A stretch of 46,367 nucleotides of DNA from Rivularia sp. T60_A2020_040. GTDB lineage: Bacteria > Cyanobacteriota > Cyanobacteriia > Cyanobacteriales > Nostocaceae. The stretch spans positions 1 to 46,367 of the forward strand of contig JACYMD010000090.1 of the NCBI GenBank assembly GCA_015272215.1, read 5' to 3'. Below the pieces are notes generated by a model, which saw only the letters and a program-made list of their open reading frames with translations, was not told where the DNA came from and searched no databases. Shown in pieces: positions 1-46,367 of this stretch (position 1 is the first letter of the stretch; each line of letters opens with the position of its first letter). A program made the translations under genes and the position numbers.

Positions 1-75
1 AGGACTTAACTAAGTATTTTATTCATAAATTTTAATATATATTTGCCAATTCTATGATTTTATTTTGTCACTATA

Positions 76-111
76 TTGACTTTCTCACATATTGTACTAC
101 AATTGTAGTAC
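76..111 (+). promoter_or_regulatory. Sigma-70-like promoter overlapped by a BlaI/MecI-type palindrome
   Basis: A TTGACT box at 76-81 is followed after 16 bp by TACAAT at 98-103. The TACAAT box lies inside a perfect 18-bp palindrome, GTACTACAATTGTAGTAC (94-111). Its core TACA-N2-TGTA with TAC/GTA flanks is the operator form bound by BlaI/MecI/CopY winged-helix repressors. The next gene on this strand is rtcB, which would have a leader of about 190 nt. An operator on the -10 box implies repression. The regulator is not in the window, and a gene left of the window could be the real target. Confidence 0.5.
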
Positions 112-239
112 GCAATCATCAGTCGAAGTGCAGTTTACAGTTATGGCGTGAGCCCGATTCAAATAATGTAACTTTAAATTACTGCGATTAAAGCGAGTAG
201 GATAGCTGGGGTTATAAATGATGTAAACTCAATATCCAA

Positions 240-296
240 AAGTTTATTTACGAACAATCTAAAATCCAAAATCTAAAATCTAAAATCCAAAATTAT
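240..296. repeat. AT-rich short tandem repeat (AAAATCCAAAATCTA type)
   Basis: Several imperfect copies of a roughly 10-base unit AAAATC(C/T)A end 4 bp before the rtcB start. They occupy the place where a Shine-Dalgarno sequence would be, and no clear one is visible. Such low-complexity repeats are common in spacers of filamentous cyanobacteria. Confidence 0.6.
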
Positions 297-299
297 CTT

Positions 300-2447
300 A
301 TGCCTTATAAAGAGTTAGAAATATCAACAGAAGCCCCCGTTTTATCGTGGGCAAATCATGAATTAAAAAGCGATGAAATCAAAATAGCGAAAAACGTGGC
401 ATCGCTACCTTTTGTATTTAAACACGTAGCTTTAATGCCAGATGTTCACTTAGGAAAAGGAGCTTTAGTAGGTTCAGTAATAGCGACAAAAGAAGCGATA
501 ATTCCGGCGGCTGTCGGGGTTGATATAGGATGTTTTGTTGGGAATACTTTAATACCTTTAGTTGACGGTAAATCTTATTCTTTAAGAGAATTAACCGCGA
601 TAAATGAAGAAATTATTGTTTATGCTTGTACTGCCACAGGTAAAATTGTTGCAGCAAAAGCTAATGCTAAGCTAACTAGAAAAAACGCTTCTTTGGTGAA
701 AGTAATTTTAGATAACGGTGAAGAAATTATTTGCACTCCAGACCATCGATTTATGTTACGGGATGGAACTTATAAAGAAGCGCAAAATCTTCAACCAAAA
801 ACATCGTTGATGCCATTTTATTCTCAATTAGACAAAGATAATTATACTTTAATTTCTCAACCATATTCTGGTAGATTGCAGAAAGCACATTGGATAATTG
901 CTAGGTCAGGATTGTTAGGAGAAATTCCGCGTTTTGAAGGACAAAAAACAGTTATTCACCACCGTAACTTCAATGAATCTGATAACCAACCAGAAAACTT
1001 GGAGTTTATGGGCAATAGAGAACATTCTGCTTATCATCGCAGTCTAGCAGAGCGAAATCAATACTGGCAATCTCCGGAGTTTGAAGAAAAACGAAAAACT
1101 GCACTTGCTAAAAAAGCTCAAACTTCAGAAGGATACGAATATTACGCCGAAAGAGGAACTCGTAATATCCTTAAATATATGGAGCAGCAACCAGAACATT
1201 TTAAACAAGCAGTTGCTGATAATGGCTTGCGTGGAAAGCAGTATTTAGTAAGCTATAACAAGAGTGAAAAAGGACGAGCAAAATCCAAAGAAATTGCTAA
1301 CAGATATTATAGTTGCGATATCTGTGGTGCTGAAATTAAATCTCCTATTGGACTTCATAATCACCGTCGTAATCAACATCAATGTAATCATAAAGTTGTT
1401 GCTGTTGAACCTTTAAACTATAAAGAAGATGTTTATTGTTTAACGGTACCTCAATATCATAATTTTGCGTTGAAAGCAGGTGTATTTGTTCATAATTGCG
1501 GTATGGGTGCTATCAAAACTCCATTTAAAGGTGAACAATTAGAAGGTAAACTAAAGAAAATTCGTCTGGATATTGAAGCAGCAATTCCTACTGGTTTTGA
1601 GGAAAATAAAGATGTGGAAAAAGCCGTAACTAATTGGCAAAATTGGCACGATTTCAAAGAGTTGCATCGTGGAGTGCAAGATTTGTCAGGTAAAGCAATG
1701 AAACAGTTAGGTTCCCTTGGTGGTGGAAATCATTTTATTGAAGTTTGTCTGGATACGGAAAACCAAGTGTGGTTGATGCTGCATTCTGGCTCTCGTAATA
1801 TTGGGAATAAGCTAGCTCAGTATCATATTAATACAGCGAAGGATTTAGCTAAAATGGCAGATAATAAGTTGCCAGACCCGGATTTAGCTCATTTTATCGC
1901 TGGTACGCCAGAATTTGCTCGTTATTGGCATGATTTGCAATGGGCGCAAGAATATGCGCGTTACAACCGCGATGTGATGATGGCAAGATTTAAGCGGATT
2001 ATTGAAAAACATTTGGCTGGTGGAAAAGCTTTTAAACCATTATTAGAGGTGAATTGTCATCACAATTATTCCGAGAAAGAAGTGCATTTTGGTGAGGATG
2101 TGTACGTTACTCGTAAAGGTGCAGTACGAGCGCAAAAAGAAGATTACGGGATTATTCCTGGTTCCATGGGGGCGAAATCTTATATTGTTAAGGGAAAAGG
2201 TAACGTTGAAAGTTTTTGTAGTTGCTCTCATGGAGCAGGGCGTTTAATGTCAAGAAGTAAAGCAAAAAAAGCTTATACACTTGATGATTTAATCGAGCAA
2301 ACCAAAGGTGTAGAATGTCGTAAAGATGAGGGGGTTTTAGATGAGATTCCCGGTGCTTATAAGCCGATTGAACAAGTTATGGAAAATCAATCAGATTTAG
2401 TCGAAATTGTTGCGACTTTAAAGCAAGTTCTTTGCGTAAAAGGATAA
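300..2447 (+). CDS. rtcB: RNA-splicing ligase RtcB interrupted by an intein
   Basis: RtcB joins 2',3'-cyclic phosphate (or 3'-phosphate) and 5'-OH RNA ends using GTP and Mn2+, in tRNA and RNA repair. The reading frame has 715 codons. Removing residues 78-399 leaves 393 residues, the normal RtcB size. Family motifs in the host protein are MPDVHLGKG (46-54), GVDIG|CGMGA across the splice junction, LGGGNHFIEV, HSGSRNIG, NCHHNYS and, near the C-terminus, SHGAGR, whose His is the guanylylation site in the family. The insertion is exactly at the metal-binding Cys, so the ligase should be inactive until the intein is spliced out. The ATG follows an AT-rich repeat with no clear ribosome binding site. 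No archease or RtcR gene is adjacent. A GTAGAGAC hairpin repeat starts 5 nt after the stop. Confidence 0.96.
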   Translation: MPYKELEISTEAPVLSWANHELKSDEIKIAKNVASLPFVFKHVALMPDVHLGKGALVGSVIATKEAIIPAAVGVDIGCFVGNTLIPLVDGKSYSLRELTAINEEIIVYACTATGKIVAAKANAKLTRKNASLVKVILDNGEEIICTPDHRFMLRDGTYKEAQNLQPKTSLMPFYSQLDKDNYTLISQPYSGRLQKAHWIIARSGLLGEIPRFEGQKTVIHHRNFNESDNQPENLEFMGNREHSAYHRSLAERNQYWQSPEFEEKRKTALAKKAQTSEGYEYYAERGTRNILKYMEQQPEHFKQAVADNGLRGKQYLVSYNKSEKGRAKSKEIANRYYSCDICGAEIKSPIGLHNHRRNQHQCNHKVVAVEPLNYKEDVYCLTVPQYHNFALKAGVFVHNCGMGAIKTPFKGEQLEGKLKKIRLDIEAAIPTGFEENKDVEKAVTNWQNWHDFKELHRGVQDLSGKAMKQLGSLGGGNHFIEVCLDTENQVWLMLHSGSRNIGNKLAQYHINTAKDLAKMADNKLPDPDLAHFIAGTPEFARYWHDLQWAQEYARYNRDVMMARFKRIIEKHLAGGKAFKPLLEVNCHHNYSEKEVHFGEDVYVTRKGAVRAQKEDYGIIPGSMGAKSYIVKGKGNVESFCSCSHGAGRLMSRSKAKKAYTLDDLIEQTKGVECRKDEGVLDEIPGAYKPIEQVMENQSDLVEIVATLKQVLCVKG
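531..1496 (+). mobile_element. RtcB intein with HNH homing endonuclease and C2H2-like finger
   Basis: This in-frame protein intron has 322 residues (RtcB residues 78-399). It starts with Cys1 (CFVGNTLIPLVDGKS, block A). Block B has the TPDH motif (TxxH). It ends with VYCLTVPQYHNFAL...GVFVHN (blocks F and G: terminal His-Asn) followed by extein Cys400. All residues expected for class 1 splicing are present. An HNH endonuclease core lies at about residues 219-246 (VIHHRNF...NPENL-like...EHSAYH). Residues 339-360 form a C-x2-C-x12-H-x4-H pattern (Cys339, Cys342, His355, His360), like a C2H2 zinc finger, perhaps for DNA recognition. RtcB is a known intein host at this Cys. The endonuclease looks intact, so homing may still be active. 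Confidence 0.93.
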
Positions 2448-2452
2448 CTTAT

Positions 2453-2482
2453 GTAGAGACGTTGCCGGGCGTAACGTCTCTC
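2453..2482 (+). repeat. GTAGAGACG hairpin repeat after rtcB
   Basis: GAGACGTT (2456-2463) pairs with AACGTCTC (2473-2480). It starts 5 nt after the rtcB stop. Related copies follow three other stop codons at 16507, 27548 and, on the minus strand, 32545. No T-run follows, so it may be an RNA 3'-end stabiliser rather than a terminator. Confidence 0.7.
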
Positions 2483-2517
2483 ATGTTTAAGATAATATCG
2501 ATAATTTATAAAAAAAG

Positions 2518-2685
2518 ATGACTTATCTGGTGATGAAAGATGATAAACAAGAAAAATCGGTAATTACCAAAAGTATTTCAGAACAAACTATTTTACATAT
2601 AAGTAACCTAATATCAGAAATTAAACTCCAAATGTGTCAAAAATATAAAGACTCAAAAAATGAACATCAACGGAGTTGGATATGA
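2518..2685 (+). CDS. Small hypothetical protein (55 aa), ATGA-overlapping the next ORF
   Basis: This short open frame starts ATG ACT TAT CTG; an inner ATG at 2533 is an alternative start. The product is hydrophilic and Lys/Gln-rich, with a helical stretch SISEQTILHISNLISEIKL, and has no signal or membrane segment. Its TGA overlaps the ATG of the next gene as ATGA, the usual arrangement for translational coupling, and this is the main evidence that it is real. I do not recognise a family. The two-gene layout recalls toxin-antitoxin pairs, but nothing in either protein confirms that. Confidence 0.45.
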   Translation: MTYLVMKDDKQEKSVITKSISEQTILHISNLISEIKLQMCQKYKDSKNEHQRSWI

Positions 2686-2891
2686 CACCTCAAGAATTTT
2701 TAGAAAGTTTGGCTTTAGCTGAAACAGATTCACAAAGACTAGTAATTTTTGCGCGATACTTGGATACAACTGCCCTAGATAATGCTACTACTAAAAGGTG
2801 GAGAAGTCTCACTTACAGTAACGAAATTGAAATGTCACTTAATAATCTGGCTTTTCATTTAGAAGCACTTGCTGAGACACCAGTAATATAA
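2682..2891 (+). CDS. Small hypothetical protein (69 aa)
   Basis: The product starts MTPQEFLESLALAETDSQ and is a short, acidic, probably all-helical soluble protein. The ATG at 2682 overlaps the stop of the preceding 55-residue ORF. GGAG at 2672-2675 lies at the right distance for a ribosome binding site. An in-frame TTG at 2676 is possible but less likely. Function unknown. A strong inverted repeat follows 6 bp after the stop and probably ends the unit. Confidence 0.6.
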   Translation: MTPQEFLESLALAETDSQRLVIFARYLDTTALDNATTKRWRSLTYSNEIEMSLNNLAFHLEALAETPVI

Positions 2892-2897
2892 GATTGG

Positions 2898-2928
2898 TAG
2901 TTGCGCTGTCTTCGCTGAAGCGCAACTA
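2898..2928. terminator. Inverted repeat / possible terminator
   Basis: TAGTTGCGCT (2898-2907) is exactly complementary to AGCGCAACTA (2919-2928), giving a 10-bp stem with an 11-nt loop. AATAATTTTTTTAA follows, so rho-independent termination on the plus strand is plausible. Confidence 0.55.
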
Positions 2929-2965
2929 CAAATAATTTTTTTAATAAATACAAGTTGAAAAAAAT

Positions 2966-3793
2966 ATGCGAGAAAAAATAAATTTAGATAGTTATAAACA
3001 GCAGTTACTAAATGACTTTAATTCCAGAATTAATTATGATCAAGGTAGATTTTATATTCCGATTGCCAATAAGTTAGTTGAATTTGCGAATTTGCAAAAC
3101 GGACAGAAAATATTAGATATCGCCACGGGTACAGGAATTGTGGCGCTGAATGCTGCGGAAAAAGTAGGTAGTGAAGGTAAAGTTATTGGAATTGATATTT
3201 CCACAGGAATGTTGAGTAATGCTAGACAAAAATTAACTGAAACTAGTTTAGAGAATGTTGAATTTATAGAAGCCGATGCCGAAACTTTAAATTTTGCAGA
3301 AAATAGTTTTGATGCTATATTGTGTTCCTTGGCTGTTTGTTATTTAACTGATATTCCCATAGCTTTGCGAAAGTGGTATAAGTTTTTAAAAACCGATGGA
3401 TTTGTAGCATTTAATATTTGGTCAGAAAATGCTTTTCCACCTTCTGTATTATTTAGAAAAGTTGCTAATAGATATGGTGTAAAAATTCCCAACCCTAATC
3501 AACCAATGGGAACGATTCAGAGGTGTAATCAATTATTAGATGAAATAGGTTTTAAAAATATAAGCGTAGAAACCGAGCAGTTTGGTTGGTATTTTAAAGT
3601 AGATGATCAAATTGCTGAAAATATTTGGCAGATGAATGCAAATAATGTTTTCGGTTATCAAGTTTTTCAGCTTTCAGCAGATAAATTAGCTGATTGCAAA
3701 GCGGAATATATCAAAGCAATGCAGGCTTTACCAACAACAGCAAAAGGTGTTTGGTGTGATGCACCGATATTTTTTGTCCGTGCAGTCAAGTAA
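2966..3793 (+). CDS. Class I SAM-dependent methyltransferase (UbiE/MenG-like)
   Basis: The 275-residue protein has the Rossmann SAM-binding motif ILDIATGTGIVA (about 49-60), the acidic post-motif VIGIDIS (74-79), then IEADAETL and FDAILCSLAVCYL. This is the order seen in the Methyltransf_11/UbiE group. The second half (about 150-275) holds the substrate-binding part and is not diagnostic. Substrate unknown: quinones, lipids or small metabolites are all possible. It follows the small gene pair after a hairpin and appears to be a single transcription unit. GAAAAAAAT precedes the ATG, so the ribosome binding site is weak. Confidence 0.85.
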   Translation: MREKINLDSYKQQLLNDFNSRINYDQGRFYIPIANKLVEFANLQNGQKILDIATGTGIVALNAAEKVGSEGKVIGIDISTGMLSNARQKLTETSLENVEFIEADAETLNFAENSFDAILCSLAVCYLTDIPIALRKWYKFLKTDGFVAFNIWSENAFPPSVLFRKVANRYGVKIPNPNQPMGTIQRCNQLLDEIGFKNISVETEQFGWYFKVDDQIAENIWQMNANNVFGYQVFQLSADKLADCKAEYIKAMQALPTTAKGVWCDAPIFFVRAVK

Positions 3794-3878
3794 TTTAGAA
3801 TTTGGATGAATCTTAAGTTAATAAATCTAGAAAATTTGCTCTGTAACTTCTTTTATTTTATATATGAAAATTAAAAAT

Positions 3879-4244
3879 TTAAAATTCATTCAATATGCAA
3901 CAACGTGCTTTACATTTATCTTCATACGCAAAATATTCTACTTTTACACTTGCAACAAATAAACAGCTAATACTCTGTAAATATGGAATAAATTTTTTAT
4001 CAATTACTATTGCTTGTTTTTCAAATCGATGAAAATGACTTAAAGTAAATTCCAAATTTTTCAATAAATCTTCTAAATAAATTTCTTTAACATCTTCGAT
4101 TTCTACATATATACGCAGAAATTCATAATGTATTTCTACTTCTGCAATAAAATTGGTAACTAATTCAAAATCTTCAGTATTTACATTTCCTTTGATTAAA
4201 ATACCTATAACATTGTTAGCATCCATCGATAGTAGTTTTATCAT
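3879..4244 (-). CDS. SpoIIAA-like (STAS-fold) protein
   Basis: The 121-residue protein has the layout of the SpoIIAA-like family. The N-terminal strand NVIGILIKGNVNTEDFE is followed by a helix, then the core strand LRIYVEIEDVKEI, LEDLLKNLEFTLSHFHRFEKQAIVIDKK, and a C-terminal part with VKVEYFAYEDKCKA. The family has a STAS-like fold, and its members are small cytoplasmic proteins of unclear role, possibly lipid- or protein-binding. It is convergent with the methyltransferase, and AT-rich spacers flank it on both sides. Confidence 0.72.
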   Translation of the reverse strand: MIKLLSMDANNVIGILIKGNVNTEDFELVTNFIAEVEIHYEFLRIYVEIEDVKEIYLEDLLKNLEFTLSHFHRFEKQAIVIDKKFIPYLQSISCLFVASVKVEYFAYEDKCKARCCILNEF

Positions 4245-4768
4245 TTTTTTCCAAAAATAATTTAATATACTTTTTCATCTCAAAACTGAATATTTAGAAA
4301 ATATGACGCTACCCTGTACTGCTTTGTTCACACATTTCACAATGCATCCTAACTGAGTATGCAGTAAGTTTTATCTCCAGTTAGATTTAAATGCACAAAA
4401 ACCCATAAGCGAAAATTAAAATTTCCTCACTTTCACTTTCTCTTCTAATACTTGTATGGGTTTTAAATCTATAACTTATGCACTTAATTTAGATGCATTT
4501 TCTCTGTAGAACTTAAGTGCTATATAATTTTAATTTAAAGATAATAGTAATTATGTATTAAGATTTGAATTACAAATAGTTTTCCAGGTTTTTCAAAGAA
4601 TTGTATTACTTCTATTAATTTATTTAAATTAAAACTTAAATAAATATACTGAAAAAAGATGATTTTGTAAATGTTAAATAATACAAATTTTTGATGGATG
4701 CAAACAGCAAATAACTAGCTAGTTACGACTATAAATTAATATAATCATAAATAACAGGTGGTTGGTGC
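4245..4768. other. AT-rich spacer without a gene
   Basis: No coding frame with a convincing start is visible in these 524 bases. A weak inverted repeat joins AAAACCCATA near 4397 with TATGGGTTTT near 4455. The rest is AT-rich and presumably holds the divergent promoters of the SpoIIAA-like and GST-like genes, which I could not place. Confidence 0.5.
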
Positions 4769-6052
4769 GTGACACACAGGCTCTTTAGTGTCATTGAAAA
4801 TATTGTAGAGTCAAGAAAAGTACTTAGTAGACCCTACGCAAACCCCATGACTACCACACCCCTAAGCTGGCAAGAACTAGAAACACTCACGGACTATCAA
4901 ATAGATACCGTCAATGGTCTCACCAACTCTAGAGCTAGGTTACGCTTATTTGGAAAACCTGAATCTGATGTGCGGGTAACACTTTACCGTGATAATCATG
5001 CTTGGTGTCCTTACTGTCAAAAAATTTGGTTATGGTTAGAGGAAAAACAAATCCCCTACCGTATTGAAAAAGTGACCATGTTCTGCTATGGAGAGAAAGA
5101 AAGTTGGTACAAACGTAAAGTTCCATCGGGAATGCTGCCTGCAATCGAGTTGGATGGACGGATTATCAAAGAAAGCGACGATATTTTGATCGCTTTGGAA
5201 AAAGTTTTTGGTGTATTAAATCAAGGGATGCAAGATAGTAAGGTGCTTCCTTTACGTCAATTAGAACGACTTTTATTTAGAGCCTGGTGTGCTTGGCTTT
5301 GCTATCCCACAGTTTCCCCTCAACAGGAACAACGCAACCGAGAACAATTTACACAAGTAGTAGCTAAGGTTGAGGAGGCTTTGGCTAGTACTCCAAGTCC
5401 TTACTTTCTGGATAATTTCGGCATCGTTGATGTGATCTTTACACCTTATGTAGAAAGGATGAATGCTAGTCTTTACTACTACAAAGGTTATTCCCTGCGG
5501 GAGGAAAACCCTCATTTAAGCGCGTGGTTTGACGCAATGGAAACCCGATCAACCTACCGGGGTACCCAAAGCGACTTTCACACCCATGTACATGATTTGC
5601 CGCCCCAAATGGGGGGTTGTTGGGAAAACGGTGAACCCCAGATGCTTATTAATAAAGCGCGGGTGGATAACGGTTCTTGGTTTGGGCTACCAGATGTTAC
5701 TTACCCAGAACCCGATAACTCCCCCATGGAAGCTTTGCAAAGAGTTATCGAACACCGCATTAATATTATCCGAGTCAACCCCTTAGATGATAAATTGTTC
5801 GATCAAGCTTTGCGCTGTGCTTTAACCCACATGATGACAGGTAAAGATTGCGTACCTCCATCGGGTTCTGATGTTGCTTTACGGTATTTGCGCGATCGCA
5901 TTAATGTACCGCGAGATATGTCCATTTACGCAGCCAAGCGATTGCGGGAATCCCTGGAAAAAACCGCAGCCCTTGTAGGTGATGCACAGCCAGAACCCAT
6001 TCCCACTAAACATCGACGAGATCAAGATCCGTCGAACTTTGCCAGAAAGTAG
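4769..6052 (+). CDS. Glutathione S-transferase-like protein with long C-terminal extension
   Basis: The thioredoxin-fold N-domain contains [19 protein letters not shown] with a CPYC active-site motif (Cys80 and Cys83 from the GTG start). Further on it has the cis-Pro/substrate segment [12 protein letters not shown] and the conserved ESDDIL. A helical GST C-domain follows (to about residue 265). The protein then continues for about 160 residues ([21 protein letters not shown]..., ending [14 protein letters not shown]), far beyond a normal GST of 200-230 residues. Long GST-like proteins of this type occur in cyanobacteria and plastids. The CPYC motif suggests glutaredoxin-like or omega-class chemistry rather than classical conjugation. 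The start is GTG 4769 after AGGTGG; ATG 4847 (codon 27) is a good alternative. The substrate is unknown. Confidence 0.8.
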
Positions 6053-6058
6053 GATTCA

Positions 6059-6148
6059 TTGACATACTCATTGTCCGTTCATGGGCGGTGCTTTGGCATG
6101 AAGAAACCGAAGTTACTATCGGACACCCGATAAATCCTCGGTTTTTGA
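6059..6148 (-). mobile_element. Solo right end of an IS200/IS605-type element (omega-RNA-like remnant)
   Basis: On the minus strand this region ends in GAGTATGTCAA, the terminus common on cyanobacterial IS605/IS1341-type right ends. It also contains nested stems: AACCGA (6105-6110) with TCGGTT (6138-6143), and ATCGG (6118-6122) with CCGAT (6127-6131). A further short stem lies near 6076-6088. No tnpB sequence remains beside it. The terminus lies 6 bp after the GST-like gene stop. The identity rests on remembered pattern, not on a search. Confidence 0.5.
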
Positions 6149-6186
6149 CTATTTTACCGGGGGATGGAAATCGGGTTTATGGAATT

Positions 6187-6225
6187 TGAAATCAAAATTA
6201 AAATTAAAATTAAAATCAAAAAAAT
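6187..6225. repeat. AAATTA/AAATCA short tandem repeat
   Basis: Five or so consecutive copies of a six-base unit AAAATT/AAAATC lie upstream of the lipoprotein gene. This is low-complexity spacer DNA. Confidence 0.6.
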
Positions 6226-6324
6226 ACAATCCAATTTTCGGAATATACATATTTAACGTTGTATAAAAAACTGTTTGCAGTTAAAGTTAAAAGTTTACAA
6301 CGTTTAAGTAATTTAAGGAATATT

Positions 6325-7188
6325 ATGAAAAAGCCCATCTTCACAACTGCATTGTTAGTGATTTCTTTATTAACAATTGGTTGTAATCAAACTGAAACAG
6401 CTAATACTGACAGTAATAATCAAGTTCAAACTAGCAATTCAGAAGTAGCTTCAGCAAATAAAGAACCCATCGATAATTCCTCTTCAAATAGCAATAATCA
6501 AGATTCTAATATCACCGAAAAACCTCCCGTTGATACTGGCAGCAGAACTGCAAAAACACCAGTTAATAACAATAGCAAAACTCCAAAAGTAGGAGAAGGA
6601 CAACCAAAAGTTGGGACTATAAAAGATATCGTTCAAGGCGATTTAAAATGCTATGTAACCTTAACAGACGAACAAGGTAAAGAGCAAAATCTTAGTGCTA
6701 GTTTTGAAATTTGCGCTGAAGATAAACAATTTTTAAATAAAAAAGTTAATCTGAGTTATGACATATTAGAGTTCAATGACTGTCAAAGTATCGAACCTTG
6801 TGGAAAGACCAAAAAAGAATCTGCTATTGTCAAAATGGATGTTATTGGTAGCTCCAAAAAGTCGCAAAAATCTTCTGGTGACGCTTTAACTCTGAGCAAC
6901 GGTGAATGGACTATCAAACTGAGCAATTATGATTCTTGGAATGGTACTAATGGTACAGGGAATGTTAACTATAACGGATGTGATTCCAAAAATAACTGTA
7001 TTAAATTAACAGGTGGTAAAGTATTTTGTCGAGATGGTAAATGTGTCACTGGTTGGCAAAATGGAGAATATGGTTACGCTATAGAAAGTGCCATTACTGA
7101 AGATAATAATGATAACCAAACATCAACTTTAATAGTTAATCAAGGTGGTAAAGTTATTCTGAGAGCAGAAGGATTGAAGCGGGTTTAA
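6325..7188 (+). CDS. Putative lipoprotein, function unknown
   Basis: The ATG at 6325 follows AAGGA at 6315-6319 and gives a 287-residue protein. The N-terminus MKKPIFTTALLVISLLTIGC is a type II signal peptide with lipobox LTIGC (Cys20 lipidated). A Ser/Asn/Thr/Lys-rich linker follows to about residue 95. Next is a Cys-containing domain (GDLKCYVTLTDEQG...FEICAED...NDCQSIEPCG) and a C-terminal domain with paired cysteines (NGCDSKNNCIKL, KVFCRDGKCVTGW), suggesting disulfides and an extracytoplasmic location. I do not recognise a named family. An upstream in-frame start (6259) would bury the signal peptide and is rejected. It stands alone between a short repeat and a heptamer array. Confidence 0.75.
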   Translation: MKKPIFTTALLVISLLTIGCNQTETANTDSNNQVQTSNSEVASANKEPIDNSSSNSNNQDSNITEKPPVDTGSRTAKTPVNNNSKTPKVGEGQPKVGTIKDIVQGDLKCYVTLTDEQGKEQNLSASFEICAEDKQFLNKKVNLSYDILEFNDCQSIEPCGKTKKESAIVKMDVIGSSKKSQKSSGDALTLSNGEWTIKLSNYDSWNGTNGTGNVNYNGCDSKNNCIKLTGGKVFCRDGKCVTGWQNGEYGYAIESAITEDNNDNQTSTLIVNQGGKVILRAEGLKRV

Positions 7189-7190
7189 AT

Positions 7191-7253
7191 GACAGTTGAC
7201 AGTTGACAGTTGACAGTTGACAGTTGACTGTTGACAGTTGACTGTTGACTGTT
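7191..7253. repeat. Heptamer tandem repeat (GACAGTT / GACTGTT)
   Basis: Nine consecutive 7-bp units, a mixture of GACAGTT and GACTGTT, begin 3 bp after the lipoprotein stop. The same unit in reverse complement (CAACTGT) recurs at 24620-24685. This is the classical short tandemly repeated repetitive (STRR) type of filamentous cyanobacteria. Confidence 0.9.
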
Positions 7254-7259
7254 CCCTTT

Positions 7260-7442
7260 TCATAATTCCTCTACTTCTTCAACTGATAAACTAAGTGCTT
7301 GGGCAATTTGTTCCACATTTAATCCCATTTTTCGCAATTGTGCAATCGCGATCGCAATTGCTGTAATCAAGCGATGATGGACTTCTGACCATAATTCAGG
7401 ATTTTCTAAATACGGGTTCATTCCCGGAAATGGAGAGTTCAT
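7260..7442 (-). pseudogene. Fragment: DUF4058-like N-terminus joined to a 'VEQIAQAL' C-terminal tail
   Basis: This ORF of about 60 codons begins MNSPFPGMNPYLENPELW, the hallmark N-terminus of DUF4058 proteins (usually well over 200 residues). After only about 35 residues it changes to LNVEQIAQALSLSVEEVEEL. That tail is typical of the C-terminus of cyanobacterial Rpn/PD-(D/E)XK-type putative nucleases. It looks like an internally deleted or recombined remnant rather than a full gene. The reading frame is open and could be expressed. The first Met of a three-codon upstream extension (7451) is also possible. Confidence 0.6.
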
Positions 7443-7665
7443 AAACCGCACCTTATATGATTATAATTTCAATTTTAGATTAATTCCAAAAAAGATTCGG
7501 TTTTATATATAGTAGTCCTAAACTGTTCGCACTACTATTCTAAATATTAGAATGCATAATTTTTTCTAAATGATTTATACGATTACTGTATATTATTTCT
7601 AATTTTAGTCAATCTTAATGGACTTTATTTGATTAGACTGGGACTTACAGCCCCAGACAAGCAAA

Positions 7666-8706
7666 CTAAGCTAAAAGTTGCTCACACAATTTATCAAGTT
7701 CTCGACTTTGTTCTTGAATAATTGTCTGTGCAACTTTCTCCAATAATTCGATATTTTCTTCAGTAGTATTATCCAAATCATCGTTTGCTTCAGTCAATTC
7801 TTTTTGGAAGCGATAATACTGTTTGTTGCTATTATAAGCTTCGGGTAATAATTGTCTTAATTGATAATTTGCAACTTCGCTAGCACCATCAAGAAAAATA
7901 TTAATTAGTGGCTGTATCCATTGTAATTTTCCCCAATTAACCGCTTTTTCATAAGGGAATATTCGAGTTAAAGAACCAGTACCCAGAGAAGTAACTAAAA
8001 TATCTTCTAAAGTGATGTTTTCTCCATTATTTTGAGTATAGATAATCGCTTCTACAATTGCTAAAGCTGTAGGATTATTAGCAAAAACGGCACCATCAAC
8101 TAACGCATAAAAATCATCTTTATCGCAATTATTGCAACCACGTATTGTTAATTTATATGGTTCAAAGAAAGTTGGTGCAGCAGAAGTTGCCATTGCTGCT
8201 TCTATCATTTTGTAATCATTACAAAGTTTACGAAAATTAGTTCCTGTATGTCTTTGAAATGTAGGATTATTGATAAAAAATACAGGTAATCTTATCTGTA
8301 TATCATAGCTAGTTATAAAAATATTAGTCAGTGCATCTTTAAGAAAAGCATCTTGAAAATATTTTTTAGCAATTCTTTCTCTACCCTCAGAAGAATATTT
8401 TGGTCTTAATAAATCATCAAAGTCAGTTAAGCGTTCTAAAAACGGCTCATAAAAGATATTTTTCCCATCCAATCGGTACATATTAATGATATCTTCCATA
8501 GAGTACCGAGCGACAGTTTTATCCGGAGAATTTGGCATAGTTAAAATCATTGCCAAGAAACCTCCAGTTGAAGTTCCAGCGATTAAATCAAACAATTGCC
8601 AAATCCGTTTTTGCGTCCGTTGTTCAATTTCTTTGAGAATAATCGCTGGAACAACACCGCGAATTCCGCCACCATCGAGTGATAAAACTTTGTATTTAAA
8701 AGACAT
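7666..8706 (-). CDS. Patatin-like phospholipase
   Basis: The 346-residue protein carries the complete patatin signature. DGGGIRG (11-17) forms the oxyanion loop, GTSTG (44-48) holds the nucleophile Ser46, and DGA (Asp204) completes the Ser-Asp dyad in LVDGAVFANNP. Patatins hydrolyse acyl chains of phospho- or glycolipids. There is no signal peptide, so it is probably cytosolic or membrane-associated. The first 250 residues are the catalytic domain; the Glu-rich tail is helical. No cyclase, ubiquitin-like or other CBASS partner lies nearby, so an immune effector role is not supported here. The ATG start agrees with the family N-terminus (YKVLSLDGGG). Confidence 0.9.
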   Translation of the reverse strand: MSFKYKVLSLDGGGIRGVVPAIILKEIEQRTQKRIWQLFDLIAGTSTGGFLAMILTMPNSPDKTVARYSMEDIINMYRLDGKNIFYEPFLERLTDFDDLLRPKYSSEGRERIAKKYFQDAFLKDALTNIFITSYDIQIRLPVFFINNPTFQRHTGTNFRKLCNDYKMIEAAMATSAAPTFFEPYKLTIRGCNNCDKDDFYALVDGAVFANNPTALAIVEAIIYTQNNGENITLEDILVTSLGTGSLTRIFPYEKAVNWGKLQWIQPLINIFLDGASEVANYQLRQLLPEAYNSNKQYYRFQKELTEANDDLDNTTEENIELLEKVAQTIIQEQSRELDKLCEQLLA

Positions 8707-8804
8707 AATTTTCCCTTGTTTACTTTAATTTATCCTACAACTTTGAAGCTACTCATTCCTGATCACGGATTAAGAAGGATTACACTGATTACACGGATTT
8801 AATT

Positions 8805-8876
8805 TCTCAGTTAACAGTTAACAATTGACAATTACCCATTACCAATTACCCATTACCCATTACCAATTCCCAATAA
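8805..8876. repeat. TTAACAG and ATTACCA/ATTACCC tandem repeats
   Basis: Tandem GTTAACA units are followed by alternating AATTACCA and CATTACCC heptamers between the patatin and PDH E2 genes. The same ATTACC family recurs at 17920-17975 and, inverted, at 26210-26262. Confidence 0.85.
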
Positions 8877-8904
8877 AAAACTTGGAGTTAAAAACCCCAA
8901 GTTT
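8870..8904 (-). terminator. Rho-independent terminator of the PDH E2 gene
   Basis: Read on the minus strand, AAACTTGG (complement of 8904-8897) pairs with CCAAGTTT (8885-8878), with an extra G-C-rich inner part. TTTTTTATTGGG follows. The stem begins about 30 bp after the E2 stop codon. Confidence 0.85.
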
Positions 8905-8935
8905 AAAAGATTACTATTGCATCATTAATTATCTA

Positions 8936-10231
8936 CTACATTGTCAAAGATTGAGAATTAGTTTCAATCAACTTGGCTAAATCTTGTAAGAATGCTGCTG
9001 CATGAGCGCCGTAAATAACTCTATGGTCACAAGTAATGTTTACTTTCATTTGCTGACGTATACCCATCATACCGTCAGGGGTGGCTACTACGGTCGGACG
9101 AGATGCAGCGATCGCCAATATTGAACCTTGTCCAGGTGGTAAAATTGCATCGAATGTATCTACGCCAAACATACCCAAGTTGGATATGGTAAATGTACCA
9201 CTGCTATATTCTTGGGGCTGTAATTGTTTTGTGCGAGCGCGTTCTACTAAGGATTTCCAGTTACGGGATAAGCTGTAAATATCTTGTTGGTCGGCATTTT
9301 GCAATACTGGTGTAATTAATCCTCCGTCATCCATGGCTACTGCTACGGCAATGTTAATGTTGGCAGGATGTACCATTCCCTGTTCGGAATAATTGGTATT
9401 CAATAATGGGTGTTTTTGCAATGTCATTGCTACAGCTTTGGCTAGCAGCGCTGTCATTGTCACACCTTTAGATTTGATTTGTTTGTAGAGTTTATTTAAT
9501 TCATCGCTGGCAATTGTGTAACCTACATGGAAGGTAGGTACGGATAAACTATGCAGCATAGTCCGCACTACAGCATTTTGTAAGGTAGTCAAAGGTACTG
9601 TTTGTCCTGGTGTTACTGCTACCGGCATTGGTGCAGGTGTCGCCGCAGGGGTGACTGTAGGAGCGCTGGGGGCGGGTGTAACTACTGGTTGAGGGGTAGA
9701 CTTACCAGCAGCATTTTCCACGTCTTCAGCAATAATACGACCGTGAGGACCGCTACCAGAAATACCGCTTAAATCAATTTTGAATTCCTTTGCTAACTTA
9801 CGAGCGCGGGGGGAAGCAATTGTTCTACCGCTGCGGGGGCTGGAACCATTTTGAGCCGTAACATTTGCTCCAGCCTCTACAGCCGCCGTTTGCACTGCTG
9901 TTTGTCCAGGGGCTGTAGCCGCAACTTCCACTTTTGCTGGTGCTGCACCTTGAGATTTAGCTTGAGCTACTGCTGTTTCAATTTCGGCTTCGGTTTCTGC
10001 GAGGAAAGCGATGGCAGAACCCACCGGGGCAGTTCCTCCAGCTTCTACTAAAATATGAGCCATGTATCCTTCGTAAAAGGATTCCACATCCATATCAGCT
10101 TTATCCGATTCAACGATTACCACCGTTTCGCCCTTTTCAACCTTGTCACCAGCAGCTTTTTCCCAGGATACTATTTTACCTTCAGTCATCGTGGAACTCA
10201 GCGCTGGCATAAATATTTCGTGAATACTCAT
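8936..10231 (-). CDS. pdhC: Pyruvate dehydrogenase E2, dihydrolipoamide acetyltransferase
   Basis: E2 transfers the acetyl group from lipoyl-lysine to CoA in the pyruvate dehydrogenase complex. The 431-residue protein has one lipoyl domain (1-80; Lys44 in ESDKADMDVE). An Ala/Pro linker follows, then the E3-binding domain (about 138-172, ASPRARKLAKEF...GPHGRIIAEDV). A Pro/Ala/Thr linker leads to the catalytic domain (about 210-431) with active-site DHRVIYGA (His403). Tyr instead of Asp in the usual DHRVIDGA is typical of cyanobacterial and plastid E2. The gene stands alone; E1 and E3 are not adjacent, as is usual in cyanobacteria. It ends at a strong terminator. ATG 10231 fits the family start MSIHEIFMP. 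Confidence 0.95.
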   Translation of the reverse strand: MSIHEIFMPALSSTMTEGKIVSWEKAAGDKVEKGETVVIVESDKADMDVESFYEGYMAHILVEAGGTAPVGSAIAFLAETEAEIETAVAQAKSQGAAPAKVEVAATAPGQTAVQTAAVEAGANVTAQNGSSPRSGRTIASPRARKLAKEFKIDLSGISGSGPHGRIIAEDVENAAGKSTPQPVVTPAPSAPTVTPAATPAPMPVAVTPGQTVPLTTLQNAVVRTMLHSLSVPTFHVGYTIASDELNKLYKQIKSKGVTMTALLAKAVAMTLQKHPLLNTNYSEQGMVHPANINIAVAVAMDDGGLITPVLQNADQQDIYSLSRNWKSLVERARTKQLQPQEYSSGTFTISNLGMFGVDTFDAILPPGQGSILAIAASRPTVVATPDGMMGIRQQMKVNITCDHRVIYGAHAAAFLQDLAKLIETNSQSLTM

Positions 10232-10436
10232 AAGGAATATCGTGAATTAGTAATTTATGGACTTTAATAGTTTTTGACAGATTGCATTGTATCGCGATAC
10301 GCTTTCGTGTCATACCCAAGACATATCGCGATCGCAACAAATTATCTTAAAACCACATTTATCAGCTAATCTGTATTTTTGCGTACTGAGTTCATAAGTT
10401 TTATGTCGTTCTTATGAAGAAATTTTAAGTAGAAGA

Positions 10437-10469
10437 AGTTATATCAAATCCGAATGATTAATTATTATT
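10437..10469 (+). repeat. Dispersed 33-bp repeat, copy 1
   Basis: This segment begins AGTTATATCAAATCCG and matches the reverse complement of 32465-32497 at 31 of 33 positions. In both copies a CCCTCTTCC-type array lies on the same side. Confidence 0.75.
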
Positions 10470-10565
10470 CCCTCTTCCCCATTCCCCATTCCCTCTTCCC
10501 TCTTCCCCATTCCCCTCTTCCCTCTTCCCTCTTCCCCATTCCCTCTTCCCTCTTCCCTCTTCCCT
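10470..10565. repeat. CCCTCTTCC / CCCCATT tandem array
   Basis: About a dozen degenerate 7-8-base units of CCTCTTCC and CCCCATTC lie head to tail. This is STRR-type low-complexity DNA with a strong pyrimidine bias on this strand. Confidence 0.85.
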
Positions 10566-10713
10566 ACATAATATTACTTAATTCTTTCCCGACAAATTTT
10601 TGAACAAATCTTGCGGAAATTCCACTGAAGGTATGAAGTTATAATTCATGTCTCGATTTAAAATTCAAGATGGATAAATAAAAACAAACCGTTTAAGATT
10701 CCCTTTAAATTTT

Positions 10714-11232
10714 ATGTCGGCAAAGTTCAAGATTTTCCTGGTATTAACGCTTTCGCTGTTTGCGAGTGCTGTTGTTGCTGGAGTTTACATAATTAAACAA
10801 TGGCATTTTAGTGAAGTTTCTACTACCGAAGAGCAACAGCAAATTAGAGCAAAAGAAATCTCAAGTCAAAGTATTGACACAAATCCTTACAGAGCGAAAT
10901 ATAAATCAATACCATTAACTCGTTTAAAATCCGTACTCAAAGGTACAGATCCAGCGACTCTTGCTGTTAACGCTTTTGATCCAAATTACTCGAAGCAATT
11001 AACTCGTCAAGTAGAAGTGTCTTATCCACAACCGGATCGAGCAATGGTAACAATAACCCAAACTAATTTTGCTTTGTCTAAACCCAAACCAATTAAATAT
11101 CGAGTTGAACTTACAAGTTTTGGACGTTCGCTGTTTGTCAGTTCACCTCCTTTGTGGCAAATTGTTTGGGCTGGTTATTACGAGCAATGTTTTGCAAATG
11201 GAACAACTTTCTCAAACTCAAATTGTCGGTAG
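10714..11232 (+). CDS. Small exported or membrane-anchored hypothetical protein
   Basis: The 172-residue protein begins MSAKFKIFLVLTLSLFASAVVAGVYIIKQW, a single hydrophobic segment (about 6-28) that could be a signal anchor. The remainder is soluble and probably outside the cytoplasm, with a predicted beta-rich half (RQVEVSYPQPDRAMVTITQTNFALSKPKPIKYRVELTS) and two cysteines near the end that could pair. I do not recognise a family. It is a single gene, and the spacer after it has no gene. Confidence 0.7.
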   Translation: MSAKFKIFLVLTLSLFASAVVAGVYIIKQWHFSEVSTTEEQQQIRAKEISSQSIDTNPYRAKYKSIPLTRLKSVLKGTDPATLAVNAFDPNYSKQLTRQVEVSYPQPDRAMVTITQTNFALSKPKPIKYRVELTSFGRSLFVSSPPLWQIVWAGYYEQCFANGTTFSNSNCR

Positions 11233-11644
11233 AAAGTCAATTAGTCCGAATCTCTTTTGTATATTGGTGTGAATTATATTCCTGGGTTAAGATTGCTTGA
11301 AAATGGAATATAAAGTGTGTGTGAGGAGCAATAACATTTGACTGCTTTGCCAAACGCAGCAGCATTTTTACGAGTCAAAATATCCGATAAATTTAGATGC
11401 AGTATTTTGACCACATCTAAAATTTTCGACAATTTTTAGCTAATAAAAACTCTTAATTCTGAGGTGAATTCGACGATTAGCACAGAAGTCGGGTTTTTAG
11501 AATAAATGTCTGTAGTCACAGGCAATTCTTATAAAAACCCGACTTCTAACCCCAGGAAAAATCAAGGTTTTACAGTTTACTTATTATTATTGAACTCACG
11601 TTAATTCTGAATTCATGATGGTGAATTCAGAATTATTATTTTGT
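11233..11644. other. Spacer containing a 64-bp hairpin element
   Basis: No confident gene is present. A TTG-started frame of 33 codons (11338-11439) follows GAGGAGC but is too weak to call. The main feature is the long inverted repeat at 11484-11547. Confidence 0.5.
11484..11547. repeat. Long inverted repeat (AGAAGTCGGGTTTTTA) / bidirectional terminator or mini-element
   Basis: AGAAGTCGGGTTTTTA (11484-11499) is perfectly complementary to TAAAAACCCGACTTCT (11532-11547). Next to the loop GAAT and ATTC extend the pairing. The AGAAGTCGG core also forms the arms of the terminator at 30190-30230, so it may be a recurrent mobile hairpin that can serve as a terminator. Confidence 0.7.
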
Positions 11645-12094
11645 CTAAATATCGCCGCGAATTTCTTCAATAACACCGTCACGCAGCACAATTTCAACCT
11701 GCATTTTACTAATTAAGTTATCGCCTTTTTTTGCTTGGAAAAAGCCTTCTAACTGAAATTGATTAACTTCTTGATTCAATTCAAGCATTTGTACTTGTTG
11801 CAAATTTTGCAAGCTTTGGTTTTTTTGTTCTAGCATTTCGCTTTTTTTCTCATTTACCTGACCTTGAATATTCTCAATTTGTTGTAGAGTCTGAGGGCCG
11901 GGAGGTTGTAAACCTTGCTTTTGAATTTCAGTAATTGCTCGCTGTCCTTGGACATCGATTTGTTGTAGCTGCTGGTCAACTTGATTAATTTGAGTTTGTA
12001 GTTGCTGCGTTACTTCCTCTTTCCATAGAGGTGTGACAATGGCTTTAACGTTAATAACGCGCTTTAGCAGCAATTGAGGATTGGAGATGTCCAT
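11645..12094 (-). CDS. YlqD-like family protein
   Basis: The 149-residue protein starts with a beta segment, QLLLKRVINVKAIVTPLWKEEV. A long Gln-rich coiled coil (about 28-105) follows, then a terminal beta part, FFQAKKGDNLISKMQVEIVLRDGVIEEIRGDI. This is the layout of the YlqD family found in Firmicutes and cyanobacteria, whose function is not established. It begins 41 bp after the stop of the acyl-CoA/ACP synthetase gene on the same strand, so the two are probably co-transcribed. The long hairpin at 11484-11547 lies downstream as a likely terminator. Confidence 0.75.
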   Translation of the reverse strand: MDISNPQLLLKRVINVKAIVTPLWKEEVTQQLQTQINQVDQQLQQIDVQGQRAITEIQKQGLQPPGPQTLQQIENIQGQVNEKKSEMLEQKNQSLQNLQQVQMLELNQEVNQFQLEGFFQAKKGDNLISKMQVEIVLRDGVIEEIRGDI

Positions 12095-12135
12095 AAAAGT
12101 GTGTTTTTTTCCTTTTTAATTCAATAGATGGTGGA

Positions 12136-14121
12136 TTAGTTAGCGTTATACATCCGCTCGATCGTATCGTGATAGCTTTCCATCACAACGTGTCGTCGGA
12201 CTTTAAGAGTTCGTGTCATCATGCCATTTTCCATAGAAAACGGTTCTAGAATCAACTTAAACGGTCCAATACGGTCATCCGGACGATATCCCGGACGATT
12301 TCGCACTTCTCGAATCAACTCTTGTCGAAACAAATCCTGGATCATTTTACTCTCAAGGTTGATTTTTTGGCTGGTGGATGTCGTAACATTGTCTTCTTCA
12401 ACACCTAATTCCAATTTTTGAGTTTCTGCCCATTTTTCTAATGCTTCTAAATTCGGGACAATCAAAGCACCGAGGCTTTTTTTATCTTGCCCGACAAGCA
12501 TTATTTGGTCGATAAATGCCGATCGCAAACAAGCATCTTCGATGGGAAGCGGTTCAATGTTTTCTCCGTTGGTTAAGACGATGGTGTCTTTTGCTCTTCC
12601 GGTTAAAACTATATCCTGACGGGGTGTTAACCAGCCCAAATCACCGCTATTAAACCATCCCTCGGAATCGATAGCTTGTTGTGTGGCTTCGGGATTTTTA
12701 TAATAACCTTGCATGATTTGCGGTCCTTTGAGCAATACTAAACCTTTTTCCCCGGTTGGTAATTCTTTACGAGTTTCTAAATCAACAATTTTTGCTTGGG
12801 TACCCGGTATCGGTAATCCCGCAGAACCGCGTAAATTAGTCCAATGACGACGAGCATGAGTAACTGGAGAAGTTTCGGTTAAACCGTAACCAACGACGAT
12901 GGAGACACCAATAATCTCATAGAAATCATCTATATGTTTGGCTAAGGCACCACCACCGCTAATCAATTGTTTGACTCTTCCTCCCGTTGCTTCTTTAACT
13001 TTGGTGTAAACGATTTTCTCAGCCAAAGCTTGTAGGGGTGAAAGAACTGTTGCTTGAATGTTAGCAGCAATTTGTTCTGCCATGGAAGGATTGAGATTTT
13101 CTAAATCCAATTGTTGAGTAATTCGTCGTGCTTTAATATATTTATTACTAATACCTAAAAACCGATTAATTAAAGCTTGTTTGGATGCTGGTTGTTCACG
13201 AAACTGTTTTTGTACTCCTTCATAAATTGATTCCCAAATACGCGGTACCCCAATCATATAATGAGGTTTAAATGTTTTTAAATCATTTTTAATCGAGCGC
13301 AAATTTGTATAAACTTGGGTGCAACCTTGAGAAAGCAAAAAATACTCGCCAGTACGTTCAAATACGTGCCAGGTAGGCAGAATACTCAAAACCACATCTC
13401 CTACTTCCGGTTGAACTATGGTACGCAAACTTGTTACTTGATGCATCAGATTTCCGTGGGAAAGCATTACACCTTTGGGCTTTCCTGAAGTACCGGAAGT
13501 GTAAAGTAAAGTTGCTAAAGCATCGCGGTTTTGCTTAACTGGCTCTAAATTAGTTTTTGCCCCAATTTCCATTAATTGCTCGAAGTTTAATACCTGGAGA
13601 GTCTCTTGTATCGGTGCTGTTTCTTCTGTTAATAAGATTACTAATTTAATTGGTAAATCATCTAAACGCAATCGCAATTTTTCAAATGTCTGTAAATCTT
13701 GAGCGACTAACACCGTACTATCACTATTTGCCAAGATATACGCCAATTCATCAACATCTGCTTGAGAACTGCGTACAGCATTTACAGCCCCGGCACTCAT
13801 TATACCTTGGTCGGCGATTAACCAGCGAGGACTATTATCAGCAATCAACGAAATCCGTTGTTCTGGTTTGACTCCTAATGCTTGTAAACCCGCTGCAAAC
13901 TGTTGAATTTGCTGATAAAGCTCGGTATAAGTTATTATCTCCTCTTTGGGTCGAGCGTGGGGATTATGCAGTGCAACTGTATCACCAAAGCGACTTGCTA
14001 GTATTCCCCAAATTTCCGGTAAAAACTCCACATTTGAGTAATCAAACCGGCTTTTTAAAGATTTCCGGTCTTCTTCTGCAAACTTAGAAAGTAAATTATT
14101 TGTACCCTTATTTTTAGACAT
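12136..14121 (-). CDS. aas: Long-chain acyl-CoA / acyl-ACP synthetase (AMP-forming)
   Basis: The protein has about 661 residues from the ATG (MSKNKGTNN); a TTG three codons earlier is less likely. It has the AMP-binding signature LLYTSGTSGKPKGVMLSH (about 205-222), the YGLTETSPV motif, GWFNSGDLGW and the C-terminal TGRAKDTIVLTNGENIEP hinge. Only one such enzyme is usual in cyanobacteria. There it activates free fatty acids with ATP, mainly to acyl-ACP, and recycles membrane-lipid fatty acids. ACP versus CoA specificity cannot be read from the sequence. The ylqD-like gene follows after 41 bp. A 700-bp spacer with a MITE-like element lies upstream. Confidence 0.92.
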   Translation of the reverse strand: MSKNKGTNNLLSKFAEEDRKSLKSRFDYSNVEFLPEIWGILASRFGDTVALHNPHARPKEEIITYTELYQQIQQFAAGLQALGVKPEQRISLIADNSPRWLIADQGIMSAGAVNAVRSSQADVDELAYILANSDSTVLVAQDLQTFEKLRLRLDDLPIKLVILLTEETAPIQETLQVLNFEQLMEIGAKTNLEPVKQNRDALATLLYTSGTSGKPKGVMLSHGNLMHQVTSLRTIVQPEVGDVVLSILPTWHVFERTGEYFLLSQGCTQVYTNLRSIKNDLKTFKPHYMIGVPRIWESIYEGVQKQFREQPASKQALINRFLGISNKYIKARRITQQLDLENLNPSMAEQIAANIQATVLSPLQALAEKIVYTKVKEATGGRVKQLISGGGALAKHIDDFYEIIGVSIVVGYGLTETSPVTHARRHWTNLRGSAGLPIPGTQAKIVDLETRKELPTGEKGLVLLKGPQIMQGYYKNPEATQQAIDSEGWFNSGDLGWLTPRQDIVLTGRAKDTIVLTNGENIEPLPIEDACLRSAFIDQIMLVGQDKKSLGALIVPNLEALEKWAETQKLELGVEEDNVTTSTSQKINLESKMIQDLFRQELIREVRNRPGYRPDDRIGPFKLILEPFSMENGMMTRTLKVRRHVVMESYHDTIERMYNAN

Positions 14122-14820
14122 CACACGCAAATTTTATAGTCAATAATTTGTACTTCCAGCATATTCCTTCATTTACTCAAAATAGACAACTTGTTACATA
14201 TACAAGAGATAAAACTCTTTCGTTCTCAATTAATACTTACACTGCATAAACCCAGTTTCCATACAAAAACGTGGTTTTTACAAGCAGATATCGACGAAAA
14301 AAGCGGGTTTCTGGCTTCACCTGGGTAATTTCTGTTAATATAGATTAAGTCTGAGTGCAAATGTAAAATTATATTGATACAAATTTAGTTATATTTAGTT
14401 ATATAAACCGACATATACATACTGAAGATTAGTTCGATTTTTCCATGTCAGATATAAGACTGAGATAATTTCAGGACTTACGCAATTTTCACATAAGCCT
14501 GGGAAGTTGCCGTACTCTCACTTTCATCTGATTTCCTTAAGAATTGGTGCAGTGTATAAGCAACGGCAATAACGCGGGAGTAAAATCCACACCGCGTTTT
14601 GCCTCCCCTACAAGTAAAATATGCCAGTTGCGTAAGTCCTAAATTTAATTAACAAGAACTAACAAGGAATAAATAGATTTAAAAATAGATTAAAAAAGAA
14701 ATTTAAACTTAAAAATCGTTTATGGAAACCAAAAGAAACTTAAAAGTTGATACTGATTTAATTATCACGATTTTGCTTCACAATAGAAGATGAGGATTTT
14801 TTGCATAAGGAGAACTGAAG
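14122..14820. other. Spacer with MITE-like element between aas and a small ORF
   Basis: The first 350 bases are AT-rich and should hold the aas promoter. They include a degenerate inverted sequence, with AACCCAGTTT near 14249 and AAGCGGGTTTCTGG near 14297. The MITE-like element occupies 14473-14640. The last 180 bases are the probable leader of the 52-residue gene. Confidence 0.5.
14473..14640. mobile_element. MITE-like element with 13-bp terminal inverted repeats
   Basis: AGGACTTACGCAA (14473-14485) and TTGCGTAAGTCCT (14628-14640) are perfect inverted repeats bounding 168 bp with no coding capacity. The interior contains a CGCGG/CCGCG stem. AGGACTTACGCAA-like termini are frequent in cyanobacterial spacers. 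No clear target duplication is visible, so the parent transposase family stays open. Confidence 0.7.
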
Positions 14821-14979
14821 ATGAGTTTAGCTGATGGTATATTACTCACCCTCGTCAATACTGTTACTTGCCTTGTCTTACCCAAGATAATATCTTTGGT
14901 ATTCAGTGTCAAAAGCAAACCGAAAATTCTTTCTGAAACAACTACCATAGCTTTAAAAAAGCAAGCTAAAACTACTTAA
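14821..14979 (+). CDS. Small membrane protein (52 aa), unannotated size class
   Basis: ATG 14821 follows AAGGAG at 14807-14812, an excellent ribosome binding site. The 52-residue product starts MSLADGILLTLVNTVTCLVL and has one hydrophobic helix (about 6-29). A short basic tail (VKSKPKILSETTTIALKKQAKTT) follows, so it probably has a single membrane span with the tail in the cytoplasm. No family is recognised. It lies upstream of the carotenoid oxygenase, separated by 114 bp. The strong Shine-Dalgarno sequence and sensible topology make it likely to be real. Confidence 0.65.
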   Translation: MSLADGILLTLVNTVTCLVLPKIISLVFSVKSKPKILSETTTIALKKQAKTT

Positions 14980-15093
14980 GGTTATCTAGTGTCATTAATT
15001 ACTAGTTGAACTTTTAGTGGTTTTAATTTTGTTACCAAGTTAAAATCGTCAATCTAAAATTAAAAATAGATTGACCTTCAAACTTTAACTAAA

Positions 15094-16485
15094 ATGGGAA
15101 CATTAGCAGTAAATCCTTTTCTCGACGGTAATTTTGCCCCAGCACGTGAAGAAATCACCGCATCTGACTTGAAAATAATTGGTGAATTACCACCGGATTT
15201 ATCCGGAATGTTCGTAAGGAATGGACCGAATCCCCAATGGAATCCCAAAGGACAGTATCATTGGTTTGATGGGGATGCAATGTTGCATGGTGTGCGGATT
15301 TCTGACGGTAAAGCCAGTTATCGTAACCGTTATGTGCGGACGAAAGGATGGCAAATCGAACATGAAGCGGGTAAAGCTTTATGGACAGGGTTATTAGAAC
15401 CGCCACAAATGGATAATCCCCACGGTACATTTAAAAACGTTGCCAATACCGCCTTAGTATGGCACGCAGGTCAATTTTTGGCACTTTGGGAAGGAGGTGC
15501 GCCCCATGCTATAAAGCTACCTGAATTAGATACTTTAGGGGAATTTACTTACAATAATCAATTAAAATCTGCATTTACAGCACATCCCAAAGTAGACCCG
15601 ATAACGGGTGAAATGATGTTTTTCGGTTATTCATTTGCTCCGCCATACTTACATTACAGTGTAGTTTCACCTGAAGGCGAACTTGTAAAAACAGTACCCA
15701 TTGAACTACCCATGGGAGTAATGATGCATGATTTCGCCATTACGTCAAACTATACAATATTTATGGATTTGCCGATGACATTCAATCCGATGCGGATGCA
15801 AAAAGGCGAACCCGGTATGATGTTTGAAAAAGATAGAGCCAGTCGTTTTGGGATTGTACCTCGTCACGGCGATAATAATCATGTTCAATGGTTTGAAACT
15901 CCTGCTTGTTTCGTATGGCATACCCTCAACGCTTACGAACAAGGAGATGAGGTAGTACTTGTGGCTTGTCGGGTAAATTCTGTAAACATTTTTGCCACAG
16001 AGGATATTGAAAGCGATGGGGAAGATAATATTTCTAGACTACACCGTTGGCGGTTTAACTTAAAAGATGGTAGCGTGCGCGAAGAAAGGCTTGATGATGT
16101 CCCTTCAGAATTTCCCCGTGTTAACGACAACTTTTTAGGACAACCAACGCGCTACGGTTATGCTGGCAAAATGGGACAAGGTGTAATGCCTTTATTTGAT
16201 GGTGTAATTAAGTATGACCTCAACAGCGGTAAATCCCAAACTCATGAATTTGGTGAAGCACGTTATGGTGGGGAAGCTGTATTTGTCCCTCGTGGGAATA
16301 GTGAAGATGAAGGTTGGGTAATGACTTTCGTTTATGATTCTGACGAGGATACATCTGAATTAGTAATTGTTGACGCTCAAGATATGACATCCGCACCAGT
16401 TGCAAGAGTACTGATTCCCCAGCGTGTTCCTTATGGTTTCCACGGTGATTGGGTTAGTGAGCAGAAATTGCAAAAGTCGAACTGA
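15094..16485 (+). CDS. Carotenoid oxygenase (RPE65/CCD family)
   Basis: The enzyme cleaves conjugated double bonds of carotenoids or apocarotenoids using a non-haem Fe(II) held by four histidines. All four are present: His164 (TAHPKVDP), His212 (MHDFAIT), His276 (WHTLNAYE) and His450 (YGFHGDWV). The N-terminal motif FVRNGPNPQW and WFDGDAMLHGV are also typical. At 463 residues it is close to cyanobacterial dioxygenases of the Nostoc NSC1 / Synechocystis ACO type. Regiospecificity (9,10; 9',10'; 15,15') cannot be read from the sequence. There is no signal peptide. The start MGTLAVNPFLDGNFAPAREE is family-like. A hairpin terminator follows 21 nt after the stop. Confidence 0.93.
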   Translation: MGTLAVNPFLDGNFAPAREEITASDLKIIGELPPDLSGMFVRNGPNPQWNPKGQYHWFDGDAMLHGVRISDGKASYRNRYVRTKGWQIEHEAGKALWTGLLEPPQMDNPHGTFKNVANTALVWHAGQFLALWEGGAPHAIKLPELDTLGEFTYNNQLKSAFTAHPKVDPITGEMMFFGYSFAPPYLHYSVVSPEGELVKTVPIELPMGVMMHDFAITSNYTIFMDLPMTFNPMRMQKGEPGMMFEKDRASRFGIVPRHGDNNHVQWFETPACFVWHTLNAYEQGDEVVLVACRVNSVNIFATEDIESDGEDNISRLHRWRFNLKDGSVREERLDDVPSEFPRVNDNFLGQPTRYGYAGKMGQGVMPLFDGVIKYDLNSGKSQTHEFGEARYGGEAVFVPRGNSEDEGWVMTFVYDSDEDTSELVIVDAQDMTSAPVARVLIPQRVPYGFHGDWVSEQKLQKSN

Positions 16486-16506
16486 TAGCTAATACAGATA
16501 ACTGAT

Positions 16507-16536
16507 GTAGAGACGTTGCAGTGCAACGTCTTTTTG
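16507..16536 (+). terminator. GTAGAGACG hairpin repeat acting as terminator
   Basis: AGACGTTGCA (16511-16520) pairs with TGCAACGTCT (16522-16531) and TTTT follows. It is a member of the repeat family also found after rtcB, psbA and hom. Here it has the form of a rho-independent terminator. Confidence 0.8.
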
Positions 16537-16655
16537 TATTTCCAGTTGTACGAGAATTTACTGAAAAAATTGTTAGACTTTGTTCTTATGTACCCGGAAA
16601 TAATTACTATTTTTAGTGCGAATCAATTTAAACTTATGGATTGGAGTTAATTATC

Positions 16656-16961
16656 TTACTTCCCACCATAATAAAAAGCGATTTCCTTATCCTTCAAAGG
16701 CGCAAAATCAGCTTCTTCAAGCATTTGATTAAGTTCAGCTTGAGAAATATGTTTAGCCCCAATTCTAACTATACGAGACCTCATAGTATTTTTTACACCA
16801 CTACGCTGTCTATTCCCTTCCAATCCCATGACTTTATGATATAAATCCAGTTTTTCCGGTTCAATAGGAGAACCATCCAAATCAATTCCTTTCGCAATAG
16901 CTTCGTCAACAGCATCCGCACCCTTGGTTGAGGCATCCATTTGATTCGTTTGAGCAGTCAT
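16656..16961 (-). CDS. Conserved cyanobacterial protein (DUF4090-like)
   Basis: The protein has 101 residues. After a variable start it has GADAVDEAIAKGIDLDG, then KLDLYHKVMGLEGNRQRSGV, MRSRIVRIGAKHISQAEL and LKDKEIAFYYGGK. I associate this pattern with the small cyanobacteria-specific DUF4090 family. Function unknown. It is soluble, mostly helical and has no membrane segment. It is convergent with the carotenoid oxygenase and monocistronic. Confidence 0.7.
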   Translation of the reverse strand: MTAQTNQMDASTKGADAVDEAIAKGIDLDGSPIEPEKLDLYHKVMGLEGNRQRSGVKNTMRSRIVRIGAKHISQAELNQMLEEADFAPLKDKEIAFYYGGK

Positions 16962-17141
16962 AGCAAAGAATTTTTATTTTCTGATTTAATTTATACGATT
17001 AAATTTTACCAGTTAGCGGTACCGCGACTAAACTTAGACCTTAACATTAACATTTAGATGCCGTAATTTTTCGTATGCACTTGTCAAGAATCGGGTCTAT
17101 AGTTTAATCTCAAAGCAATGCTATAGCAATATGGTGAAGCT

Positions 17142-17522
17142 ATGTCAGAGCGTCCTATTCCCGAACAAAAAAACCGTAGATTAGAAAGGGCTTTAAGCAA
17201 TACAATTGTCGATATATATTTTGGCACTTCTGAAAGTTGGCTGCGAGCTATTCTCCGGATGTGCATCTTCTCATTAGGCTACATAGATTCCGAGCCGGTG
17301 TTTATTGTTGAATGTCCCAACCAAGCTGTAGCAAAACGGTTAAGCCGCAAAACTTATCCTTTTAGAGAAATAGTCTATTACTTTACCGATAACCTACAAG
17401 CTGGCGATCGCACTTTATTTTGCTACCAAGAATTAAAAAATGGTTCGTGGCAATGCTTCGACACCAACAGCAATTCTTGGAAAAACTGGAACAGTCTATA
17501 TATCCCCCAACACTTGATTTGA
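17142..17522 (+). CDS. Conserved hypothetical protein (126 aa)
   Basis: ATG 17142 lies a few bases after GGTGAAG, and the frame encodes 126 residues. The sequence is mixed alpha/beta with several aromatic residues (EIVYYFTDN, SWQCFDTNSNSWKNWNSLYIP). It has no signal peptide, membrane span or recognised motif. Codon use matches neighbouring genes. It stands alone and ends before a short GGGAATT repeat. Confidence 0.6.
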   Translation: MSERPIPEQKNRRLERALSNTIVDIYFGTSESWLRAILRMCIFSLGYIDSEPVFIVECPNQAVAKRLSRKTYPFREIVYYFTDNLQAGDRTLFCYQELKNGSWQCFDTNSNSWKNWNSLYIPQHLI

Positions 17523-17526
17523 CAAG

Positions 17527-17553
17527 ATTGGGAATTGGGAATTGGGAATTGGA
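17527..17553. repeat. GGGAATT tandem repeat
   Basis: Three to four consecutive GGGAATT units lie just after the 126-residue gene. They are STRR-type. Confidence 0.75.
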
Positions 17554-17600
17554 AGTTATGAGTTAATAATTATCTATCCCCCCATCCCCTTCCCCATCTC

Positions 17601-17864
17601 TTACTCCTTCCGACTTACTAACCCACCGAAAAAGGCACCTAAAACACTTCCAGTCCAAATTCCCGTAGTGCTACCTTGCCACATTGCACCTGGTGCCACT
17701 ACGAATTTACAACCTGTTTTAAATAACTCCCAACGCTGGTTTTGACAATTTTGACTGTGAGCTTGTACGCTAATTTGTCCTCCAACATAACCGCCGAAAA
17801 AGCCAGATGCAAGGGCTAAAAAAGTACAAACTAATAATCTTTTTCGTGATGATTGTTTACTCAT
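17601..17864 (-). CDS. Small membrane protein with glycine-rich spans
   Basis: The best start is the ATG at 17864 (MSKQSSRKRLLVCTFLALAS), giving 87 residues; an upstream start at 17894 would add an unlikely tail. One hydrophobic, Gly-rich segment (LLVCTFLALASGFFGGYVGGQIS) lies near the N-terminus. A second (TTGIWTGSVLGAFFGGLVS) lies at the C-terminus before a basic RKE. Two cysteines sit in the loop between them. Family and function not recognised. Confidence 0.6.
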   Translation of the reverse strand: MSKQSSRKRLLVCTFLALASGFFGGYVGGQISVQAHSQNCQNQRWELFKTGCKFVVAPGAMWQGSTTGIWTGSVLGAFFGGLVSRKE

Positions 17865-17917
17865 TGTTAGGAAATTGTTAGGAGTTAGTACCACCTGAGT
17901 TTGGAGTTAAAGTTAGC

Positions 17918-17976
17918 AATTACCAATTACCAATTACCAATTACCCATTACCAATTACCCATTACCAATTACCAAT
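17918..17976. repeat. AATTACCA / AATTACCC tandem repeat
   Basis: Seven or more alternating 7-8-base units end 6 bp from the ppc stop codon. It is the same family as 8830-8870. Confidence 0.85.
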
Positions 17977-17981
17977 TCTCA

Positions 17982-20900
17982 TCAACCAGTATTTCTCATC
18001 CCAGCGGCAATTCCGTTAATAGTTAACAGCGCACCTCTGAGCAATTCTCCTTTGCTGTAACGCGAGTGGATTACTCCAGAACTTGCGCTGGTTTTACTGT
18101 GTCGCAAACGTTTAAGTAAAGATACCTGAATAAATCCAAGAGGTACAATAGTACCATTTCTTAACTGTACCGAACGCTGTAAAACAGGATCTCCATCTAA
18201 AAGTCTTTCATGTCCGGTGATTTGTAAGACTAAATTTCTTGTCAGGTAGTATTCGCTGGAAATTTGGTTGAATACTCCATCAAAGCGCTGCTTATCTTCG
18301 GGTTTGGATAGTTCTTCTACATAGTGTCGAGCCATTTGTAAATCGACTTTTGCCAAGGTCATTTCTACTTTGGAAATCACCATTTTGAAAAATGGCCACT
18401 TTCTGTAGAAGCATTGTAGTAACTGTATGTGGTCGTCGGGGGCTTCGTTTAAAAATTCTTGTAAAGCTGTACCGACTCCGTACCATGCAGGTAGTAAAAA
18501 TCTGGTTTGTGTCCAGCTAAATACCCAAGGAATTGCCCGTAAACCGCTTAAACCCTTGTTACCCGACGGACGACGAGCGGGACGAGAACTGATTTGTAGT
18601 TGACTAATTTCTTCAATGGGCGTAACTTGATGAAAAAAGTCTATAAAATCGGGTTGTTCGTAAATTAAATCCCGATAATGCGATCGCGATCGCGCTGATA
18701 ATTCTTCCATAATATCGTTCCAGGGTTCGATATTGTCAAACCCAGCGCTGAGTAGACTGGCTTGGATTACCGCAGTGGTGATGGTTTCGAGATTGTACAG
18801 TGCCAAATTAGGTAAGGAGTATTTAGAAGCTAAAACTTCTCCTTGTTCGGTAATTTTGATCCGTCCGTTGATACTTTTACCTGGTTGGGCTAAAATTGCT
18901 TCGTAAGCGGGACCGCCACCGCGTCCGACTGAACCACCCCGTCCATGAAAGATTCGCACGCTTAAGCCATATTCTTCGGCGATTTGCTGCAATGATTTTT
19001 GGGCTTTGTGAATCTCCCAATTACTACTCAAAAAACCAGAGTCTTTATTACTATCGGAATACCCCAACATGATTTCTTGTAAGTTGGGATTTAAGGGAGA
19101 AACTGGGGAAGAAAATGCCTCTTTATCTCCTTGTCCCCTTGTCCCCTTGTCTTGTTGATAGGCTGCATATCCTCCCGCGAGTAGTGCGCGATACAGAGGA
19201 AGGGAAAACAAGTCTCGCATGACTTGTCTAGAACGCTGTAAGTCTTCTACTGTTTCAAATAAGGGGACTACTCGGATTGTACCGATGGCGGTTCCGGGAT
19301 CGTAAAGTCCTGCTTCTTTGGCTAAGAGTAATACTTCAAGTACGTCGCTGACCGAGCGACACATACTAATAATATAAGTTTGACAGATATTGCAACCAAA
19401 TTCTTGTTGTAGCGATCGCAATACACGCATCGTTTCTACAACTTCGTTGGTTTTATCTCCAAACGCCAACTGTGCGGGAATTAATGGTCTTCTGGTTTGC
19501 AGTTCTTCTATCAACCAAGCAATTTTCTGCTCTTCTGGTAGTTCTTCGTAATTTGTCTGTAAAATTCCGAGATATTCTAAAATTTCGCCGATTGCACTAC
19601 TGTGACGGGTTGATTCTTGGCGAATATCTAGTTGTGTCAAATTAAAGCCAAAAATTTCAACTTGAGTGAGCAGATTTTCTAACTGCTGACACTTTAAACC
19701 CGTTTGTGATAAGTTGCGTTGAATTAACCTTAAATCTGTTAAAAATTCAGCTTCGGAACGGTAAATTGGAGCTTTGTCGTCTTTGATAATTTCGCGCTTC
19801 CACAATGCTGAATTACGTTCCCGTGTATTTTCCAGTCGCTTGACTACATAAGCGAGTTTCAACCGATAAGGTTCCTGACGATAACGTAAAGCCAATGCAT
19901 CGTATACTCCGCTCATCTGAGACTGTTCGATTTCCAGGGATTCTAATAAGTCCGGTAGAACATCGCTCCAGTGCAGTGATACACTTAATAATTCAATTAA
20001 TGCTTTAGCGGATTCGATGTATTTTTCTAACACCATATGGCGTTGATAACAAGCCGTCTGCCAAGTTATTTCTGGTGTTACTGATGGATTCCCGTCTCTA
20101 TCGGAACCCACCCAAGAACCAAATTGACAAAAGCTTTTAATTGGTGGCTCAAGTCTAGGAAAGGTTGAATTCAAAGCGTATTTTAGACGCTCGTACAATT
20201 GCGGAATAGCATCAAACAATACCGATTGAAAATAGTGCAGCGCATAATCTACTTCATCCAGTACGCTGGGTTTAAACTGATGTAGTTCGTCGGTACGCCA
20301 CCATAAACGAATATCTTCTAATAATTGAGAGCGGAGTTGAGTTGTTTCCCAAGAATATCCCCCTGCGGTCATATTGCCAGAACGCTTTTCTGATGCATCG
20401 AGTTTTTGCAGTAAATCTACTACTCGTCGCTGTTTATCTCGAATCGTTGGACGGACGATTTCAGTCGGGTGAGCTGTAAACACTAAACCCACGTCCAATT
20501 GTGCAATTAAGCGTTGAATTTGTCCGGGTGGTACGTTTAATTTAAATAACTTAGGAAATAATTCGGCGAAGGTTCCTTTGTCTTTTATGTTAGGTTTGGC
20601 TTGCCAATTTTTGACTAATAAATCTGCATTAACTCCATCGTTTAAATGAACTTCCTCTTGCTGGTGATTGCTCGAATAAATAATATTGGGTAAAGTTTCT
20701 GTTTCCCCATCTTCTTCATAGCGAGTCAATTGTTGCTGCTGTTCGTAGTCTTGTTCTACGATGTTGATCAACTGAAAATACAAAGCAAATCCACGAGCTG
20801 CCCTAATTGCTTCATTAATATTTAATTGTTCAATTAAGCTCGATACTGAAGCCGCTTGGTTATCCGTTGCTTGTCCTTCTGGGGAACATAAATCGCGTAA

Positions 20901-21053
20901 CTGTTTGAGGAGATCTACCATTTGTTGTCCGCATTCTTCGCGGAGAACCAATTCCCACATTTCCTCAACGATTTGCAAGCGATGGCGCAAAAACAAATCT
21001 GATGCGGGGTAGATACTTACAGCCTGAGTCGAAGGGTATAAAACGGTACTCAT
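17982..21053 (-). CDS. ppc: Phosphoenolpyruvate carboxylase
   Basis: The enzyme carboxylates PEP with bicarbonate to oxaloacetate, feeding the TCA branch and amino acids. At 1023 residues it is full length. TAHPTE holds the catalytic His195. [46 protein letters not shown] (His703), [10 protein letters not shown] and [13 protein letters not shown] are present, and the conserved C-terminus ends MRNTG. Between the segments [10 protein letters not shown] and [10 protein letters not shown] there is an insertion of about 25 residues (633-657), [14 protein letters not shown]..., encoded by CCTTGTCCC tandem repeats. It sits just before the conserved [11 protein letters not shown] loop. The gene is monocistronic; upstream is a small gene on the same strand. 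Confidence 0.96.
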
Positions 21054-21171
21054 ATCCTAAATAATATATAGAGCTGATTACTGTTTATTATTTTTTCGTG
21101 GTTCTGCACCCACATCTCATCAACTTTCCATCCAAATACGGGTTAATACTTTTTATACTGCGTATCCTGCT

Positions 21172-21405
21172 TTAATCTGCCGAATTTGAAATTGGAAAAT
21201 CAAGTAGAGGTAGGCGTTCGCCACGAAATAATTCTTCACTGGCTTGTCCTACGGCTATGAGTGCTTCTCGCGTAGCTTTTTCTGCTAATACTAATGTTAG
21301 GACAGAAACGGTACCAGCTTGCAGGATGACGGACTGGGGAATTGAGAATAAGCCCAAATTTAATTCGGCTTGAGATGACTTAGAATTAACAGACTCAGGT
21401 GACAT
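21172..21405 (-). CDS. Small conserved hypothetical protein
   Basis: From the inner ATG (MSPESVNSKSS) the product has 77 residues; a longer start at 21447 is possible. It contains a hydrophobic helix-forming stretch, LFSIPQSVILQAGTVSVLTLVLAEKATREAL, and a tail, GQASEELFRGERLPLLDFP. It may be a peripheral membrane or small soluble protein. Family not recognised. It lies upstream of ppc on the same strand with a 118-bp gap, so co-transcription is possible. Confidence 0.5.
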   Translation of the reverse strand: MSPESVNSKSSQAELNLGLFSIPQSVILQAGTVSVLTLVLAEKATREALIAVGQASEELFRGERLPLLDFPISNSAD

Positions 21406-21640
21406 AGATATTTTTGACGATGCAGTAAGATAAGTTAAATAAAACACAAAAATTCACAAATGGAGAGCTTAATCGTTATTTACTCCGTTAATATGGGCAA
21501 ATTAAATCAGTCAACAAGTAAACCAATCAGATCGCAAAAGTGTTAAGAAAAACTTCCTAGCTAAATAGTTCGATTATTCTAGTTTACTAGTACTCGCCAG
21601 CCCTTTGTGCGTCTGCTCAATTTCTTTTCGTCCACAACAG

Positions 21641-24556
21641 ATGAAAACAGCCTTTATACAAACCCAACAATCATTAGCACAGTGGGTAAGCCAAGCAACA
21701 GGAATCAACTCTTTGGGGGTAAAAGTCCGGTTGCGAGGAAATGACCTGCACATTCTGTGTGAATCACAATCTGGACCTGCTCGCTGGCAAACTTTATCCG
21801 ATTTGCTTAAAGCACTACAGCAAACTGATTTAGATGCGTTAGCAAAAAGCGAACAGTCTTCAATATACCAAGTTTTCGTTTATGGAAAGAAAAAAAGCGA
21901 AAAACGCCCCGAATGGTGTCACAAGGTTTACTTAAATCAACTTGACAAGCATTTAGAAGAGGTAAATCTGGCGCTTTTAACAGCCCATAAGCCAAGCGGA
22001 GCGCTAATTCTATCGAACGAAAGTTTAGCCCGTCAAGGAGATCCTTCGGCAATTGCTCGCTATCTTAGCGAAACCCTGAGTACTTTTGGTGTAGCAGTCC
22101 AAGTCAAGGTCAGAAAACAACAGCCATCAGACAGCATTGCTGAAAATAAAAGCCGTTTATGGGTGTTTTGTCAATCAAATTACACACCAGATCCATCTTT
22201 AATTGCTGAACCTGTAGCAGCGAAATTACGACATCTGAAGTTATTGGGCTATCAAGATGCAGTTATTTCTACACAAGTTGTTGGCGAAACTCAACCAGAT
22301 TGGCTGCTGCTGATTGATTTAACACCCCCAGAGGTGATGCTCAAGGAATGGGCTAGGTGGGGAGATGTACAAGCTATTGTCAGGCTTTTAAACCTGGGAT
22401 TTGCTAATTCTAAGGTGGAGGTGCAAGCTTCTTTACAAGATTCAACGCTACATATATTTTGTACCCCAGGATCTGAATCTTCAGAAGCTTCAGTAATTCC
22501 ACTTAAAACATTGTGTTTAGATAAAATTGTTCCGACTTTAGAAGCACTAGCTCCCCAAGGTATATTATCGGCAGCGATTTACGGACAACAAACAGTTTCA
22601 TCTTCCGAACCCGCTTGGATCGATTGGCTGTCTTTACCAGCTAAGGAGCATCCCGCTTTAGCAACAGCACCGATTGAATTAGCTAATTCTGGCGATATTG
22701 AAGCAATTACTTTTTTACTGCAACGTTTACTCAATCCCAATTTAGACAACCGTTTAAAAACTGGCGGTATTCGCGTAATTTTGCGGCGTAAACAAGATTT
22801 ATTACACATCATGTGCGATGCTCCAGTATGTCCAGCACGCAAACAAGTAGCTGCCAAGGTGATTAATTTTATTAACCATTTGCAGTTGTCGGACCTTGGA
22901 GGAGTGCGCGTTTACGGACGACGTGCCGGTAATAAAAAACCATTTTGGCAATCAGGTAGGGATTTTAAGCAGCGTCAACGAGTAGTACCCGAAGCGACTC
23001 CAGAATTTGCTGCAACTTCCGCCTACGTACAGGAGCTGTTACCCAACGACAACGAATCTGTATTACGTCCCGATTTAACCACCGAAGAAATCCATGCATT
23101 TGTTACTAATGTAACCAAAGATTGGGGTGAAACTGTCAAAAACTGGTTTTTAAGAACCCAGTTATTTATTGAAAAACAGCCATCTGAATCAAATTCGCAA
23201 ACAAAACTTCGTCGCCTTGCTTTAGTTTGGGGTAGCCTGGGATTATTACTCAGTTTACAAACTGATTGGCTAATAGGTTCAATTTTGACTACTTTTGCAT
23301 CCCCAACTGCAACAGTTACTCAATCCCAGCCAAATACAAGCACCGAAGAAACAAAAACGGCGTATCTTTCCAACACCAGCCAAGAAAAACCCAACCCTAA
23401 CTCAAACTCAGTATTTAACGGTTCTAACTTCACCACCCAAAACAACTCCAACCGAGGTAAAGCAACAGCAACCGCTATACTTTTAGCAGCGCGATCGCAA
23501 CTTCCCAGTTTTAATGCTCGGCAGTTAGATGAACAATTGGCGTTATATAAACAGCGTCTGCTAAAAAATGGTGCGCCACCCGATGTATTAATTATCGGTT
23601 CTTCCCGTGCTTTACGAGGTATAGATCCAGATGCCTTGAAAAAGGGTTTAGCAACAGAAGGTTATCCAGATGTTGATGTTTTTAATTTCGGTATTAACGG
23701 TGCCACAGCCCAAGTTGTAGATTTTGTGATTCGTCGCGTGCTTCAGCCATCGGAATTACCTCATACAATTATCTGGGCAGATGGTTCTCGTGCCTTTAAT
23801 AGCGGTAGGGGAGATAATACCTTTGATACGATCGCCGCATCACCTGGTTATCAATATGCTCTCAAAACATCTTTAGCACGAGTTGGCTCTACAAATACCC
23901 CAAAAACTGCCAGAGAAGCAGAAATTGCCAAACAAAAAAATAATGGCTATGAAATTATTAACGATAAATTAAGTCAAGGATTTGCCACTATTTCAAATTC
24001 CTACCACAAACGCGACCAATTAAAAACTCAAATTAACAAAATATATAAATCTCTACCGATAATTAGGGCTTTGAAGACAGATTATACAAGGGATTCAACA
24101 AATCTTTCTGAAGATGTTGACAATTACGCAGTAGACTTTGACGGATTTTTACCTTTATCCATCCGCTTTGAACCCAATACTTATTATCAAAAGCACCCAA
24201 GAGTTGCGGGTAATTACGATCAAGATTATCAAAGTTTTGATTTAATTGGCGAGCAAAATGCAGCTTTACAAGCATTACTCAACTACACAGAATCTCAAAA
24301 TATAAATCTAGTGTTCGTAAATATGCCCTTGACGGCAGATTATTTAGATCCTGTACGTACCAAATACGAACAAAAGTTTGAGGAATATATGCTGAGTTTT
24401 GCAAATCGTTCCAACTTCGTTTACCGCAACTTAAGTCAAATATGGCTGGAAGCCAACGATTATTTTTCCGATCCCAGTCACCTCAACCGTTACGGTGCAT
24501 ACGAAGTATCTAAAAAACTCGCCAAAGATCCGATGATTCCCTGGAGTGGGAAGTAA
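21641..24556 (+). CDS. Multi-domain protein: repeated N-terminal modules, membrane span, SGNH/DUF1574-like domain
   Basis: From ATG 21641 the protein has 971 residues; an upstream TTG is less likely. Residues 1-470 hold about four degenerate copies of a 100-120-residue module. Its marks are a VKVRLRGNDLHILCES-type strand pair and a final VYGRRAGNKKPFW-type segment. A single hydrophobic span (LALVWGSLGLLLSLQTDW) follows near residue 530. Then comes an SGNH-hydrolase-like domain of DUF1574 type, with IIGSSRALRGID (Ser654) and C-terminal DPSH (Asp944, His947). These resemble the catalytic residues of AlgX/AlgJ-type polysaccharide acetyltransferases. The adjacent MBOAT gene supports O-acetylation of an extracellular glycan, as in alginate systems. 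The repeat modules are unexplained. Confidence 0.72.
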   Translation: MKTAFIQTQQSLAQWVSQATGINSLGVKVRLRGNDLHILCESQSGPARWQTLSDLLKALQQTDLDALAKSEQSSIYQVFVYGKKKSEKRPEWCHKVYLNQLDKHLEEVNLALLTAHKPSGALILSNESLARQGDPSAIARYLSETLSTFGVAVQVKVRKQQPSDSIAENKSRLWVFCQSNYTPDPSLIAEPVAAKLRHLKLLGYQDAVISTQVVGETQPDWLLLIDLTPPEVMLKEWARWGDVQAIVRLLNLGFANSKVEVQASLQDSTLHIFCTPGSESSEASVIPLKTLCLDKIVPTLEALAPQGILSAAIYGQQTVSSSEPAWIDWLSLPAKEHPALATAPIELANSGDIEAITFLLQRLLNPNLDNRLKTGGIRVILRRKQDLLHIMCDAPVCPARKQVAAKVINFINHLQLSDLGGVRVYGRRAGNKKPFWQSGRDFKQRQRVVPEATPEFAATSAYVQELLPNDNESVLRPDLTTEEIHAFVTNVTKDWGETVKNWFLRTQLFIEKQPSESNSQTKLRRLALVWGSLGLLLSLQTDWLIGSILTTFASPTATVTQSQPNTSTEETKTAYLSNTSQEKPNPNSNSVFNGSNFTTQNNSNRGKATATAILLAARSQLPSFNARQLDEQLALYKQRLLKNGAPPDVLIIGSSRALRGIDPDALKKGLATEGYPDVDVFNFGINGATAQVVDFVIRRVLQPSELPHTIIWADGSRAFNSGRGDNTFDTIAASPGYQYALKTSLARVGSTNTPKTAREAEIAKQKNNGYEIINDKLSQGFATISNSYHKRDQLKTQINKIYKSLPIIRALKTDYTRDSTNLSEDVDNYAVDFDGFLPLSIRFEPNTYYQKHPRVAGNYDQDYQSFDLIGEQNAALQALLNYTESQNINLVFVNMPLTADYLDPVRTKYEQKFEEYMLSFANRSNFVYRNLSQIWLEANDYFSDPSHLNRYGAYEVSKKLAKDPMIPWSGK

Positions 24557-24690
24557 GAAGAAGATGGGGAGATAAGGGGATGGGGAGACAAGGGGATGGG
24601 GAGAGGTTTTATCCACCAACAACTATCAACTGTCAACTATTAACCATCAACTGTCAACTGTCAACTGTCAACTGTCAACTGTCAACTAAC
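24557..24690. repeat. GGGGAGA... and CAACTGT tandem repeats between the acetylation genes
   Basis: A purine-rich part (GGGGATGGGGAGA units) is followed by about nine CAACTGT heptamers, the reverse complement of the 7191-7253 array. It separates the SGNH gene from the MBOAT start by 140 bp. The reading frame stays open through the array, but the first real Met is after it. Confidence 0.85.
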
Positions 24691-24696
24691 TCAAAG

Positions 24697-26202
24697 ATGA
24701 ATTTCATTTCCTTTGCCTACGGACTATTTTTACTGAGCGTATTGGGAATTTATTGGTCTGTAGAACAACAAAGGTTGCGACTGTGGACTTTAATAATTGC
24801 CAGCTTAATTTTTTATGCGTCTAACCAAATTTACTATGTACCGTTGTTGTTGACGCTAACTTATATTAATTTTCGTTTGGGGTTAGCCCTCGGACAAAAT
24901 ACTTCTCCCGGAAAACATACTCTTGATTGGCGAATTTCTAATGAGCAGTGGCAATTTGCTCAAGCTGATTGGAATCGTCATCGTTTGAAAGTTTTATGGC
25001 TGGGTATTAGTTTAAATATTCTGTTGCTATTTGGTTTCAAGTATTTGCCGCCTTTATTCAACTTCTTTAATCCCAGCGTTGCTCATCCTGTGGGAAGTGG
25101 AAGTACTTTTAAAGCGATAGCACCATTAGGGATATCATTTTTCACTTTTGAGTGTATTGCTTATCTAGTAGATGTTTATCGCGGCGCACCTGCTGCGGAG
25201 CAGTTTATTCTATTTGCTAGTTACAAATCTTTCTTCGCCAAGTTGATTTCGGGTCCGATTACTCGCTACCATCATTTGGAGAACCAGTTTAATCATCTGA
25301 AGTTTCCTCATGCCAATACTATCGCTGAAGGCTTGTGGTTAATTGCTAGGGGTGCGGCAAAAAAAGCTCTTTTAGCAGATAATTTAGGAATTTTTGTAGA
25401 TTTAGCTTTTAGCAGCTTGCAAAGAGCGGGTAGCCTCGATTTGTGGTTGGCTACTTTTGCTTATGGCTTACAACTATATTTAGATTTTAGCGGTTATGTA
25501 GATATTGCTCGTGGTAGTGCTTTGCTTTTCGGTTTAGTGTTGCCAGAAAATTTCAATCATCCTTATTTCAGCACGAGTATTGCCGACTTTTGGCGACGCT
25601 GGCACATGACTTTAGGTGATTGGCTGCGTAATTACCTTTACTTTCCTCTCGGAGGTTCCCGTAAAGGTTTAACTCGCACCTGCTTCAACTTAATGATTGT
25701 TATGGTTATCGCCGGAATCTGGCATGATGCAGCTTTAGGATGGCTTGTTTGGGGTGCTTATCACGGTTTTGCATTAGTCGTACACCGTTTAACTGATGTG
25801 ATTAGCGATCGATTTGAACCTTTAGAAAATTTTTGGCAAAATCCCGCAGGGGTAATTTTAGCTTGGCTGCTTACTCAGTTAATGGTTTTCACTTCATGGA
25901 TATGGTTCCGCTTACCTAATTTACAAGATTCTTGGTTAGTAATTACCCATCTGTGGAGTCGTCCTGCCGATGCACAATTTGCCCAAAAAGTCTATATAGA
26001 AGCTCTGAATATTAGTCAATATCAATTAGCTGCGTTATTAATTGGTATTGCAACTGCTATGGGCATCAGCTACACCTTCAGCAATCGTCTCAAACTAGAG
26101 CTTAATTGGCATTTAAAACTCCTATTCATCCCACTATGCCTCTGGGCAGTTTGGGTTTTAGCCCCCGAAGGTCGATTACCTTATATATACTTTGATTTTT
26201 AA
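24697..26202 (+). CDS. MBOAT O-acyltransferase (AlgI/DltB family)
   Basis: The protein has 501 residues from ATG 24697 (MNFISFAYGLFLLSVLGIYW) and is a polytopic membrane protein. It carries the MBOAT signatures PLGISFFTFECIAYLVDVYRG, GPITRY and DFWRRWHMTLGDWLRNYLYFPLGGSRKG (His303). The catalytic His343 is in IAGIWHDAALGWLVWGAYHG. AlgI-type members pass acetyl groups across the membrane to a periplasmic SGNH partner, which fits the gene just upstream. The target glycan (exopolysaccharide, heterocyst envelope or sheath) cannot be told from here. A frame extension to 24580 runs through repeat DNA and is not a believable start. Confidence 0.9.
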   Translation: MNFISFAYGLFLLSVLGIYWSVEQQRLRLWTLIIASLIFYASNQIYYVPLLLTLTYINFRLGLALGQNTSPGKHTLDWRISNEQWQFAQADWNRHRLKVLWLGISLNILLLFGFKYLPPLFNFFNPSVAHPVGSGSTFKAIAPLGISFFTFECIAYLVDVYRGAPAAEQFILFASYKSFFAKLISGPITRYHHLENQFNHLKFPHANTIAEGLWLIARGAAKKALLADNLGIFVDLAFSSLQRAGSLDLWLATFAYGLQLYLDFSGYVDIARGSALLFGLVLPENFNHPYFSTSIADFWRRWHMTLGDWLRNYLYFPLGGSRKGLTRTCFNLMIVMVIAGIWHDAALGWLVWGAYHGFALVVHRLTDVISDRFEPLENFWQNPAGVILAWLLTQLMVFTSWIWFRLPNLQDSWLVITHLWSRPADAQFAQKVYIEALNISQYQLAALLIGIATAMGISYTFSNRLKLELNWHLKLLFIPLCLWAVWVLAPEGRLPYIYFDF

Positions 26203-26209
26203 ATTTAGG

Positions 26210-26306
26210 GAATTGGTAATGGGTAATGGGTAATGGGTAATGGGTGATGGGTAATTGGTTAATTAATAACTCAAAACTCAAAACTCAAAACTCCTAACTC
26301 AAAACT
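26210..26306. repeat. GGTAATG and CAAAACT tandem repeats upstream of psbA
   Basis: Six GGTAATG-like heptamers are followed by four AAAACTC units. They lie between the acyltransferase stop and the psbA leader. Confidence 0.85.
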
Positions 26307-26451
26307 TTATATAAAATTTACTTATATCTTAAATAAGTGATAAATATTTAAGCAAATGCTCCTAAGTGAATAAACTAATGTATATTGATAAATAAGAGGC
26401 AAGAGAAATCGCGCCTAATTATAAAACAAATAAAAAGCAATTATCCGAACC

Positions 26452-27534
26452 ATGACAACCACATTACAAAGACGCGAGAGCGCTTCTGCGTGGGAACAGT
26501 TCTGCGGATGGATCACCAGCACCAACAACCGTTTATATATCGGTTGGTTCGGTGTATTGATGATTCCTACCCTCTTAGCTGCAATCACCTGTTTCATCAT
26601 CGCTTTTGTTGCAGCACCTCCTGTAGACATCGATGGTATCCGTGAGCCTGTAGCAGGTTCATTGATTTACGGAAACAACATCATCTCTGGTGCAGTAGTA
26701 CCTTCTTCCAACGCAATTGGTTTACACTTCTACCCCATCTGGGAAGCAGCTTCCTTAGATGAGTGGTTGTACAACGGTGGTCCTTACCAGTTAGTAGTAT
26801 TCCACTTCTTAATCGGAGTATTTTGCTACTTAGGTCGTGAGTGGGAATTATCCTACCGCTTGGGTATGCGTCCTTGGATTTGCGTTGCATTCTCCGCTCC
26901 AGTAGCAGCAGCAACCGCAGTATTCTTGGTTTACCCAATTGGACAAGGTTCTTTCTCTGACGGAATGCCTTTGGGAATCTCTGGAACCTTCAACTTCATG
27001 TTCGTGTTCCAAGCAGAACACAACATCTTGATGCACCCCTTCCACCAGTTAGGTGTTGCAGGTGTATTTGGCGGAAGCTTGTTCAGTGCAATGCACGGTT
27101 CTTTGGTAACTTCAAGCTTAGTACGTGAAACCACCGAAACCGAATCTCAGAACTACGGTTACAAATTCGGTCAAGAAGAAGAAACCTACAACATCGTAGC
27201 CGCACACGGTTACTTTGGTCGTTTGATTTTCCAATATGCTTCCTTCAACAACAGCCGTAGCTTGCACTTCTTCTTAGCAGCTTGGCCTGTAGTAGGAATT
27301 TGGTTTACCGCTTTGGGAGTCAGCACCATGGCTTTCAACTTGAACGGTTTCAACTTCAACCAGTCTGTAATCGATTCTAGTGGTAGAGTAGTAAACACCT
27401 GGGCTGATGTATTGAACAGAGCAAACTTGGGTATGGAAGTAATGCACGAGCGCAACGCTCACAACTTCCCCTTAGATTTAGCTGCTGCTGATGCTGCACC
27501 AGTTGCAATTAGCGCTCCCTCAATCAACGGTTAA
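26452..27534 (+). CDS. psbA: Photosystem II reaction-centre protein D1 (Glu130 isoform)
   Basis: D1 carries P680, pheophytin, QB and most ligands of the Mn4CaO5 cluster. The 360-residue sequence has Tyr161 (YZ), Asp170, His190, His198 (P680 ligand), His215, Ser264 (QB), His332, Glu333, His337, Asp342 and Ala344, where the 16-residue tail (ending APSING) is cleaved. Residue 130 is Glu (GREWELS), which tunes pheophytin. In cyanobacteria this marks the high-light or stress D1 form, in contrast to Gln130. Five membrane spans are expected. Cyanobacteria usually have several psbA copies; only this one is in the window. It has a weak ribosome binding site, and two hairpins follow. Confidence 0.98.
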
Positions 27535-27547
27535 TAACTAAATAAAT

Positions 27548-27573
27548 GTAGAGACGTAATATATTACGTCTTT
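27548..27573 (+). repeat. GTAGAGACG hairpin repeat after psbA
   Basis: AGACGTAATA pairs with TATTACGTCT 13 nt after the psbA stop. It is the third member of the family seen after rtcB, the carotenoid oxygenase and hom, and is in sense orientation. Confidence 0.75.
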
Positions 27574-27584
27574 ACCAAGTATAG

Positions 27585-27618
27585 AAAACGCTTTCCGAGT
27601 AATCGGGAGGCGTTTTTT
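27585..27618 (+). terminator. Rho-independent terminator of psbA
   Basis: AAAACGC (27585-27591) pairs with GCGTTTT (27610-27616). An inner CCGA/TCGG stem (27595-27598 with 27603-27606) extends the hairpin, and a six-T run closes it. Confidence 0.8.
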
Positions 27619-27628
27619 GCTGTGGAAT

Positions 27629-27662
27629 TTTTAAGATAATTTAAGATAATTTAAGATAATTT
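27629..27662. repeat. TTTAAGATAA tandem repeat
   Basis: Three direct copies of a 10-bp TTAAGATAAT unit lie between psbA and the GNAT gene. Confidence 0.8.
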
Positions 27663-27696
27663 TCATACAAGAATATTGCTGATTCAAAAAGTCTTT

Positions 27697-28164
27697 TTAA
27701 ACCAAACTTTTCTCTAAACAAATGACACAATATTCAGTACCTCGCCACATATTATTTGAATTTTTAAAAAAAGAAAACCCCATCTTTTGATAAAGTTTCA
27801 AAGCTACCAAGTTATCTAATTCAACCATAATAGTTAATCGCTGAAAATTAAGGTTTATTGCTTCAAATTCAACAGCTTGAATGAGACTATAACCGATTCC
27901 CTGTCTTCGATAATTCCTATCCACTAGAAGCGATTGTAAATAAGCAGTAGAATTTCCATCTGCTAATTCAATGTCATCATGTCGAGGAACAAATTGTACG
28001 GTACCTACAATAGTTGAATTAATTAAAGCGATGAAGATAACCCGCTTTCCTTCCTTGTGTTCCATAACCTCTCTTCGCAGTATATTATGAATATAAATAT
28101 CTGCATCTCGCCATAAAAAAAACTGTTCGATATCTTCAGGATTTATTTTTCTGATTAAAATCAT
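27697..28164 (-). CDS. GNAT-family N-acetyltransferase
   Basis: The 155-residue protein has the GNAT order: an N-terminal beta-alpha part (ILIRKINPEDIEQFFLW), the central strand YLQSLLVDRNYRRQGIGYSLI with the acetyl-CoA pyrophosphate loop RRQGIG (86-91), and the C-terminal LDNLVALKLYQKMGF segment. The acceptor substrate (protein N-terminus, small amine, antibiotic) cannot be deduced. It is a single gene, convergent with psbA. Confidence 0.85.
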   Translation of the reverse strand: MILIRKINPEDIEQFFLWRDADIYIHNILRREVMEHKEGKRVIFIALINSTIVGTVQFVPRHDDIELADGNSTAYLQSLLVDRNYRRQGIGYSLIQAVEFEAINLNFQRLTIMVELDNLVALKLYQKMGFSFFKNSNNMWRGTEYCVICLEKSLV

Positions 28165-28317
28165 CCATGCTCAAATAGAAAATAATTAATAATATAATCT
28201 AAATTAATAATCTATTACTTGATTGTTGTTAAAGACTTTTCTTGATTTATCTCGTTGTCCCCTTCTGCCAGTAAGATAAGCAAATAGTCTCAACTAAATC
28301 TCAACTAAATATATATT

Positions 28318-29172
28318 ATGGAAGGTTCTTGGCAACACGAATACATCGTAACTAATGGGGTAAACCTACACTACGTAACCCAAGGAAGCGGCTCTTTGAT
28401 GTTAATGCTTCACGGTTTCCCGGAGTTTTGGTACTCGTGGAGACATCAAATTCCAGAATTTGCTGCAAATTTTCAAGTAGTTGCACCAGATTTACGCGGT
28501 TATAACGATAGCGAAAAACCTGCATCGCAGGCTGCTTATGTAATGAATGAATTAGTTCGTGATGTAGAAGGTATTATTAGAGGATTGGGATATGAAAAGT
28601 GCGTGCTGGTGGCACACGATTGGGGAGGAGCAATTGCTTGGAATTTTGCTTACGATTATCCAGAGATGGTAGAACGATTAATTATTATGAATTGTCCCCA
28701 TCTTGCTAAATTCTCGGAAGGTTTACGAACTCCTCAGCAATTATTACGTAGTTGGTATATGTTCTTTTTCCAACTACCTTTAATTCCTGAATTATTTCTC
28801 CAAGCTCAAGACTATCAGTTTATTGAAAATGCTTTTAAAGGTATGGCAATTAATAAAAGTGCTTTCAGTAAACAAGATATTGATGCTTATAAAGACGCTG
28901 CTGCTAAACGTGGAGCTTTAACATCAATGATAAATTATTACCGGAATCTTTTTAATTCAGCAACGTTTAATCGAAATTGGAGCATTCTCGAAGTTCCAAC
29001 TTTGATGATTTGGGGAGAAGAGGATACTGCATTAGGAAAAGAATTAACTTATGGTACCGAAGCCTATGTTAAAGACTTCCAAATTAAATATATTCCTAAT
29101 TGTAGCCACTGGATACAGCAAGAACAGCCACAGTTAGTAAATCAGTATATACGAGACTTTTTGAGTGCTTAA
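28318..29172 (+). CDS. Alpha/beta hydrolase, epoxide hydrolase-like
   Basis: The 284-residue protein has HGFP (32-35, oxyanion loop). The nucleophile elbow is VAHDWGG, with Asp101 in place of Ser. The acid is Asp236 (WGEED) and the base His264 (NCSHWIQQEQP). An Asp nucleophile marks the epoxide hydrolase/haloalkane dehalogenase branch. Cap-domain residues LRSWYMFFFQLP match the epoxide hydrolase style, and the tyrosines NYYRN (about 205-209) could activate an epoxide. The natural substrate is unknown. It is monocistronic with no signal peptide. Confidence 0.87.
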   Translation: MEGSWQHEYIVTNGVNLHYVTQGSGSLMLMLHGFPEFWYSWRHQIPEFAANFQVVAPDLRGYNDSEKPASQAAYVMNELVRDVEGIIRGLGYEKCVLVAHDWGGAIAWNFAYDYPEMVERLIIMNCPHLAKFSEGLRTPQQLLRSWYMFFFQLPLIPELFLQAQDYQFIENAFKGMAINKSAFSKQDIDAYKDAAAKRGALTSMINYYRNLFNSATFNRNWSILEVPTLMIWGEEDTALGKELTYGTEAYVKDFQIKYIPNCSHWIQQEQPQLVNQYIRDFLSA

Positions 29173-29588
29173 TTTCATCTAATTTATCGTTACTCAGTCT
29201 TTTTATTTGCAGCTTTGGGAGAATATAGTTCCAAACAAGATATATAATTGTTCGTGTATTTTCCCTGTATATTTTTATCTGTTTAAATTTCATTTTTATT
29301 CTACGTAAAATCATCATTTAAATCAAAAAAATATACTCAGTATTAGCTGCTCTTAATAAAAATTTACATTAACCAATCAAGAATTATCCCGACTCAAAAA
29401 TAGCTGAAAACCTTGATAATCTTAAGTTGAATAAATCAAATAAATAATCTACTCCCCGATTGTCTCAAATGAAAACGATTATCACTGTGAAGCTTTGTCG
29501 TTAATCCTTATACTCTAGTGATTTAGTGAGATAATATGAGTGTGAGGAAATGAACGGAAGATATTTGATTGCAAAAGGGGAAAATTTT
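29173..29588. other. AT-rich spacer
   Basis: No supported gene or clear terminator is seen in these 416 bases. The last 60 bases carry a possible promoter for the pentapeptide gene. Confidence 0.4.
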
Positions 29589-30050
29589 ATGATTAACAAA
29601 CTTGTGGCTACTTTAACTATAACTATAGTGGCTCCCCTGTTTTTCGCTAGCTCTGTTAAAGGAGAAAATCCGCAGGATGTACAAAAGCTGCTTAAAACTG
29701 GAGAATGCGTTGCTTGCGACTTGTCAGGAGCAAATCTGCGCGGTTCACATTTAATAGGTGCTGATTTGAGAGGTGCAAATCTTCAGGGAGCAAACCTCGA
29801 ACACGCAAATCTTGAAGGTGCTGACTTGACTCGTGCAAATCTAGAAGACGCTAAACTAAGTTCAGCTTTCTTAACAAATGTTAATTTTAAGAAAGCGAAT
29901 TTGAATGATGCTAACTTAACTAACGCTCAAATTTACGACTCCAATGTTTATCAAGCATCGATGGAAGATATTAATATCACCAATGCTGAGATATTCCATA
30001 CAGGAATTGGTGTTGGTGGAGAAGATTTAGATATTCCGGATTGGGACTAG
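29589..30050 (+). CDS. Exported pentapeptide-repeat protein
   Basis: ATG 29589 follows AAAAGGGG and starts a signal peptide, MINKLVATLTITIVAPLFFASSVKG, so the mature protein is probably periplasmic or in the thylakoid lumen. Residues about 45-130 are A(D/N)LXX pentapeptides (ANLRG, ADLRG, ANLQG, ANLEH, ANLEG and so on). These would form a right-handed quadrilateral beta-helix. A CVAC motif precedes the first repeat. The tail is acidic (GEDLDIPDWD). Such proteins are abundant in cyanobacteria and the function of most is unknown. A start at 29550 would mask the signal peptide. Confidence 0.82.
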   Translation: MINKLVATLTITIVAPLFFASSVKGENPQDVQKLLKTGECVACDLSGANLRGSHLIGADLRGANLQGANLEHANLEGADLTRANLEDAKLSSAFLTNVNFKKANLNDANLTNAQIYDSNVYQASMEDINITNAEIFHTGIGVGGEDLDIPDWD

Positions 30051-30189
30051 ATTTTCCCCATTGGGGATTAATTTCTCCGCATTGGCTCAGTAACAAGCTT
30101 CTGAAGCGTAATTAGCAAAAGTAACTAATTTTTCTTGTAAACTTAGCGATAAAACCACCAAATACAAAACAAAAGAATAATCCACAATT

Positions 30190-30230
30190 CTCCGACTTCT
30201 AGTGTAATTCTTTTAGAAGTCGGAGTTTTT
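30190..30230 (+). terminator. Rho-independent terminator
   Basis: CTCCGACTTCT (30190-30200) pairs perfectly with AGAAGTCGGAG (30215-30225), and TTTTT follows. It lies 140 bp after the pentapeptide gene. The arms share the AGAAGTCGG core with the hairpin at 11484-11547. Confidence 0.9.
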
Positions 30231-30563
30231 GATCTTAAGCAATTACTGCTTTAATTAATAGACCATAACAAATTGTATATTTTTTGATGCAAAATACGTT
30301 TATACTAAGATTTGATAAAAATTAAAAATTCAGCAGATTTTTGCATAATCTGTAGTTAAATGGCTATGATTATTAACAACTTGCACGTGCAGGATACAAT
30401 TTGGTCTTGGGAATTCTAGTTCCTCTAACTGAGAACTCCTTCATTACTAGAAAGAATCAATCCTGTTCGCTTCTAGCTGATAACTGCTTTGAATAACTTT
30501 CAACCTCAGAGTTGAACGAGCGAGTAGCAGCCCCTAGAAGAATCAAAAACAAGTCCTACCATC
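30231..30563 (+). promoter_or_regulatory. Long upstream region of the CAAD/CurT gene
   Basis: This stretch of 333 bases has no ORF. From about 30380 the base composition becomes more balanced than in ordinary spacers here, as in a transcribed leader. No Shine-Dalgarno sequence is seen before ATG 30564. I see no recognised riboswitch. Confidence 0.35.
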
Positions 30564-31004
30564 ATGGAAGCCACAATGCAAGAACCGGAAATCGTGGAAA
30601 CTCAAACTTCAGAGGCAAAAGTCCCAGAAATGAACAATCCTACTGGAACTATAACTAAAATACAGCCTTCCACGCAGTCTCAAGAGCAATGGCTAAAATA
30701 CGGAGAACAACTTTCTGGGTTTTTAGCCACATTGCCGGATTATGCGGGAACTTTCTTTAATAAATATAAGCAGCCATTGATTTACTTTGGCATAGCTTTA
30801 GGTGCATTAATCGCAGTTAGAGTAGTGCTAGCTGTCTTGGATGCATTGAACGATATTCCTTTAGTAGCCCCAACCTTTGAATTAATTGGTATTGGCTATT
30901 CTGCTTGGTTTATTTACCGCTACCTACTCAAAGCCTCCACTCGTAATGAGTTGACTAGCGAAATAACAACCCTCAAATCACAAGTAGTAGGCAAAAATGC
31001 TTAA
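30564..31004 (+). CDS. curT: CAAD-domain protein, CURVATURE THYLAKOID 1 homologue
   Basis: The 146-residue protein has an acidic/Thr-rich N-terminal third (1-45) and an amphipathic segment, WLKYGEQLSGFLATLPDYAGTFF. Two membrane helices follow, LIYFGIALGALIAVRVVLAVLDAL and LVAPTFELIGIGYSAWFIYRYLL, then a short coiled C-terminus (LTSEITTLKSQV). This is the CAAD/CURT1 layout. The family shapes thylakoid membranes and, as a fused domain, anchors some cyanobacterial aminoacyl-tRNA synthetases. Here it is free-standing, so a thylakoid role is the better guess. A long hairpin terminator follows. Confidence 0.85.
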   Translation: MEATMQEPEIVETQTSEAKVPEMNNPTGTITKIQPSTQSQEQWLKYGEQLSGFLATLPDYAGTFFNKYKQPLIYFGIALGALIAVRVVLAVLDALNDIPLVAPTFELIGIGYSAWFIYRYLLKASTRNELTSEITTLKSQVVGKNA

Positions 31005-31105
31005 AAATGCCTAATACTTGAGGGACATATTTACCTACGTTATGTAGGTAGATTTATTGCAAGAGTATCTTGCTCGTAAATTCCCAATAATTTGATTATG
31101 CAGAC

Positions 31106-31168
31106 AAACGGACAAGTATTATTAATATATTCATTGATAAATTATCAATAATACTTATCCGTTTTTAA
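31106..31168. terminator. Bidirectional terminator between the CAAD and SLH genes
   Basis: AAACGGACAAGTATTATT (31106-31123) pairs with AATAATACTTATCCGTTT (31147-31164) with a single mismatch. T-runs lie on the plus side and A-rich sequence on the other. It sits between two convergent genes. Confidence 0.85.
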
Positions 31169-31179
31169 TTTAAGTATTA

Positions 31180-32325
31180 CTACTGTTGACCCACCACATA
31201 TTTTGATTTTATGGATGGCAGTTTACCTGTTTTCACTAAGGCTTGGTGAATCATTGTTGCCACCTCTGCACGGCTAGCTTCTTGATTCGGGTTGAATAAA
31301 GCAGGTTCTGGATGATTAACAACAAGATTATTCGCTGTAGCAATTGCAACTTTTTCCCTTGCCCACTGAGGAATTTGATCGGCATCTTTGTAGACGCTTA
31401 AAACTTGCTCTGGGGAAGCGGAAGTCTTTAAATTCAGTCCAGTCACAAGAGATACAATAACTTGTACTCTAGGAATCTTCTGTTCGGGGTTAAAAGAATT
31501 ATCGGGATAACCAGTCATGAATTTTGTGCCGACAGCTTGTTTAATCGCTGATTCTGCCCAAAATTTTTCTGGTATATCTTTAAATACTTTTTGGTTGTTA
31601 CTAACGTCAGTTTGAAATGCTTTTCCAATTATGGAAGCAAATTCAGCACGGTTGACGGGTTGTTGTGGTCTATAGGTAAAATCTGGATAACCTTCGATAA
31701 TTTTCCGTGATGAAAGTTCGTTTATAAAACGATTTGCCCAAAAATCAGCAGATACATCTCTAAAAGCGATGGGTGGGGGAATTGTCGGTAATTTTGTCGC
31801 TTTGGCTTCAACGGTAGGTGTTTGAGTTGGTGTTGGTGTTGGTGTATTAACCGCTACTGGTGTATTGGTAGCTTGAGGTTGTACATCAACACTAGATTTA
31901 TTGCTATTGTCCGAAGATTGGATATCAGGTACTACTTGCTCTAAATCGGGAGGTAATTTTGTTGCAGGTGGTGCTACTAATAATGGTGGTATTACGGTGT
32001 CAACTGCTTCGCTTTCTAATAAAACTGGATTTGTTTGGGTTGGTGTAGTCTCAGTAACAGGTTGACGAGACTTAGGAATGTTGTTGGGTTCTGGGGAAGG
32101 TACTAACAACTTAGTTAAATTATCATTAGTACTAGATTGTACATTGTTACTAGCAGGAGCTTGTGAAAACAAGTTGCTAAAGTTCCAATTAGAATCTTTT
32201 CGGGAAAGCGACCAAAAAAGAATTGTACCGATAGTTAAGAAGGCAACTAGTATACCTATAAAATCGTCAAATCCCAAGTCATTGTCTGAAGATGACTGAG
32301 GATCTATTGGTGACTTGTTAGTCAT
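31180..32325 (-). CDS. Membrane-anchored protein with three SLH domains
   Basis: From MTNKSPIDPQ (ATG 32325) the product has 381 residues. One hydrophobic segment (DFIGILVAFLTIGTILFWSL) anchors the N-terminus. A Pro/Thr/Ser-rich linker (about 45-180) with TPTPTPTQTPT follows. Then come three S-layer homology repeats: FRDVSADFWANRFI..., FKDIPEKFWAESAI... and YKDADQIPQWAREK.... SLH domains bind peptidoglycan-linked glycans, so it may link inner membrane and cell wall. There is no OprB-type porin domain. AGGG lies about 12 nt before this ATG. A start 14 codons earlier (32367) is possible. Confidence 0.87.
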   Translation of the reverse strand: MTNKSPIDPQSSSDNDLGFDDFIGILVAFLTIGTILFWSLSRKDSNWNFSNLFSQAPASNNVQSSTNDNLTKLLVPSPEPNNIPKSRQPVTETTPTQTNPVLLESEAVDTVIPPLLVAPPATKLPPDLEQVVPDIQSSDNSNKSSVDVQPQATNTPVAVNTPTPTPTQTPTVEAKATKLPTIPPPIAFRDVSADFWANRFINELSSRKIIEGYPDFTYRPQQPVNRAEFASIIGKAFQTDVSNNQKVFKDIPEKFWAESAIKQAVGTKFMTGYPDNSFNPEQKIPRVQVIVSLVTGLNLKTSASPEQVLSVYKDADQIPQWAREKVAIATANNLVVNHPEPALFNPNQEASRAEVATMIHQALVKTGKLPSIKSKYVVGQQ

Positions 32326-32424
32326 CGTGATAATTACCCTGTTGGTATTAGAATTTGCATCTAACAAGATTAAGCCATAGACTACCCCTATTAACTAGTT
32401 TTTTTCAAGACAAATATTTATTTT

Positions 32425-32460
32425 TTAAGAATAGGGAAGAGGGAAGAGGGAATAGGTAAT
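32425..32460. repeat. GGGAAGA tandem repeat
   Basis: This GGGAAGAGGGAAGAGGGAATAGG array is the reverse complement of the 10470-10565 family and lies beside dispersed-repeat copy 2. Confidence 0.8.
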
Positions 32461-32464
32461 TGGT

Positions 32465-32497
32465 AATAATAACTAATCATCCGGATTTGATATAACT
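32465..32497 (-). repeat. Dispersed 33-bp repeat, copy 2
   Basis: The reverse complement of this segment matches 10437-10469 at 31 of 33 positions. Both copies adjoin a CCCTCTTCC-type array. Confidence 0.75.
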
Positions 32498-32518
32498 CCT
32501 CACTCCTCACTCCCGTAC

Positions 32519-32545
32519 AGACGTAGCAATACGCCCCGTCTCTAC
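32519..32545 (-). repeat. GTAGAGACG hairpin repeat after hom
   Basis: On the minus strand GTAGAGACG begins 29 nt after the hom stop and closes with CGTCT after a longer loop. It is the most degenerate of the four copies and again in sense orientation. Confidence 0.6.
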
Positions 32546-32574
32546 AAAACTAACTCCGGTGGTACTAACTCTTT

Positions 32575-33891
32575 TCAAAGCACTCGTAATAAACTAGGAA
32601 TACTATCAACTGCTTCCAGGTTGCGAATTTCATCTAGGGCTTTGTGAAAATTACCTTCAGTGACATCATGGGTAACTACTACAATTTCCGCGAGTTTTTC
32701 TTGAAAACCAGTTTGAACAACTGATTCTAGGCTGACTCCACATTTCCCGAAACAAGTACCTAGTTTACCGATTACTCCTGGCTGATCTTTTGTCAGGAAA
32801 CGCGCATAAAATCGAGTAATAAGTTCTTCACTAGGAGCTAACTGACAATATTGTTGATGAAAACTAGCTAATAATGGGTCTAAATTAGGAATTTTATATT
32901 TTGAATTTTCAATTTTTGATTCAGGTAAACTTATAAGTTGAGAAACAAGATTTAAAATATCTGATGATACGGCGGAGGCTGTGGCACCTGCACCTGCACC
33001 TGGACCAAAAAACATTACTTGTCCGATGGGTTCTCCTTCTACAAGAATTGCATTATTAACGCCATTAATACTTGCTAAAGGATGTCCCAAGGGTACTAAA
33101 GTCGGATGAACTCTCACAGATACGGATAATTTATCAATTTTTTTGGCGATCGCCAATAGTTTGATCACAAATCCCAGTTTTTGGGCATAACTAATATCTG
33201 TTTTACTTACCTGCCGAATACCTTCACAATAAACATCTTCTCTTTTAATGCCCCCATCAAAAGCTATAGAAGCTAATATGGCTATTTTATCGGCAGCATC
33301 TAAACCTTCGACATCAGCGGTAGGATCTGCTTCTGCATAACCCAAGTTCTGTGCATCAGCTAGTACGGAGTCGAAACTACTACCTTCGCTCTGCATCCGC
33401 GTCAATATGTAGTTGGTCGTACCATTAATAATACCAGTAACCGCTTGAATACGGTTGACGCTCAAAGATTGCTTTAATGGTTGAATTACCGGAATCCCAC
33501 CACCGACAGATGCTTCGAGCATTACATATACCCCCGCTTGATTGGCGGCTGTATATAATTCTTCACCAAAGCGGGAAATAACTGCTTTATTGGCAGTGAC
33601 AACGTGTTTACCGTTGCGGATAGCTTTGAGCATCAGTTCTCTGGCTGGCTCTAATCCACCCATCACTTCTACAACAATGTCTATCTCTGGGTCGTTGACA
33701 ATCGCTTCTAAATCTGTAGTGATAACTCCTGGTGGCAATTTGACTTCACGAGGTTTATCTAGCGATCGCACTCCGACGCGATATATTTCAATTTCTTCTA
33801 ATAAAGGATGACGACCATCGCTATCTAATAATAATTGCACTGTACCGCATCCGACAGTGCCTAATCCCAGGATTCCCAGTTTAAAACCCAC
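32575..33891 (-). CDS. hom: Homoserine dehydrogenase
   Basis: The enzyme reduces aspartate semialdehyde to homoserine, the branch point to threonine and methionine. It has the NAD(P) Rossmann motif LGILGLGTVGCGTVQLLL, the catalytic-region motifs GIINGTTNYILTRM and YAEADPTADVEGLDAADKIAILA, and a C-terminal ACT domain (RFYARFLTKDQPGVIGKLGTCFG...), implying feedback control by amino acids. I prefer GTG 33891 (VGFKLGILGLG, 438 residues) because homologues begin there. An ATG at 33933 lies in the loop of a perfect inverted repeat. petH is upstream on the same strand. Confidence 0.94.
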   Translation of the reverse strand: MGFKLGILGLGTVGCGTVQLLLDSDGRHPLLEEIEIYRVGVRSLDKPREVKLPPGVITTDLEAIVNDPEIDIVVEVMGGLEPARELMLKAIRNGKHVVTANKAVISRFGEELYTAANQAGVYVMLEASVGGGIPVIQPLKQSLSVNRIQAVTGIINGTTNYILTRMQSEGSSFDSVLADAQNLGYAEADPTADVEGLDAADKIAILASIAFDGGIKREDVYCEGIRQVSKTDISYAQKLGFVIKLLAIAKKIDKLSVSVRVHPTLVPLGHPLASINGVNNAILVEGEPIGQVMFFGPGAGAGATASAVSSDILNLVSQLISLPESKIENSKYKIPNLDPLLASFHQQYCQLAPSEELITRFYARFLTKDQPGVIGKLGTCFGKCGVSLESVVQTGFQEKLAEIVVVTHDVTEGNFHKALDEIRNLEAVDSIPSLLRVL

Positions 33892-33921
33892 CTTATTTGC
33901 ACCCAACTCCAGTAAATAATA

Positions 33922-33945
33922 TAGGTAGGGCATATACCCTACCTA
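33922..33945. promoter_or_regulatory. Perfect 24-bp inverted repeat upstream of hom
   Basis: TAGGTAGGG (33922-33930) and CCCTACCTA (33937-33945) are exact inverted repeats around CATATA. The element lies between petH and hom. There is no T-run after it, so it is more like an operator or RNA processing site than a terminator. It could also act as a hom leader hairpin. Confidence 0.5.
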
Positions 33946-34008
33946 GAGTTTGCTTTGTCAAAAGTCAGCACTCAGCGGTACACCGCCGTTGCACGGTCAA
34001 TCTGACAT

Positions 34009-35313
<1,305 letters not shown>

Positions 35314-35545
35314 TTACTTAACCCTTTCAAAAAAAAATTTCCCAAAATCACCATGCGTTAGTAAAGCCGAATTTCGGTATACCAAAAAACCATGGAGAAA
35401 GTGGAATAAACATATCCACCAGCCTTACTGCTCAAACTCACCTTAGTTGGCGCGGGGTTAGTTAAAGACACACCTGTTCACCTTCTAAGGTAAATGATAA
35501 GTTCTTCGCAGAATGTTAATAATGAGTCAATTTAATGTTTTTTTT

Positions 35546-35557
35546 GTCAAATTTGAC
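35546..35557. promoter_or_regulatory. 12-bp palindrome upstream of petH
   Basis: GTCAAATTTGAC is a perfect palindrome about 255 bp before the petH start. It could be an operator. No specific regulator is assigned. Confidence 0.35.
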
Positions 35558-35973
35558 CTCCTTATACGGAAGATAGCTTGCATTTACCAGGGTTCGGCAA
35601 ACCATCACCGCCGAGGTCTATCAATAATATTGATAATAATTCACAAAAGGAAAATATTTTCCTTGTTCGCAAGACTTCTTCCACTTTTTTAAATCAGGCT
35701 ATTCACCGTTATGATTGCTTATGACAAAAATATTCTTCGCTAAATTGCTTAGAACACTTATAACTACAATTTTTATTCGCAAAGGGTATTACCGATCGCG
35801 ATACACCATCTGTAGCTATCCTTTGTCGGCAATTGAAGGTGATATAAGCAACTATAATCAGTTTTACGTGATGTGAAACATCTGTCAACCTTAATAAAGC
35901 GGTTTTGAAAACTCAACAAAAACCCACAAGCAAGAATTTTTTTTACCGTGCAATATATACAAAACTCAATTAT

Positions 35974-35987
35974 GTACTTTGGTATAC
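35974..35987. promoter_or_regulatory. Candidate NtcA binding site
   Basis: GTACTTTGGTATAC fits GTA-N8-TAC exactly, the binding consensus of the global nitrogen regulator NtcA. petH is an NtcA target in Anabaena. The usual 22-23-bp spacing to a TAN3T box is not met in either direction, so an activator role at this exact position is uncertain. Confidence 0.4.
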
Positions 35988-36496
35988 ATTGTTTGTAATT
36001 TGACAATGATTTTGATACCATTAATCTCATAGGGGTTGCAGGATTGACAATTCAAAAATTTACACAATTATTTTTTGATTAATTAATTAAATTAATTAAA
36101 AATTACAGAAGTCGCGGCGATAAAATGTGTAAATTATCACAATAGTTCTTCAAATAAAAAATGAAATAAAACAATTTTTTAATTAGTAATTGGATATTTG
36201 TAATTCTAGATAGCCCACAGAAAAGTATTTTTTTCCGGGGTAAAACTTGTATATGATACCTCAGTTCTGTTACAATCCCAAGTATTGCTAGGACTAAATA
36301 CTTACAGCAAAAATCTCGACTAACAAGGCGGGGATCAAGTAATAAGAGCTATTATTTACCCGTTTAGGCTCGTGAACTATTGCTGTGCAGCAACGACCCA
36401 GGGCGACCGATAGGGAACTCCTGACCTAGGATAAAACTGTCTGTGTAAAAAAAAATATTGATTCAGTCATCTTTAGAAACTAATTAGAGGGAATTT

Positions 36497-37501
36497 ATGA
36501 CAAGTAAGCCGGATCGCATTGTAATGATTGGAGTTGCTGGAGACTCCGGATGCGGTAAATCGACATTCTTACGTCGCTTAATCGATTTGTTTGGTGAAGA
36601 ATTTATGACAGTTATCTGTTTAGATGACTATCATAGTTTAGACCGTAAGCAGCGTAAACAAACAGGGATAACAGCCCTAGATCCAAGAGCAAATAATTTT
36701 GACTTAATGTATGAGCAAATGAAAGCTCTTAAAGAAGGTCAAGGGATTGATAAACCGATATACAACCATGAAACCGGCGAAATAGATCCTCCTGAAAGAA
36801 TAGAACCAAATCATATTATTGTAATAGAAGGATTGCATCCTTTATATGATGAGCGGGTGCGTTCTTTACTTGACTTCAGTGTCTATTTAGATATCGGCGA
36901 TGAAGTTAAAATTGCTTGGAAAATCCAACGGGATATGGCAGAAAGAGGTCACAATTACGAAGATGTGTTGGCTGCCATTAATTCTCGTAAACCTGATTTT
37001 CAAAACTATATTGAACCGCAAAGAGAATTTGCTGATGTGGTACTTCAGGTGTTACCAACCAATTTAATTAAAGACGATAAAGAACATAAAGTGCTTAGAG
37101 TCCGGATGCTACAACGGGAAGATAAGGAAGGTTTTGAACCAGCTTATCTGTTTGATCAAGGTTCAACAATTCAATGGACTCCTTGTGGACGTAAGCTGAC
37201 TTGTTCTTACCCCGGTATGCAAATGTACTATGGCTCCGATGTATATTACGGTCGTTATGTCTCCGTATTAGAGGTTGATGGTCAATTTGATAACCTTGAT
37301 GAAGTTATTTATATTGAGACGCATCTGAGCAACACATCTACTAAATATCAAGGAGAGATGACTCATTTGCTGCTTCAGCACCGCGAATATCCTGGTTCTA
37401 ATAACGGAACGGGTTTATTCCAAGTATTGACTGGTTTAAAAATGCGTGCTGCTTATGAACGCTTAAGCCAGAAAGAAGCCAAAATGGCTGTTGAAGTTTA
37501 G
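36497..37501 (+). CDS. prk: Phosphoribulokinase
   Basis: Prk phosphorylates ribulose 5-phosphate to ribulose 1,5-bisphosphate in the Calvin cycle. The 334-residue protein has the P-loop GDSGCGKST (15-23) and the redox pair Cys19/Cys41 typical of oxygenic phototrophs. VIEGLHPLYDERVR and a second Cys pair, Cys230/Cys236 (TPCGRKLTC), are also present; in cyanobacteria and plastids this second pair takes part in GAPDH/CP12 regulation. Thioredoxin and CP12 control are therefore expected. AGAGGGA lies just before the ATG. A terminator follows. Confidence 0.97.
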   Translation: MTSKPDRIVMIGVAGDSGCGKSTFLRRLIDLFGEEFMTVICLDDYHSLDRKQRKQTGITALDPRANNFDLMYEQMKALKEGQGIDKPIYNHETGEIDPPERIEPNHIIVIEGLHPLYDERVRSLLDFSVYLDIGDEVKIAWKIQRDMAERGHNYEDVLAAINSRKPDFQNYIEPQREFADVVLQVLPTNLIKDDKEHKVLRVRMLQREDKEGFEPAYLFDQGSTIQWTPCGRKLTCSYPGMQMYYGSDVYYGRYVSVLEVDGQFDNLDEVIYIETHLSNTSTKYQGEMTHLLLQHREYPGSNNGTGLFQVLTGLKMRAAYERLSQKEAKMAVEV

Positions 37502-37556
37502 TAATCGGGTCTGAAAAAGTTTTGACCATTTTTGAAAACCATAATTATTTTTACGG

Positions 37557-37583
37557 GGACATCTAAGTGGTGTCCTTTTTTTT
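37557..37583 (+). terminator. Rho-independent terminator of prk
   Basis: GGACATC (37557-37563) pairs with GGTGTCC (37569-37575, one G-T pair), and eight T follow. It lies 56 bp after the stop. Confidence 0.8.
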
Positions 37584-37786
37584 AATAAAAATAAATTAGC
37601 GCAAATTAACTCATATAGCAAATAAAACAGATATTTTCAAGTTAGTTACGATAACTATCAACATTTAAAAAGTTAATATAATACTGATTATTAGCTGCAA
37701 AAATATTGGTATGATTGCAGGTTAAGTGACTTAATAAAATGCCAACATGAATTAAGTCTAAATACTCTAAAAAGGAGGAATTTAAT

Positions 37787-39076
37787 TTGACTCGTCGCTA
37801 TCTATTTACTTCCGAGTCAGTGACCGAAGGTCATCCAGATAAAATCTGCGACCAGATTTCTGATACCATTTTGGATGCTTTGCTCGAACAAGATTCCACA
37901 AGCCGCGTTGCTGCGGAAGTAGTGGTTAATACAGGCTTAGTGTTGATTACTGGGGAAATTACCAGTAAAGCTAACGTCAATTACATGGATCTCGCTAGAA
38001 AGAAAATAGCTGAGATTGGTTATACCGATGCTGTAAATGGTTTCTCTTCCAATAGTTGCTCGATTTTAGTCGCTTTGGACGAACAATCAGCAGATATTGC
38101 TCAAGGAGTAAATACTGCTCACGAAACCCGTCAAGAGGATAGCGAAGAACTATTCGATAAAATTGGCGCTGGAGACCAAGGTATCATGTTTGGTTTCGCT
38201 TGTGACGAAACTCCCGAATTGATGCCTTTACCCATCAGTCTTGCTCATCGTATTGCTCGGAGACTTGCAGTAGTTCGCAAAACTGGTCTATTACCTTATC
38301 TACGTCCTGATGGCAAAACTCAGGTAAGTATCGTTTACGAAGATGGCAAACCTGTAGGTATTGATACCATCCTGATTTCTACCCAGCACACGCCTACTAT
38401 TGGTGATATTACTGATGAAGCAGCAGTGCAAGCAAAAATCAAACAAGACTTGTGGGATAGCGTAGTTGAAGCTGTATTCGGTGATATTGACATTAAGCCC
38501 TCCGAGCAAACCCGCTTTTTAGTTAATCCTACCGGCAAATTTGTGATTGGTGGACCCCAAGGAGATTCAGGTCTTACTGGACGCAAAATTATTGTCGATA
38601 CCTATGGTGGTTATTCTAGACATGGTGGCGGAGCTTTTTCCGGAAAAGACCCCACGAAGGTAGACCGCAGTGCTGCTTATGCTTGTCGCTATGTAGCGAA
38701 AAACATTGTTGCTGCTGGTTTAGCAGAAAAATGTGAAGTGCAATTGAGTTATGCCATTGGTGTCGCAAGACCTGTGAGCATAATGATCGAAACTTTCGGT
38801 ACGGGTAAAGTTGATGAGCAAACTTTGCTCGAATTAGTTCAAAAGCATTTTGAACTGCGCCCTGCGGGTATTATTCATGCCTTCAATTTGCGTAAATTGT
38901 CAAATGAACGAGGCGGACGTTTTTACCAGGACATCGCGGCTTACGGTCATTTTGGACGTAGTGATTTAGACTTACCTTGGGAAAATACTGATAAAGCTCA
39001 GATTTTAAAGCAAGAAATAGCCGAATTGAATTCGGTAGCAATACCAAATTCTACTAAAGCTTTGAGTCTTTCCTAA
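37787..39076 (+). CDS. metK: S-adenosylmethionine synthase
   Basis: MetK makes SAM from methionine and ATP. The 429-residue protein has [20 protein letters not shown] (His16), [16 protein letters not shown] (the ATP-binding hexapeptide region) and [16 protein letters not shown]. The start is TTG 37787 (TTG ACT CGT CGC TAT), preceded by AAGGAGG at 37771-37777, a near-perfect ribosome binding site. No ATG is available upstream in frame. It is functionally linked with ahcY at 41344-42621, which removes the SAH formed by SAM-dependent methylation. The gene is monocistronic and ends at a strong terminator. Confidence 0.96.
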
Positions 39077-39159
39077 ATGAAGATTGCCCCGTTTTTCATG
39101 AACGGGTAGCTGTTTTCTCAACAGAAAGACGCAATCAAACATTTTCAACTTACATAGAA

Positions 39160-39202
39160 AGTGAGGAGCAAACTCGGGGTTTGTAATTCCTCACTTTTTT
39201 TT
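39160..39202 (+). terminator. Rho-independent terminator of metK
   Basis: AGTGAGGA (39160-39167) pairs with TCCTCACT (39188-39195), and TTTTTTT follows. Confidence 0.88.
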
Positions 39203-39474
39203 GGTATCGTATTTGGTATAATCCTTGATTAATTCTAACGGGTTTCCACAACAGGAAGAAAATCAATAAAACACACCCTTAGTGGTAATAAAATATGTTA
39301 AGTTTTAACACTTAATTAGTTGAATACTATAAAGCTCGTGCAAAGTATCTAGCGATTAGACTTTTGTAACTGTTATAAAAGAAGATGATCATAAATATTG
39401 ATTAATATATTGATTTAAATTCACCGCCTTAACTAATGTATAAATTATGGCGGGAGGGTAAGGAGATTTGAGGA

Positions 39475-41193
39475 ATGCGAACTCAAAAGCCAACCGCACT
39501 TAACAGCAGTTCACGAAGTAAACAAGTGTCAGAAGATGTACCCTCAAATGATGAACTGCCTACTTTAGAATTTCCTTCAAGCGGGAAACTCAAGGCTAGT
39601 TCTAGACGCATTCATCAAAAAATTGGCTGTGGATATTTTGTGGCGATCGCTATTGGTTTCTTTGGTTCGCTTGTTGGGTTAGCAATTGCCAATTCATATC
39701 GCGCACGAGAAATCAGGCAGTTTAATCATGCCCAATATCAAACCCAAATGCTGGCAGATTATAAAAATGCTCTAACTGAAGCACAATTGCACAGTTATAG
39801 TTTGGCTGCACTGGTAGAAGAACCCCAAAAACTTTTTCGTAAAAAAGCTGAATTTTCCCAAAATATTGACGAAATTAAAGATGTTGAAGTAAAAATTTCC
39901 GAATTTATCAATAGTAAACCTGGGAGATTAGCCGCTACTGAAGCGACTCTTCAGGCATTATTGCGATATTACGAAATGAATTTGGAGTCTTACACGCAAC
40001 AATTAGACTCAATAATTAGCCAAGTGGAAGAGCAGTCGGAATCTTCAGAATTAATTGCCGTTCAACAACAATTACTTCAACTGACACGCTCTCAAACAGC
40101 TATGCGCTTAGAACAATTGAATCAGACACTAAGTAATATTCTTCAAAGCGCCCAGGCACAAGAGGCTCAAAGAGCAAAAAACTTAGAATTTTCCAAAGGA
40201 ATTGAAAGAACAATCACGATCGCGAGTATGCTAGTTTCAGTGGCGATCGCCGTTGTGGTGGCTTGGCGAACTTCCCGCGCTATAGCTGAACCAGTGGTTG
40301 TGGTAACTCAAGTAGCCGAACAAGTTGCTCTCAAATCGAATTTTAATTTACGCGCTCCAGTTACAACGGAAGACGAAATTGGTTTATTAGCAAAATCACT
40401 GAATAGACTAATTGAAAGAGTATCACAAAGAACCAAGGAATTAGAAAAAGCCAAGGAATTAGCAGAAGCCGCGAGTAAAGCAAAAAGTCAATTTTTGGCA
40501 AACGTGAGCCATGAATTACGCACGCCTTTGAATGCCATAATTGGTTTAAGTCAACTTTTGCAAGAAGATGCTGTTGATTTGGGTGTAACGGGAGACTTTG
40601 TTGTTGATTTAGAAACAATTAATACCGCAGGAAAACATTTACTAGAACTAATTAACGACATTCTTGACTTATCCAAAATTGAAGCCGGGAAAATGACTCT
40701 TTATCCGGAGACATTTGAGGTAGTATCACTGATCAACAATCTGGTTCTTACCATCAAGCCAACTGTAGAGAAAAATGGCAGCATATTAGAAATTGATTGC
40801 GATGGAGAACTCGGTACAATGTATGCCGATCAAACAAGAGTACGACAGGTGTTATTAAATTTATTAAGCAATGCCGCAAAATTTACTACTAATGGTAAAG
40901 TAATGCTGAAAATTAGACGGCAAAAAGATTTGATTGCAGGTGTTCCGAGTGAAATTATTACTTTTATCGTTAAAGATAGCGGGATTGGAATGTCCGAACC
41001 TCAACTAAAACAATTATTTAAACCATTTACACAAGGTGATGCTTCTACTACCAAAAAGTATGGTGGAACTGGCTTAGGATTGGCGATTACTCGGCATTTT
41101 TGTCAGATGATGGGTGGTCAAATTCACGTACAAAGTGAGTGGGGAGTAGGTTCTACTTTTACCATTGAGTTACCAGTAATCAGTGAGTATTAG
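39475..41193 (+). CDS. Membrane sensor histidine kinase (HAMP-HisKA-HATPase)
   Basis: In this 572-residue protein a first membrane helix (GCGYFVAIAIGFFGSLVGLAIA, about 58-79) is followed by an extracytoplasmic, helical, Gln/Glu-rich sensor region (about 85-240). Then come a second helix (TITIASMLVSVAIAVVVAW), a HAMP linker (SRAIAEPVVVVTQVAEQVA...DEIGLLAKSLNRLIERV), a short coil and HisKA with His346 (VSHELRTPLNAIIGLSQLL). The ATPase domain has the N box (LLNLLSNAAKF), G1 (DSGIGM) and G2 (GTGLGLAI). There is no receiver domain and no response regulator next door, so the partner is elsewhere. The sensor region suggests a four-helix bundle; the signal is unknown. Purine-rich AAGGAG and GAGGA lie before the ATG. 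Confidence 0.92.
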   Translation: MRTQKPTALNSSSRSKQVSEDVPSNDELPTLEFPSSGKLKASSRRIHQKIGCGYFVAIAIGFFGSLVGLAIANSYRAREIRQFNHAQYQTQMLADYKNALTEAQLHSYSLAALVEEPQKLFRKKAEFSQNIDEIKDVEVKISEFINSKPGRLAATEATLQALLRYYEMNLESYTQQLDSIISQVEEQSESSELIAVQQQLLQLTRSQTAMRLEQLNQTLSNILQSAQAQEAQRAKNLEFSKGIERTITIASMLVSVAIAVVVAWRTSRAIAEPVVVVTQVAEQVALKSNFNLRAPVTTEDEIGLLAKSLNRLIERVSQRTKELEKAKELAEAASKAKSQFLANVSHELRTPLNAIIGLSQLLQEDAVDLGVTGDFVVDLETINTAGKHLLELINDILDLSKIEAGKMTLYPETFEVVSLINNLVLTIKPTVEKNGSILEIDCDGELGTMYADQTRVRQVLLNLLSNAAKFTTNGKVMLKIRRQKDLIAGVPSEIITFIVKDSGIGMSEPQLKQLFKPFTQGDASTTKKYGGTGLGLAITRHFCQMMGGQIHVQSEWGVGSTFTIELPVISEY

Positions 41194-41252
41194 TCTTTAG
41201 TCTAAGTAAAGGGAGTAGGCTAATAATTTGATGGCTCTAGTAAACTGAGCAA

Positions 41253-41278
41253 CAAAAAACGGGCTACAATGCCCGTTC
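41253..41278 (-). terminator. Rho-independent terminator of ahcY
   Basis: On the minus strand ACGGGC (complement of 41276-41271) pairs with GCCCGT (41264-41259), and TTTTTTG follows. It lies about 65 bp after the ahcY stop. Confidence 0.85.
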
Positions 41279-41343
41279 GATATGTAAATAAATTTAATTC
41301 CAATTTAATTGCAATTTAATCCCAATTCAGAATTAAATTAAAA

Positions 41344-42677
<1,334 letters not shown>

Positions 42678-42680
<3 letters not shown>

Positions 42681-43110
42681 AAGTACTCCAACCTGCTTCG
42701 CCGAGGTTGGAGCTTCCAACATCATTGAATTCAGGAACGGTCTTATTCGTTTTTAGAGTTTCCCGTCTCAACCGCCAATGCCTCCCCAAACCTAAGTTTG
42801 ATTTGGTCTTACTCAGCGTCCACAGGCAGCCGTCCGCCTCCCGCAGACAGTTTTATTTCTTTTTCGTACACCTTTGTATGGCTTATTTTTTACCGCCGAA
42901 CGTAATCTTGCGAACCAGTGACCAAGGTCTTTCCCCTTTTCTCTCGCTATACGTCGAGGCCGTGCGTATCACCGCTACTGTAGCCGTTTGTTGTGAGTCG
43001 AGTGGGTGGGTCAACAACCATTTGTATATTATCATAAATCGGATTGTTTTTAACATCGTCCGGCTATTCATCCCCATGCCTCTATAGGGTGGGGATGAAT
43101 AGCCGAAAGA
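42678..43110 (-). mobile_element. Decayed IS605-type tnpB 3' end with right-end hairpin (omega-RNA-like)
   Basis: On the minus strand the region ends GAAGCTCCAACCT...AGGTTGGAGTACTTCAC. The 9-bp stem CTCCAACCT (42686-42694) / AGGTTGGAG (42704-42712) plus TTCAC resembles IS200/IS605 right ends. Inward lies GC-rich sequence unlike the AT-rich spacers here, broken by stops in all frames; it looks like a degenerate tnpB C-terminus. At the far side a perfect 16-bp inverted repeat, CGGCTATTCATCCCCA / TGGGGATGAATAGCCG (43062-43106), may belong to the left end. The open frames seen here are short and not believable genes. Confidence 0.5.
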
Positions 43111-43319
43111 GTTAAACCAAGTCTGGCAAACAAGGAGGATGATTTGCATTCAATTTGAAAATATTATAAGTCTTTTTACTAGTTTATAACTCATCTTAAT
43201 GTATTTCATGAAACAAGATTATACTAAGTAATTTAAAACTCACCTATCGATAGGTATATTTACAACAATTATTTGTCAAAATCGATTTCAGTTAACTATA
43301 AAAAAAAAGGAGATATTGA

Positions 43320-44915
43320 TTGCGCTATCGATTTATTATTATCGCTTTGTGTTCCATATTGATAACTGTTGGGGTAACTAGTGAAGTGGGGATGGCGCAA
43401 ATTCCCTTTTTACCTCAACTACAACCGCCTTCCTTGGATATTGGAGACTCAGAAAATCAAGTTACTAGTAGCTGGGTTTACTTAGATGGTCGGCGTTTGT
43501 TCCAAATAACTGCTCCCAGAGCGGTTATTCAAAATCGTTTGCGAGATATAAATCGAAATATAGCTGAAATTAGTCAAAATTACTTTCGCTCAAATGATGA
43601 CAAACTTAATGTTGAGGTGCGGACTCGAAACAGATTACCAGTAATTTATGTCAACGACCAATATCTTTTAACTGTTACTCAAGAAGATGCACAACTACGA
43701 CAGCTAGAACCTCAAGTTTTGGCTGAGAATCTGCAACGAGATATTGAGGAGAGTTTAAAGCAAGGTAAATTGGAGCGACAATCCGAGTTTATTATTAGTC
43801 AAAGTCAAATCGCCTTGGCTATTGCTGGGGGAATGATGCTGATGAGTTGGGGAGTTAAGCGCTTTTCACGTCGTTCCAAACGAAATTTTATGTTAAAGCC
43901 ACCCCCTCCCGATACACGAGTCGATAAACCGATTACCACACAATTGAATCATCAGCAAAATCGGCATATTTTAGAAGTCAAGCGACGAGTCTTTCAGCTA
44001 ATTCAAGCTGCAATCTGGACTGGTGGAACTTTGGTAATACTGAGTTTATTCCCTTACACACGACCCATTCAAGTGGGAATCATTACAGCCTTACGGATTC
44101 CTTTCAAATTAGCTGTTGTGGGATTGGGAACTTATGTAGCTATTCGTCTGATATATCTACTAATTGACCGTTTTACATCTGCTTTTGTCCAAAGTAGTAC
44201 TTTGTTAACTCCAGAAACTTCAGCCCGATTGCAAATACGGGTTTCTACTTTTTCGGGTGTATCAAAAAGTATCGCTGCATTAATCTTGGTGACAATTGGT
44301 ATTTTGGTAGCTCTGACGGCTTTAGGAATAGATATTATTCCCTTGTTAGCTGGTGCAAGTTTAATTGGTGTAGCACTTTCCCTCGCTTCTCAAAGTTTAA
44401 TTAAAGATGCCATCAACGGCTTTTTGATTATTGTGGAAGACCAGTACGCTTTGGGTGATGTAATTACAGTGGGTGATGTAGGAGGATTGGTAGAAAATCT
44501 CAACTTACGGATAACCCAGTTACGGGATGCTGAAGGACGCTTGATTACAATTCCTAATAGTGAGATTAAAGTTGTTGCCAACCTTTCGAGCCGCTGGTCT
44601 CGGGCTGACCTAACTATCCCCATCGCTTATCAAGCTGATATTGACCAAGCTTTGCAATTAATTGAAACTGTTGGGTTAGAAATGGATCGAGATGCCCGAT
44701 GGGATAATCAAATTATTGAACCACCTGAAGTTTTAGGAATCGATAACTTTGGCGATCGCGGTTTGATGATTCGTGTCTGGATTAAAACCCAACCCCTCAA
44801 ACAATGGGATGTAGCCAGAGAATTCCGTCGTCGTCTCAAAATTGCCTTCGATAAAGCCGGAATTTCTATTCCTGTACTACAACAATCGGTTTGGTTGAAT
44901 TCAGTTAACAGTTAA
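43320..44915 (+). CDS. MscS-family mechanosensitive channel with N-terminal exported domain
   Basis: The start is TTG 43320, after AAAGGAGA. The 531-residue protein begins with a signal peptide (MRYRFIIIALCSILITVGVTSEVGMAQ) and a periplasmic domain (about 30-160). Membrane helices at about 165-180, 225-245, 258-285 and 310-335 follow. The MscS pore helix and beta domain come next: IIPLLAGASLIGVALSLASQSLIKDAINGFLII, DVITVGDVGGLVENLNLRITQLRD and LITIPNSEI. The C-terminal alpha/beta part (to 531) is present. Such channels release osmolytes on hypo-osmotic shock. The gene is monocistronic, with an IS605-type element inserted about 35-40 bp downstream. Confidence 0.92.
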   Translation: MRYRFIIIALCSILITVGVTSEVGMAQIPFLPQLQPPSLDIGDSENQVTSSWVYLDGRRLFQITAPRAVIQNRLRDINRNIAEISQNYFRSNDDKLNVEVRTRNRLPVIYVNDQYLLTVTQEDAQLRQLEPQVLAENLQRDIEESLKQGKLERQSEFIISQSQIALAIAGGMMLMSWGVKRFSRRSKRNFMLKPPPPDTRVDKPITTQLNHQQNRHILEVKRRVFQLIQAAIWTGGTLVILSLFPYTRPIQVGIITALRIPFKLAVVGLGTYVAIRLIYLLIDRFTSAFVQSSTLLTPETSARLQIRVSTFSGVSKSIAALILVTIGILVALTALGIDIIPLLAGASLIGVALSLASQSLIKDAINGFLIIVEDQYALGDVITVGDVGGLVENLNLRITQLRDAEGRLITIPNSEIKVVANLSSRWSRADLTIPIAYQADIDQALQLIETVGLEMDRDARWDNQIIEPPEVLGIDNFGDRGLMIRVWIKTQPLKQWDVAREFRRRLKIAFDKAGISIPVLQQSVWLNSVNS

Positions 44916-44956
44916 CAGTGACTTTGTGCTTTCTTAGCTTCCTGCTACTTTCCCAA

Positions 44957-44984
44957 GGGAATCAATGGTTTGTGATTGATTCCC
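44957..44984. repeat. Hairpin at left end of the IS605-type element
   Basis: GGGAATCAAT (44957-44966) is perfectly complementary to ATTGATTCCC (44975-44984). Such subterminal hairpins are recognised by IS200/IS605 Y1 transposases. The exact left boundary is not determined. The further stems CCCCTG/CAGGGG (45017-45065) and CACCGT/ACGGTG (near 45080-45092) lie between it and tnpA. Confidence 0.6.
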
Positions 44985-45099
44985 CGTCGGCATATTATAA
45001 GGGAGATGCTGAAAACCCCTGAGAAACAGCAACGCAGTTGCGTCCAAAGTACTTCAGGCAGGGGATGAAAGCTAGCAGCACCGTTTACGGTGTTCCGAT

Positions 45100-45504
45100 T
45101 TAATCTTTTTGGTGTGCGATATACTCTATTACATTTTTAGTAGAAATATTACCAGCAGTGGAAACAAAATAGCTTGGTGTCCATAGAGTTGGAAGTTTAA
45201 GTAATTCTGGAAACTCTCTTCTTAAATGATGAGAAGCCCGTCCTTTAATCCTATTCATGATTTGGGACGGGTTATCTGTCGGCTTGACATTCAAAAATAA
45301 GTGAACATGGTCAGGCATAATTTCCATTGCAACAATTTTCCATCTATTTTCAATGCAAACCTCACAGATGACTTGCTGCAACCTCTCTGCTATTGCGCCT
45401 ATCAATACCTTCTTTCTGCGCTTAGGGATAAAAACAAAGTGGTAGTTGAGTAGTGATATAGCGTTTCCTTCGTGCCTATACTCGTCAGGAGAAAAACTTT
45501 CCAT
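45100..45504 (-). CDS. tnpA: IS200/IS605-family Y1 transposase TnpA
   Basis: The 134-residue HUH single-strand transposase has metal-binding His66-Val-His68 (MPDHVHLFL) and the catalytic Tyr128 (VIEYIAHQ). RIKGRASHHLRREFP and LWTPSYFVSTAGNIS are typical of the family. Length and motifs are intact, so it may be active. It is divergent from tnpB with 80 bp between them, the IS605 arrangement. ATG 45504 is the start. Confidence 0.95.
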   Translation of the reverse strand: MESFSPDEYRHEGNAISLLNYHFVFIPKRRKKVLIGAIAERLQQVICEVCIENRWKIVAMEIMPDHVHLFLNVKPTDNPSQIMNRIKGRASHHLRREFPELLKLPTLWTPSYFVSTAGNISTKNVIEYIAHQKD

Positions 45505-45584
45505 ACGAATGCATTAGTGATTGTGCTTTGTCTATACATAGTGTATATTCAAAGAAGCTAATCAACAACAGGAGGTGATAGCAT

Positions 45585-46337
45585 TTGCTGACAAATTATG
45601 TTTACAAGCTTCGTCCTAACGTCATTCAGTCCAGAAAAATGAGTAACTGGCTAGATATTCTTCGCTCGACCTACAACTGGAGTTTAGCCGACAGAATAGC
45701 CCAGTATAATCAACAATTCATCCAGGGTGAATATTGCGATATTAAAACCAGGGGAGAAGCCTGCCCACTAACTTGTTTTGTAAGCAAGAACGGTGCGAGC
45801 GGTGAACCTTGGAAAGATACCAAAACTGATAAGGATGGCAAGATTAGAAACCCACGACGCAGTGCGGGAGACATTCAAGTAACAGCATTACCAGAGTTAA
45901 AGAAAGCTAGACCTTGGTTTGGTGAAATTGACTCTACAGTGCTACAGCAAAATGTTAAACGTCTTGACCTTGCTTACAAAAACTTCTTTGAGGGTAGAGG
46001 GTTCCCAAAATTCAAAAACCGCAGTAACTTTACATCCTTTACTTACCAAATGGGAATAAAGGTACAAGGGAGCAAAATCTATCTACCTAAGTTGGGATGG
46101 ATGCGCTTTCACGATTCACGCTCAATACCTAATGGATTCACAATTAAAGCTGCAACAATTCGCAAGCGTCAAGATGGTTGGTACGTCTCGATTAGGATTG
46201 AAGATAAAACCATACCAGATTACATATCAAAGCCACTAGATGAAATTAATTCTATTCTTGGTTGCGATTTGGGGATAACTAAGCTTGTTCATTTATCGGA
46301 TAGGTATCAAATTATACTTTGCACGGTCATAGACTGA
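45585..46337 (+). pseudogene. tnpB: IS605-type TnpB, broken after the first RuvC motif
   Basis: The start is TTG 45585, after AGGAGGTGA. The first about 240 residues are a normal TnpB N-terminal half: NYVYKLRPNVIQSRKMSNWLDILRSTYNW..., LPELKKARPWFGEIDSTVLQQNVKRLDLAYKNFFEG, GFPKFK, YLPKLGWMRF. Then comes the RuvC-I segment LGCDLGITKLVHLSD with its catalytic Asp. Intact TnpB has about 400 residues. Here the sequence changes after LSD to RYQIILCTVID and stops, losing RuvC-II, the zinc ribbon and RuvC-III. No frame restores the family sequence in the remaining 30 bases. An insertion of another element at about 46300 is the likeliest cause. The window ends before this can be checked. Confidence 0.85.
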
Positions 46338-46367
46338 GTTTTGTTCTAGGAAAAGTAAGCCTGATAA

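Follow-up and report, generated by a model that had tools for sequence, protein, structure and literature searches.

A probably splicing-competent class-1 intein with a predicted HNH homing endonuclease at the active-site cysteine codon of a cyanobacterial RtcB

We analysed a window of 46,367 nt from Rivularia sp. T60_A2020_040 (the whole of contig JACYMD010000090.1, forward strand). Positions 300-2447 (+) form a single open frame of 715 aa encoding an RtcB, within which an intein of 322 residues lies in frame (Table 1). The intein takes up residues 78-399, flanked by RtcB residues 1-77 and 400-715, and joining of the extein flanks GVDIG | CGMGA gives a ligase of 393 residues. The insert directly precedes the metal-binding Cys, which becomes Cys+1: the Cys1 codon is at 531-533, the terminal His-Asn codons are at 1491-1496 and the Cys+1 codon is at 1497-1499. 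On the frame, Pfam returned RtcB (8.6e-123) and Intein_splicing (5.1e-24), and NCBIfam returned intein_Nterm (4.6e-9), intein_Cterm (2.4e-7) and NF052663 (1289.7 bits, cut-off 1050); these matches are far beyond chance. The coordinates of the insert in a preliminary description, made by a model from the letters alone, proved exact to the base, and the residues it had named, Cys1, TPDH (intein residues 69-72), the terminal His-Asn and Cys+1, are all present. Three features described below, the HNH endonuclease, the zinc finger and the block-F Cys, were absent from that description.

Table 1. Features of the interrupted rtcB frame (positions in the window)
Feature	Positions	Strand	Basis
N-extein of RtcB, 77 codons, ending ..GVDIG	300..530	+	Translation, Pfam RtcB
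Intein, 322 residues, Cys1 to His321-Asn322	531..1496	+	Pfam Intein_splicing, NCBIfam, AlphaFold2, Foldseek
Block B T69-P-D-H72 (TxxH)	735..746	+	T69 in 73/73, H72 in 72/73, window included
HNH endonuclease core, intein residues ~139-175	945..1055	+	HNH_3 and conserved residues
C2H2 zinc finger C262-x2-C265-x12-H278-x4-H283	1314..1379	+	Conservation, weak zf-C2H2 match
Block-F Cys303 codon	1437..1439	+	Cys in 73/73 RtcB inteins; Asp in 21/21 GyrB inteins
Block G AGVFVHN, ending His321-Asn322	1473..1496	+	His-Asn in 73/73
C-extein of RtcB, opening with Cys+1 (1497-1499), 316 codons and stop	1497..2447	+	Frame, 1uc2 alignment

The host is assigned to the RtcB RNA ligases by its counterparts of Pyrococcus Cys98 and of the GNHF, H(T/S)GSR, HN and HGAGR motifs. 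Aligned with Pyrococcus RtcB 1uc2, the C-extein holds the counterparts of GNHF, LHSGSR, CHHN and SHGAGR, and we take the residues of these motifs to have the metal-binding and guanylylated roles. The junction Cys aligns with Cys98, which agrees with its earlier labelling as the metal-binding Cys. The RtcB intein of Pyrococcus horikoshii (PH1602), which presumably carries a LAGLIDADG endonuclease, has the same insertion site, Cys98, although the two host proteins show only distant likeness (phmmer 3e-26). A published study (PMC4150793) gives Cys98 as the splice junction of the Pyrococcus protein, in line with the earlier remark that archaeal RtcB carries an intein at this Cys. Among curated families, NF052663 (RtcB_rel_intein2, intein-containing RtcB family protein) is matched by the 715 aa over all 626 model positions; the intein part of that model has 233 positions, whereas the window intein, with its HNH and zinc finger, is longer at 322 aa. 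A search of the window's genome with PF01139 found no second RtcB, both matches being the two parts of this frame. Since the active site is split and no other RtcB was found, there would be no working RtcB without splicing, as the preliminary description had proposed.

To place the insert among its relatives, we used a sample of 388 genomes of the order, 319 of which have an RtcB. The window intein as query gave matches in 177 of the 388 genomes. The matches listed reach down to E ~6e-26, and among them those with at least 58% identity give an RtcB intein in at least 75 of the 388 genomes. Among the same matches listed, most RtcB genomes of the sample have an RtcB without the intein. Full-length reading was possible for 73 RtcB inteins, the window's included; G193, present as two fragments at contig edges, and G259, likewise at a contig edge, are not among them. 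Fifteen intein-free RtcBs, chosen from the window's family, all have 0 residues at the junction, so that the insert is precise and in frame. Three genera (g2, g7 and g14) each include both a genome with the intein and one whose RtcB is free of it (L103, L104, L108-L110, L112), and in a fourth, g5, full-length and mini forms occur side by side.

The remaining matches listed have at most 52% identity. Reading of 20 of these loci and of the window genome's own one showed GyrB as the host in every case; on these 21 loci, NrdJ/RIR1, considered as a host of the less similar inteins, was discarded. The cyanobacterial GyrB HNH inteins are 33-52% identical to the window intein over parts and have the same Hint and HNH layout by sequence, but differ in host, in having Ser+1 and in their block-F residue, which is Asp in 21/21 where RtcB inteins have Cys. 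The copy in the window's genome (L283, contig C96, minus strand) lies in a 1092-aa frame and likewise has the block-F Asp and Ser+1.

The residues of a class-1 intein, C1, T69/H72, H321-N322 and Cys+1, are found in the window and are conserved in relatives. Among the 73 order-level RtcB inteins (window included), C1, T69, C303, N311, H321 and N322 are kept in every copy, and H72, C33 and C68 each in 72. The preliminary description would have been refuted by splicing blocks unconserved in related strains; the opposite was found, with C1, C303, H321 and N322 in 73/73 and TxxH in 72/73. A 177-aa mini-intein (L087, genome G167), which has Arg for the block-B His72, is the sole exception among the 73. 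An AlphaFold2 model built from 39 sequences has a Hint fold (mean pLDDT 89.0, pTM 0.66), and a Foldseek search of the PDB with this model placed inteins on top, NpuDnaE being the best (1.7e-6) and NpuDnaB following (4.2e-6). With its splicing residues complete and a Hint fold predicted, the intein indeed looks active.

The two Hint halves are separated by an HNH endonuclease core and a zinc finger. The HNH_3 match (5.4e-5, 23.2 bits) is slightly below the Pfam cut-off of 24.8; H143, H144, N146, D151, N152, N156 and H169 are present in 39/39 endonuclease-bearing copies. The zf-C2H2 Pfam match is weak (0.065); H278 and H283 are present in 39/39 of these copies, C262 and C265 each in 38/39. Selection was estimated as summed dN over summed dS for 9 non-overlapping pairs of 322-aa copies, with the whole-intein dS as denominator for the intein regions. 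This gave 0.168 for Hint N, 0.134 for the insert, 0.116 for the HNH, 0.164 for the HNH-to-finger part, 0.104 for the zinc finger and 0.088 for Hint C, compared to 0.096 for the RtcB extein. The values of the insert and of the HNH therefore indicate that the endonuclease is not drifting where it is retained. Of the 73 inteins, 39 carry the HNH (322 aa in 37 of them, 330 and 375 aa in one each), and 34 are mini-inteins of 149-258 aa with 26 distinct, alignment-dependent gap patterns relative to the window. In many RtcB inteins, then, the endonuclease is gone and the splicing essentials are retained. The zinc finger was also considered as a splicing sensor, but this role is not supported, its pattern being intact in just three of the 34 mini-inteins (L072, L091, L092).

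A genome scan beyond the order sample matched 126 stretches, of which 108 were confirmed and 79 loci kept; every one of the 79 belongs to an RtcB frame. The N junction was readable in 77/79 (L162 and L170 begin at contig edges) and the C junction in 77/79 (not in L177 and L192). Host titles, taken as phylum labels from the MAG records, include, besides cyanobacteria, Acidobacteriota, Chloroflexota, Gamma- and Betaproteobacteria, Rubrobacteraceae, Sericytochromatia, Gracilibacteria and Jacksonbacteria. One locus titled Gracilibacteria (L146) clusters with cyanobacteria in both trees and is probably mis-binned. Across the titled phyla, intein identity to the window can be well above that of the host: intein/extein percentages are 60/29 for L164, 61/34 for L165, 58/32 for L166, 57/34 for L172, 67/44 for L191, 62/45 for L163, 69/62 for L153 and 53/50 for L174. 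In cyanobacterial loci, in contrast, the extein is always more similar to the window than the intein (for example 81/87, intein/extein, in L123), so that transfer is unneeded there. The intein of L191 (Jacksonbacteria) is 83% like that of L153 (Acidobacteria), while no extein in the set is more than 47% like that of L191. Such an excess of intein over extein likeness is what homing would predict, but the extein AU test does not reject an L191+L153 clade (p 0.263).

Local horizontal transfer of the window intein was examined on the same material and not shown. The window extein lies nearest to that of Rivularia sp. MS3 (L190, 91%), its sister in two trees (support 99 and 98). In one tree the two inteins group together with a support of 75, compatible with descent, although in another they are apart.

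Contigs of predicted viruses also encode RtcBs with such an intein, nine among the first 30 of 80 kept loci (184 confirmed). Junctions were read in 9/9; eight are at the same codon and that of L207 is four residues upstream, and the HNH pattern is present in 4/9. The RtcB of Pseudomonas phage vB_PaeM_PS119XW (L282:1486-3690), which bears no annotation beyond RNA ligase, carries an insert at the same GVDIG|C codon that ends ITGN|CGMAA.

Further insertions were seen in rtcB of relatives only, none of them in the window. Three loci, L147, L176 (7501-8730) and L190, have a second intein, 409-410 aa long, at (F/Y)CS|CSHGAGR; it is also present in L083, where the locus end cuts it. Its site is two residues before the His of CSHGAGR, which we take to be the catalytic, guanylylated residue of RtcB; the L176 copy matches LAGLIDADG_3 (6.5e-11). 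In L149 (7198-7446), 249 nt are inserted between the GGG and NHF codons, at the metal-binding His, and the 5' end of this insertion is the same in L146, L157 and L201. A focused Rfam search gave a weak match to group I RF00028, at 26 bits (E 8.4e-5) where the gathering score is 50; a U ahead of the insertion and a G at its end also fit that class, and the insertion looks like a group I intron. RtcB frames stop at the same place, after GSLGGG, in L047, L049, L053 and L081. A group II intron behind these stops was set aside, as Rfam at gathering score gave no match in six loci and L149 gave group I. Finally, in a Moorena MAG (L198:6949-8974), ~2 kb interrupts rtcB, with RtcB residues 173-190 unmatched; no Rfam family matched this insertion up to E 1.

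These data leave several readings of the window intein to be weighed. Loss of splicing, with RtcB a pseudogene here, is scarcely credible: the 715 codons run without a stop, the splicing residues are complete, the RtcB active-site residues are present, and extein and intein are both under purifying selection in relatives. Only slightly better placed, and still very improbable, is a class-3-like route with the first attack by Cys303 instead of Cys1. Cys303 does occupy the position of the class-3 block-F nucleophile, and the Rubrobacteraceae MAG intein (L172) begins PLRGDT, hence without Cys1, compared to CF.GDT-like starts elsewhere. However, Cys1 is present in 73/73 order-level copies, and the other residues of the WCT triad are missing, F74 standing for Trp and V320 for Thr, each in 73/73 under the block numbering assigned in this analysis. 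L172 is moreover a single MAG sequence. Its intein, near 5934, still has the block-F Cys and FVHN|C; it may be dead, wrong or class-3-like.

The preliminary description had also proposed that the intein acts as a conditional switch, splicing being slowed by redox or metal stress; RtcB would then mature only once the stress is over. Possible routes would be oxidation of Cys303 or its disulfide with Cys1, Cys33, Cys68 or Cys+1, and the first three of these partners are as conserved as described above. The block-F Cys is found in 73/73 order-level RtcB inteins, compared to Asp at the equivalent position of the 21/21 GyrB inteins read. It is also found in 77/77 named and 9/9 viral RtcB inteins, two sets that are biased, having been fetched partly by a Cys-containing pattern. 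A precedent is the DnaBi1 intein of Mycobacterium smegmatis, which likewise has a block-F Cys in its active site, Cys118, reported to form a disulfide on oxidation, and whose splicing is inhibited by H2O2 (PMC6195587). In Anabaena 7120, rtcB (all3526) is described as repressed by TrcR, with relief under translational stress and a 77-fold increase without TrcR (PMC10272220), and a single RtcB was found in the window's genome. The precedent is, however, of class 3, with no nucleophile at position 1, a WCT triad and DxxH, whereas the RtcB intein has Cys1 and TxxH and is without the WCT Trp and Thr; the class-1 DnaBi2 of the same host is given as unresponsive in that report (PMC6195587). At F:4, Asp is the commonest residue in inteins and Cys the second, according to a survey (PMC4031507), so that the Cys can be explained without invoking regulation. 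By the matches listed, the majority of RtcB genomes in the sample do without the intein, and the zinc-finger pattern survives in just 3/34 mini-inteins. Many copies without the endonuclease retain what splicing needs, and homing followed by decay accounts for this pattern. We therefore consider the switch unlikely. The invariant Cys303 is its best lead and keeps the idea alive, though it is not in itself a sign of regulation. In its widest form, a three-thiol class-1 family (Cys303, Cys1 and the ligase's metal-binding Cys+1) with redox- or metal-gated splicing, the idea is equally doubtful. If it were true, stress would hold back the maturation of an RNA-repair ligase, with release afterwards.

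The reading that we prefer, with a probability of about 0.9, is a splicing-competent intein of class 1 that carries an HNH homing endonuclease within it, at the active-site Cys codon of the only RtcB found. It draws on the anatomy, the conservation, the identity of the site, the intein-free alleles, the decay into mini-inteins and the intein identities across titled phyla; what we infer from these sequences is how splicing proceeds, that DNA is cleaved, and that both activities still operate today. After translation, Cys1 would form a thioester, RtcB's own active-site Cys (Cys+1) would take over the N-extein, and Asn322 would cyclise with the assistance of His321, releasing the 393-residue RtcB. 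The segment with the HNH and the zinc finger would bind rtcB genes that lack the intein and cut them at these same codons, and the intein would be copied into the cut gene during repair. Catalytic codons may serve as target since they hardly vary and since an imprecise loss would be fatal to the enzyme. Homing and decay explain the intein-free majority and the loss of the endonuclease; the conditional switch is not supported, and nothing in the sequence shows the intein to work as one.

The RtcB intein is well preserved and belongs to a type of selfish element that has been catalogued before: the protein type is already curated as NCBIfam NF052663 and the insertion site is already known in archaeal RtcB. 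On its own, the finding is biologically unsurprising. In the open-access literature we found no study of bacterial RtcB inteins and none of a group I intron in rtcB, which is no proof that there is none. Taken together, the alleles of a single ligase in related cyanobacteria, some without the intein, some with a mini form and some with the endonuclease, make a clean natural series for testing the effects of inteins, in a gene that, in Anabaena 7120, is reported to respond to translational stress (PMC10272220). The same few active-site codons of rtcB are hit by this intein across titled phyla and predicted viruses, and in some relatives also by a second intein and an apparent group I intron; rtcB thus illustrates well how selfish elements converge on catalytic codons.
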